From NCBI GenBank assembly GCA_003118195.1, contig BEXV01000645.1, positions 104,368 to 168,367 on the forward strand: DNA of 64,000 nucleotides, read 5' to 3'. A program made the translations under genes and the position numbers. Positions 1 through 64,000 of this stretch are shown piece after piece. A model generated the notes under the pieces. That model was given only the letters and a program-made list of their open reading frames with translations, was not told where the DNA came from and ran no database searches. Source of the stretch: Hemicentrotus pulcherrimus (lineage: Eukaryota > Echinodermata > Echinoidea > Camarodonta > Strongylocentrotidae). Positions within the stretch are counted from its first letter, which is position 1. The number at the start of each line of letters is the position of its first letter.

Positions 1-125
1 AACAAGATGGCGACGGACGGCCATGTGCGCGAAAGTGCCTATCCAGTGTAGTCAAATTCAGTGAACTTATGAGTGAATGCGTGCGACATGCAGCGCTGTG
101 TACGGAGGCTATGGGATAAGGCGGC
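1..125 (+). promoter_or_regulatory. CpG-rich 5' leader with YY1-like AAGATGGCG
   Basis: The first bases, AACAAGATGGCGACGG, match the YY1-type motif (AAnATGGCG) common just downstream of transcription starts in animal housekeeping promoters. CpG density is higher than in the following kilobases. Two upstream ORFs (14 and 16 codons) precede the ATG at 126. The promoter itself would lie off the window's left edge. Confidence 0.35.
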
Positions 126-313
126 ATGCGCTACAGATGTCGGCGCAACGTGATCTGGTTATCAGTGCTGTATTATGCTTTAGTCTTTACAACAGTCGTT
201 TGTTTTAAAAATATTTTAAAATTAAAAAAAATTGGAGTTTTGAGGCATGCAATTGGAATTCGGAGTTGGTATGAAAAATGCGGAGGAACTCCGCCTAAAT
301 CGGGGTGGTTGGC
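126..313 (+). CDS. Putative first coding exon with a signal-anchor segment
   Basis: The ATG at 126 opens a frame beginning MRYRCRRNVIWLSVLYYALV then FTTVVCF: a short arginine-rich tail and a roughly 20-residue hydrophobic stretch, the pattern of a type II membrane protein signal-anchor. An in-frame TAA at 117-119 makes this the first in-frame start. Two short upstream ORFs (from 7 and from 69) precede it in a CpG-rich leader. A consensus-like donor, TTGGCAG|gtatgc, follows at 313/314. No family is recognised; many Golgi enzymes begin like this. The plus-strand gene would continue downstream, but later exons are not proven. Confidence 0.4.
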
Positions 314-1250
314 AGGTATGCACATATGATTTATTCACTGATCTGATATGACAGATACAAATGAGGTACTTTCTATAGAAAATCATACGATGTTGATGTG
401 GTCCTTGAAATAGTATACAAGTTACATTCAGTAAAATGAGACTGCATTTAAACAATGATCATGTCATTATGTAATACTGATATTGTGCATTCATCCAAGT
501 CTCAATTTGCTATTATCAATGGGAACATGGGTTTGTCGTTGTCAAAGGCACGTTAAAACTAGCAAGTCATCATCCACGACAGAGCTGTCAAAGATAATGT
601 AGGGGCTGAGAAGAAATTACATGAATCAGGTACATCATCAACTTTATGTCAAAATCTATTATCATGAGCACCAACATATTCCTCTTATAACACTTGTGAC
701 ATAGTGACACATATACATGTAGATGCTTGGGTTCATTCTTTACATGTACATGTACCTACCAATACAGTTCTTTAAATCTCAATATTCTCCTCTCGCCCAC
801 CCAATCAGGGTCTATCAGTTACAACAGAAATTAAACAATGGATTTTCAATAGTTTGCTGATTTGAAAGACTGGTTATCACTTGTAAATGGTGAACAATTA
901 TGTTTCATTGACAGTTTATTTGCATAATATAAACTTGCCCTTCATCTTCTACCGGTAACTTTAGATGTGAAACATTACAGAGAAATAAGAATAGTATCCA
1001 GCGATTACATCTACAGATCAGAAACACTTTGCGGAATATTCTCAAAGACTAAAATTTCATTTGTTCACATTATTTCCTGTATTCTTTCACATTGAAGCCT
1101 AGACTATTACTTCAACAGCAAGGCAAGAAAGAAGAGTCTAGCCAAACAAACACAAAGCATGCATGCATGCTCCATCTGGTGTGAGATACTTCTTAACCTC
1201 CAACATCCCAGCAGAATACTTTGTAGTTCCTGCCTCTGCAGTGAGGGGGT

Positions 1251-1393
1251 TAACGTCACACTCTCCCAGCCCACAAGGCTGTCCGTACATCGACATGCCA
1301 CGGAGGATTCATCTAGTCATCTGGATTACCAACGACATCAAGCCAAAAACTGTCACCGTTCATTTCCTGTTGAAACATTCTCTGAGAATCTAA
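1251..1393 (+). CDS. Tentative second exon of the plus-strand gene
   Basis: After a pyrimidine-rich CTGCCTCTGCAG acceptor the open frame encodes RGLTSHSPSPQGCPYIDMPR then RIHLVIWITNDIKPKTVTVH and stops at 1393. The phase fits the donor at 313 (G plus TG gives Val). The block is richer in G+C than its surroundings, but it is also open in a second frame and on the other strand, and no homology is recognised. It may equally be non-coding. Confidence 0.2.
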
Positions 1394-1439
1394 TCAATTC
1401 AGTCTTGCCCATGAGCAGCAATTCAACCAAAGATTAGAT

Positions 1440-4040
1440 GCTTTCTACCCACGATCTTCTAGTCCTTCTACATAGTAATGATACTAATCATGAACAAGGC
1501 ATGAATGCATCTATTAGCTGTTGCATCATCTGATTGAAGACACCTACATTCAACCCACTCAAGCCAAAACATTTAATTGAAATACAGAGAGGAGTGTTCA
1601 ATCTTTGTTATTGGCAAACTACATGTAAAAGATCTTTTGGCAAAAACAGTGAAGGACGTAATTGCTGCACTTGTTGCCTGTAAAACCGTTTCCATGTACA
1701 GGTTCATCAACAATATGTAAATGACTTTTGTTTTCCATGAAAATGTTCCTAAATTTGGTAAAAAATCAACATGCAAGGAAAAAATACAACCTATCAGCAA
1801 ATCTGTCAATTATTGCTGACAATATTGATGTTACTAAACACCATTTTGAGTCTCAAGTTTTCTTTGTATTCCCTAGTTCTGTAATATCAATGTCATTGTA
1901 TAATTGCTAAATGAAAAATTAAATAGTGGTCAGGTTTGGGTTTCAATCATCATTCCCTTTTGGCCAGCACCCTTTTTTCACTCTGGACAATCCCTCTTAT
2001 GAATCCTCTTGATGAAAATGTTTGGCTGACCCTTGGACATACACATTTGACCATTTCCTTACGTCAATTCCTTAACTTCCTGTGACCAATCTCTTTGGCG
2101 TCCTCCTCCTTGGCCAACCATTTTGGCTAATGCCTCTGACCAATATCTTTGGACTAAGCCTTTGTTCAATCTCTCTGATCTTTCTATGGACAATCTTTTT
2201 GGTGAGTCCTTGTTACTCTTTATATTCATTTGGTCATAATTATGTTTGGTCTGTTCTTTTGATGTACACGGGTCTGTTTGGTTTATTTTTAAAGTAGTGC
2301 GTTTGTTAAATATGTTGGGAACTCCTTCAAACAATCCACTTAGTTACCTGTAGTTCTTTCAACCAATTTTGTATCGGTCAATTCCTTTGGATTATCATTC
2401 TAGACAAAGCATTCTGTTCACTCTTTGACCAACGCTTTATAACCATTTCTTTGGTTATTATTGTTATTTGATATGGCACAAGACATTATCTACCGAGTTG
2501 ATATACCAGGAACGCCATTAAACCTTTTCAAACACAACTATGACAATGTAGGACCATAGGTCTATGGTAGGACAGAACAAGGAAATGAGTTGCGCCTGAA
2601 CACCTAGGGTATCCCCCCCCCCCCTCCAGCCAGGAAGCCTCACATGTACATTGTATCAGTTGCAGACAATCCTATGGTAATATTCATCTGTTAAATTACA
2701 TGTAGCCTATATTCTGTGCAACTAAACATCTGTAAAAGGGTAGCCTAGAAACTACTTTATTTGCTTAACACACTCCTTTACATTTAACAAGGGAGTTATG
2801 CCTCATATCTCCTTGCATGTTTGAAGTGAACAGCAAATCCAATTGATTAGGCTTCATACTCTGTCATGATGCATCATCAAATCAATATTCAATGTGGGTT
2901 TCCTTATACACTGTACATGTAGGGTATGTACTGTAGTTCTGCTCGTAAAATCACATGATTATTATTTTTTCTAATAAAGAAAACATCAGGATTATTAAAA
3001 TCAAAAGAAATTTTGCTCATTGAAAGTGGAGTTGAAATACTGCATCATTACAAGTTAACCCCATGTTCAGTAACATACACAATTTTAGAATCTTGCGCAA
3101 AAAATGATGAGGTTATTTTTTCCCAACTTGCTCAAACAACGGTGATATTAGGTTATAAGTACACACCCTTTCAAGTGGGAATGTAACACTTTCAATTTCA
3201 TCTCTGTCCTTAGGATATTTAGTGTTATACATGTACATGTATATATTTTTGTCAAATTTCAATCTATTTACAATTACAAGAATTTTTTTGAAAACAGAAG
3301 AGCAGCTTAAGTATCTCAGGTTACCAAGCAAAAGCCTCCAAATAGTCCGTTAAAGAAATCAGTATTGCTTAGAAGGCAATGACCCCAGCTTTCTAATCTT
3401 TTTCTTTCCTCTTTTTCTCTTTTTCTCTGCACCTAATCCTGGCTAACTAATGCTCCCAGATGCGAGAAACACTAGGGAACTAAACGCACTGAGTGGAAGC
3501 TAATGCAGAGCCCAAAGGCACTCAAGGCAGGATGGAAAAAGATCCCGTTTACAATCCTGTTTCCTCAAATGAACAGGATTTGTCGCCACTGGCATTACGT
3601 ATTAAGACAAGATGCCATATGCATACAGTGCACATGAATACAAATCTCCTAATGTGCACGAATGAACGCTGTCCATTTTGATAGAAGGAGATATTCAAGA
3701 TATGAATAACAAATGTGCATAACATAATTCTTTCAAGAAGGGAATTGTGATGACAGAAGCTAAAAAGGAGCATTCAAACACTTTCATTATACCATCTTGA
3801 AAAGACTGAAAATGTAGAAAACAGAAAACAGAAAGACCAACTGAATGAAAAGGAATTTTGAGAGAGGTAGCAGAAGCTTGAGACTATGGCCACTTCTCAA
3901 GACTAAGCTCTGGATCTATTATTACTCACATGTCCCCCTCAAGGTTGGTCACCATTCACCCACTCCCAACCTGAAAGGTTTCCTTCATACGACCATTCAG
4001 ATCTCAAGTATAGATGAGGTTTGATGGGTTCATTTAGCTC
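1440..4040. other. Non-coding stretch
   Basis: AT-rich, likely intron or intergenic. Apart from the degenerate minisatellite at 1940-2460 and a 12-13 base C run near 2618-2630, nothing recognised; short open frames show no protein-like features. Confidence 0.6.
1940..2460. repeat. Degenerate minisatellite, unit about 24-27 bp
   Basis: Repeated variants of GACCAATCTCTTTGG joined by TCCT- or CCTC-type spacers (for example 2082-2099, 2112-2128, 2137-2155). Strongly diverged. Confidence 0.6.
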
Positions 4041-4043
4041 TAA

Positions 4044-4444
4044 GGGCGTGTTTATGCTTCACTTTTTTTGGCCAGAATCAGGCATCTGTTACGCGTTTAG
4101 TTTAAAACACTGTTGCGTTCATGCTCACTTTTGTAGAATCACCGAAAAACGGCAATCACGATCGCCGATCATAAACTCACAAAAAGATACGTTTACAATT
4201 TATAAACACGTTTAAATGGGGTCAACGCACTGACCTCTAGTGGGTCTACGTAGCATGCACAGTGAAGGTTTGCGAATCCAGCTGGAAGACCAATTAAGGC
4301 CACACACAGAGAATTGCCTGTAGGAGCCAGATACATGTAAGTGAGCATAAACAGTACATCGTGGAACTGCGATTACAATGAGCGTTTACGATGAGCGTTA
4401 CAAATCGCATATTCTGCCTTCAAAAGTGAAGCATAAACGCGGCC
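4044..4444. mobile_element. PIF/Harbinger-like MITE with TAA target duplication
   Basis: 401 bp. Terminal inverted repeats share GTTTATGCTTCACTTTT (left GGGCGTG..., right complement GGCCGCG...). The element is flanked by TAA at 4041-4043 and 4445-4447. No transposase frame. The 3-bp TAA/TWA duplication fits PIF/Harbinger. Confidence 0.82.
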
Positions 4445-5470
4445 TAAGAAGGGGGTTTAAGGATACCCCCTCTCAAATAAGATATTGACTCAGGGTATGC
4501 TAATCCTGGCTCTTAAATGATCAGAGGTGTCTGAACTCTCATAGATGCTTCATCCTCAAAGACTTCAATACAGGATATATCCTTCCCATTGTCTAGGGAT
4601 GGTCACAGAATCTTGAGTACTTCCCTATGTGTATTGTCTATACAAAGTTTGTCAATTGTCTGGACTACTGTAAGCCCTCAAAGACATAGGCCTACACAGA
4701 ATCTTTCAAGAAGAGAAGATAGTTCCTGGCTATTGTTCTAACATGGACTACTACTTTATGGTCAGAACATTTTACCATCAATTGAGCAAATGAATGAATG
4801 CTATTTATGCCTAGTAAACAACATGAGAGAGCAGGGTGGACTGTACATGTAGGGCTTATCCTTCAAATTGCAAAATGATTTGAAGTGTTTGTGCTGGGTC
4901 AGAAAGGGCCTTGAGTAGGAACAATAGAGGGTAGGAGGGACTAGTGGAGAGGTGCCAAGATGCCCCCTTTCCATCGCCCAGTGGGTCAATAACAGTCACA
5001 CCTGGTATAAGAGCACCAGGAATGAAACGTCAGGAGAAACATGAAGCTATAATCACTTGACAACATTGCATATTCCATGGCCATATCCCTATCTCTGGGT
5101 CTATGATGATGTCAAGTTAAAGGGGACCCGCAACATTCAGTCTATGAAAAATGTAAACATTGTAGTAAGAATAAAAATACCCATGAAACTCTTATAACGA
5201 TTATTTCTTAGAACAAAATAAAGCTGGAGTAATAATATCTAAAATCCTTAGAAATCACATAAAGATGTTTATATAATATATGCACTACACAAGAAATGAC
5301 ATATTCTTCATATAACTCACAGAGGAAATAAACTTCAGTAGAAGGTAGAAACTACCCCGCAGTCAGACTACCAAAATTCATTGTAACACTATACGACAAG
5401 TAATAACGTTTGTTTCTAGTCTGAACATGATATACAGACTCAGGGTCCAGCTCTAGTCTGAAAATCATAA

Positions 5471-5848
5471 GGCCCGTCTTCACTATCTCGAGATTGCCAA
5501 ATATCCAGCTATTTGAACTATCCCCATCAAAAACTATCCCCATCAAAAACTATCCAGCTATTTGCGTCTTCATTGGACCGAAGTACGGAGTCAAATATCC
5601 TGATCCCATCATGCACAACAATTTCCGGTTCGCACATGCGATCTATACCGCTCAGCGCGCTAGTACAACCACTGACCTCGAGTAAAAACCGCAAACTAGA
5701 CCGAGATATCTTGGGATATTATCCCGACCAACTATCCAGCTAATTTGCTACTTCGGTCTAGTGAAGACGCAAATAGCTGGATAGCTTTCGATCGGGATAG
5801 TTCAAAATAGCTGGATATTTGGCAATCTCGAGATAGTGCAGACACACC
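5471..5848. mobile_element. Foldback MITE with long inverted repeats
   Basis: About 378 bp. The two arms share CACTATCTCGAGATTGCCAA, then ATATCCAGCTATTT, GAACTATCCC and, further in, GCTATTTGCGTCTTCA, so each arm is about 100 bp with small indels. The left arm has a local duplication of ACTATCCCCATCAAAA. Flanks are TAA on the left and TAT on the right, so the target duplication is unclear. Confidence 0.75.
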
Positions 5849-6364
5849 TATTGTGGGCAGGGCTTATAGTGAGCGTGCACTGATCATTGGCCAGCTGTCA
5901 AGTCAACTACCGTAGCCTCTTTGAGATTTATTTTCCTAACATGTACACTGTTGTCTTCCAGTCTGTATGCTTCTTTTGCAATACATGATTATTTACCGTA
6001 CACAATTCTTCATTCAGTTTCATATCAATTCCCTTAAGTTTAGTATGAAAAGGGAGACATTACACCTTGTCCACTGGTTGAAATCAATTTTAGTTTTGCT
6101 TTTTATAGAGAGACATGGATCAATTCTCAATCATTAATGACTCTTTTGTAGCCTCATTACATAACTCATTAAAACTTTCATGGCCACACCTATTAAAGCT
6201 CCTATAGAAATGACATACATATACATAAACTCGCACTAGTCACTATCTCTGGAGAATGATGAGAACTCTGATTATACGATTACAAGCTTTGAGAAAAATC
6301 AAATAAACAATATTTATAATATAGTTTACCCAGATAAGTCTTATCAGCTTCATTGCTGTTCTTT

Positions 6365-6560
6365 TTGATGACCCTACAATTACCGTTGCCCAAGCAGTTG
6401 CCAGGTACCCATTTTGCATTTACGCCTATATGGAGAGTGGCAAATATGAATTAATTTCTTGCCAAAGGACTTTAGTGCTTATCATGGATTTGAACCCCCT
6501 ACCCTCGGATTAAGATTCAAGTGTATGAACCTTTATACATGTACCAGAACACCTCTATAA
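6365..6560 (-). mobile_element. Degenerate tRNA-derived SINE
   Basis: On the minus strand a Pol III B-box-like GGTTCAAATCC is preceded by a weak A-box region. It is followed by a body (TTTGCCACTCTCCA ... GGGTACCTGGCA) of a type I associate with tRNA-SINEs of marine invertebrates. The head is interrupted by ACATGTA-type sequence and is unlikely to be active. Confidence 0.55.
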
Positions 6561-7363
6561 TCAAGAAAGAAACAATGCTTTTTACATATTAATAAAGCCA
6601 AATGTATGCCTACATTCTAGCACAATGCACCAATTTACATTACCTGTATGTTTGCAAAATAGTAAATTAGTTCCTTGCCTTCAGAAACTGTCTTCTAAAT
6701 AAACCTATTTAAAACTGAAAGTCTGAAATCATGAGGGTTTATCATCACTAATATTAACAATCATTGATATACATTTAAATCAAGTCACAGATAAGCACCT
6801 ATCGGTACATGTACAAAAGTCAAAAGAAGTCAAAATAATTAATAAAAAAGGGAATCTTGTGAATTTTGTACAGCATCAGTAGTGATTTACTACATGATTC
6901 AGAAACATACATGTACTGTTTCAATCGTGGGATGTCATTAACCCCTTTTGATGGATATTAAATACAATCACGTTGTGATGGAATATTGATCAAATGTTGA
7001 AAAGTAGTATTGATTTTCCACTCAATTGCAGCAATTACCAAACAATATGCATGATGTTCACAGGCCCATGTGTACACTGTACATGTTACATGCATCTACA
7101 CCTGTACCACTGTGAGTGCAAAACTGTTTCTAAAACAATATGAATGAGAGAAAAAAGATTGGTAAACTATATGAAGAAAGACTTGATTTAAAATGCCACT
7201 AGCGTCTGCTTAGAGGAAGTACAATGTACATGTAGGATGTAACTATCTACTAAAAAATACAAATGAACTGGTACTGTCTTTCATTACAAGCAAATACATA
7301 TACCGGTAGGGCCTATATACAGTACATGCGGACAAAGGATTGGATGGGTTTCAAAAAGAACAT

Positions 7364-7773
7364 TTCCTGTAGACTTAGCGAGAACTATTTAGGTATTAGT
7401 TGGAAAGCTCATCTAACTTAAATGTAAGCTAGGAAAAGATGAATTACTACCGGTAACCTACTTAATTACTCTCCCCCATATATGGTAATTATAAAAGAAT
7501 AACCTAGTCTGGAATCCATAGACTATCCCCCATACCTCCTTTTGTCCAAACTCAACATTTGTTGTCAATTCCTGTAGACTTAGCGAGAACTATTTAGGTA
7601 TTAGTTGGAAAGCTCATCTAACTTAAATGTAAGCTAGGAAAAGATGAATTACTACCGGTAACCTACTTAATTACTCTCCCCCATATATGGTAATTATAAA
7701 AGAATAACCTAGTCTGGAATCCATAGACTATCCCCCATACCTCCTTTTGTCCAAACTCAACATTTGTTGTCAA
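7364..7773. repeat. Perfect 205-bp tandem duplication
   Basis: The segment 7364-7568 is repeated without a visible difference at 7569-7773. Each copy starts TTCCTGTAGACTTAGCGAGA and ends AACATTTGTTGTCAA. Either a very recent duplication or an assembly artefact from merged haplotypes. Confidence 0.9.
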
Positions 7774-10700
7774 TGAGTGGGATAAACTACAGTATTCCTG
7801 CCTGAAAGCTAGGCCACTGAAAACCAAACTATATGCTCACTCTACATGCACGTGAGTCACAATGATGCACATTGTTCATATGTCAATTATAGTGCAATGA
7901 CACGCACAACAACATAATGAGCTGTCTCATGTTTTTTTAACAGTTGCGTACATTCAAGTAATATGACAACAAAATATTCCATGTCACATCTTTGCAGAAT
8001 GTCTTTTTTTCTGCCACAACAAAATTCCCAAAAGCCAAAGAATCTCATAATATATTTCTCTCATAAAGCGTCACAAATAAATTAACAGCACTTTTAGATT
8101 AAAGAACATTGTTTCCAGTATAAACTTTAACTGTACAACTCTTTTGAAACCATAGCCTTTTGTCAGGACTAAACCCCATCTTGCCATTGATCGCAAGTCA
8201 ATCAATCACAAGTCAACAAATAAATTGAAAGTTTCAATTCCCTATCTATTATGTATATACATGTACATGTAGTTTTGATTGATATCAATCCTAAATAAGT
8301 TGTGATTAAACAACTGTTTATAAGGCAGGATCCTGGTGTCTCATGCATATTCTTAATAGAACAGGCACACAATTCTCTTTACAAGATATGTACCGGTAAA
8401 CAATAAGGTATAAACAGCTTTGTTTGTTTTTTGTTCATTTGATTTAAAAAAAAAATCATTTTAGAGTAAATTGTAATTGTATATGTTTGTTCTTCTCCTC
8501 TGAAGCTGATCACAAGACATCCTGGGCTTAAATTTTCTACACCCTAACCCAATGTATTTCTTTACACCATCATTCTCATTAATACTGTGTTAGAAGACAC
8601 AAACCTTGAAGAAAGGCTAGAATGTTGTGAACACAGCTTGAGAGAGAGAAGTCCCTCGATGAAAGACGCAATTAGGAGAGTTTACTTACTGGGTGTTCAA
8701 ATCCCCCTACAGGGTAAGTTTGCTGGGACAGATGGATGAATATACGCATAAACTTGAACCAGGCATAAAGCGGAGAAGACCATGGATCGAGCTAAACACT
8801 TTTACTTTGTAAAATCTTAATCAAGATTAATCCTTTTATATAGGAAGGTTATTGTCCTTGCCATTTCAAGAATTTCTCACCAGCTACGTACATGTGTGAA
8901 TACTGTAGATCCGACTGTAAGAATACCATGACTGTTTGTGACCCTTCTTGTAATATACCATATGCCATAAATATTATAATATGTTTATGACGAACATTTG
9001 ATATCCCTGCAAGGACAAGGACCCTGCCAGCAATAAGCATGGTATGATAAGTCCTTGTGGGTAATTGATCGGTCTCAATTTATTTTTTTTCTTCACACAT
9101 ACATGTTCATAATAATAATAAAATACTACTTTATTCTTTTATAGCGCTTTTCATATCTGTTGAAATTTTGATGTGCTTTACAACATACATATAATTATCT
9201 CATGAAATATGATGTACTGGTATTATGTAACAAATTACAAGAGACAGGAAGGCTATTATCTACACCTCCTGTTATCTATGAACAGAGTAACCATCATTAA
9301 CACATACAAATGTAGTTACTGGTACAAAAGCTTATCTGCTTCTTAAATACATCTACTTGCAAGCCTACAATTTTTTCTTACAACTTATAAAGAAAAGATA
9401 AATTCAGGTTTTTGAATGTTTCAAAAACAATTGGTGTAGAGCCCTGGGTTATATTTTCATTTTATTGTAGTGATTATTAGCTGCTCTAGTTTTCATTACA
9501 CATATAAAAACAGGTCATAGTTGAAGTATTCATAAGCACTTCATAAACAGTTGGCCGTTTAGGCTCTTGTCTCAAGTGTAGGGACAAAGTAAGCAGGCTT
9601 GCTAAGAAATTAACAGACTTCCAAATACAGAGTGTCCGAGGACAATATTGTTATCAGGACTACAGAAATACATGTATATAAATGTACTTACACATGTAAT
9701 CTAGGTAACCTACCAAATGAGCCCCTTTTATTCTTCTAGATAATCATTTATTGACTGTTAAAAGTTTGAGAAAAACACATATTTTGAGGAATACCGATAC
9801 ACTTATCTTATCAAACCCATCTTGCTGAAGTACTTTTGGCTCACTAAGTCGAGCCAACATTTGAATACAAAGGAAACTTTTCACAAAACAACCCATAAAC
9901 AGCTTTGTCAATCAAAGCAGAAAGGCATGGTACGTAAGCTCCTGACATTTTCAGATTCTAAGTTATTCATCTAGATTTGTAGAAGAACATCTCCTTCAAA
10001 TCACCATACAAGTGAATTCCTTTATCAATCCTCCTCCTACAGTTTTATCCCCAGATTTTGAAGTGCAGAAAGTTGGGATCGAAGTTCGAGTACAAACAAC
10101 GCTGCGCAATGTAGTTTTGATATCTTAACTTAGCAGGGATTGAGACTGCACCCTATCACCAGCCAGTGGGTGGATCTCCCAAAGCTCTCGATCAAACTAA
10201 ATCCTTTTTTTCTTCATTAGTTGGGAGTCCTGAGGTCAGGAAGAATGCTAGAAATCCTCTAGGATTCAAGCCCAAAAGGGTGTGCACTTGTCAGGTGGGG
10301 GAAGAAGATATGAAATGCAATTAAACCAATCCCAAGAGCAAAATCCAGGCAATACATTATCAGGTCCCTCTGAAGGCCTTCACTAGTACACATTTCACAA
10401 CTGAAAGAAGTTGAACATCACAAAGCACTTTTGTGCATCTATATTCAGTCAACAAAACGATATGCATTACATGTAGATCTATGTACATGTATACTCCAAA
10501 GTAAATGTAAATGATAAGGAAATGAAAATTGAAATGTTTTCAATTGAAATAAATTATTCATCTAAGTTCTAACCTGCTCAGTGATGCTATTACATGTACA
10601 TGAAAATAATAACAATAATGCAAACAACAACAAAAGCTAGAGAATATTCTAACAGATAAATATAAAAGATATATAACAATTTTATATGATTCATGTCTGC

Positions 10701-11414
10701 TATGTATTTGATAGCTAAATTGTTATTTTTTGTTTCTTTGTTTTCCACAAGCCTATGGCACAAGCTTGATTGGGATATCCACTACTAATGATTTTACAAT
10801 TACATGTAAGACAATTTCTTGAAAAGGGCCAGATTTTGCTTTCCTTGTAGACCACTTATATTGATTGACCCACAACATACATGGGGCCTAAACACCTACA
10901 AATAATATACTGGTATTAAAATACCAAGAACACCACAAAGAAAAATGCTGTTACTCACCACCTGTAAGATGACCAGGCAAACTCATGATTGTAAATCCAA
11001 AAAGGGTAAAAATCCTTGGTAGAAATTCAGATAAAAGCTGAAAAATTATGAAAGAAAGCAGACTCCCATAGGATAGAACCTGCAAACAAGTGCCATGCTC
11101 TAGCTAATAAGACTGAATGAGGGACTAGCTGAATGACCTAACCCTCGCTAACTCACTAAATGGTCCCTTCCTCACACATGACTGGCTGGCCGTACACTCT
11201 CTTTATACATTACAACTAGTCTACAATATGCAGACCCAGTCCAACCAGGGCTCAATTAGGCTTCATCCTACCTTTCTTGGCCTGGGGGAAACTACAGGCC
11301 TAGTCATATTTATAACATGTACATATATATTTGAGTATTATATTTTTTTTGTATTCCTCTACAATTTTCAATGTATAGGTACAGGAACTTGTATATTGTA
11401 CATGTATATGTCCA
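7774..11414. other. Non-coding stretch
   Basis: AT-rich with scattered ACATGTACATG palindromes and one repeat fragment (9105-9185). No exon or RNA gene supported. Confidence 0.6.
9105..9185. repeat. Dispersed repeat fragment with ATAGCGCTTTTCA core
   Basis: (AAT)n-like start followed by TTTATAGCGCTTTTCATATC and GTGCTTTACAAC, a module I recall as common in marine-invertebrate repeats. A possible relative (ACATAGCGCTTAATACAAAT) is at 54791-54840. Confidence 0.4.
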
Positions 11415-11423
11415 TGGAGATCC

Positions 11424-11923
11424 TAGCCTTTAAACAAGGCCACTTGTCTGTTAGACGCAGAGCGACTAAAACGAGACTAATCGCGAAAACCCGGGTGAAC
11501 GAGAGAGCGAGAACCGCTGCCAAGTAGCCTTTAGTAATGTGATTTCGATTTCTTATGTTAACCTTTGTTTCCGACTGGAATTTGCTACCGAAATGGTAGC
11601 GTCCAATCAGCGAACGTATCCTCACATCGGACATCAGCATATAGTATTCATCACACACACACACAGAGACACATATGCACAGTAAACTCTACGTAATACG
11701 AACATATGGTCTAAGACCTCTGACCTCTACATCGAACGAAAGCGAATTGGACTGGATCGCCGTTCTGTTGGTCAAAATGTATCTATGAATAATTCATGCG
11801 GAGCAGTGAAGCTCACTTTCCAAAAGGCCTCGTGACATTCGTCACTCGGTCCCGCGTTCACCCGGGGTATCTAGACTCATCTCAGCCGCTTAGCCAGAGT
11901 CACGAGGCCTTGTCAAAAGGCTA
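11424..11923. mobile_element. Mutator-like MITE with 9-bp target duplication
   Basis: 500 bp. Ends are inverted: TAGCCTTTAAACAAGGCC on the left, TAGCCTTTTGACAAGGCC on the complement of the right, with further similarity inward (CCCGGGTGAACG on both arms). Flanked by an exact 9-bp repeat TGGAGATCC at 11415-11423 and 11924-11932. A 9-bp duplication is the hallmark of MULE elements. No transposase frame. It is markedly more GC- and CpG-rich than its surroundings. Confidence 0.82.
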
Positions 11924-11932
11924 TGGAGATCC

Positions 11933-13884
11933 CAGCTCTCTATGTCAATATACCAGTAGGGAAGTGAACAGTTATCACTACAATTACAGTTATCGTTAGC
12001 ATTTCATAGAAAAGATGGTCCTGGTGCTGTACGGATTATTGTGGTTATTGACATTATTTGGAAACATTTTTGACCAATGTACCTACAAAATAAAAGTTGG
12101 CATTATAAACTGTTAAAACAGCTGTGTTTTTACTTCATTGATAAAAATGTTAAAACATGTAGAATTGTAGATGTTAGTTCATATTATTTATTATGAAGGC
12201 TACCTACATGTAAATGTTAATGTTGTTGTATGTAAACGCAACTCACAATTCAAAAACCTGCTACAATGTACATGTATGCTTGCATAATTGAAATTCCTAT
12301 CACAACACTTCTCAATATCTTGCTCAAAAATATTGTAAAGGCCCCTGTGAAGAGAGCACAAATACTGCTTTGATCTCTGAGTGACCTCCAAGGACTAAGA
12401 TCAGGTCTGATATACAAGACTATTCAAGGTTTGCCCTGATTGGTTGAAGCTTTCAATTTACACAGGAACTCAGCAACCAAGGTGTGAGAGAATTGGAGCA
12501 GTCCTGGCAAACAGGTTCCTCTGTGTTCATACATATACTTTAGTCCTTCTTTAATACTATGATTTCTCTTGCAATGTACACCTTTTTAGGTTCAATTAAC
12601 ATTATTTTCTTTAACCTCTTGATCTAATGTAAACCTGCAACATACAATTTGTTGTAGATCACATGTACACAGATTAAATAGATACGTATGGCTAGTTCAA
12701 CTCTTTCATGATGACCTGTGAGAACCAAATACAATTTGCTCTCTTTCTTTCAGTATCTTAATGTAATTTGGGCGTTTATGAAATTTCTTTTCTTAGTTCC
12801 ACTTTCTAAAGAGAAACATTACACAAAAATTAAAACATGATTCATGCAGTTTTTTTTTTATTTCCAAAGGTAACTAAAACATAACTATAAACATGATTTA
12901 TATATGATTGAGAGAGGGTACGTTTAAGTTTGATCAGTACACACATCATAAAGGACCAAGGTCAAGACCCAACAAACACAATTTAGACCCCTTGATTCAA
13001 CATTGTGTATTTGTAGAATACCTTTCCTCATTTGTCCCCATGTATAGCCAAATGAAAGCAGAACAGAGTTGTATTATCTTGAGTGTATAGACAGACAAAG
13101 ATGTGCAAACATTACCCTCATAAACATCCCAAGGAAACTACTTTGTAGTATGCTTGTTAAAGGAATACATCACTAATTGTACTTTCCTGCTTCAGCAGAA
13201 ATGTATGCAACACATAAAGCTTATGCCTGACCAGAATACAACGTACACACTATAATTAATGTATATGCACACAACAGCTAAACCCAGTAGCTTATTTCCT
13301 TTGATTGTTCATTTTTAGTCAGTGTATGCCTATTTTGTCCCATTTTGAAATATCTTATAAAATCAGAATATTGTTTTTACAGGTTATCAAACTGAGCAGA
13401 CTGATACCTACATGTACATGTATAACAGCCTCCAAACATCCAGAATACTTGTAGCTAGCAATAAAAGACAGAAGTCCTTTAAAATACATGTCCACATAGA
13501 TAGGACTACATACATGTATTGTAGTAATAAAATACACCATTCCTTTAAAGTAGATGGGACTACATTGTAGCGATAAGCTCCTGTCATCAAGCCCATTACA
13601 TTGTGTTGAATGATGGACATGTATTCTATGAATGATGGGAGGGTTTACTTCTCAAACATGACCTAGATAGGTTGTGAAGCAGGACCACCTGTGCATACAC
13701 CACACACAAGCTCAACTTTCTTCCCCTCTTCACATCCATCCATCCATCCTTGTACATCATATCCACACAATCAATACTTTCAAATGATTCCTACACTACA
13801 TGATACTACACACCATAATATGCCTCTATGGCACCATCAAGGATCACCTGACACCTGTACAAGTACAGTTACTGTCCATATTTA

Positions 13885-13915
<31 letters not shown>

Positions 13916-16395
13916 CAAAATGAAGAAAAGAGAAAAAAAGAGGAAAAAAAAACAGTATTATCAAATCAGAACCAGAATATGATTTGTAATTTGTATGTAA
14001 TGATTTGAATACCTATTAAAAGTTGATATCTTCTACTTACTCTCGGATGACTGAGTAGGTAATGAATCAACCAAAATAAAAGAAACATGAAGATATACAT
14101 GTATCACACTTATCCACATAAGATCCATCACACACATCTACTGGTATGTACCGGTATTCAGTTTCTGAGTCCTTCAAATACTGTTTCGATTTGCAATGAA
14201 GATATCCCATTCTCAAAACTCTAGTCAAGTCATACGGAAGCTATAATGAAGAATGATGTGAGTCTACATCAAATCTACTGACAATCTTCAGATAACCAGA
14301 TATCCAAATATGGAATGGAAATGGTATGATATTTCAGGCAGCTCAGATATCATGTTCCTTGCAAGATCTTTATAGTTGGTAATGAAGACCATAATGTTAG
14401 GATCACACTCGCTCGTCTGCCGGCACCGGAAATGTTACAATAGAACAATGATCGCTCCTAGCTACACTCTCCATCAATGAAAATAGGGCAAAGTGAGGGA
14501 AAGAAAGAGAGAGAGGAATATAGAAGCAAAGCAGAGACAGACAGACTGACTGCGTGAGCCATGAGATGGGAGCATTAATATTCAATAATCAGTCTTGAGT
14601 ATCTATTAATACATTCACATGAAAGCTTAGTGTGCCAAACTCTGTAAATTGATGACCATCACAGAAGTGCTTGTTGGTTTTTAAGAAACCTCAAAACCAC
14701 TATTGTTCGATTCCTTCGGGGCAACATATAAAATGGTTAAAATATGAAGACTCTTCCCCTAGAAAAGGAGAGTCATTGACAACTTGAAAGTGTGTTGTTG
14801 CCATGAAACCTAGACAAAGTTGCAGTCTGCGATGTCAGTACAATGGTAAAAATGTTGTGTGGTGTTGAAATTTAATTTTATGGTTTACTTTGTCATATCA
14901 ACAAATATGGGATATGTAATTAATCATCTCATTTATTTCTAGACTAAAGATCATACAAGAAATAATGGGAAAAAACGTTCCAATTTTTAAGGTTAGGTTG
15001 TTACATGTACACTAGATTTACAAATCTTATTATAATTCAATTGATATATATCATAGACATACAAGAGTCACACGTTCAGCTAACAGTCTCAGATATGCTA
15101 TATTTCAGGAGGATTTCATTTTCACAAATTCTACAAATTGTTATGTTGCAAAATTAACAACATGCCAAAGAGAGCGGACAAGATAATGTATGCAACATAC
15201 AAAAGGTACCTTGGGTTATTGTGAAAACAACAACTCAACAATTATTTGTGTCTCTGTCAAGTTGTCAACCGCCAAAATGTTTTCATGAAAAACTTGACTT
15301 ATACAGTATGTGTTCTGTGTTGTAGAAAAAACTATAATAATCTACGCGTCACGAAATCACTAAAACCATTTGCTCACTTCCAATAGCAATCTATGCAAGA
15401 TAAACAAAGGAAATATTTATGGAATATATCTTGGTTTGACTGCCCTCAGGGCTAGTAGAGAAGGTACTTCATTGAGACTGTCACTACTACTATCTAATTG
15501 AGGAAACGAGGAGAGACACAGCCAATGCAATGAAATGGAATAGTGGCGCCAGCAGAGGCATCAACACTAAGTCGAATTGAAAGCCAGTTGTTTGGAGGGA
15601 GCACCAAGCTCGATCTCTATTCACCAGACCTAGTCAACCACTATGAATGGAGTTATACTACTGGTCTACTATTCACAATAAACATTTATGACCCTTTTTA
15701 ACAGTGTGCAATGGTACAAATATCAAGGAAACTTATCACAAAGGGTTTGCTAATGATTGATATCATTAACAAATTTGTTTGCTGTTTACCTTTCGGATGT
15801 GATATTTGTGAAAAATTCAAACTATTTAATGTTTTTCAATACTAAACTCAGATCTCCTAATCTACATGTACATGTAACTACCGTACATGTACCTTACATC
15901 TATAGGCTTTAATCTCCTACATGTACATTTGTAAAAACTGCATGAGCATGATTTTTGGGCAGTAAAGCAACAACTTAGAGTACAGGTAAGTAACTGAAAC
16001 TGATTTGGTTGAACCATCTGGAAAATGAAAAGCAGTCCAGAACAAAAGTTTTTAAACATTAAATTCAATAAAGAAAGAGATATCTGACTGGAAATACAAA
16101 ATTATATGCCAATATGGCTCAATATGATAAAGAAATAAAGTACTAAACAAAGTAGGCTAGCAGCTCAAAATGTTCACAAGAAACACACCTAACAAAACAA
16201 ATTATGTTCCTGTGACCCATTCGTCTCTGCAAATTTCACTTGCACATCCACACATCACACAAACAAGTAGTCATGTTTTGACCTTTGCACAAGCAGGATA
16301 TAGCATCATTCAACAGATGACAGGTCTTAAAACAAACGCACCAATAAGAGAGAAGAGAGAGAGAGAAGAGAGTTGAATCTAGACATCTACCAAGA
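11933..16395. other. Non-coding stretch
   Basis: AT-rich. It holds an (AT)n microsatellite and one isolated RORE match (13659-13669, minus). No gene seen. Confidence 0.6.
13889..13915. repeat. (AT)n microsatellite
   Basis: About 13 AT units followed by an A/G-rich stretch. Confidence 0.93.
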
Positions 16396-16500
16396 TTTAA
16401 AGGTGAAGTCCACTCTGGTATTAAGTTTGTTTAAATAAAAGCAGAAAATGAGAAGAACAGATCAGTGAAAGTTTGAGCAAAAAATCCAATTAAAATCAAG
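16396..16500. mobile_element. Relic of a family C-like MITE
   Basis: Begins AAAGGTGAAGTCCACTCTGG and carries the internal AGTTTGAGCAAAAAATCC motif of family C. The right end is not recognisable. Confidence 0.5.
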
Positions 16501-17629
16501 TAAGCTACATGTATGAAATTTTATAGAACTTGGGAACACTATGACGTATCTTGCGTGCTCCTCTTTAATTTTGCCCTGTTAAAAAAAAAAAAAAAATCAT
16601 ACACTTTCCTTTTCTTTGTTATTGATGATGGAATAGATATTTTTTTATACAGGTATTGTATTAAGTCATATTTGCAATACTTATATTTAGGGTGGGTGAT
16701 TTTTGCAGCGGCTTACTTTAGGCTATCACTTTGTTCAACAATTGCTTGTTTTCAATAAGCCCATGCCTATATCTACACATATTCAACCACTTTCAACTAA
16801 AGAAATATAAACATGTGACCATCTTTGTGGGGTGTGTTGGTAAAAAAAAATTGCTGATGATTTTGTTTTCCTCTATATTTTTTCTTTCTTCATAAATAAC
16901 AACACCAAAAATCACACACAATTGCTAAAACTTGGCACCAGTGTAAAAATAAACAGAAATCTCATTTCGTGAAACCTCAACTGTTAAAAAACAGCTGCTA
17001 TGAAAGATGATTGAAACACCATCCTTATAGAAAAGAAGGATAACAGGAGAGGTTAGTTCATAGGTCAATCTCCAAGTACAATGGGCAATGCCGTTATTAA
17101 TGCTTTTTACTCTCTCTAGTGTTTTCACGGTATTCCTACATGTACTATATATGTAGAATAAAAACTAAAATGTCAACATCACAAAGGGAGGGGAGAATAG
17201 AAAAGTATGATCTAAAATTACATACTGTACACATATTCATTTCAGTTATAAACATTCAAAAATATAACTAAATGGGACTACAGACACAGTATACTTAAAA
17301 TTAATGAAAACATTTAAACTTTAAGATGCTTGCAGCAAACCTTCCCTTTCTCCATAAATTGTTATGACCATACAATAACACAGAGTCCACATGTATGTGC
17401 ACATTAAAGCAGTGTATGTAAAGAAGTCATTGCTGATAAAACAATCAGAAGAATAACCTCTAACCTCTACTAGGAGGCGACTGATTGATCCCTCCTTCCT
17501 GCGTTATATCATTCCCCTACCCCTCCCTCCCCCTCCCTCCCTCCCTTTAGCTTCCTGTTGTCTCACTAGAGCCTCTTTTCATCACTCATCTCATACTCTG
17601 ACTGGCACCTGTTACCTAGCTCCCGAACC

Positions 17630-17739
17630 CCCTCTTTCAGTCTTTCAAAACTTGCTGTGATAAAATCCCTCTTTCAGATTTTCAAAACTTGCTGTGATAA
17701 AGTCCCTCTTTCAGACTTTCAAAACTTGCCGTGATAAAG
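17630..17739. repeat. Three copies of a 37-bp tandem repeat
   Basis: Units start at 17630, 17667 and 17704. The consensus begins CCCTCTTTCAGANTTTCAAA and ends ACTTGCTGTGATAAAGT. Copies differ at a few positions. Just upstream (17521-17550) is a CCCT-rich run. Confidence 0.88.
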
Positions 17740-18223
17740 TAAGAAAGTTGGACTTGTCTGAAGTTCTGAACACTGTATCATGGGACATTGTGTAACAAAT
17801 AACAGGTTCAAGTATTGTAAGTTTGTTACATGTACTAACAAAAACTTGATAAAGAATGAGGATAATGAACACTGTACAGAACAAAAAACATGCTAAAAGG
17901 GCAGAGGTGGGGGTTGACATGACACTTTTCAAATGCGTGTCAGACAGGCGAGTCCATTAATCATTTTTTTCTCAGCGTTTGTGCAGAAATGCTATACCAA
18001 ACAAATAAAGCCAAGTAAAATTGATTCCTAGTTTCTCATCTGGATTTTATGAAATGAGGAGGGTTCCATTTTCTTTGAGATTATATTATTTCTCTACATA
18101 TTACAAATGCCATTTATATATAACACAAATCAAAGTGAAATTGCAATACATTGATGATTTTTGTTAATTCCCATTGTCTAGACGTCCTCATATTAAAGGG
18201 ATCGTTTAACAATGTTAAATCTG

Positions 18224-18619
18224 TAGTGCTGTCATCGAGAAAAAAAATCTTTGTCGACATGTCGTCCTGAATTTTAGCCGACAACGACACATTGTCGACA
18301 GATGGTTGGAAGAATGCAATCCTTCCAACTCCGGCGTGCATGCCAACAATTGTTCGTGAATGATTTTTATTTGCTGCAGCCGTAAGTAAGATGACCGATT
18401 TCGAGTTTGTGTTCACTTTGAAATACAAATTACACAAAACCAAAGTGTTTTGTTATAAAAAACAGTGTTGTTTGTAAAATGATTCAAAGTGCGTGTAAAG
18501 CCTATAAATGGGTTGATTCTTGTCGACAATATACTATCCCTGTCGACATGTCGCCTTCCCGTAAAAATGCACTTTTATCGACAAGGTTGTCGACAGAAGG
18601 CTTGTCGATGACAGCACTA
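18224..18619. mobile_element. hAT-like MITE with 8-bp target duplication
   Basis: 396 bp with terminal repeats TAGTGCTGTCATCGA at both ends, flanked by an exact 8-bp duplication TAAATCTG (18216-18223 and 18620-18627). The arms are rich in TGTCGACA and related GTCGAC palindromes, which look like subterminal transposase-binding repeats. Non-coding. Confidence 0.88.
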
Positions 18620-18627
18620 TAAATCTG

Positions 18628-20612
18628 AGATACACGGCCATATCAGTATCTGTGATATGGTGTAAAATTTAAGCCCTAAAAAATTGCGCTTCAAAATGAT
18701 CAAAAAGTGCCTCAAAAAAGTAAAAATCTTTGAGTGACCGGTTTTACCAAACCATAATCGTTTTCCCTAATAGACTGTAGTGTTATGAAAACCCTTGGGC
18801 AAACGGTCTTTCAAAATTTGTAACTCCAATCATAAATATCTTGATAATCCGACAGGTGATCGTTTTGTAAAAGTCATGGGATTCCTGACTGACCTAATGG
18901 ACTATAATTATCATTGCAGCATGAGCAAAATCCAGAATTTTGTTTCAGAATCTGAGACAAAGTTACCGGATCCCTTTAATCACAAAATAATAATGAAAAT
19001 AAAATTGAGGCATGCCAAAAATAGGAAGGAGGATCGGACGAGAAACAAGAAATATTTTTCTTTTTTACCTACAAGATTTCAGGTACATTTGTAAGTATTA
19101 GTACAATAAATCTAACAAGAATGCAGACTTATTACCATCACCAGCATCATCGTAGATGCAAAAAAGTTAGGCTACATGTATGTTAACTTATTCTTTTTGA
19201 AACTTATTCCTTGATCTGCCTCTTTTTGATTTTCAAATTAAAAGAGAAACCCCTCAGAATGTGCATGTCTGAGGGGGAAAAAATTACACTTAAAACAAAT
19301 CTTGAATTCCTCTTCTCACACGTATACACACAAAAAAGGGGAACTGAAATGTGTTTTATTTGGCCTTTTATAAGTATCTGCATTTTACAGAGCAAAATTT
19401 TGAATCAAGACTTTAAAATAAAATTTTAAAAAGTTTAAATTTCGGACAGTCTGTAAGTACAGAGTACAGACCCATGAAAATGACAATTAATGTGTAGGTA
19501 TTTCTCTAGATATATTCAATTTTCAAGCATTACCTTGATACAACTCTTATCTCCTTAACGTTTGTTGAATTAACGCTAAAACCTTGAGTCATAAAATATC
19601 TTGTTTTCATTGTTTTCTTAACTATAAATAAATAAATTTAAATGGTCTTCTTCGATTTTCGAGTTATGGTATCCTCTTACTTGCAAATTAGGATTCACTC
19701 GTTGCAAAAGCAACCTCCAGTTTCTTCAATTTTACACATTCTAAGATGTCATCAGTAACACATGTTTTCATGCAAATTAAGGATGCAACGAGTACTCACA
19801 CTGTCGACAACTACTTGAGTACGATTTCTCGTACTCAAAAATGCCATTTTTTTTGCGCGTCACCAGCACCTGGCACTATCCAGGTCGACGCTGGTGGTAT
19901 CGTGGGTAAAAAAAATTCCCAGCTACCAAGTGTCAAGCATTTGGAGGGTCTGAAAATGCTCTAAAGGGTCAAATTTTGGATAGATCTAGGTTTCTGAACA
20001 AGCGCAAACTTTTGTTTGTTTTGATTTTCATGTGTCACTATTTCATAAAACAAATATCGCACTTGACCCTGTTGTGCGTAATGTAAATGCAGTCAACACT
20101 CGATATCTTCAGATGGTGCGCATTGTGAACTTGGCGCAAGCAGCTCGTACACAGAAACGGAACCAACCTAGATCTAAAGTACGTCTAAAGGTAAAGTCAC
20201 ACTGCATTACGATTACCACTTACGCATGCTGGGTCATGCATTATCCATCCTAGTCCTAGCTACTCTATTTCAAAAGCATTTATACCTTCCCTATTCTTTT
20301 TTTCTTTTGTTACTTATAGAGTCACACTGACTGTTGGTTCAGCAATGAAATGACACAGTTATGCTGACCATCTCAAAAGTGTCGGTGCATGCTCATGCTC
20401 GGTTCATCGGCGCCGGAGCCGCTGCGAGGCCAAGACAGTCGGCTAGACCTCGGCACTAATTGTGAGACTTCAGCTGTTCATCAACAAACAAACCCTTCAA
20501 AACATCGCGGTCTAAGACATGTTTCTTTCACATTTTATCTAGTATCATATAAAACATTGTAATAAATATATTTCAAACTACGGTATTCTAAAATCTAAAG
20601 TTCCATACATAC
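18628..20612. other. Non-coding stretch with a CpG-richer end
   Basis: No exon supported. From about 20180 to 20470 G+C and CpG rise (for example TCGGCGCCGGAGCCGCTGCG near 20408), possibly the start of a regulatory region or an unrecognised repeat. Confidence 0.45.
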
Positions 20613-20673
20613 CGAAGAAGTCTACTTTTAAGGCCAAAAGTATAAAAATAAATTCTAGTCGTCGCGTCGCCAT
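20613..20673 (-). CDS. Possible signal-peptide first exon
   Basis: On the minus strand the sequence around the ATG is GCGAAAATGGCGACGCG, a YY1-like motif overlapping the start codon. The frame reads MATRRLEFIFILLALKVDFF and meets a donor TTCG|gtatgt. The residues resemble a signal peptide: two arginines, then a hydrophobic run. The flanking 20.64-20.70 kb is locally CpG-rich. No downstream exon was found toward lower coordinates, so this may be chance. Confidence 0.22.
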
Positions 20674-21296
20674 TTTCGCATCACTGTCGAGAACTACATC
20701 TGTTGCCAAATAAGAAGGTCCATTCCTGCTAGTGATCATAATTTACATCAGATATATTATCACAAAACTCCTTATTTGATTTAGAAAAGAAATATAAATA
20801 ATTTTGATAATAATATAAATATTTTTTAAAGGAAATATTTTGAATTGTCATGCTTTTATTTATTGAATGTTTATTAAATTTAAAACAAAAACTTTGCATT
20901 TATCTGAAATGGTGGCACCCTGGCGTCAATAAGGGCTGTTATGTCTGCGGACATAAACATTCACCTCCCTCTGGAAAAATCTGTTCTCCTTGATTGTACA
21001 AATCTTTATTTTTACTTTTTATTGCAAGTAGAAATCTTGGTATTTGTTCTAGAGTGGAAATGTTACCGGGATGATTTTACAAAAGGTTGTATTTTTTTTA
21101 ATGTGTTGCTCTTTATTACTCTTTTGATGTGAAAACCCCCAATTTGTTAGGCCAAACCAGATGGGCCAAATAGTAATCTCAAGAGGGCGACATACTCAAA
21201 GTCATGAAATAAACATTGCTTATGACTGAGGCCTGTTTATGATTTTTCATCCGGTGGTCAGTCTCTATACCTTTCAACCCCCTCTTCCTCCTCCTC

Positions 21297-21322
21297 CTCT
21301 CTCTCTCTCTCTCTCTCTCTCT
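21297..21322. repeat. (CT)n microsatellite
   Basis: About 13 CT units within a longer pyrimidine-rich tract, 21280-21400. Confidence 0.9.
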
Positions 21323-21396
21323 ATCCCCTTTTCTCTTCTCTCCTCTATCTCTTTCCTAAATATCTCTCTCCTCTCACTTTCTTTCACTTTCTTTTG

Positions 21397-21451
21397 TTCT
21401 TTTTCTCCCATCTCTTGGTTGGATTCCAACCGAGAGATGGGAGAAAAAGAA
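21397..21451. repeat. 55-bp near-perfect palindrome
   Basis: Arms 21397-21423 and 21425-21451 match at 26 of 27 positions around a single central base; each arm contains TTTTCTCCCATCTC. It lies directly after a long (TC)n/pyrimidine tract (21280-21400), which with its complement could form a stable hairpin or cruciform. Confidence 0.85.
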
Positions 21452-23039
21452 AATAGCACTAATCTTTGGCAAGACATTATTCTCAATTTTCCACTCTTCA
21501 CCCAGGTGTAGTGAATGGGAAACCATTAGGAATGTATTCCTTGAGTGCTATGATCGCCTTGAAGGCAGCTTTCATAAAAACAGAGTAATAGTACTTTGTA
21601 GGCACTTTGAGTATCCCCTGGATGTGTGTAATATAAATGTAGCTATCATTGATAGCAATATTCTTATTATCATTAATTCTTTTATATTACTATCATTAGT
21701 ATTCTTATTGTTCAGTTATCACCACTATCATCATCATCATCATCATCAGTAGAAATAGTAGTAGTTGGAGTAAAAGCAGAAGCTGAAGTAGAAGTAGGAT
21801 TAGTATCATCATCATCCCCATCATCATCACAGTCAAATCAATACTTCAGAAAGCGAGATGAGCATTTCCCAATCCGAACGTGTTACATAAAATTTGCAAA
21901 GTTTAAGCCATCTTTAAAACTGAAAAGGTTAGATGGTGTTCAATATACTACATCCTCAGAGGTGCAGCTATAAGATCATTTTAAGGGCACAAGAAGTTGC
22001 CAAACACCAGATGGGCAAATGCTTATATGCCTTTACATTGAATAACACTGTGATTCAGGATCTAGGAGACCATAATATACAATATCTTATATTCAGGAAA
22101 TGATACACTTTTGTGAGGAAACCTTGATGACAGAATGAAAAGGTTACACTGATATTAATCTTGTTGCAAAGTACTTTATTGGTATATTGCCATCATAAAT
22201 ACATTCTACATGAAGGAAAAAAGTCATTTCTAAATCATTACACTTTGGTTGCCTTGCTCACAAACTGAGCACAAAGCTATATACATATCTTAAATCATTA
22301 TGTACACAGCAAATTTGGTTCTTATCAGAGTTTAACAAAATGAGTCTCTTGAAATTAGTTCCATGACAAAACTATGATCCGTGGTAAAGCAATTACTTAT
22401 GATGGTTGGTTGAAGGGTGTAAAAAGATGAAATAAGAAGGGAGTTCCCATGAGATTAAGAGAAGAAAGAAGGATTAATGATCTACAGCTAAAAGCACAAA
22501 GAAATAAACATAGGGTAAAAAGATGGAAGTGAAAGTGGAAGAGAGGGAGAGAGGCTTCGAATTTGCTATGCAAAAGATTATAGAACAGAGAAGGACAGAA
22601 AGAGAAATGGGGGGGGGAATATTTGTAGATAACATATTACCGTAAGTAGGGGATGGGGCTAACAGTTTAGTCAGTGCAGCAATAGAAATGAGGATAAATA
22701 TATAAAATATGTCCTTTTAAACAAGAACGGGAGAAATAAAAGCCTTCACAGCATAAAAGAAATGCAGCACTTTACTTTTTAGAAAGTACAATTATTTACT
22801 TTCCAGACTAAGTACTTTTTTACTGCAGGATGAAGGCCTCAGAACTAAGTTCAATAGCATCTAAATTGTTGAAATAAAAGCTTGTTCACACCAGATGCCA
22901 TATGGCATTATAATAAAATACTAAAACATTGCCAAGAAGGACCATTTTAAATGAATATAAATAGTAAGAGGCAGTGTGGATGCAACACAAGCCCCTATGA
23001 TTTTAAATTAGTTTATCATAATATCCGAGTGTGCTTTAA

Positions 23040-23328
23040 AGATAAAGACCAGTTATGGTCATTGTGAAAGAAAAGCTGTGGAATCGATCAGAAAAGGTTG
23101 ATCATGTATTTGTGTGTACTGCAAGGTTCTGAAATCATCAAAATGATACAAAAATTATCGGGTCCAAATAGATATAATATTTTACCAAATATATCAATTA
23201 GTAGGCGGTTTCTCGGCAAAATTTGTATTATTACGTATTAGTCAAAACACATTCTTTCACATTATTGGTAATAAGAGCTTCCATTTCATTTTTTGAGAGG
23301 GGGGCGTTTCCAAAACTGGTCTTTACCT
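23040..23328. mobile_element. TTAA-flanked MITE, family A, copy 1
   Basis: 289 bp between TTAA at 23036-23039 and 23329-23332. Terminal repeats are AGATAAAGACCAGTT on the left and AGGTAAAGACCAGTTTTGG on the complement of the right. Closely related along most of its length to the element at 44828-45239. TTAA duplications fit piggyBac or Kolobok families. Confidence 0.82.
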
Positions 23329-25766
23329 TTAAAGCTGTATGAGCTCGCCCTCCCTCCCCAAAAAAGGCTTTTACCGTAATCAAATATTCATCAATGAGTG
23401 CATGACATTCATAGCACTATCAAATGCAGCACTTTACATAATGGAAACCTAATAAATAATTCATTTACTTTGAGATAAATATTTAATTACATGAAATTGA
23501 TATAATAAAAGCTGCACAAATCACACAAGAGGACTTCAACACATTGAAATTACTAACAGGAAATCATAGAATGGTTATGAAAGGAGTGAATGATGAAAAT
23601 TATGATACTAAATATTCCATTTTTGTTTCACTACTGAATTTTGTTGTTAACAATGCAAAGGTTGATTTATATTCTGATAATTAAGACTAAAATTCAGACA
23701 TTTCAGACCATGATCACATCTAAACTAAATATCACCATTGCAATCATGTAGGTACAGATCACATGTTTTACAATCAATCTCCCTGATATCTAAACTAAAA
23801 ATATATCATATATACGGGATAATAGTAATTCATTATACTATCGCCAACTACAAAGTAAAACAATTTTGTTAAAATATACATCAACAAAATACCACTGCAA
23901 CCATTTAGAGAATTTACAGTTAATGTTTGAGACATAAATAATATAAAAATATACAGTTATGTATATGAAAAGCTTTCCTTCTTTATTATTCTACACTTGA
24001 AAGTCATAAAATATACAAGATTTAGTTTGAATATCTCTTTTTTCTCATTTATTGCCATGTTTAGAACCACAGAGATATCTCTGGATGATGTTCTTTGTCA
24101 GCCGCTATAGCCATGCATCATTTATTGGAATGTGGCTGTATTTGCAAACACAATATCCCTATGTAAGGCATGATTTTTACAGATAAACTACAAGATCGAT
24201 ACTCCTTTGCAACACATTGATATATCAACTATATTAACATCTACCGAGAGCCGAAAGGGTATTACCTCCAATGTTTTGACACAGAGTTAACATCCTCTTG
24301 ACTCTCTGATGTTGTCTACTGGTTGTAAAATGTACAAGAGAGAGTCTAGCTATTATCTTGGGCTACCACATGTAACACTGTCAAACATATTTTGATTACT
24401 GTAATCATTGTTGATACAAGTGGTATGATATATTTACAGCTTGTGTTTCTTATTTTCTTTGATTTTGGGTGTAAAGTTAATTGATGCCTGCTTGCTTACA
24501 TCATCACACAATAAATAAAATTTCAATCTTAGAATACTTAAATACAATTATGTGAAGCCAACTTAAATTTTGAGTTCCACCCAAGAGCACTACCGTTACA
24601 TCGAAACATGCCACAAGACATGGGGCTAGTAGATGAGGAAGTAATGGATAACCCTTTCATTTTACTTGCTTAATTAAGGCAAGCAGACATTTTAACATGA
24701 AATTCTTTACTGATTCATCAATATTGGAAATAAAAGATGAGTGACATTTCTTTCCCAATTCTATTTGTAAACCAATATCAAACATCACTCAAAACCAGTG
24801 ACCTATAAACTCTAGTCTCTATATCTAGATTTTATGTCTGCTCTGGGTTTTGTAGCACAAATGATTAAAATTAAACACTGTGTGTTCCAACATTTAGCAA
24901 ACAAACCCAATCTATAATATCAGAGACTGAGTTCTGTATGAAATAACATAGAAAATGGAAATTGCAACATTTTGCAAAGATGATCAGTACTTTATACAAC
25001 CTTCTGTTTTTCATTCTGGCTTCTTTTACAATTATCTTGTAACAATGGTGACAATTAATCAAACATGCTTTAAAAAGCCAATGCATAAAACATACACACT
25101 TGTCTACTACTTATTGTACCATGTACAAAGACAAGCAGAAAACAACAGATAAACATAAAGTGAAATAACCAGGACATCTGGTTAAATACAACAAGTATGG
25201 AAGAAGTCATTATCGTCAACAAATATAAACACTATTAAAAAGATATGAAATACACAATTTTTCATTAAAAGAGAAAATAACCTTACATGACAAACCATCT
25301 ATTGACTAATGATATTTGAAGGTCATATGGACCATTATTCCCAATCATTCCTGTGTACTGTAATGTTCAATTAAAAAGCATTAACATAAACACAAACAAT
25401 AAAGTCCATACAAAAATTTGACTTTAAAATGGTAAAGACATTTTTGTTTGAATTGTTTCACTAATTTTGTTTAATGTTAGGATTTCTTTGCTTTCTGAGT
25501 ATGATTCACTATTATTGTGTTTAGATTAGTCTTTTCCAAGAGATGTATAGATCATTAAAAAGCAGAAAAGAGAGAAAATATATTCATTGAATCACTCTAC
25601 CTGAACATAACAAAGCCTTAGAAATCCACTGAATGTTTCTATTCAGTGCCACAAACTGGCAATACTTTAAAATGTCATTATTTTGTTTACATAAAATTCA
25701 GATACCCTGTTTCTTAAACTTATTGCAAAATAAACTTACACAGATAGGAGAGAGGGACAGAGGGAG

Positions 25767-25793
25767 ATATATATATATATATATATATATATA
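25767..25793. repeat. (AT)n microsatellite
   Basis: About 13 AT units preceded by an AG-rich stretch (AGAGGGACAGAGGGAG). Confidence 0.93.
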
Positions 25794-27061
25794 AAGAAAA
25801 TTAACAGGAATTATTTTTTCATGTAAACACATCAGCATATCATAGGTAAACTAATCAAAATGTTTCTAATTTTTGTCCAGATCTGATATGGTGATACTCG
25901 TCATGAACAACATCAAAACAAAGCAGTAGAGGGAGCTGTTTAACATGGGCAACAAATTACGATTTATCTTAACAGTGTTCACGCATGTTGGAAAGAAGAT
26001 GATGATCATTCATCATAGCAAACCACTCAACTTTTGTTTCATTGTTTTTCCGGTATTGCAGTTTAGATTTGGTTTTTATCTCTGTTTTACATCTGAAAGC
26101 AAATTGACAAAAGTAAATGACACAATTTCTTTGAAACTGCTCAGACTTAGAGCAGACAAGTGACACAATTGAGCAGCACATGTTAGCAGGCAGCATAAAG
26201 TTTTTGGCAGCTTTAATAAGGGTAAGCACATTATGAAATATATCAAATACTTTCATATAATTTTTTAAACATACAAAACAAACTTAAAATATCAATGGCA
26301 TATCCACGTCACAAAAGAATGATACTAAAATTAATTAATTTCAACCGCACTTATCATAATCATTAGTCATGCATTTTGGGAATACAATTTTAGAAAACAC
26401 TAATTCCTACCATGTTGTTCTACATAGTAAGCACAAAAGGCAAATTATTATCTTTGGTATGTCAACTACCTTTATAAGGCATTTCACACTAAGGTAGCAG
26501 ATACTACAGCTTGGTAGAAATCAGTACACAATGCCAAACTGTGCAACTTGGGATTTAAACATTAACAATCAAACATATCTTGCTAAATTTGAGGATCTAT
26601 TATTAAAATGCTTGCTTTCTCTTTATAAGCCTAGGTTTAAGATGCATGTTAAGTCTTCTCATAAAGGCTGGGATTTTCTCAATAAATAGCCGGACGGCTG
26701 GCAATAAAAACCTTTACTATGGCCAATGCAATAGAGTTGTATATATAAAATGGGTTCAAATACTTGGGAAGTAAATAGCTACTTTAGAATGAGAAAGTTG
26801 TATTTCCAGTGAGTTTACAATAAATTAAGTGGGCAAGAAAGTTTCATATACATGGCATTCATTGTAAAATTGAGTATAATAGTATGAAGTATTCATTGGT
26901 AGATTAGTGTTATTCAAATGACAAGGTGGAAATTGGGCCTCCTTGTAGTATAGCAGTCTAAGAAACCATACTGAGAAATAAATACAGAGTTTACATTGTT
27001 CCTGATTGATATGCACATCTACTTCAATAACAGACTAGTCATTTTGACAGACCAAGAACAG

Positions 27062-27409
27062 GACCAGTCTAGTCTACATGGTGGGCCAGAAACAAGACCA
27101 GTCTAGTCTATTTGGTGGGCAAGAACAAGACCAGACAAGTTGTTCTGAGGGGTCAGGTACAAGACTAGTCTAGTCTATATGGTTTGCCAGGAACATGACT
27201 AGTCTAGTCTATCTGATGGGCCGAGACCAGTCAAATCTATATGGTTGTCCAGGAACATGACCAGGCTAGTCTATCTGATGGGCTGAGGTCAGTCAAATCT
27301 ATATGGTTGTCCAGGAACATGACTAGTCTAGTCTATCTGATGGGCCGAGACCAGTCAAATCTATATGGTTGTCCAGGAACATGACTAGGCTAGTCCTTTT
27401 GGTGGGCCA
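27062..27409. repeat. Minisatellite in the receptor 3' UTR, overlapping its stop codon
   Basis: Monomers of about 31-35 bp share the core CTAGTCTATNTGGTGGGCCA followed by GGAACA. Between 27195 and 27380 they form a higher-order dimer of exactly 62 bp present three times (starts 27195, 27257, 27319), with the next copy at 27381 running into the terminal codons of the receptor. Upstream units (27062-27195) are single monomers of about 34 bp and more divergent. Confidence 0.9.
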
Positions 27410-27583
27410 GGAGCTTCTCTGAGTACTTGAGGTTAAGAACCCTTAGATCCAGGACTACCTGTAGACACTTGTGGAACACCAGAGCATCAGGAGCATGTGT
27501 AGCATAGAGGAACTTCTCCAGGACACCAAAAAGGTGGGTCTGGAGGCTGCGTACCTCATCCACGCTCTGGATACCTTTACGAT
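27390..27583 (-). CDS. Nuclear receptor terminal exon: LBD helices 10-11, stop codon
   Basis: Residues 636-699 and a TAG stop. It opens [15 protein letters not shown], parallel to DRSGIENVNSVEALQ in Rev-erb-beta, and ends [19 protein letters not shown]. There is no AF-2 helix after helix 11, as in Rev-erb. The position of the haem-ligating histidine (LNNMHSE in vertebrates) is tyrosine here (Y689, codon 27423-27425). The stop codon lies inside the first unit of a minisatellite that continues into the 3' untranslated region. Confidence 0.93.
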
Positions 27584-30500
27584 CTTCATGGAAGGAAAAA
27601 GATAAAACACAAACAAGGGGTTATGAGGAATTCCGGTTCGGTTTAAAATTCTTTCTGAATTGCATCACTTGAAAAGAGGGATTTATGAATGCATAAAGAC
27701 CCAACAGGTTTGGTTGGGTAAAATATGCTCTAATATGAATGATATTTCAAAGTGTCTATCTAACAGAAAAAAATAATAAATGTGTATGTTTTGAGGACAT
27801 CAGGAGGAATGCAATTCACACCCCAATTTAAGCTTCTGGTTTGAACCTGCAAGGAAACAGACCATACCAAGTCTAAGCTACGCAATTACAACATTATGAA
27901 TAAGACAGGGAAGTCAGATGAGCTTTGTCAACATGTTAGCTAAAAACTTTCTGATAAGCAAAGGGTGAAAACAAGGACANNNNNNNNNNNNNNNNNNNNN
28001 NNNNCCCCACCCCCTCCGAAACCCCCTTCCTCTTCATCAGTGATAATACAATAGAATTACACAAAATCACAAGTCAACAATTTTTTAAAAATAAAGAAAC
28101 ATCTTTTATCCAGCCATTCTACCAAAGCAACTGACCTGATGCTACTAATATAGATGCTTGTAACAGTGCCCTCTCTGGCAGAGATAGGTTTAGCTGGTTG
28201 AGTTGTGAAGCTATCTTGGACAATGCAAGAACTAGATCTCCAACATCTGCATAGAAATAAAGCAGGATCAAAGTAACTCGATGAAAGATCAAACAAATAA
28301 AATAAGATTTCATGAATCACAGTCACGATGTCATATTACAGCTAGTTCCTAAAATACAAATAATATAGAACTACAGTTCAGGACTCAATCGTAGCAAGTA
28401 GCTTCGGTTGGTTACGTTGCAACCAACTGGTAATAGAAAAGTTTTCAGTGTTGTTTCTGTCAGTCATAATGAGAGACGTTGCAACCCTTATGACATACCA
28501 GGTGAAGTCACCAAGGTGGATACAACCATCCATACAGGGATACCTCTAACACCATGTTTCAATATAGAAGATTTAAATACCCACCTGATTTTTGGAGAAG
28601 ACCTCTGTGAAACTTCTCTCCATTGGTGAACACAATGAAGTCACTCTCTGGGTCCAGGATTTGACTGAGTTGTAGGAGCAGCACTTCAAAACAGCCCGCC
28701 TTTAACAGGGTCAGCTAAAAAGAAAATATAACAAGATTGTTTGATAAAACAATGAAATAGAGGGAAAGCATTTTACATTTTAAAAAAAAGAAATATATGA
28801 ACATTTACACACAAGCATATTTTACTTTCATCCTGGGTTATTATCTTTTATAATTGTATATAATGAGTTTACATTTTAAAAGGGCACAAACATAAAAGCA
28901 TATGAGCTTAATATCACCACAATACTTCATCTTGGTCAGGCTTTTCAGCCTATTGTGATACAGTTTCAAAATCCAAGGATCATTTATTTATTTGCAGTTT
29001 GAAAGTCTTCATCCAGAGGATAATCTCTTTTAACTGAAAACATGATAAGAGCTCAAATTTCTTTTATTTTTTAATAGGCCAATGACAGTCCTTATTTTGT
29101 GAATGTTTCTCAAATCCCCTGACTTCTCTGTTTCCGTTGAAGAAAGGAAGCTAATTTTCCATGTTTTCCCTGATCTCTGTGAACCCTGCCACTTTACCTG
29201 GTCTTCATGCGGTATGTCTTCAAAGCCTTCTGTAGCTTTAGCAAAGCTCACAATACGACTGATGATAGGTGCAAACCGATCACAGAATGCATCCTCTTTG
29301 CCTCCTACCGATAACTCCAGGGGTAGTCCGCATAAACCATTGGAACCGTGCGTCTGGTAATGAAGGGAGGGAAATCAGTATCAAAATAGAAAATGCTTAA
29401 CAATCAGTTGTGATTTATATAGCACATGATAGTTAATACTATAGTATACCTTGATTTTGTTATATATAGGTTTAATTACCCAGATCATTAAATTCATGCC
29501 CACATACATTTTGTGCACCATTTATAAAAGCATTTCTAGCATAAGATTTTAATGAAGGCATACTGGTACAAACATTTATTTGTACAAAGCAACAACTAGG
29601 GTAAATTTGAAAAATAATTGATTTTTTTTTTCTAATTATAATTATGTTTCATGGTTAACTTTTGGAAATGGAGAGAGTGGTAAAAAAGCAAATCTTAAAT
29701 GGTGAACTTGACTTGAATACAGCCGAGAAAATTTCAACCTGTTTCAAAGAAGAAACCTTCCATGTTCAGGGAACAGGAAAAAATGATGGCGATACGTAAT
29801 CATGATAACTTTGCAGCACACAAAAGGGAGAACCTGAAAACCAAGGATTTTCCCATGCATCCTAAACAGTGTGATAAAGATATATCCTCTGCTGAAAGCC
29901 AGATGGATGTTAACTTAATGTTAGAAGATGTGAGTTAACACTCTTTTAGCTGGCGCATGAGATGATACAGCTTTGCTTTAATATGGCGTCTTTTCATCTC
30001 TTACTTACCTCTTTGCCATCAGCTGCGTGTAGATGCTGTTCACTGCGTAGATGTTTCTTGATGGCCACTCTAAGGATCTCTTCTAGACTTGAGAACTGAG
30101 CATCAATCTCTGTACAGTAGGCCTTGCTCAAAGAATCTACCAGACCCATACCTTGTAAGACATGAAGCATATGAGGATTATGCCCTCCACCAAGCAGTCT
30201 AGGAGCTCTTAGTCTGTTCCTGTGAGTGGCCTCAGGGTGGTATGACAGTCTTGTGTTATCTGTGGAGCAGCCGTTTGGTATCCTTCCATTCTGATGTGGA
30301 TTGACTACAGAGTTCTGTACCTTGGAATGGTTGTAGCCATTCTTCAGTTCTAAGTGCGGCTTGGCGTTGCTTAACCTGGCTTCAAAGCTGTGATGAACAC
30401 CATTGTCATACAGTCCATTCATGGGTGGAGATTTAATACTCCCAAGATTCATATTCTGTAACTTCTCTGGCATCTGATGAAAGTGAGGGTTGGGATATGG

Positions 30501-33500
30501 ATTGCCATGGTAGCCGTTGCTAAGATTTTGGTGGTTTCTTCTGACTTCTTCATCGTGATGTAAGCGTGCAATCTGTTTACGTCGAGGCAAGAGGTATTGC
30601 TTCTTGTCTGATGCCAGGTGATCTAAGTCATGATAAGTAGGAGATTGATCTTCCTTCTTGATAACTGATGAAATCCTTTCATTAATGTGAGGATGATGTG
30701 CTGGGTAACAATGGCATTCATTTTGAATGTCTCTTTCAACCTTGATGCTTCGATGGACACCACCCTGCATTCCATTGAGTCCATTGTTTGGGATGTAACC
30801 ATTCATTTGACCACTACAGTACTGGGTCAGAAGCAAGTCCTGGATGCTTGTCTTTTTCTCATTAATATGAATGTCTTGCACACCCTTCCCAAAACTAGAA
30901 CCATTCCTTCCATTGCACTCACCCCATCTACCATTGTGTTTCACTTCTGTAACATCCTTTATGCTTGTCTTAGATGATGACCAATCAGGTTTACACTGCA
31001 CTCTGTCATTACTTTTACTGGGCTCCCTCCCAACATCTTTCATTTCCTCCAAGCTGCCCTGTACATCTCGTTCTACAACGTCTGATATTGCACACTGCTG
31101 AGACTCTGTGGTCGCTAGGGGCCCATCCTCGCTAGCAACCATTGCTTCTTGGCTTGGAGGTCGGCTTAGGTCAAGAGGTTTCTCATCCCTGACAGTGACA
31201 TCATTGCTCTTGTTTGCTATCTCCTTCATCACCTGAGTCAGTTTCATCTTCTCTCGTTTGGACATCCTTCCAAAACGAACAGCTAGAATAAAACAAAATT
31301 CATGTAATTGAGTAAAGGGATATTGTACTGTACAACAGACAATAAAACCATCACATTTTATTTATAAGAGATGTTACTGGGTCTGTAAAACCTCACAGAA
31401 ACTTCAATATCTACAAAATCAATACAGTATGGGAATATATTTGTAAAGTAATACTAATATAATCATTGCTCGTAAACAAAAGCTAGATAAATGGACATGT
31501 AGCAGAATTTTGCAGAAAATTAATCAGTTATATTATGCTTTTACAAAGTAAGATCTGACGTAAACAACTGGTACTAATTTCTACTATAAGAATAGTCAAG
31601 ACATGCAATACTGTTACATACCGTTTTTGGACATGCCCATATGAATGCACTTCCTGAGTCTACATGATTGACATTGGTTCCTATTCTTCCTCTGTATCAC
31701 ACACTTTCCTCCATTTGGGCAGGGTCGGTAGGTTAGGTTGTGCTGTACTGTTCTGCGGAAGAAACCCTGTAAAGAAGAAGGATGGTGAGTGATTATTACC
31801 ATTAAAGTATCATCTTCAATAGTATTAGTTTCTGTCACTTTTATCATTCTGTTGCCTCTCTCTCTCTCTCTCTCTCTGTACCACACACTTCTCTCCATTA
31901 GGGCAGGGTTTGTAGGTCAGATTGTACTGTTCAGTCTGACAAAAAAAGAAACATTGTAAAAGTTCATAATTGATACTTGATATAATTGATGAGCATTACG
32001 GTATTAAAGAAGTGTAGCATTCCAGTGTGGATATGTATTCTTGCTATTTTATTAAAACAGAAACAAGCACGCAGGGTAGATAAAGTTTAACATAATGGTT
32101 ATTGTTCTTTTACATAGCATTTGAACTTTAAAAATTACAGCTAATGTTGATATTTGGTATTTGGTTAAAAACCAAGATTCCCTCTTTAATATCATCTTTT
32201 AAGCAATGAATTACTTTATATTTCAGAAATAATCAAATGTAATAAGCAGGAGTCCAGCACATCTAAAACTAATAACAGCTAAAAACATATTTTGACACGT
32301 TTATTTCTTTTTCAGGTGCATTAGGAGCCTATATTCTTGCACATTTCCATTGAACAAGGTCAAAATAATTTGATTTCAGCAAGGAATACTGATAACAGAA
32401 TGGAGTATAATACCATTTTCACATCTATGAAAGATAATATCTGAAACCCAATAGTATTTTTGAAAAGGGAAGGAAATGATTGTTAAGACCTTGTACAGGT
32501 AGGACTGTTATTTTAAAGAATTCCTTTTACAAACCACAGGAAAAACGGAACAAAGAAATTCTAATCCCAGAGTTCATGTAAAATATGAGTGAGTATGAGC
32601 CGCATGGTTGAATATCAAAAGTAGGAAGCTCTTTGTAAAAATGACCTCCACTTTCTCAATTTCTCAGAGATGTATTTTGTGAGAAAAGTGACCTCCTGGA
32701 GTCAATAAAGAATGAATAGTGGTTGAAATAACAGAGTAATAGTAGAGATAATTACAAAACAACCTGCATGAGAGGACATGAATGAGGTACAAGATATTGT
32801 GTTGTTACTGTGGTCACTCACTGGTCAGCTTGTCCCCATATGACCTACTGACCACAGCTAGTCTTTGGGTCAAGGATGTTTTAATCAGGAAATTCAAATG
32901 AGATTGTAAGCTTTCAGTTTACATTCATTCATAGGACATGTTTAGCTTGCCTTTCTCACAATCAGCCCCCAATAGTCAGCCCTCTTGAATAAACTCATCA
33001 CAGGTGATATACAATCAGGTGCATTTGTAATGTGAATAAAGGAGGACTTGCTAACTGCCATATGCATGATAAGGATATGAAAGTAAATTAAAAGACAAAT
33101 AAAATCAAACATAATTTTGGATGAAATAAAAATCATGGGTCAAGGTTAATTCAATCCTCCATATAAATTAAAGGGAGTAGTAATATTGTTTCTACCACTT
33201 TCTTTCTTTTAGACATGGATGAAAGAGCTTCCATCCAAACTGACCAGCTGTGTGTTGGGTCAAGGCTGGAAAGAAAGAAGGGGCACAGTGGTCCTATCAT
33301 CTGCATTGTGAGCTGCTGTAAGCTACACCACTCACTATAGGAAACAAACATGCAAACGGAGTGTAGAGTTTCAGATTTGCCATGAAGCTGCATGACATGA
33401 CTGTTATTGTCTAATCCATTATATTTCACTAAAACAGGCAACAATTTGAATAAATCATTAAATCTTTGAACTTCTTAATAAAATTCTGAAGGCTTATAAA

Positions 33501-36500
33501 CTCCTCTCTAGAGACTACTGTGAAATAAGAATATCTCTGATAGGCAAGAACTTGGTGTTTCAGATTTAATTTGTTTTTATTTGGCATGTTGGTGGTGAGT
33601 GTTGACAAACACTCAACTTATGAACCTGATCTCATGGTCTTTACAGGTACAGTTCAAATATAACTCAGGTGCTATACCGGTACATCTAATGTTTTAGTTA
33701 CATACCGTACATTGCAGTTAATATTTAGTTTTAAAATCCTGAAGTATAGGGCTTATAAAAACATACAAATATGAATGAAAAAGTCGACATTTCAAAGTAA
33801 ACAAAATGTACTACCGACAAAAGGGGTATTTACACTGCAAGCAATAACAGATGATTTTCTCACATTCCAGACTTTTGTTTGAAGTTGCTAGGCAACCACC
33901 CATAAACGCAACCAAAAACCAGAATTGAAATACCCATCACTTGAGTGTGATTTTTGTTTAATGCCGGTTGAAAACCTCACCAACTTTTGATGTGTTTAAT
34001 GCTCACTCTAAAAACACCAGCGAATTATTCCTGATGATGATTATTTTCGATGGACAAAATAGGCATTAGATAAACTGGGAATTAGACTAAATGAAAAATA
34101 GACCAAATGGGTAGTAGACTTATTGGAGGTTAGACCAAATGGAAATGGGACCAAATGACCATTAGCCTAAATTATCATAAGACCAAATGATAAGTACCGT
34201 ATTTGCCGGCGATAACGCCGCACCCTCGTATAGGCCGCACCCCTGATTTTGACCTTTAAAAAAAAAAAAAAAAAAAAAAATTTGGACGAAGTCGGGAGTC
34301 GAACTCTTGCCGGGCCAACACAGGTAGATTGGGAGCCGAAACCAGTGCCTTAGACCGCGCGGCTATCCTGCACCGATACCTCAGTCTGCAGTTTTTTTGT
34401 GATGTATACATTGAAATGGAATGAAAACGGCGATTTGCGTGCTGGATACTTCTTATTTTACTTTTGCAATGCATTGGCACAAACTTTTACCAAGATCTAT
34501 CGGCAGATGTTGTTTTTGGAAGATCATTTGCGTCTTCATGTCAACAATGCGAGGCAAAATTGTCGGTAAGATGTGTGGAAATGTCCTGTTCCATAGTGGT
34601 ATAGTTATTTTACCATTCGTAGTCCCATATGTGCAAATTTGTGCTGGTTTTGACTTGACTTTTTTAAATTTTTTACTCTGTCGCCGTATATACGCCGCAC
34701 CCCGACTTTTAGATTTTTTCTCTCCCGAAAATACTACGGCGTTTACGCCGGCAAATACGGTAGACAACATGATTGTTCGGTCATGTGGAATTGTGGATAG
34801 TAGACGGTTGGGTGCAGACCATATGGGAACAGACCGATTAGGTATGAGCTAGATGGTTCTATATCAAACAGCAATCAACCTTCTTTTTGTTCAGATATTA
34901 CATTTCTGACAGAATGTTGAAATGTTTTTAAACTGTCTGATTGTATAGACTAAGTATCATGCTTGTCTGGAAGTCAAGTGGACATATCTTCTAGGTTAGT
35001 ATGCTATTCTTAGCTCAATCATTGGGTCAAGGTGAAGTAATGGTCAATCTACCTGGTCTGGCTGGCTTGACCACTGGCTAACCTCTCTTTATGTAGTAAA
35101 CCGACTGCATGCAATCACATGTATGATCTAAATATGCTTTATGCAAGTTGTTGCGCAAGTACATTGAATATGTACTTTAAGTTTAAATAATAATAAAAAC
35201 CTGAAATCATTACCGGTATTCATCAGACCTTACTGTTGTCTTTTAAATCTTTTAATTTTTCCACTGATAAGCCATATTCAATTTGTTGTGTAACAAGTTT
35301 CAGTAGGTGAATGGTCATTGGCCATCATTTAAGTGTACTTTAATCTATCCTCCATTGATTATTATTCCCTCCTATCATAATCAAAAGCCTAACAGTACAA
35401 CTTTGGGCCAATGAACCTAAAGTCAGTTATGAATCAAAATGAACACATGATAAATTAAATCTAAAGCTTTTCATAACATGCTACTTTAAACACATTCGGG
35501 AGAAACTTCTGAGAACCATTTCCTTGTATTGTGCTCAATACTATTGAGCATGAAATGAAAATCGTATATCACAAACCCTAATGTAGCTGACTAGCTGTTG
35601 TGCAGAAAATTCATCTATTAATCTTAGATCATATATTCCTACAAGCTACATGACCGATTGGAAGTAAGTGACAGAAGATTCAAAGTGATGACTATTCCAG
35701 TGAATGTAATACAAGATTATTGCCCATTAAAGGAAAGGTCAAAGAGAAATATCATTTTATAATCTCTTTAACAGTGTAATGAGGGGTTTTGGTGATAAAA
35801 AATGACTTACATGTGGCTTACTGTTTCCAATGCCTGATAAGTTTCAAAGAATTAGAAATACTTGACTTGCTTTTCATTGGGAATCCAGCTCTTTTGCATG
35901 ATTTACAGGGGCATCCATCCCTACAGGGAAATAAGATCTAGACCTGGTCTCCCTCATTCCAAACTTTCTTTCAGCATTTAGACGAATTTCTTCTTTCAAA
36001 ATTGTCTAGCAGTGCCTCTCAAGAATATCAATGTATACTTTATAATAATTCCATATCAAGGCTAAGCTAGGCAATATAGAAGAACACCTGCCTATTGTAC
36101 ATTACCATCCAATCATGAATTTCATAAAGAGTGTAGATTTTATTTTGTTCACTTTTATCCTCCTACATAAAACTGAATTCTATCTACGTTCATATTATTT
36201 GCTGTTCACATGCAAAGTATGCTTCAGCAACAATTGCTCACGAATCTATTTTGTCAAAGATGAGGCGTCAGGGTTACAGTTGAATTTGTTTTAATGGGAG
36301 ATGTTACATATACAAAATATCATTAAAAATATGTTTATTAAATCCTGAATTGAAGTTGTAAAAAAAAGGACTACTGGTACTCAAATGCTTCCTTTAAGTA
36401 TATTGATTTAAGGTTTTCATAGAACAAATTCAGACTTAATTAGCAATTTATTGACCTTTTGGTTTCAGTAGATGATAATATAGTATTTAGCATGAATAAC

Positions 36501-39500
36501 TTCCCACTTCCTTGAATGAAACATAAAAAAATTGATAATTGCATCTTGCAATCATAGTTCTCATTACCAATAAATGGTTTCCTGTCGGAAAAATGAATAA
36601 AACATCAAATATATTCTGCAATGGAATAAAACGTCAAGTTCGAAGCTCCTTTGCACTTTGATAGTCATAAGTATTATCCAAGTAGAATTAAGTTCTTTAA
36701 TTAACCTATTTGTTCATGACAGTTTCTGCTAAACTTTCATGAAAAGAGCATGCAAAGTCTTAGAATACAAAACTTAACTAAAACTTAACTTAACTAAGTT
36801 AACAAGCATTGAATATGATTACGATACACTTCATAATCTAGGGGTAGTATTACCAATATACATTTATAATGATTTCAAACATATTCTGTCTTTACACACT
36901 CAAAACTTCAAACCACTATTCATTGACCGTTTCTTGTATCAATCTGTTGGTCACTTATCATTTACAATCACATCACACAAATTGGATTTCTGGTTTCTAA
37001 TATATTCTATCTTTGCTAATTGCTACGCGGCATCTCAGAAAAAAAAAACACCACATAATAATCTGTCAAACATTGTAATTCTAAAAGACCATATCTGTTT
37101 TAAATATCAAACACTTTCACTGAATTGACTGAATATCAATCATCCTATTTGAGCTTTCAACAGATTAACCCTAAGTAGTTTGCTCGATCTCTCTCATCTC
37201 TCTTTCTCTCTAGGTATCTCTGCTCTACATTTATCTGAGACAATGGATGCACTCCTTTTACACATTGCCTTTACCCACAGCCCATCTATCAATCCGACTG
37301 CGGTTTATTGTAACACTGGCGACTCGACCGACCACCGCTGCAGCTAGATGAACTAGTTCACGTGAGCTCATTTCAAACATTCATAGAACCATTAACCTAA
37401 ATGAGCAGGGGAGCATGATGACATCCCAGCTTGCTCAAATCTACACTCATTTGCATTCCAGAAACATGATTAGCTACACCCTAGTCTACACTAATTTGCA
37501 TTCTGAGAACATTATTGTTGACACAAAAGTCTAGAAACAGAGAGGAACAGTTATAGATGGAAGTTACACCAGAGTATTTGCTCATGCATTCTGAGAATAT
37601 TAATACTCAAACCAAAGTCTAGAAAGCAGAGATAATAAGAAAATAAGCTACACCGGTGTCTACACTCTTTTGCTATCTGAGAACGATGTTGTTAACACCA
37701 AAGTTTGAAGATGGATATAGTCACACCAGAGTCTACACTAATTTGCATTCTGAGAACACAACACCAAATCTAGAAGCTGGTGTTACCAGATGCCTTCTCA
37801 AGAGACAAGGCTACTGTACATCCAGGAAACAGTACTGTAATGGATATATTCCGAATCTGCACTTAACTTATCACTGAAACAGACAACAGAACAAAGAGAA
37901 ATAGTAATACCACTGTCTGCATTGATCTGTATTTACACTAAAGTCTGGCAACAAAAATAAAAACATTTCACCAGAGTTTAGTTGTAAGCCAAAACATGTG
38001 CACACTTTGTTTTACTTCTAGATGTGTATATTACATTTTCTTAGAAGATTAATAATACATGTAGGATGAACAAATTTTTTAATGAACTTCAGAAGATTTT
38101 ACTTTCAATTTTTAATGCTACAATCTACATGTATCAACAAAGGACTGCAGGTAAAATTTAAAAAGCTGCAAAATAGCTCTTTGTCATTGTACTGACAAAA
38201 AGCATGATGCATCACAATCACTTGACACCAAAAGTTAATGTGCCATGTACATGTAAATTATATAGGTTAAAAGTCCTATTTAGATAAAGAGATTGAATGA
38301 AAAAAAAGGCTATTAAAACCACAAATGCATCAGAAAATGTCAGACTACTCTAGATATGGTTTATGTATCAAAGAGAGATGACAAAAGCTAGGGCATGTTT
38401 CTTTAAAGAAAGCATGTTATAAACTGAATCGCATGACCACACTCATTTTACTCTCCCATAGAAACAGAGGTTGATCGCAAGGTATTACTAAGTGGATAAT
38501 ACAACCAATTTGAAAAATAGAGCAGGGACAAAACATTACGTGATTATTCAATTCCATCTCACAGAAAAAATGGAGCAAAAATTGTGGCTATTAAGCACTT
38601 TCAATTTAGTCCATTCAAGAATGGCACTCAAGCATTCAATGACTACCAACTCCAGTTTACTAGAGGAGTCAAGAGATGGGGGGAAAAGAAGAATGAATGA
38701 GAGAGGAAAAAAAAGATAACATGGCATGTTGTCACTGAACTAGTTCATGACCTAGATATCCCAGTTTTATTTTTCCAAAAAGATCTGACATTCAAATCAT
38801 TTCCGATAATAGTAACCTAGATATTATTTCCTTCTACTCTCTTTTTTTTTAAAGAGGGGATCTGTGGCTAGCGATGGATGAAACCAGCACATGGAATTTT
38901 TTTTCTTTCTTCTTCTTCCTTTCTTCCATCGTTCATGTTGCATCGTTCATGTTGCGTCGTTGATGCCCTCATGCAAGGAGTTTAATTCTCCTGGGTCAAG
39001 TATGTCACGCAAGTATGTTGATCATGGCTCTCAATTCTTGGCATGGTGCACAGCTTGCCAGCTGGGGTCAAACTAGGAAAGGTTGTGGTAGCGAGAGAAT
39101 GGTGATTGTGAAGATGGAGAATGATGGTGAGGAGGGAGATGGATAGCAGAATGTGGCTAGGGTGGTAGAAAAGTTGCTCAATTTGGTAGAGAGGTAGTGA
39201 TAAGGGGAAAGTACTTTTGTAGCCAAATACAATGCTATAACAAGAATGATATATACATGTAGGAGGGATAGATGGGTAGCAGAGCAGGATAGGGTGGTAC
39301 AGAAAATGGTGATGAACATGGACATGAGTAGCTGATTGTGGTACGGTTGGTAGAGTGGTCGCTAAACTTGGTAAAGTGACTGGTGAGGGAGAGGGACTTT
39401 TCTAGCTTAATAAAGTGGTAGTGAGCATGATAGGAGGGGGTAATAGTTATCAGATAGTGGTAGGGTAAAATGGTGCAAGGAGGGCAATTTTACAGCTGAA

Positions 39501-42500
39501 TATTGTGGTAGAGAGAAGAGCGGAAGGAATGATGTGGTAGTAGGTAAGAGGATGGGTTGGGTCCTAGGGTGGTAGAGGAGGTGGTTTCATTTGATGGAAT
39601 GGTAGAGGAAATGACGGAGGGAGAATCATTTTGAACCTGTATATGGCTAGATGGCAGTGAGAATAGTACAGGAGGGGTAAATGAGTACCAACATCAGGGA
39701 TATGAGAGTTTAACCATATCCCTGCCAACATGTACATGTGGTAGGGTGGTAGAAGAGAGAATACATTATAATGAAGAGATACTGGATTAAATGGTGTAGG
39801 AACGATGATATTTGTTGGTGAGAATTAAGATTAATGAGTAACTGAGTTGAATGTTATCAGATTGTATACAAGGTTACTAGAGTAAAAGAGTGGTAGAGTG
39901 AACGGCGATGGGAAGGTAAGCTGTAGCTGGATATTGTTTGGTGGTAGTGAAAATGATAGGAGGAAAAATGGAGAGCTAAATGTGGTTGGGCGGTAGAATA
40001 AATGATGATATAGATAGCTGAATAGTAGTAGGATGTCACATGGGACTAGTGAGGCAGTATTTTATCTTAACATAGAGAGATGGAAAAGATGACTGTGAAG
40101 AAATGAACAGGAGTTAACAATATTGACCTCTTTGCAGATGTGCTTTTACAAATTCAAGTATTTATTTACTTCTTATACCTTATATCTGATAATGGGATAA
40201 TAAAAGACAAATTGTTCATTAGAAAACAGAAAAAAAAGAATTGATATGCATGTAATCTTGCCTTATAGGAAGAAACCTAAACTATTAGTGAAACCCAAAT
40301 GATTTCATGTCCATTAATTTCCAAACCTCTTAGGTTTACAGAATATTTCCACATTTATGCTACTTGTAGCATTAGCACTGACGTAGTAGATAGTTCAGAA
40401 GATCATCTTTAATTCTTTGTGAATGAGTGACACATTGCTTGGCCTAAAAAATAAATTGTCATGGGAAATATGTGCGTGCATGAGAAACTGTGTCAATAAA
40501 ATAATCAATACATGTTAAGTAGCCGTGAAATACCCTTAATACCATGCACTTGACATGATTTACTGCCATTAACTTTCAAGTAAAGTTACTTTACTGTCAA
40601 TACAGGGCAAGTAGAGAACAATAAAAGAGTCCCCAACGGGTTATGTATATGTACATGTAAATCAGAATGCTATGATACGAGCACCATACAGGGACAAGAA
40701 GCCAGTGTCTTGATGAGGTGATAACTTCAAACCTCTTTCTACATGGTTCAAACTTCAGGCCAGAAAAGCCAGAATCCTTATTTTTATGTGTTAATATATT
40801 CGTTATCAATTATTACTACCAATATATTGTATTTGTAATATTTACAATTTGAACAGGGCTTCTTCAGAAAAAAGGTTTTAATACTGACAGAGCGACCCTG
40901 TTTAAAAAATACAAAAAATGACAAAAACAAATTATAATTCCTAATTCATGTACCAACAAATTCATGTATCTATACACAAATGAAGAGCATACCTGATTAT
41001 TTTTGACATGCCTCCTTCTACTATACTACACTGAAGCAAGCATAAAATTTATTTATTGGTAGTTTTTAGCATAAAACTAAGTAGCTGACTATCCACAAAA
41101 TTAACAAAGGAAAAAATGAAGAGAGAGGATATTCATACTCTTTTCACACTGGTTTTGCTTAATCCCGCACTTTGCGTAGCCCCGTACTATCCTTAACCCG
41201 GACTATTTTTTTGGCTTTTCACACACGCTGTTTTAGTCCCGTACTAGCGCTTATTCCAGAATAAGAAAATTCCCCCTGTTCTCACTGCATTTCGTTAACC
41301 CCGGATATCGTGAATGTTATGATTGGACATACTTCGCATCTGGCCAGCTGCGATACGCTCCATTGCGTAGTACCGGACTATTTTTCGTTTCTGTTCTCAT
41401 TCATTTGCTTAGCACCGCAATTGCTGGGTTAGTAGGAGTTAGCACCACAATTGCGGAGTTAGCCCTGCTATTTTGCAGGGTTAGTTAACCCCGTACTATA
41501 GGTGGGGTTAGCCAACTTTAGCCCACTTAGGTAAAAACCAGTCTGAACAGAAAGTGGAATAGGCTTAACCCCGTAATATAGGTGGGGCTAAGAGCCCCCT
41601 TAACCCCACCTATAGTACGGGGTTAAGCAAAATATTGCCAGTGTGAAAACAGTTTGGTATCCTTGTTTACTTGATGTGAATGAGCATAAACTATGCAGGT
41701 TATTGAACTTACAGTGCTATTGGATTAAAAACCAAGAAGTTATGAGATCATAAGGAAAGGAAAACATTCATAAAGCAAGGATAAAGGCAATCTTGTCATA
41801 AAGGCAAAGTATTTAGCTCATAAACTCTGTCCAATCATTTCTATAGGAAGAAATCAACAATAAGAGCACAATGTCCTACTGTATTTTTTTTTTCTTCAAT
41901 AATTCTATTAACAATACAAATGGTATGAATTCACTTCACTTATGTTTTTCTAATTACCTACATCATTATCCTGCATTGATAATTTTTCTTTTTGGCTAAA
42001 GCTCACCAAAAATACATGGAAACCAATCCAATTTACCAATTTTAGTACTGGTATGTATATAGCTTTGTGCTAAACATGTACAACTAAGAAGGCTCATATT
42101 TTTAGTGCATGGATGTGGTAGGATGAAAATATTAATATTTGTAATCAGGAATGGTGTTTTGATTTAGATACTCTACATACACAAAACTTGTGACAAACAG
42201 GTACATGTAGCAGGCTTTATATGCAGTAAGAAATAGTATTTCTTGAAGCTTATACCCTTTTGCAACATTTCATTTCCCTTGAAGCATCCACAAGAGCTGG
42301 AATATTGATCAATATCAAACCAACTTTATGCATTATCTATTTCATAGCACAAAGTTTCCATGTAGATTAAAGGTAATACAAAGCTTTGGGAAATTTTGGA
42401 AATTGGGTGCATAGTGATTCTTTACAATTTTGATATATTGGGATATCTCCGTGGATGTATTGTAAGCACTAGAAATTTTAGCCCCTTAAACCCTTCTGCT

Positions 42501-44082
42501 TTCAAGAAATATTTAATATAAAAATTTACCAGTGCTCCTGGTAAATTTTGATAAATTTTAAATAGCGCCTACAGCCGTACAATGGTAGCTGCGACCATGA
42601 CAATCTCAGAATATGTAGTTGTGATATACAATTTCCAAACGGAAATAGCTAATCGGTCGATTTTAGTCAAGAATTATTGTTTTATAGCTTAATTAATATC
42701 TTGACCTTGAGAGGGAGCTATACAACATAAAGAGTTTATTATTTACAATTTCATAACTTTAGACTCGATTTCAACCGCGACAACGATCACTGAATATTGC
42801 AGGATCGTATATAATTCCGATATGTTTATTTGAACCAAATTCATGACCCCATACCAAAACTTTGTATTAACTTTAATCAAACATTTTATCAGAAATATAT
42901 ATACCAAAAAGTACACAATCTAATGACACAGATCTAAAAGTCAATTTTCCTAATGCCTGAATTGCTGATAGACATCTATGTAATGCATGTTTACATGTAG
43001 CTAAAGGAAGCATCAAACAAAGTGATTTTTTCATTTTGTTTCTGGTGCCTCCAAACCTAGTGGATATCACATTTACTTATCTAAAATTTTGAATCTTTGT
43101 CTACTTATCTTGGAGGACATCTTCAAACAAAGAATTACGATCTTTTAATCGGCTTTGACTACAAAGCCAAATCACAAAACGAAGCTTGATTGGTTAACAT
43201 GGAAACATATTGCAGTTCTTTGGGCTACTGGTTGCTAACCATCTGTTATAGTCAACACAATACAATACAAAGGCATCTAGCATGCAGGATGTAGTAGAAG
43301 TATGATTAAAGTACAATCAGATGGGATGATAGTCTCCTTGGACAGACGCCACCAACGCCGAGGGGGGCGGGGCAGATTGTATCAAGGGGGCGGGGCCAAG
43401 CGATGGCGTGGAGAGGAAACATTCTTGCGATTAAAAAAAGTGGGCCGTTGACCCAGTTTTTATTTCCTGGGTAAACAATGAAAGCTAAGAAACCTGGTTA
43501 ATCGGTAATAATTTTGTTTTCATGCCCCAATTCTTGTTTCATAAAAAAAGAACTCAGCACAGAAAATGATGTCATATCCATTTCTTGCTTCTGACTTGTT
43601 ATTACCGATCTTAGTTGTTATATATCTGGCTTGTTTCTCTATCTATAATACAAGATAGGTTATCTGACATAGCAAGGTCTACATCATTGGGATACAATAC
43701 AGATCAATCTCAAGATCACTGCCAGAGAAATAACTTTAATCATAGGAATGAAATTGCACAATTAACATGAGACAAAAAAGGTTGAAAAGTCCTTGCACAA
43801 TTTGTGTTCATGAAAGCTGGAATAAAAAAACTGGTGCATTGAATAGAATTCCACTGTTCATATTCTTCAACAATTGCACACAGATATGCAAAATGGATGT
43901 GGATTTTGCGGGATACATGTAGGCAAATATCTTTGGTGTAATTACTCAGGGCCAGCTACCAAGGTATGATTTCAGAATCTACAATCTTACCTTGCATCCT
44001 TCGCATGAATGTACTCCATAGTGAAAGCCTGATGCCTTGTCTCCGCATACCTGACATAGGATGTTCATGTCTTTATCAAAAT
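27390..44082 (-). CDS. NR1D/NR1E-type nuclear receptor (Rev-erb/E75/E78-like), seven coding exons, N-terminus missing
   Basis: The spliced CDS is 44082-43991, 31766-31622, 31282-30009, 29353-29198, 28714-28585, 28246-28136, 27583-27390 (2102 nt). All junctions are GT-AG and phases match throughout (0, 1, 0, 0, 1, 1). It encodes 699 residues plus a partial first codon. Residues 1-84 are a two-finger C4 DNA-binding domain with P-box EGCKG and an RFGR C-terminal extension. Residues 79-503 are a long hinge; about 460-699 are the ligand-binding domain with the FAK...GF...DQ signature. The chain ends [10 protein letters not shown], matching the Rev-erb terminus without helix 12, so a DNA-bound, corepressor-recruiting transcriptional repressor in the nucleus is inferred. 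The second finger has C-X5-C spacing as in Rev-erb/E75, not the C-X3-C of PPAR. Zinc finger 1 enters in phase 1, so an upstream coding exon exists but was not identified. Orthology to NR1D, E75, E78 or another NR1 group is unresolved from sequence alone. Confidence 0.93.
27980..28004. other. Assembly gap (25 N)
   Basis: Unknown bases in the last receptor intron, followed by a C-rich stretch. Confidence 0.99.
28136..28246 (-). CDS. Nuclear receptor exon: LBD helices 7-9
   Basis: Residues 599-635, entering and leaving in phase 1. It encodes [20 protein letters not shown] then [17 protein letters not shown], the region aligning with GDLL...FSEKLNAL.LSDEE..L..AVVLVSADR in Rev-erb. The acceptor is ttctatgcag and the donor is TCAG|gtcagt. 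Confidence 0.92.
28585..28714 (-). CDS. Nuclear receptor exon: LBD helices 4-6
   Basis: Residues 556-598 plus one base. It starts [20 protein letters not shown], continuing the signature from the previous exon's HEDQ, and corresponds to the vertebrate Rev-erb segment DQV.LLKAGTFEVLMVRF. The acceptor is ttttctttttag and the donor is TCAG|gtgggt. Confidence 0.93.
29198..29353 (-). CDS. Nuclear receptor exon: LBD helix 3 region
   Basis: Residues 504-555, phase 0 at both ends. It contains [20 protein letters not shown] and [10 protein letters not shown], the nuclear-receptor LBD signature (phi-AK...PGF..L...DQ). The layout matches Rev-erb and E75 (FAK..GF.DL...DQ). The acceptor is attaccag|ACG and the donor is CAG|gtaaag. 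Confidence 0.93.
30009..31282 (-). CDS. Nuclear receptor exon: DBD extension, very long hinge, start of LBD
   Basis: Residues 79-503. It opens with [12 protein letters not shown], the A/T-box extension that contacts the AT-rich 5' flank of a RORE half-site in Rev-erb and ROR. The hinge is Asn/His/Gly/Pro-rich and mostly low-complexity. It contains PLDLS (114-118, a CtBP-binding motif), IKVE (258-261) and IKKEDQSP (286-293, matching the phospho-dependent sumoylation consensus). Residues from about 460 ([20 protein letters not shown]) look like the first LBD helices. A roughly 400-residue hinge in one exon is longer than I expect for Rev-erb or E75. The acceptor is tctag|CTG and the donor is GAG|gtaagt. 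Confidence 0.95.
31622..31766 (-). CDS. Nuclear receptor exon: zinc finger 2
   Basis: Begins at [20 protein letters not shown] and ends ...CIHMGMSKN plus one base of the next codon (residues 31-78). Zinc ligands are C46, C52, C62 and C65, with D-box PNGGK between the first two. The acceptor is cttctttacag|GGT and the donor is ACG|gtatgt. The preceding intron is about 12.2 kb. A partial, decayed copy of this exon lies 110 bp upstream in the gene direction. Confidence 0.95.
31856..31877. repeat. (CT)n microsatellite truncating the exon copy
   Basis: About 11 units. On the gene strand it is (GA)n and replaces the 3' part of the duplicated zinc finger 2 exon. Confidence 0.92.
31877..31938 (-). 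pseudogene. Decayed partial copy of the zinc finger 2 exon
   Basis: Read on the minus strand this gives [20 protein letters not shown], clearly homologous to [21 protein letters not shown] of the functional exon 110 bp downstream. DNA identity is about 85% by eye. It retains a good polypyrimidine tract and CAG acceptor but has lost the GFFRR start, and its 3' half is replaced by a (GA)n microsatellite with no donor. It is most simply a truncated tandem exon duplication. Inclusion in a transcript would destroy the DNA-binding domain. Confidence 0.75.
34060..34193. repeat. Degenerate minisatellite, unit about 18 bp
   Basis: Repeats of TAGACCAAATGGNNAT-type units (TAGACTAAATG, TAGACCAAATGG, GGACCAAATGACCAT). 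It resumes as CAGACCATATGGGAACAGAC at about 34817, after the TA-flanked element, showing the element split it. Confidence 0.75.
34197..34760. mobile_element. TA-flanked element with CCGTATTTGCCGGCG ends and a tRNA-like insert
   Basis: 564 bp. Ends are inverted: CCGTATTTGCCGGCG then GATAACGCCGCACC on the left, and CCGTATTTGCCGGCG then TAAACGCCG on the complement of the right. Flanking TA at 34195-34196 and 34761-34762 fits Tc1/mariner/pogo-type insertion. It interrupts an older minisatellite. A tRNA-like segment and a long A-run lie near its left end. No transposase. Confidence 0.78.
34282..34375 (-). pseudogene. tRNA-Leu-like pseudogene or SINE head inside a MITE
   Basis: On the minus strand GGATAGCCGCGCGGTCTAAG resembles the D-arm/A-box of a eukaryotic tRNA-Leu, and GAGTTCGACTCCC at 34294-34306 resembles the T-loop/B-box. 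About 40 bases separate them, as in a long-variable-arm tRNA. The anticodon and T stems do not pair well, so it is degenerate. It runs directly into a T-run (A-run on the plus strand, 34257-34280) that would terminate Pol III. Confidence 0.6.
37425..37985. repeat. Degenerate tandem repeat, unit roughly 80-100 bp
   Basis: At least five copies of a block CTACACTAATTTGCATTCTG then AGAACA...AACACCAAAGTCTAGAA, at about 37437, 37485, 37567, 37657, 37728, with a weaker one near 37905. Copies are diverged and contain indels. Confidence 0.7.
39080..40060. repeat. Long degenerate G-rich satellite-like array
   Basis: Nearly 1 kb of GTGGTAGGGTGGTAGAG-type sequence, G-rich on the plus strand. Similar composite blocks (GATAGGAGGG...TAGCAGA...GGGTGGTA) recur at about 39262, 39430, 39673 and 39955, suggesting an eroded higher-order unit near 165 bp. 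The minus strand is open in places only because of this composition. Confidence 0.7.
41138..41652. mobile_element. Hairpin-rich non-autonomous element
   Basis: Ends share CTNTTTTCACACTGG in inverted orientation, followed inward by TTTTGCTTAANCCCG. The interior repeats TTAACCCCGTACTATAGGTG several times in both orientations. Its right part (41564-41627) is a stem of two 29-base arms, 27 matching, around a 6-base loop. No clear target duplication was found. Confidence 0.7.
43327..43460. promoter_or_regulatory. Intronic GC-box island
   Basis: Two identical 11-mers GGGGGCGGGGC (43363-43373 and 43386-43396), 23 bp apart, sit in otherwise AT-rich intron DNA about 530 bp downstream of the zinc finger 1 exon. 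A RORE match, AAACTGGGTCA (-), lies next to them at 43449-43459. It could be an internal promoter, or a mobile repeat that happens to be GC-rich. Confidence 0.35.
43991..44082 (-). CDS. Nuclear receptor exon: zinc finger 1
   Basis: Encodes residues 1-30, including [20 protein letters not shown] followed by CK. Zinc ligands are C9, C12, C26 and C29; the P-box is EGCKG once joined to the next exon. The acceptor is a TAG after a T-rich tract and the donor is AAG|gtaaga. The exon begins with two bases of a split codon and ends in phase 0. The break between CEGCK and GFFRR is a classical nuclear-receptor intron position. A methionine at residue 5 lies just before the finger, so an internal start here is possible but not required. 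Confidence 0.95.
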
Positions 44083-44827
44083 CTAGACAAGAAAAGACAA
44101 AACAAGATGGTTAACAAAAAGAGAGAAACAAAATTATCTAAAAAGGTAGATCTTAACCCACTGCCAATAGAAATAGAACACAACTCAAACTTTGTTTGTT
44201 TACGGTAGTTATTATAACCCCTGTAGCCTACATATTCATATTTTTTTCACAAAAGTTCATTTTACTGGTCATTGGTGAATTAATATGCTATTGTAAAAAA
44301 AAAGAAACAAAATTTGTGTCAAAAAATATATCTTCCTTTTCTTTCATGTTTAAGTTTAGGAATAACATAACATTTGACTTTTTATTTTATTAATATCATA
44401 TCATAGTACATTATCTTCTTTGTTTATATATATGTAAGAATAAATCTGTAAAAATCTAAAAGCATGAAACTGTGTTCATTATTAGCAATATTGTTAAGCA
44501 CATACATGTAGACAGATTAACCTGTCAATTTTGTACTTTAAAAGTTCATCTTTTTATTGCTATTTATGGGAACAATGACATCTCTGCGTTAAGTAGATGA
44601 GAATAAGTGGATTTAGTTTCCATCGGGCTAATGTTGTCTCTTTAGCTTCATACAAGATGTACAGTTTCTATAAATATTTATCTAAATTTGATTCATAAGC
44701 AATGAATATCTTTAGGAATGATTAAAATAACAACTTTGCAGCATGAAGTACTACACAAGACAGTCAGAACACTCGTAGTGTAAGATAATGTTATCAATAG
44801 TTATTAGAATCCAAAATGACAGCTTAA

Positions 44828-45239
44828 AGATAAAAAAAAACAGTTCTGGACATGCGATTGCATTGTGAAAGAAACGTTGTGGAATCAATCAGAAAAGGTT
44901 GATCATCTAGCATATACATGTAAGTATACCGGTAGGTGTTTACTGCAAGGTTCCGGAATCATCAAAATGATAAGAAATTTGGCCCAGTCTTCATAAAGTT
45001 ACAAGCACTGTACACAGAAAGATGTATACAGGACTAGGCACATGTGCGCGACACATGCGTATTATCTATTTGGTCGCAATAGATTAACTTATTTACCAAA
45101 TGTATCAATTAGCAGGCGGTTTCCCAGCAAAATTTTTATCATCATGTATTAGTCAAAACATATTCTTTCACATGATTGGTAATAAGAGCTTCCATTTCAT
45201 TTTTTGAAATTAGGGCGTTTCCAAAACTGGACTTTACCT
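44828..45239. mobile_element. TTAA-flanked MITE, family A, copy 2
   Basis: 412 bp between TTAA at 44824-44827 and 45240-45243. It shares GGCGTTTCCAAAACTGG, ATTGGTAATAAGAGCTTCCA and GGTTGATCAT with the copy at 23040-23328. It holds about 110 bp more in the middle, with a CpG-rich patch (CATGTGCGCGACACATGCG) absent from copy 1. Confidence 0.82.
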
Positions 45240-46179
45240 TTAAGATACATGTAGCTGCATTTTACAACAATTTGATGTTGCTGTTAACATTAAACATGGT
45301 TTACTTAGGGTGATATTTCCATATTATATTGAAGATTCATGACAAGCACTCTTCATAATTCACAGCTCAATCGATTGCTACTTTCTGCAACTCTAACTAC
45401 ATGTATCTAAGGTTGAATAGCCCTTTTCATGGAAAGAGAAATGACAATGACATCGTGAGAACCCCTAAAATTGGCTAGCCTTCTCAAAATCATGTCTCCA
45501 TTTTTGAGTAGCGCTTATTAAATCACTCCTTATCTTCATTCACCAGGCGACCATATGAGCAATCAGAAATCACTCAATCATGTTAAATGGAATGTTCTAA
45601 TTTCACGTATTTTCCCCTTCCCAGATTGCAATTCTGCCCTTTCGTGCAGCAAATCTACCTTATTTAGGTCTGGCCTACTTTTACCCATTTTGTGGTCTGC
45701 ACGTAATTTTCCTAATTTAATTTTAGTGGCGTTTCTCCTTTTGTTTTCTTTGGCATATCGAGAGAGGAAAGTCATTGTGCACCTGAGGCATGGGCAATCT
45801 ATGAATTGCAACAAAGTTGAAATTGTACTACATGTACACCACTATTACATCCCCTTCTTTCAAAAACAAAACAGGGGAAAGAATGGAAGAAATAGAGCGA
45901 GACAAACACACACTAATTGAATGCATTGGATAACATGTCCATGAAATCAAATGGTGCTCTAATTTTCTTTTATTATAATTCCAATCAGGGCAATCTGTGT
46001 TTAAAAGACAGTTACAGGAAATGAGTAATAAAGGAAAGGATTTTAAAAGGAGAACATAAACTTGACATGTATAACATAGAATACATCAATTTCCTCCAGT
46101 GTCCAATTCTTTCTATTATTTTTCATCCCTATTTCATATCAATATACAGCCAAATATATCCAATTACTTGTATTACAAA

Positions 46180-46700
46180 AGAGGGGGGAGGGTAGACAAA
46201 GATACACAGAAAACTACAGAGAGACCAAACAAAAGAGAGACAGAAAGCCAAAGAGAGAGAGAGAGAAGGAAAAAAAGATGGGGTATATACACAGTTATAA
46301 ATAGTACCAGAGAGACAAAGAAAAAGGGAGACACTATGTTAAACCATTAAACAAGATGAAACAGAGAAGAAAATATGAGGAGAGGTCTGTCGGGGGGGGG
46401 GGGGGAAGGGCAATATAGAAACATAGAGAAATACAAAGAAACCACATGAAAGAGAGAGAGACAGAGAGAGAGAGAAAGGCAGAGAGAGAGAGAGAGAAAG
46501 GCAGAGAGAGAGAGAGAGGGGAAGAGAGGCATACAGACAAACAGCCACACAAGGACAAAGACAGAGATAAACAAAAATATATTCATACATGCACAATAGA
46601 AAACTGGATAAAAGAGAGAGAAAAGAAAAAGAAGGAGTCAGATGACAGAGAGAACGAGAGCAGAGAAAGAAAAAATACAAATACCAAAAATACAGAATGA
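46180..46700. repeat. 500-bp purine-rich tract with (GA)n
   Basis: The plus strand is overwhelmingly A and G, with several GAGAGA runs (46252-46264, 46450-46475, 46482-46518) and a 14-base G run near 46393-46406. A mirror-like polypurine tract of this size can adopt triplex structures. Open frames here are low-complexity artefacts. Confidence 0.85.
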
Positions 46701-47366
46701 TGACAGATCAAAATATTGCTAATTGCATTAAAGGGACAGGTAAGATTCCAGAGGAGATAACCAGAAATAGACAAGACCCCTCTCTTTTCAAGGAGCTGTA
46801 TTTCAGATGAAGGAAATCAAGAACCTGAGATATTCATTTCAAGAAAATAGGTCAGCTTAAACCACAGCTAGACGACCACACACACACACACACATCCTAT
46901 TCCCCTTCCATCTACCTAACCTATATAAGTAGATGGGTTGAATACATATCTCTACGAGTATCATCTGCGTTCAGACATCTTCAAATATTACATGTTGTAA
47001 ATGCTAACTTCAATCACCCTATTTATATTCTGCACTACCTCAGTCAAAAATTTCTAAACATACGTTTGTTTGTCTGCCTCTCATCTTGGGAGATCTGTCT
47101 TTCGCACATGATTATTCAATTTAGTCTGCATTTAATTCCACATGGCTACACCATGTATATATCCGTCTGCACGTTTAGAAATGTGTAAAAATTCTCTAAT
47201 CAAAAAGGGGAGATCCTTCAATAAGATCTGCCCTTAAAGGCACATATATGTACTGTACATGTACATGCATACAATGTCAATGTCAAATGTTAATTTGATG
47301 CTAAAGAGATTATCAATAAAATAAGGAAAAGTAATACTTATATAATATAATTCAGGTAATAAAGAG

Positions 47367-47399
47367 GTGAGTCTTTTAAGTTCTTCTTAAAAGACTCAC
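47367..47399. repeat. Perfect 14-bp stem-loop
   Basis: Arms GTGAGTCTTTTAAG (47367-47380) and CTTAAAAGACTCAC (47386-47399) are exact complements around the loop TTCTT. No associated gene was recognised. Confidence 0.85.
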
Positions 47400-47878
47400 T
47401 CAAATTGGAAGTGCAGACTGTACAGACAGGAGAGTGATCCATATTTTGGGGCAGTAATGATAGAAACTATACCCCCAATTTGGAGTGGTAATCAGCCCAT
47501 TCGAAGGAGTGAAGGATCATGTGAAAAGTGGAGTTGATATTATGATCAGGTTAAGTTTGTTTAAACCATGGACCTACTAGATCCATCCTTTAAACACAGG
47601 TATTGATGCATATATAGACTACTAGTGAATCTTTGTATAATTATGATACGCTTTTCACAGGCAACCATTGCAATTCCCCAAGCATGGGAAATACAAATCC
47701 TTGCCTCCCACTGACCATAGTAAAACCAGGGATGAGACAGAGAAATTCCCCAAAAGGAGGAAGATTAAATGGGGGTCCAGGGGCAATGCTCCTGGTGCAG
47801 TAAACATTAGAATATACTGTACAGTGTTTACATAAAAGGACAAGTTTTCCTTGCATTTAAATTCTAAATTCAAGAAAT

Positions 47879-48012
47879 NNNNNNNNNNNNNNNNNNNNNN
47901 NNNNNNNNNNNNNNNNNNNNNNNNNNNNNNNNNNNNNNNNNNNNNNNNNNNNNNNNNNNNNNNNNNNNNNNNNNNNNNNNNNNNNNNNNNNNNNNNNNNN
48001 NNNNNNNNNNNN
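47879..48012. other. Assembly gap (134 N)
   Basis: Unknown bases upstream of the receptor, ending in a G run (GGGGGGGG). Confidence 0.99.
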
Positions 48013-49019
48013 GGGGGGGGTTCTGACTTCATACATGAATTATTGTACCATACACTCCAGTGGCAATTGTTCAACAGTCAGTATATGGCTAATACTGGAG
48101 CTAAGACCATGCAGGCACATGACCCTACATGTATATCACCCTAACCCTAACACTTTGAGAACCAAAACCTGGAGAAAATGTCACTAGAGCAAATGTCAGG
48201 TGCCCTTACAAGGGAGTAGAGATGAAACAATGTTTGTAAGCTTTCCGCTCACATGGAGGGCTTAATTGTATTCCATTCCTACCATCTTCAACTCTAAGAG
48301 GTAGAGAAATGTAGGATAAGAGATATCATGAGAGAAGTAGAGCAGACGAGGATCTTCACTATACTCTCATTACACCAATAAGAGCTCTACTCTGAAGTAA
48401 TACAACTCTCACTTTACTCTTCTCTATATAGCTAGAGCATGCCACGTCAACCTCATCAACTATCACAAAAATTGTCAGGATTTACGCAATGATCCTTCTT
48501 TCATGCTTTATTTGAGATTTTATCCTAATACAGAAGAAGAAATATTAATTTGAAGATGATATTCATTGCTTTTATTGAATCCCAATACATGCATATTAAA
48601 AAAAATAAACATGCATACAAATGCCATGGCGGATCCATATTCATAATATCGTCTACCTGTAGATGAAATAAATAAGATGAGAACATGTTACTGATGAAGA
48701 GGAAGAATTATGCAAATCAAATGAGAGCAGTCTACATCATGTTTGCTTTCTTAGTATGGTATTACATGGAATATTAATTTAGGTTATCAGGTAATGAAAA
48801 AGGCAATTTGCAGCATTGGTCTGATTTCAATCAAGTTTTTGTTTTTGATGCATGCTAAGTGGTTCAATCATCGATGGCGCACGCATTGAGAAAGCGATCC
48901 CTTCAAATAGGTTGCATCCACACTCGCATTTATCACCAAGATGTTGATTGCATAGAGAAGACACATGTGATATGGATACCAGTGAGCTTGAGACCACCTT
49001 ACAATGTAGAAGCAACCCT

Positions 49020-49300
49020 CTTTTGTTTACTCTCTCTCCTCCTTGTAGGCAGCCGAGGAGACATGCTTTCGTGTTCTGTTCTTGTCTCAGAGATATGTGG
49101 GTCGCGGAGTGGCGTATTTGGGTCGGGGCGCTTGCCTGTCTGTATTATTAACTGGGTCGCATTTTTCCATGACCCACTTTCGATTCATCCTGGTGAAATC
49201 AGGCTTGAGACGGTGTGAGAGCCGCTTGTTAACCTCTTTCCAGCCGGGGCCCCGCCCGCCGCTCGCCAATTTCAGGCTTCGCTCTTATTTTCATTACCGT
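49020..49300 (-). promoter_or_regulatory. GC-rich block, candidate promoter of the nuclear receptor
   Basis: Local G+C and CpG rise sharply, with an Sp1-type box (CGGGCGGGGCCCCGG on the minus strand near 49248-49262) and open frames on both strands, as is usual for unmethylated CpG-rich DNA. It lies about 5 kb upstream of the zinc finger 1 exon in the right orientation. A perfect RORE, AAAGTGGGTCA, is on the minus strand at 49170-49180, and an inverted TGGGTC/GACCCA pair brackets 49154-49176. Neither a start site nor an N-terminal exon could be fixed. Confidence 0.35.
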
Positions 49301-50301
49301 TGCCAAATTGAACTGGGTCTTGTATGTTTTTCAACAGCAATCGCATTCTTGGCTGACTTGCGCAGTATGAGCAACATCTTTCCTTCTCTTACGATTCGGC
49401 ATCTCTCTTTGTTTGCAAATCTTATTCTAGAATCTGGAACATTGATAAAAGGCTCTTGTTTTGGCAGACCTTTTTTCTGCATCTTCTGTTGGAATCCCAT
49501 CAGACCCTCCCTCCCCTCATCCCATGAAGAACCCTCAACACAAGGAGCATTCCATTCCAGCCTCCTTGTCTCATTTCATTGATTTTGTTGCCCTCTTTAC
49601 TAGAATGTTGACGAAAAAAGATACTGAAATTGTTTTCAAGGGATAGAATGGGAACTGTTAAATGTGTCAATTGCCCATTTGTATCTCACTCTGTGTTGTG
49701 CTTGCCCTAGTTCACTCTATTTTGTCTGCTCTAGTTGTTCAAAAAGCTGTACATAATGTGACATTACATAGCCTTTGTTATAAATAGGTTACAGACAAAT
49801 ACCAATTGAATGGTACACCATGTAATTGGTTAAAAAGGAGGTCTGTCAATCAAATAACAGATGGCCAACCTTGAAGCATATCGTAACACTTTTAGATACA
49901 TAGTCAATTTATGCAAACACACATATGGATATATATCCAATTAGAAAAAAATATTGATCAGAATATATTCTGGTATCATCCAAGGTGTATAAATTCATAC
50001 TTTACGTTAACATTTTTAGTTTTATGGACGTTTTTAGAACAATTTAACTGACCAGGAAGGACGTACATGAACATGTAGATATCTATATTTCTGACAAACT
50101 TGTGTCTAAAAATATCCATGTTCTAAACACCTCGGATGCATGTGCTTGTGATATATGGTTCTACATTAAATGAGTAGACCTACAACGCTACATGTATTTC
50201 ATTTTATCCTATACTAAGAAATGCTATTATAGGAACACAATGTATGAATTTCCAGGATAAATCTAAAAGACATGGTTATACTACATGAAGTTACACTTTA
50301 A

Positions 50302-50539
50302 AGGGGTGTAGCATGGCAAATACTGGTTAACATCATCTACGACTTCTTTTGGCAACTACACGTAAACGAATGGACTTGATTAACGCTAGCGTCCGCAAAA
50401 CAGACCGAAGTTCTCCTTATGCTTCGGTTTCACGTACATGTATGTTGCACGCACGTGAATACTGTGGGTCGCATCGTCCATAGTCGTATTATACCCGATT
50501 GGCCCCGATTGGCATGGGTCTTATCATGCTACACCCCCT
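50302..50539. mobile_element. TTAA-flanked MITE, family B
   Basis: 238 bp, flanked by TTAA at 50298-50301 and 50540-50543. Terminal repeats are AGGGGTGTAGCATG and, on the complement of the right end, AGGGGGTGTAGCATG. The interior is CpG-rich and contains an E-box CACGTG. Confidence 0.82.
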
Positions 50540-51258
50540 TTAATACAAGCTAATAATTTTTTTAATGAAAATGCATTTGTTTTTATATTTAAAGAAGATA
50601 CATGTACATGTAGGTGGTCTTATAAGGATTCATTTAATAACCAAGATTCCTTGTACTTGAGCTTCAAACCAAACCAACCAAATCTTATTCATTTGACGGT
50701 GTATGTAATATGATTTCTTTTAATAATCTGTTTGTTTTCTACAAGGTGTCATTGATGTGATTGGGGTATTGATGTTTACCCCCCTGAATCATGCAATAGT
50801 GAAATGGACTTTTCATGTAGTAGCACAGACAGAGCCCATCTTGAAATAAATACAGCATACTTGTATGATAAGCCCCTACCCCCACCCCAGTGATGCAGGA
50901 AACAGTGACGCAGGAAACAGCACTGCCTGTAAAAAGTCGATGGATTAATTTACCTTTTTGTGCAATCTGAGGGATTTTAATATGTTTATATTTTTGCTCA
51001 CAAAAAAATCATCACATTCGAAGGTAAATAAACCCCCTCATAAATTGATGGTGTGATTGGTGTCCTGTCCATGCACTGCCTTGCAGTGTTTGTAAGCTAA
51101 ACAGTCTTTCATTCACAATCATTTTGTCATTTTGTAGGGATTCATATAAATCTGAGAGAAAGTTTGCTGTGAATGAGTTAATAGGGCTGAACCACTATGC
51201 CAGCCAGCCTAGAGCCCGAGACGGACGGATAGGAAACCAGAGATTAAGAAGAGAATAC

Positions 51259-51333
51259 TAATTGGGTCACAGCTCCAGGAAGACAGGGCAGGTATTACGC
51301 TGACCTATTTTCACAGTCATTATGACCCATATT
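51259..51333. promoter_or_regulatory. Cluster of three RORE matches, candidate enhancer
   Basis: Three perfect matches to WAWNTRGGTCA lie within 75 bp: TAATTGGGTCA (+, 51259-51269), AAAATAGGTCA (-, 51301-51311) and AATATGGGTCA (-, 51323-51333). The two minus-strand sites are spaced 22 bp start to start, about two helical turns. A non-canonical E-box CACGTT follows at 51396-51401. The cluster is about 2 kb upstream of the candidate receptor promoter. Confidence 0.5.
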
Positions 51334-52204
51334 TTGACATAATAAAAACATGTCGTTAACCCACGGAGAACAATTAATACCCTATACAAGAGGATCACGT
51401 TGTCGGCTATCAAAACAGTGAAGTCGTGACCATGCTAATTCCCATTTAGCGACTCATCATTTTGTGGATTTATCTTTCACAGTATTAAAGAATAATGTGA
51501 CTATAATATATCCGATAAAACTCGCATCAAATTGCAGTCAATATACATGTACATGTACGAGGTTAAGAGGGGCTCATAGCATTATTTACCCTCACCTTTA
51601 CCAGAGTTTCTGGAAGCTTTTCTTTCTGCAATAAGCATGCATTTGTTATCATATTAAAAAACTAAAAATTCTGTTCCCTTTGATTTAAGTCCTGAATTTA
51701 TTTTTAATGTCCTATTTTCCATATTACTGCGGAGGCCAGGAGCCCTATGCACATTTATACTCATTGTATGATAACAGTTAAATAAAATAGTTAAATAGAT
51801 CTCAGTAGATGTGACAGGTACTGCTATGTCAGCAAACATTATTGATGTTATACAACATGTGTAGATACATATGTTTATTTACTGTCTGAGTAACGAAGTG
51901 CATGCAACGGCAAAGGGCCAAAGATTAATAGGCTAAAGTTTTCAGGTTCAGGCAAGGACAAGAAAAATACAATCTTGGTATTTGAATCATTTTAATCAGA
52001 CTTACATAACTTAAAAAGAATTTGACCTATTAGCTTTATCATATGACAATGATAAGGCCTACTGGAGATTTTGGTGAGTAAACTGCAACAAAAGGGAACA
52101 TCCAAGATAACTCTTATTCTCATAAAAAAATAGGGCCTGTGTTTTTTATAATACCGGTAACCATCAAATATTGGTTGGTTAGTTTAACCTGATTTTTAAG
52201 AAAG

Positions 52205-52385
52205 CATCTGTATGCTTGTGAGTAAGCAACTAGGAGAACAATAGTTTTAAGTCCTCTTTGAGGGACTTGGTAATGAGGATTAATGAATTACCAAAGGGCA
52301 CAAGCACATCGACTTGGTTTCGAACCAGGGACCTCCCCGTTACAAAACCACTGCTCTATACCACGGAACCATTCCGTCTCCTCTA
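52205..52385 (-). mobile_element. tRNA-derived SINE (Thr-like head)
   Basis: On the minus strand GGTTCCGTGGTATAGAGCAG resembles an A-box, TTTTGTAA an anticodon loop (TGT), and GGTTCGAAACC (52316-52326) a B-box. It is followed by GCCCTTTGGTAATTCATTAA and TCCTCATTACCAAGTCCCTC, a body I associate with a common marine-invertebrate SINE. The cloverleaf stems are imperfect, so it is a retroposon rather than a tRNA gene. Confidence 0.7.
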
Positions 52386-55300
52386 TAATCTACTTTGTAT
52401 ATACTCAGGGCAAAACAACCTGCATTTCTCTATGTAATACCTGAATATAATTAGCCTTGTACATTCAAAATATTGTAGTACATGTAGCTTGTATAACTAC
52501 CAAGAAAAAGAAAAACTCTATAGAAAATACACCTGTAAGTTGACTTATATGAATAAAATTGGGTTAAAGTACAGTTGATGATTTGGAATCTCTGCAATCT
52601 GTGATAAGCTGGGTTTACAACTTTTTGTCGGTAGGTCTGCTACATCAAAGGGTAAAGGATGACAATGACTGTAGAAGTGTTCATTCTGTTTGTATTACTG
52701 ATTGTAAAGATATGACCTTGGGACTGAAATTGAGGTTGATAACCTGTATCATCATATGTAGGTTTGAAGTCTGAGCTTATTAGATGCATTTACACTATCA
52801 GCTTCATGTAACTTCTAGAAAACTGACTGAAAAGTTCCCATACAGGAAGAAACGTTTACAAGCAAGTAAGATCTATTTCACAGGAATTTCTCATTCATTT
52901 AAGTTTAATGATTGACTCAAGACAATTAGACTCTTTGCTTGTGTCATTTGATATTTAGTTTGTAATAATATTCTGTGACTTGTAAAACTGTGGTTTACAA
53001 ATGAAAAGAATAATTAAATGGTTACTTCAAACTTCAAAGTTAGTAGTTATCATCTTAACATGAACACAGCATTCGGTAAATAATATCTGTGGAAGGCATT
53101 AATCTAGCTATTTTTTGTTGTTATTACTTCATTTTTTTTGGGGGGGGGGAGAAAAAAACATGCCCTTTTCTATAAAATACAATGAGGTTGGGGTCTAAGA
53201 GAGAAAAATACATACATATAGATACACTTCACAATGATCATAAATGGGTTTTTTTAACAATTTGATATTGATTTATTTCGAGCCATGACTTTAACACATA
53301 GTACAGATATCCTAAAGGATAAAAGCATAACAAAAATGTGGTAAACTTCTAATAAATCACCTTAACGTTGGTCGTTGTGTATGTTTTAATTGCTCTAGAT
53401 GTATTGATTATCATAACATTACAGGTTTGTTTAGATACCATTAGTTTTCAATGGGCCACATCAAGACATAAGAACATACAACGCAATGAAATCTATCTCT
53501 AGGATTTGACACCGACAACATAAAGCAAATAAGACAAATATAGCAAATAATAATCATTCAAAGGCTCTGCGGTTATGATTCCGGCTAACCACTCTTTACG
53601 CTCCAATAATAAAAGCCATAAATCAACCTGTCCTATTTGAGCCAGATATAGGGTAATCATTGTATAATATACCACAGAAGAAAACTACTATTCCAATTCA
53701 ACTTTCAACAACACCCAAATAGTTTCTAGTTAATGAAAGGAATTAATCATATGGCATCCAATCTAAATTTATTTGACAGCTGTACTGGTATACAGGAAGT
53801 TTTTTTGTGTGTAACAAGACATCAAATTTGTTGGTGTGTAACTATAACAGTGATGTAAAAATACAATAATAAAACAAAAATGTGGGATAGAACAGGATGC
53901 AGACCAAGAAGTAATTGACATAATTTACCCTAGATTTCTGATCTATTTCACCAACAAAGACATATATTTGAAGTTTGATTTCAAGTTTTAAGCAAGAAAA
54001 TAGAGTAGAGAAAGCAATTAAACTTTGTAAGTACCGGTAGTCTATATACCCGGTACATAACAAGTTTTTTAGCTGCGTATTCCCAAATTCCCACAGGATT
54101 CATCTTTTATTTTCATTTATTTCGCTTGACTGAAAATGAACTTTGAGTACCATAGAAAAAGTGCATTAACTTTGCTACTTGTACATGAACTTTTCATTTC
54201 CATTAATAAATGCAGTACGGTGAATTGGTTTCCTTTTAAGAAAAAATGGATATTAAAGATCAGTAACCCCTATATAAATGGGATGCGCACTGGTTTATTA
54301 CTTGTGTAGGTGCAAAGCCCTTATAGTAATACCCCATATCTCATTACAGTCAAGTAAATTGAAATATTGATAGCTAATCCTGTGAAGTAATGGATATATG
54401 TAACACTGGACAGGGTTAGAAGTTTAGATTAGCATACATAATGAACTCTTGGGTTAGGATTAGTTTTTAGGTAAGTTTATTAGGTGCTGGGTTAAAGATA
54501 CATTTGGTTGAGTGATAGGAGCACTGAGATACTGTTGCTCAAGCAAAGATGAACATATGCTATACAATCTTTTAAACTCATCTTTCTTTTTCACAATAAT
54601 GAGGATTCTATTGTTTAACACTCTACAAGTGTCTTGGGGTCTCTGAATAAAACAGCTAGCCTCATTACAAGCTCAAGTATGCCTGTTTATTTTAAAGCTT
54701 GTACCTCTTTAAAAGTAGTGGGCTGTTAGCAAAGCTACATGTAATGCCTTGAATTAGTTGATGATCATCAATAACAATACTCTGGGTTACATAGCGCTTA
54801 ATACAAATGTTCACTGCCAATATCTCTCAACGCGCTGATACATGTATTTGATTACATGTACATCTTTTATGTTGCACATTAATGGAGTTATGTAATGTTG
54901 CACATTAACGGAGTTATACTGTATAGTTAAAACACTCTTCTTTTATCTCCATGGTTGAAATTCAGATGAAAGATTGAACATATATAATGTACTCTTTAGA
55001 AAGGGAAAGAAATTGATGCAAGCAAAGCTAAACAAAACCAATTAGACTTTACCTTTAAATCTGGAATACTTGGGAATATCGGTACATGTAGAAGAAACAA
55101 GAAGCCTGTTGCCAGGAACTCTCCTTACTTGATTACTTTCTGAGAAAACAGACAATCTGACTTGTTCATGGGGTCTGGGGATTGATACTGATGCTTTCCT
55201 GATGGTTGTCATGGTACACTGTAATCATAACATTGCAAACGTTCATAGCAACATACAACATGAGATGTTGCTGAGTACGTGAAACATGCTGTGGAGAATG

Positions 55301-56992
55301 TAGATACCGTACTGTAGGTGAATTCTCCAAAACATATAATCTTTGGAAGAGTATAGTGACAAAAACTGTAAAACTGGATAACAAAATTATTTATATCTAA
55401 ATTATTAAAAGAAATGTAACATGGAGACTACATAGAGAACTTGAGAGGTTAAGTACGTTTTGAGAAGGAACAACCTACATCTATTGTACATAAATCCACT
55501 CAGTTTATAGTATTTTCAAACTGATCATGGTTTATGTATGTAAATCTATATACCTGCATATAAAATAATTCGTTTTTAAATGCTTGATCAATTTGTTACA
55601 CAATTTAAATTAACAATGCCTTAGAAAAAGCTCAAACCAAATTTGCTAGATCTCTTCATACAGATACTGCTCATTCCCTATTTCTTACATACACTGTATA
55701 TGTATATTTACTTTATCGACAAACAGTATTTTGGTTGTGTTTATAGAAGAGGTTTGTTTGAATAAAGTCTGTATTGACTGATCACAATCTCACTGGGTGT
55801 TAGTGACCTAAAACAATTGTTTGACAATGCTAACAGATAACTGGGAACTGTCACAATGCAGTTTAGATTGTAGACCTTCAAGTTCACCTATAAACTGGGT
55901 GCTCAGGTCTATTGTGAATTTCAATGTATGACCAGATGAACTTCATGTATATTATTTTACAGCATCAAAAGAGAAATGCCACTCTGATATTTCATTGGTG
56001 GTAAATATTATAAAAAAGTAAAAGCAGAAAAATGAGAGAAACAGATAAGTGAAAGATTGAGCAAAATCTGATTAAAATGAAAAAGATATGAGATTTTCAA
56101 GTTGATTGAAATCATCACGCACAAACTGAGCACTATGTGATGCTGAAGATTTTCCTTGGAGGAAATAGAAATCTATCATTTTTCAATGCAGAGCAAATGG
56201 GAACCTGACAAATATGGCACAGCTATAGTGTTGTCAGTATGTGTTTGTGTTTGATTGATTGAAACTTCAAAAATGTAAAAGGTATTCTTATTTTAATCGA
56301 ACTTAGCTCAAACTTTCAGCAAAAAGGTGTTAACTCACTGGGGTGGGGGAGGGAGGGGGGCACGATTTGATCCCCATACGGTCATAAGCACATTTTAAGA
56401 ACTGTTCATCAATCACATCGCTTTATCGCTACAGCGTTTATCCCATATTTTAATGTCAATAGAAGACAAATTTATTTGTCACGATGCATTTCAATTTTTG
56501 AGCAGTTGAGTATGAATCCTGCCACACACAGGTAAAGGAGACCTAACAATTGATATTCTTTACCCCCTGAACATTAATTCCAAAGGTCTTGTTGCCTTAA
56601 CATGCCTGTCTCGTTGAAGCAAAGCAATACCTGACACAAACATGAATGATTGCAATCATCAGACAATATCAATGGCTCAATTTGAAAATAAAGTTTGAGG
56701 GACATAACAAAGTGCATGCTATGAAAAAAATATGTTTTTGACAAAAAAAAAACAAATAACTGGTGAATTGTTAAATTGGTGAAACTGGTCCTGGTGAACA
56801 TGACTATAGGATGAGGCAACCTCTACTACAATGGGTAAGGCCAAATAATCTCATGATCAATACCGTTAATATCTTCATCAAAATATCAGTCTACCGGTAT
56901 CTGAATAATCAAATATGATAAAAGAAGATGTGATTGCAAAGACTTTTGAGAGAAACAGCGTAATCAGACATTTCAGCCTAGTCCATCTCCTA
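52386..56992. other. Non-coding stretch
   Basis: AT-rich with a G/T-run near 53140 and the relic at 55971-56310. No gene seen. Confidence 0.6.
55971..56310. mobile_element. Probable relic of a family C-like MITE
   Basis: Contains GCCACTCTGATATTTCATTG, AAGCAGAAAAATGAGAGAAA and GATTGAGCAAAATCTGATTA, similar in order to the left arm of family C. An inverted counterpart, GCTCAAACTTTC, lies near 56308. Termini are uncertain. Confidence 0.45.
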
Positions 56993-56996
56993 TTAA

Positions 56997-57758
56997 AGGA
57001 CAAGTCCACTCCAAAAATAACTTACTTTCAATAGAACCAGAAAAATCAGACAAAGCAATCAAAAAAAGTTTGAGCAAAATCGGATAACTAATAAGAAAGT
57101 AATGAATGTTTAATGGCATTAAAAACTTTGAATATCACTAAACAAATTGGCAACTCACTCATGAGTCTGTGACGTATGGTCCTCACTATGCACTACTTAT
57201 TTCCTGTATATTAATAATATAAATTTCCTATTTTCACCCGAAGAATCCTATTTCTTCACACCAGCATCCAAGTTAGATTGTTAGTAATATGTGTTTGTGT
57301 GGACACACAAATAAAGAGTTATTGTTGTCCAATAAAATCATTAAAAAAAAATGAATTTTGATAAACTATTTATATAAATATCAATAATTATGAAATACAA
57401 TATTCAGAAAATAGTATAAATTCTTCAAAATTCATAAAAGTTTTTGGGAAATGTCACACACGCAATAACCTGGGCAAAGGCATGGGGAAATCAAGTTCTG
57501 GGGGATAAAAAGGGAAATGTATTGGATTAAACTATGTAAAGCAATTGATAAGTTTTGAGATGACATCACAAACTGATAACCATCTTGGCAATTTTTGTTG
57601 TGAATCTCATTGTTCCACAGTTTCACATACCGGGTACTTTTTCAAAAAATCATAACTTTCTCATTTGTTATCCGATTTTGCTCAAACTTTTTGGGATTGG
57701 TTTGTCTGATTTTTCTGCTTTTATTGAAAGTAAGTTATTTTTCGAGTGGACTTGTCCT
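56997..57758. mobile_element. TTAA-flanked MITE, family C (AGGACAAGTCCACTC ends)
   Basis: About 762 bp with inverted ends AGGACAAGTCCACTC, followed inward on both arms by AAAAATAACTTACTTTCAAT and the GCTCAAACTTTTT region. Flanked by TTAA at 56993-56996 and 57759-57762. The arms are about 110 bp; the centre is AT-rich and non-coding. Confidence 0.82.
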
Positions 57759-58669
57759 TTAAAATGTGCAAACATTGTAATGACATATTACTCAATCCAA
57801 ACAAGATTTCTATGGGATAAACAAATCACCTTAGTCGATTTCTCAAAGCTTAGTCTTTGCAATCAATGCTACATGTACTTATGATTTATGAACCATTGAA
57901 TGTAAAGTTAATACAAATGCCAGGATAGATTAATTAATTATTCTGACATTTCTTGGCTGTAATTGGGACATCTCAAATGAAAATACTTTCAATATGACAT
58001 ATTCTCAAATTTGTTCTATTTTATTTCCTTCTAGAATCAAATTATATAATACAGCTTTGAAAACAGTCAGACAATTACACATCAACCTCTACTGTATTTG
58101 ACATTGGTAAATAAGAATGCTATCATAAAAGGGTAAATGACTTACATGTATGTACATTTTTTTTCACTTTATTAAGGATATTGTTACATTATGAGAAAGA
58201 TGTAAACATGTTGGCACATCTTGAACCACTTTACTCTCCAAACTCCAGAGCAGTTCACTTTATTAAGCAGCTAGATTCCAATCAACTGATAAAATCTTGA
58301 GATTAATTAAGGTTATCTAGCTCTGCCTATCCTGGAGCAATGCTACGCAGCTTAGTTTGGAAACTGAAACTCTGATCTATTCTAAATATACATCCTTTAC
58401 AGAGGTACTCTGTAGTCTCTGTACGGATTTGACATCATTCCTAGAAAGCTTGGGGCAACAAGACGCAAGAGAAACATCAAGAATTATGACCTAATTCAAA
58501 ACAATATCATTGACCTACAAACAATGAGATATTCCTGCCTTGCGGATGCACAATCGCTTGCTCTACATAACATACATCTCCCTCTCACCCTCTCACTCTC
58601 TCTCTCCCTTCCTCCTCTCTCTCTCCCTCCCCTCATCCTCCGGCTCCCTCCTCCACAGTCTCCCTATCT

Positions 58670-58770
58670 TGTTGAGTCATGAGAACGCTGTATTTCATTC
58701 ACGGCACTGAGTCGATGCAAGATGCTATCTCCACAGCCAGGGGGCAAGAGAAAAAGAGTGCACCATTTGT
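58670..58770 (+). other. Possible untranslated or leader exon
   Basis: A long pyrimidine tract ending CCTCCACAG (58570-58660) precedes a G+C-richer block that ends in GCACCATTT|gtaagt near 58768. From an ATG at 58679 the frame reads MRTLYFIHGTESMQDAISTA before the donor; other frames stop early. It may be a 5' leader exon of a plus-strand gene, or chance. Confidence 0.2.
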
Positions 58771-59257
58771 AAGTCAAATAAATACAGTACCATCAATAAG
58801 ACTGCGGAAAATTACAAGGAAATGAATAGTTGGCAGTCAATTATTCCAATTTTGCCCATCAACTTGTTACATGTAAGATGTTAAGTGATGTGGTCTGATA
58901 CATAGGCCAAAAACTAATTGTGTCAAGTGGCTCTCTAGTCTACCACTACCCTTTTTTCTATAAATTGTTGATGTATGAAACTAATACAGAGAAAAGCATG
59001 AAGTAAACCCATTTCAGCTTTAATAAGCCTCGAGATGTACACTCCATATTTCCATAACATAAGATATAATATCAGAGCAGAAGAAGGATTGTATATAGAA
59101 GACTAGCATTATAAATTCATGAATTGAAAACTGTGACAATTTATTAGGCCATAAAACTACATGTAGGCTACTGAAACTACAAAATTAAAATAAGGTCATT
59201 CTTTTCAAATCATAGATGTAGATCACTATATATATCATGTCTATAATACGTCCGGAC

Positions 59258-59402
59258 CAGTGGCGTACGCAGGATTCTTTTCAAGGGGGGTTTTAAAATC
59301 AAAAGGGGGGTGTTTTCCAAAAAAACATACATAAAACATACACATTAAAAAAACTTGAGGGGGGGGGATAACCCCAAAACCACCCCCCTGCATATGCGCC
59401 TG
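59258..59402. mobile_element. Short hAT-like MITE
   Basis: 145 bp starting CAGTGGCGTACGCAGGAT, ending with the complement of CAGGCGCATATGCAGG. Flanked by GTCCGGAC at 59250-59257 and 59403-59410, an 8-bp duplication typical of hAT. Because the duplicated octamer is itself palindromic it could instead extend the inverted repeats. The GGGGGG/CCCCCC arms are characteristic of CAGTGGCGTA-type MITEs. Confidence 0.75.
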
Positions 59403-59410
59403 GTCCGGAC

Positions 59411-62400
59411 AATTTAAAAGGAGTTCAAATTGCAAAAGCTTTGTTTGTACAAATGTATATCCAAGCTAATGAACATGTATCTAGGTGCATTGTTAGAATA
59501 TTTAATCTTTATTTGTTGTAAATGCTATCAAATTTTACCCACTCGATATCAAGTGCCATATAACATGTAAATCAGATATTTAAGAAGTCAAGTTGTCTAC
59601 ATTTACACACCTTCTCCTACATTTTCTTTACCTTTGACTTTAAGTCAAGGCACAATTTACAACAATTCTGATACTGATTTTTTTTTTGCATCTTGAAAAG
59701 AAAGAGTATATGGGAAAGAAAGAGGGACAGAGTTACAGTTGTAAGACAAGGAGATTTGAGCTTAAATAGTTATTAGAAATTTAGAATACATATTTAGCCT
59801 GCAATTTAAAATAGGAATATGAAGGAAAGTGTTGAATGTTATTTTGGAAACGTGAAAGGAAGTTGCTGAAAACATGCATAACTCCGCTGTATGAGTGATC
59901 AGGAACTAGCAATGAGTGCTGATAGAATCACATGTATCATTAGCTACATTGACATGCTCACATTCACCAATGTAGACAAACATATACATGAATGTACCGG
60001 TACATACATGCACAGTCTTACAGATGTACAGGCTTTTGAAAAACTGTTTTAAGTAACATTAACATGTCACATTACTGACATTTTTTGGCTACGATAATGA
60101 CAAAAAACACTGTGTTACATGTAAGAGCAGCAGGACGTAAAACCAAGGAAGACAAAGATGAGGATGATTATTTCTTAATAGAATTTGTACCTGTGACTGA
60201 ATTCAATTTTCATGTTCATTTACTAAATGGCTGTAGAAGACCAACAAAGATCAAAGAGCCATGCAGTAACAGTATTCATATCAACTACACTGATTGATAT
60301 CCCTTGAAATCATTTTTATAAGCAGTTGAAGATGAGTATACATGTATATCAAATTTACTAAGCATCTTTAACTATCAATTCTATTTTAATCTAAAGCACA
60401 CAACACAATGTAATAAGAATCACTTTGTCAATTTTTTTCTATCTACATGTACAGTGCAAGGTTTCCTCTTGAGCATCATTCCCTTCCTTTTCTTAATTGT
60501 TTTTAGTCAAACTGTCTATCAATTAATAGATATGAACCTGAAACAATGGGCAGGATGTACCATATAATAATAACTCATTAAAACCTTTTTTCATCAGCAG
60601 ACAATGTAAATATTCACTCATGTGATATATGGAATTAATTCATTACAAAGCTCATTCTTTTTACTCACATTAAAACATTAAAATCTATAACAATAAGAAG
60701 TGGATTGCCAATGACTATTTTCAGCCCAGCAGTTGAAGGTAGTTTTAAATATTTCCTAATGTTCTACAGTTTATATTTTGGATATGTAGGCAAGAACTTC
60801 AGAACAGGCAGAAAAACAGGATACATGGCACAATCTGGTTTTAAAACAGTACAAATTGTCTTTTGAGATTCAAGAGCGAAAGAGCATTAACTCTGTGTTA
60901 AAAGATATGAGTTAATGCCCTCTGCCTCTGGGCTTTTAATTAGCAGACATATTGTTCCACTTCTTTCCTTTTTGGATATCCATAGGATGAAATAGGATGG
61001 AGATGACTGATTTAAGAAAAGTGTTGATATTGAGATTTAAAGACATACATGTAAGATGAAAAAGTTTGATATTGTATGAATACCTGTCAAGGTAAAAGGC
61101 TCTTTTCTATTTAGGTCACATTGCGATCATTGTCATTAGGCATTCTAAAGAATGTTACTAGTTTGACATGAGACACCCAAGGGGTTACATCCAAACCCAA
61201 ACGTGCCACGACAGTGACGCAAGAACTGCCCGGACACGTCACAGATCATCTAAGATTCTATTTCACCCTCCATCATGTGAATCTGGTGCCCCTTTGTCTG
61301 TTGACTATGATATAGTTTGGAGGAGAAAGCCTCAAGGTTTACATCCACTCTAAGAAAGCGTGACATACTTTCTCTTATTCAAGATGCATAGTCATGGATG
61401 TAGCAGTAACTAGCTATACATGGATGACATCTATTCAACATCTTTAAGATACCGAGACTGGTTTTGTAATGGATGTAATGGGCATGTTTTACATTTTTGG
61501 TTGTACATTTACAAAGAACTAAGCCAAAAACTGCACACCCATACCCTGTTAAGTGTTGAATAATGATTTTGATTATGTTAAAAAAACATATTTCCCATAG
61601 ACTATTTCAGTTCAGGTTATGTATGTATATAGCGTTTAATTAGTATTAGGATCCTAGCTTGAATTAAGAGATTAATACAGGAAATGTATTTGATTCCCTC
61701 TGATTATGAAAAAATAATTTAATAATAAACATGGAATATGGATAATGATTGATTGGATTAGAAAGTATGTAATTGGCTAACCAATTAATTCTTCGATTTG
61801 ATGACCATTGGTTAATTAGCTGCTTGAATAATGTTTAAATCCCTTGAAACTTTTAGAGGCATTTACCTTTTAATAAATAAATGTGATTAAAAAATATCTC
61901 AATTAAACTGATATGAACTTCTGATTGTCTGTAAAGTTGTATTTCTTGCAAAAGCAAAGGCTGGGACAGAAATTTGTCTTATTTCTTACACTTCAGGTGC
62001 ACATCAGTGCTTGTACAGTTACCTTCAGACTTCTTAACTGAAGTTTAATAGAAAAAAATATAAAGTGCTTTCTTAGTTTCTTAGCCCATCCTGGCAGACA
62101 AGTTCATGTATCTGATTTTTTATAAAAAATCAAATTGACCTCCAGGTAAATTATAGCATTATATGGTATCTGGGATTTCAGCTTATTGTTAAACACATAT
62201 CAATTATGATAGTCTTATTTGAATGAAAATGACGACTTATTTGGAAAGTAGAAAATTCTACTTCTAATTGTCATTATTTTTTTTAAAGACATTTCATATC
62301 TATAAGAGGTATATAAATGCATTAATACAGAGTGGCTTTACACGAGATGGCTGATACAAGATGAACTATTTTATATTTCTCCTCTCAAATCTTGACAAAT

Positions 62401-63599
62401 GCTAATATGATCACAATTTATATTCACAAGACTCTCAGGAGAACCGTTATATTTAGATCGTGAGATGCATTTATCAGAAAGATTATCCCAAAAACTTCCT
62501 TGTCAAATATCTCTCTGGAGACCGGTATTCTGTTTCATAAACTAGTTCAACTCATTTTGGGTCATTACAATCTATTTCATATCATATGTCAATGTTTTAC
62601 AATTTTCTTCACAGTTGTGGATTTGAATATTTCAAATTTACACCTTTTCCTTCAATACCTGGTCGGCTTCAAATCCTTTCAATCCATTGCAAGGTCTACA
62701 GAACAACCTTCCTGCATAACTGACAAATACATGTACATGTAGTACTTCAATTGACTTCTTCAAAAATTATCTGAAAACAAACATCTACAATTCTTTCTTT
62801 CCTTAGACTAATGGACAGCGCCTTCCATGTGCATGTATATCCTCTGAAAATGAATGCAATTATTATCATGATTGCCTTGTATTCACACTATAAAATGTAG
62901 GTGGGATTTGATTAAGTAAATTATAAGGATCTCACTCTGATTTACCTGCATGTGGGTACCTCTTTCATATTTACAAATGTATGTCCAAATATTTTATGTA
63001 AATCACAATCAAACCAAAAGGTGCATGTAGGCTGTAATCTTTATAAGCTATAGAGATGTACATGTATGCAGGTACATTTTGGCCCTTATTCGCAAAAGTA
63101 GTTTATCCTAAACAACAGGCTATAAACCTCCTTAAGTGGAACATACAACTGTACACCCACATTCTCATGATCATAAACAGGCAATAACTATGGTTTAGAA
63201 CACTTTACTTACTTTAATTAAAAACATGATTTAGACCATGTTTTATTAAAATGTAACCCCCTTTTGTGAATATGACCCAATATGTCTAATTACATGTACA
63301 TCATTAAATGAAATACTAGAATTGAATGGCTTTCTCACGAAATCATGTGTTATTATGACTTATGTTGCAAATCAGTAGCATGATGGTAAAATAGCCCTAA
63401 ATTTGTTTAATTGTAAGACAATATGTGGCATTTTACATCCAAGATCCACATACAGATGAAATGAGTAATGGTAATTATATCAAAAAGATAAAAATATGTT
63501 TCTTATATGCCTCCGCCCTACATTCAGTATAGAACATTGATGGAAGTATAAGTGACACATCACAATGAAAACAAAAAGCCTATTTCATCAAAAGTCAAC
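59411..63599. other. Non-coding stretch
   Basis: AT-rich. A short CpG-richer patch at 61190-61360 (two repeats of AAGGGGTTACATCCA/AAGGTTTACATCCA) and a RORE match at 61108-61118 (+) are the only structure noted. Confidence 0.5.
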
Positions 63600-64000
63600 C
63601 GACTATGATCTTGACATACTAGCCCTAAAATGTAATTGGATCATCTTCCTATCATTATACTTTCACCATGTTTGAAGCTCTACCTCACAAAGTTCTTGAC
63701 ATATTATGATAACAAGGGTAATATCTCTAATTCCAAAAATTGAAATCTATGACATTTGACCTTTGTTCTACTTACCCTAAAATCTAATTAGGTTGTCTTT
63801 CTATGGTGATACAACTGCATGTATCACAAAGTTGAAGCTCATATCTCTAGTTGTTCCTGAGATACTGGAATATCAAAACTGATACCTGTAATTTCAGGCT
63901 TTGACATCTACAATATATGAGATGTCACAATAATGAGGCTAATTCCTGGAGTTACACCAAAATCTCATCAGATTGTCTTCTTGTAGAGATACAATATACC
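63600..64000. repeat. Low-grade tandem repeat running off the window
   Basis: Blocks with CCTAAAATCTAATTAGGTTG and AAAGTTGAAGCTCATATCTC recur at about 63624, 63777 and 63957 (spacing about 155-180 bp), diverged. The array continues past the right edge. Confidence 0.5.

What the first reader, a model, noticed from the sequence alone, without database searches (positions are those of the whole stretch)
51259..51333. Three perfect ROREs within 75 bp upstream of a Rev-erb-like gene
TAATTGGGTCA (+), AAAATAGGTCA (-) and AATATGGGTCA (-) all fit WAWNTRGGTCA; the latter two are 22 bp apart in the same orientation. By a rough composition-based estimate one or two matches are expected in the whole 64 kb on both strands. 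Rev-erb and ROR bind such sites, and vertebrate Rev-erb genes are known targets of this pathway, so this looks like an autoregulatory enhancer. A nearby CACGTT resembles the E'-box of clock genes.
Basis: partly seen in the sequence, partly recalled or inferred. Interest (0 to 1): 0.78.

Follow-up and report, generated by a model that had tools for sequence, protein, structure and literature searches.

The report
RORE clusters inside sea-urchin Rev-erb gene
A sea-urchin Rev-erb gene has two tight groups of the DNA sites that Rev-erb and ROR receptors normally bind, probably in its own first intron, which suggests (but does not prove) that the gene is controlled by its own receptor family as in vertebrates.

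Summary
Three perfect WAWNTRGGTCA sites lie at 51259(+), 51301(-) and 51323(-). This is unusual: 1 of 3000 permuted motifs puts three hits in 75 bp of the window, and 0 of 450 Markov sequences do.

The minus-strand gene is a true NR1D/Rev-erb, 96% identical to Strongylocentrotus purpuratus LOC115917889, so this is very probably a sea-urchin genome.

The geometry needs correcting. The conserved first coding exon was not found in the window. The cluster therefore most likely lies in a first intron of at least 19.9 kb, 7.2 kb before the zinc-finger-1 exon, unless that exon sits in the 134-bp N gap at 47879-48012.

Between 43 and 52 kb, 6 of 7 RGGTCA half-sites carry the RORE extension, against 3 of 63 elsewhere.

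Best reading: a cis-regulatory region read by NR1D/NR1F receptors. Auto-repression is plausible but untested; conservation, chromatin and binding could not be tested. The CACGTT is uninformative (11 in the window). Rev-erb auto-regulation is known in vertebrates: a new member of a known kind.

The parts
51259..51269 (+). perfect RORE TAATTGGGTCA (module A)
51301..51311 (-). perfect RORE AAAATAGGTCA (module A)
   Evidence: 22-nt, 91% similarity to the RORE region at 46843-46863
51323..51333 (-). perfect RORE AATATGGGTCA (module A), 22 bp from the previous site, same orientation
49094..49104 (+). one-mismatch RORE TATGTGGGTCG (module B)
49115..49125 (+). one-mismatch RORE TATTTGGGTCG (module B), 21 bp from the previous site
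49149..49159 (+). one-mismatch RORE TAACTGGGTCG (module B)
49170..49180 (-). perfect RORE AAAGTGGGTCA (module B); same 11 letters as the RORE of the medaka bmal1a promoter
   Evidence: medaka site in PMC5553892, passage
49247..49270 (-). ATTGG (inverted CCAAT) and GGGCGGGGCC GC box beside module B; candidate internal promoter, inferred only
   Evidence: sequence; CpG o/e 0.77 and 1.01 in bins 49001 and 49201
46844..46854 (+). solitary perfect RORE AAAATAGGTCA
43449..43459 (-). solitary perfect RORE AAACTGGGTCA, about 0.5 kb 3' of the finger-1 exon
43991..44082 (-). coding exon for zinc finger 1 ([15 protein letters not shown]...EGCK), with splice acceptor upstream
31622..31766 (-). coding exon for zinc finger 2
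30009..31282 (-). coding exon: GRIP box (C-terminal extension) and hinge
29198..29353 (-). LBD exon
28585..28714 (-). LBD exon
28136..28246 (-). LBD exon
27388..27583 (-). last coding exon as modelled (stop TAG at 27392-27390 and two further bases included); ends ...[12 protein letters not shown], no helix 12
47879..48012 (.). assembly gap (134 N): the only gap in the window 5' of finger 1, where the missing first coding exon could hide

Best explanation
The interval is part of a cis-regulatory region of a sea-urchin NR1D (Rev-erb) gene. It most likely lies in the long first intron, 5' of the DNA-binding-domain exons. The region holds two dense modules of extended GGTCA-type half-sites, at 49.09-49.18 and 51.26-51.33 kb, plus solitary sites. 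Proposed mechanism: NR1F (ROR) monomers on these sites activate the gene or an internal promoter near 49.2 kb; the NR1D protein made from the gene competes for the sites and, where two sites lie about two helical turns apart (21-22 bp), recruits NCoR-type corepressor. The result would be negative feedback. Shown here: the sites, their non-random concentration, the identity of the receptor and its conserved DNA-reading region. Inferred: occupancy, internal promoter, direction of the effect, autoregulation.
For: Nine perfect sites against a mean of 2.11 in shuffles, none of 100 reaching 9. Three in 75 bp: 1 of 3000 permuted motifs, 0 of 450 Markov sequences. Of 70 RGGTCA half-sites in the window 9 carry WAWNT; between 43 and 52 kb it is 6 of 7, elsewhere 3 of 63, close to the 3.9% background. 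Label shuffles reach 6 in 7 consecutive half-sites in 4 of 20000 cases; none of 354 permuted hexamer cores exceeds 4 in 7. Second module: TGGGTCG is the only one of 2129 canonical 7-mers with 3-6 copies that has three copies within 60 bp, and those three carry WAWNT. All four WAWNTGGGTCA of the window lie between 43 and 52 kb. The site at 49170 has the letters of the medaka bmal1a RORE (PMC5553892, passage). Both modules lie in CpG-retaining bins (11 such bins of 99 scored between 44 and 64 kb). The receptor's best solved DBD match is NR1D1 and its best LBD matches are NR1D2 and NR1D1, with [12 protein letters not shown] against AVRFGRIPKREK in the region that reads the 5' extension. A review states that two nearby ROREs (everted, 20 bp apart; or 26 bp apart in Bmal1) allow REV-ERB to recruit NCoR (PMC6956161, passages).
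Against: No conservation, chromatin, binding or expression data for this locus. The first coding exon was not found, so distance to the main promoter is unknown. No RevDR2. If A is demanded at the sixth position, as in the review's WAWNTAGGTCA, no cluster remains: the five such sites are at 13659, 38748, 46844, 51301 and 61108. The bounds 43-52 kb, the run length 7 and the variant TGGGTCG were chosen after seeing the hits; runs of 6 and 8 give 58 and 15 of 20000 shuffles, and a run of 3 is not significant (1880 of 20000). TGGGTCG would fail an entropy filter of 1.5. The one-mismatch cluster test is passed by 32 of 2000 permuted motifs. A 12-nt, 92% inverted pair (51020-51031 and 51582-51593) encloses module A; probably chance, but a transposon remnant, which could also explain the CpG, is not excluded. 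GGGTCG is not, as far as I recall, an accepted RORE core.
Confidence: 0.5

Rival explanations
1. The sites are chance matches in AT-rich intron; the reader and I noticed them because the gene happens to be a Rev-erb.
For: A reader scanning many known motifs over many windows will meet rare clusters; the one-mismatch test is only modest (32 of 2000); with the stricter A-form consensus there is no cluster; much of so long an intron is presumably neutral (inference).
Against: Single-motif controls are strong (1 of 3000 and 0 of 450), a second module exists, and the half-sites there are extended 6 of 7 times against 3 of 63 elsewhere.
Confidence: 0.24
2. The sites are read mainly by other half-site receptors, for example the thyroid hormone receptor, so the region is a hormone response element rather than a Rev-erb feedback loop.
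For: In S. purpuratus the orthologue LOC115917889 is listed among Rev-Erb-like genes upregulated by thyroid hormones (PMC10250714, section 3.4.3 read); thyroid hormone and Rev-erb elements share the AGGTCA core (the DR4 of AGGTCA is named).
Against: No RGGTCA direct repeat of spacing 0-8 (so no perfect DR4) in the window, and one inverted pair, at 4219, far from here; the 5' extension WAWNT is the ROR/Rev-erb signature. The section read does not say that the effect on this gene is direct.
Confidence: 0.12
3. The first coding exon sits in the 134-bp N gap (47879-48012); the clusters are then about 1.1 and 3.2 kb upstream of the start codon and the reader's word 'upstream' is right. This is a rival for the position, not for the function.
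For: The exon codes a serine run, a kind of sequence that often falls in assembly gaps (general knowledge), and a CpG-rich stretch with a GC box lies about 1.1 kb before the gap.
Against: The coding part alone needs about 130 bases plus splice signals, which barely fits if the gap length is true; first introns of nuclear receptor genes are often very long (recalled).
Confidence: 0.13

Closest known systems
[quoted passage not shown] 1996; title seen in a reference list only)
   Same: ROR/Rev-erb sites in a gene of the same family, implying auto- or cross-regulation
   Different: Here several single extended half-sites, probably intronic; no RevDR2; no functional data
Paired ROREs of the mammalian Bmal1 promoter (26 bp apart; PMC6956161, passages)
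   Same: Two extended half-sites about two helical turns apart, the arrangement proposed to allow NCoR recruitment
   Different: Different target gene; here three sites in module A and four in module B, three of the latter with GGGTCG
Medaka bmal1a promoter RORE AAAGTGGGTCA (PMC5553892, passages)
   Same: Same 11 letters as the site at 49170
   Different: A bmal1 promoter in a fish, with one RORE and one RORE-like site
Arthropod E75 (NR1D) with HR3 (NR1F), required for the circadian rhythm of an insect (PMC4263706, search listing and abstract start only; also named in PMC9939569, passages)
   Same: Same receptor pair; E75 is a long gene with alternative 5' ends (recalled)
   Different: Alternative promoters here are only inferred; no rhythm data for this gene

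Membership tests
RORE / Rev-erb monomer site | WAWNT(A/G)GGTCA sequence | tested here: met
   Exact match for 51259, 51301, 51323, 49170, 46844, 43449; not exact for 49094, 49115, 49149, which end in TCG
RORE / Rev-erb monomer site | stricter form WAWNTAGGTCA | tested here: inconclusive
   Of the sites between 43 and 52 kb only 46844 and 51301 have A; 43449, 49170, 51259 and 51323 have G
RORE / Rev-erb monomer site | binding by ROR or Rev-erb in vitro or in vivo | not testable with these tools
   No binding data
RevDR2 element | two AGGTCA half-sites as direct repeat with 2-bp spacing | tested here: not met
   No RGGTCA direct repeat with spacing 0-8 in the window
NCoR-recruiting paired ROREs | two ROREs in close proximity (20 and 26 bp in the described cases) | tested here: met
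   51301 and 51323 are 22 bp apart; 49149 and 49170 are 21 bp apart, the first being a variant; described cases. Spacing only; recruitment not tested
Autoregulatory enhancer of an NR1D gene | located in or near an NR1D gene | tested here: met
Autoregulatory enhancer of an NR1D gene | conservation, open chromatin and response to the encoded receptor | not testable with these tools
   No related animal DNA, chromatin or reporter data were available
NR1D (Rev-erb/E75) receptor | C4 zinc-finger DBD and GRIP-box extension of NR1D type | tested here: met
   zf-C4 2.2e-30; best solved chain NR1D1, 123 bits, but PPAR-gamma is close at 118 bits
NR1D (Rev-erb/E75) receptor | LBD of NR1D type without helix 12 | tested here: met
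   NR1D2 112.5 bits and NR1D1 89.7 against 76.8 for TR-beta; the protein ends right after the matched stretch, as the NR1D2 chains nearly do; helix 12 judged absent from the ending, no structure was predicted. With the whole protein as query the top PDB chains are PPAR-gamma and RARs, whose chains hold both domains
NR1D (Rev-erb/E75) receptor | heme-ligand histidine (His602 of NR1D1) | tested here: not met
   Tyrosine at that position; of the 120 listed hits 96 were scored: 91 His, 5 Tyr, the five being echinoderm. Not treated as a defining feature of the family, but heme sensing cannot be assumed

The most novel reading that the evidence does not exclude
Echinoids run a two-module Rev-erb/ROR feedback element inside the Rev-erb gene. 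One module uses CpG-containing half-sites (GGGTCG), so receptor binding could be gated by DNA methylation. The receptor itself has replaced the heme-ligand histidine by tyrosine, giving a feedback loop that is uncoupled from, or differently coupled to, heme.
Probability: 0.07. Interest if true: 0.65.

Novelty: new member of a known kind. Interest (0 to 1): 0.4.

Why it matters
If the modules are functional, ROR/Rev-erb control of the Rev-erb gene could reach back to the ancestor of echinoderms and chordates, and sea urchins would offer a simple system in which to test it. My paper searches on sea urchins (15 of 22, 15 of 1777 and 10 of 126 papers listed) listed, by title, none on regulation of an echinoderm NR1D gene by such sites; they cover open-licence papers only, and I read one section and passages, not whole papers.

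Tried and rejected
Rejected: the CACGTT E'-box (11 in the window); RevDR2, DR4 or other perfect RGGTCA direct repeats (none of spacing 0-8); origin of module A by tandem duplication (9 of 11 core bases alike, 4 of the next 11) or from a repeat family within the window (by eye the flanks of the nine sites differ, except that 51301 and 46844 share 22 nt at 91%). A 12-nt imperfect inverted pair around module A is taken as chance, not disproved as a transposon end. Rfam (gathering threshold) and ARAGORN (bacterial code) found nothing in the window. The CpG-rich bins at 50.2-50.6 kb were first counted as regulatory; they overlap a short element with 19-nt inverted ends, so only the bins at 49.0-49.4 and 51.2-51.6 kb are used as support.

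Led nowhere: conservation across species (the DNA collections offered hold viral, metagenomic and prokaryotic sequence, phages, plasmids and E. coli; I searched none of them for this animal locus); the window's own genome; finding the first coding exon in the window by tblastn and by ungapped six-frame matching (best 9 of 21 residues); a paper on the sea-urchin clock that names this gene (none seen in the listings); the text of the work on the human Rev-erb promoter (not among the papers listed; only a reference title was seen).

Full report
OBSERVATION. WAWNTRGGTCA is in print as the ROR element (PMC5553892, PMC10902330, passages). The whole window has nine perfect matches against a mean of 2.11 in 100 dinucleotide shuffles (largest 8). 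On the real sequence, 1 of 3000 column-permuted motifs puts three or more hits into 75 bp, 20 of 3000 put two or more, and 6 of 3000 reach nine hits; 0 of 450 Markov sequences (orders 1, 3 and 4, 150 each) show three in 75 bp. A reader can choose among many motifs, so these figures overstate the surprise for the window as a whole. The motif is, however, the one expected for the gene's own product, which lowers the number of fair trials. A review gives the site with A at the sixth position (PMC6956161, passages); in that form five sites remain (13659, 38748, 46844, 51301, 61108) and no cluster; the other four, all with G, lie between 43 and 52 kb.

THE GENE. On the minus strand seven coding exons with standard splice signals join to one open frame of 699 residues: finger 1 at 44082-43991, finger 2 at 31766-31622, GRIP box and hinge at 31282-30009, LBD at 29353-29198, 28714-28585, 28246-28136 and 27583 to the stop. 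Pfam finds zf-C4 and Hormone_recep. With the LBD alone the best solved matches are NR1D2 (112.5 bits) and NR1D1 (89.7), ahead of thyroid hormone receptors (76.8); with the DBD alone NR1D1 is first (123 bits), PPAR-gamma close behind (118). With the whole protein the top chains are PPAR-gamma and RARs, whose chains hold both domains. The nearest protein in the database is S. purpuratus LOC115917889 at 96% identity over the whole query, followed by Lytechinus pictus (84%) and Diadema antillarum (61%) (7976 best candidates scored). I infer a sea urchin close to, but probably not, S. purpuratus. 'Rev-erb-like gene' is therefore right.

GEOMETRY. The S. purpuratus and Diadema proteins begin with about 40 residues before finger 1 (ending AKRKLPVEWELRDRTEPGALDF), and starfish and a brittle star share the end of it. 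tblastn and an ungapped six-frame scan (best 9 of 21 residues) do not find this exon in the window. The finger-1 exon starts behind a splice acceptor in the matching phase. So the exon lies beyond base 64000, or inside the 134-bp N gap at 47879-48012. In the first case the cluster is inside a first intron of at least 19.9 kb, 7.2 kb before finger 1 and at least 12.7 kb after the first coding exon, and 'upstream of the gene' is wrong. Two relatives are modelled to start at the methionine of MNILC (P0004, P0011), so an internal promoter is possible but unproven.

A SECOND MODULE AND A REGIONAL BIAS. At 49094, 49115 and 49149 (+) lie TATGTGGGTCG, TATTTGGGTCG and TAACTGGGTCG, followed by a perfect RORE at 49170 (-) with the same letters as the RORE of the medaka bmal1a promoter (PMC5553892, passage). 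TGGGTCG occurs four times in the window, at 49098, 49119, 49153 and 50465, the last within a short inverted-repeat element. Of 2129 canonical 7-mers with three to six non-overlapping copies it is the only one with three copies within 60 bp; an entropy filter of 1.5 would exclude it (its value is 1.38), and none passes that filter with such a span. Next to the module on the minus strand are ATTGG and GGGCGGGGCC, in bins with CpG o/e 0.77 and 1.01. The broader bias: of 70 RGGTCA half-sites, 9 carry WAWNT; 2 of 52 below 43 kb, 6 of 7 from 43 to 52 kb, 1 of 11 above 52 kb; the background frequency of WAWNT is 3.9%. The bounds were set after seeing the hits. Shuffling labels over the 70 ordered half-sites gives 6 in 7 consecutive in 4 of 20000, 6 in 8 in 15, 5 in 6 in 58, and 3 in 3 in 1880 of 20000; none of the 354 permuted cores with at least seven sites exceeds 4 in 7. 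Against this, clusters of four or more one-mismatch sites in 110 bp occur for 32 of 2000 permuted motifs, and a 12-nt imperfect inverted pair encloses module A, so a transposon remnant is not excluded there.

MECHANISM. A review states that REV-ERB binds WAWNTAGGTCA as a monomer, suppresses ROR activation there, and can recruit NCoR where two such sites lie close together (everted, 20 bp apart; 26 bp in Bmal1) (PMC6956161, passages; similar in PMC10712084, passages). Sites 51301 and 51323 at 22 bp, and 49149 and 49170 at 21 bp, come near that spacing. The receptor keeps the DNA-reading region. I therefore favour a ROR-activated, Rev-erb-repressed element. Direction, occupancy and target promoter are inferred. 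The orthologue is listed among genes upregulated by thyroid hormones in S. purpuratus (PMC10250714, section 3.4.3), so a thyroid hormone reading stays open, although no perfect DR4 is present.

VERDICT. Real and non-random site clusters in a real Rev-erb gene, with the position relative to the gene corrected and a second module added. Function is untested. Rev-erb auto- and cross-regulation is known in vertebrates (title seen; otherwise recalled), so this is a new member of a known kind.

Noticed in passing
window 27393-27584 (-), residue Y in ...[15 protein letters not shown]: The heme-ligand histidine of Rev-erb (His602 of NR1D1) is tyrosine here and in P0001-P0004 and P0008 (three echinoids, a sea cucumber, a brittle star), but histidine in three starfish (P0006, P0007, P0009) and a crinoid (P0011); of 120 listed relatives 96 could be scored: 91 His, 5 Tyr.
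   Followed up: partly
window 31852-31933 (-): A partial, diverged copy of the finger-2 exon ([21 protein letters not shown]) that ends about 85 bp before the true exon and runs into a GA microsatellite: it looks like a relic of an exon duplication.
   Followed up: partly
window 50297-50543: A 247-bp element with 19-nt inverted ends (89% complementary), TTTAAA/TTTAA at its borders and rich in CpG, looks like a small DNA transposon (MITE).
   Followed up: partly
window 27197-27383 (-): Just after the stop codon a repeat of period 62 (unit starts at 27383, 27321, 27259, 27197) in the presumed 3' untranslated region.
   Followed up: partly
P0002 (Lytechinus pictus), 650 aa: The database model lacks zinc finger 1 and starts MVSYSGFFRR, recalling the one-finger E75B isoform of insects (recalled); it may be real or a gene-model error.
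   Followed up: no
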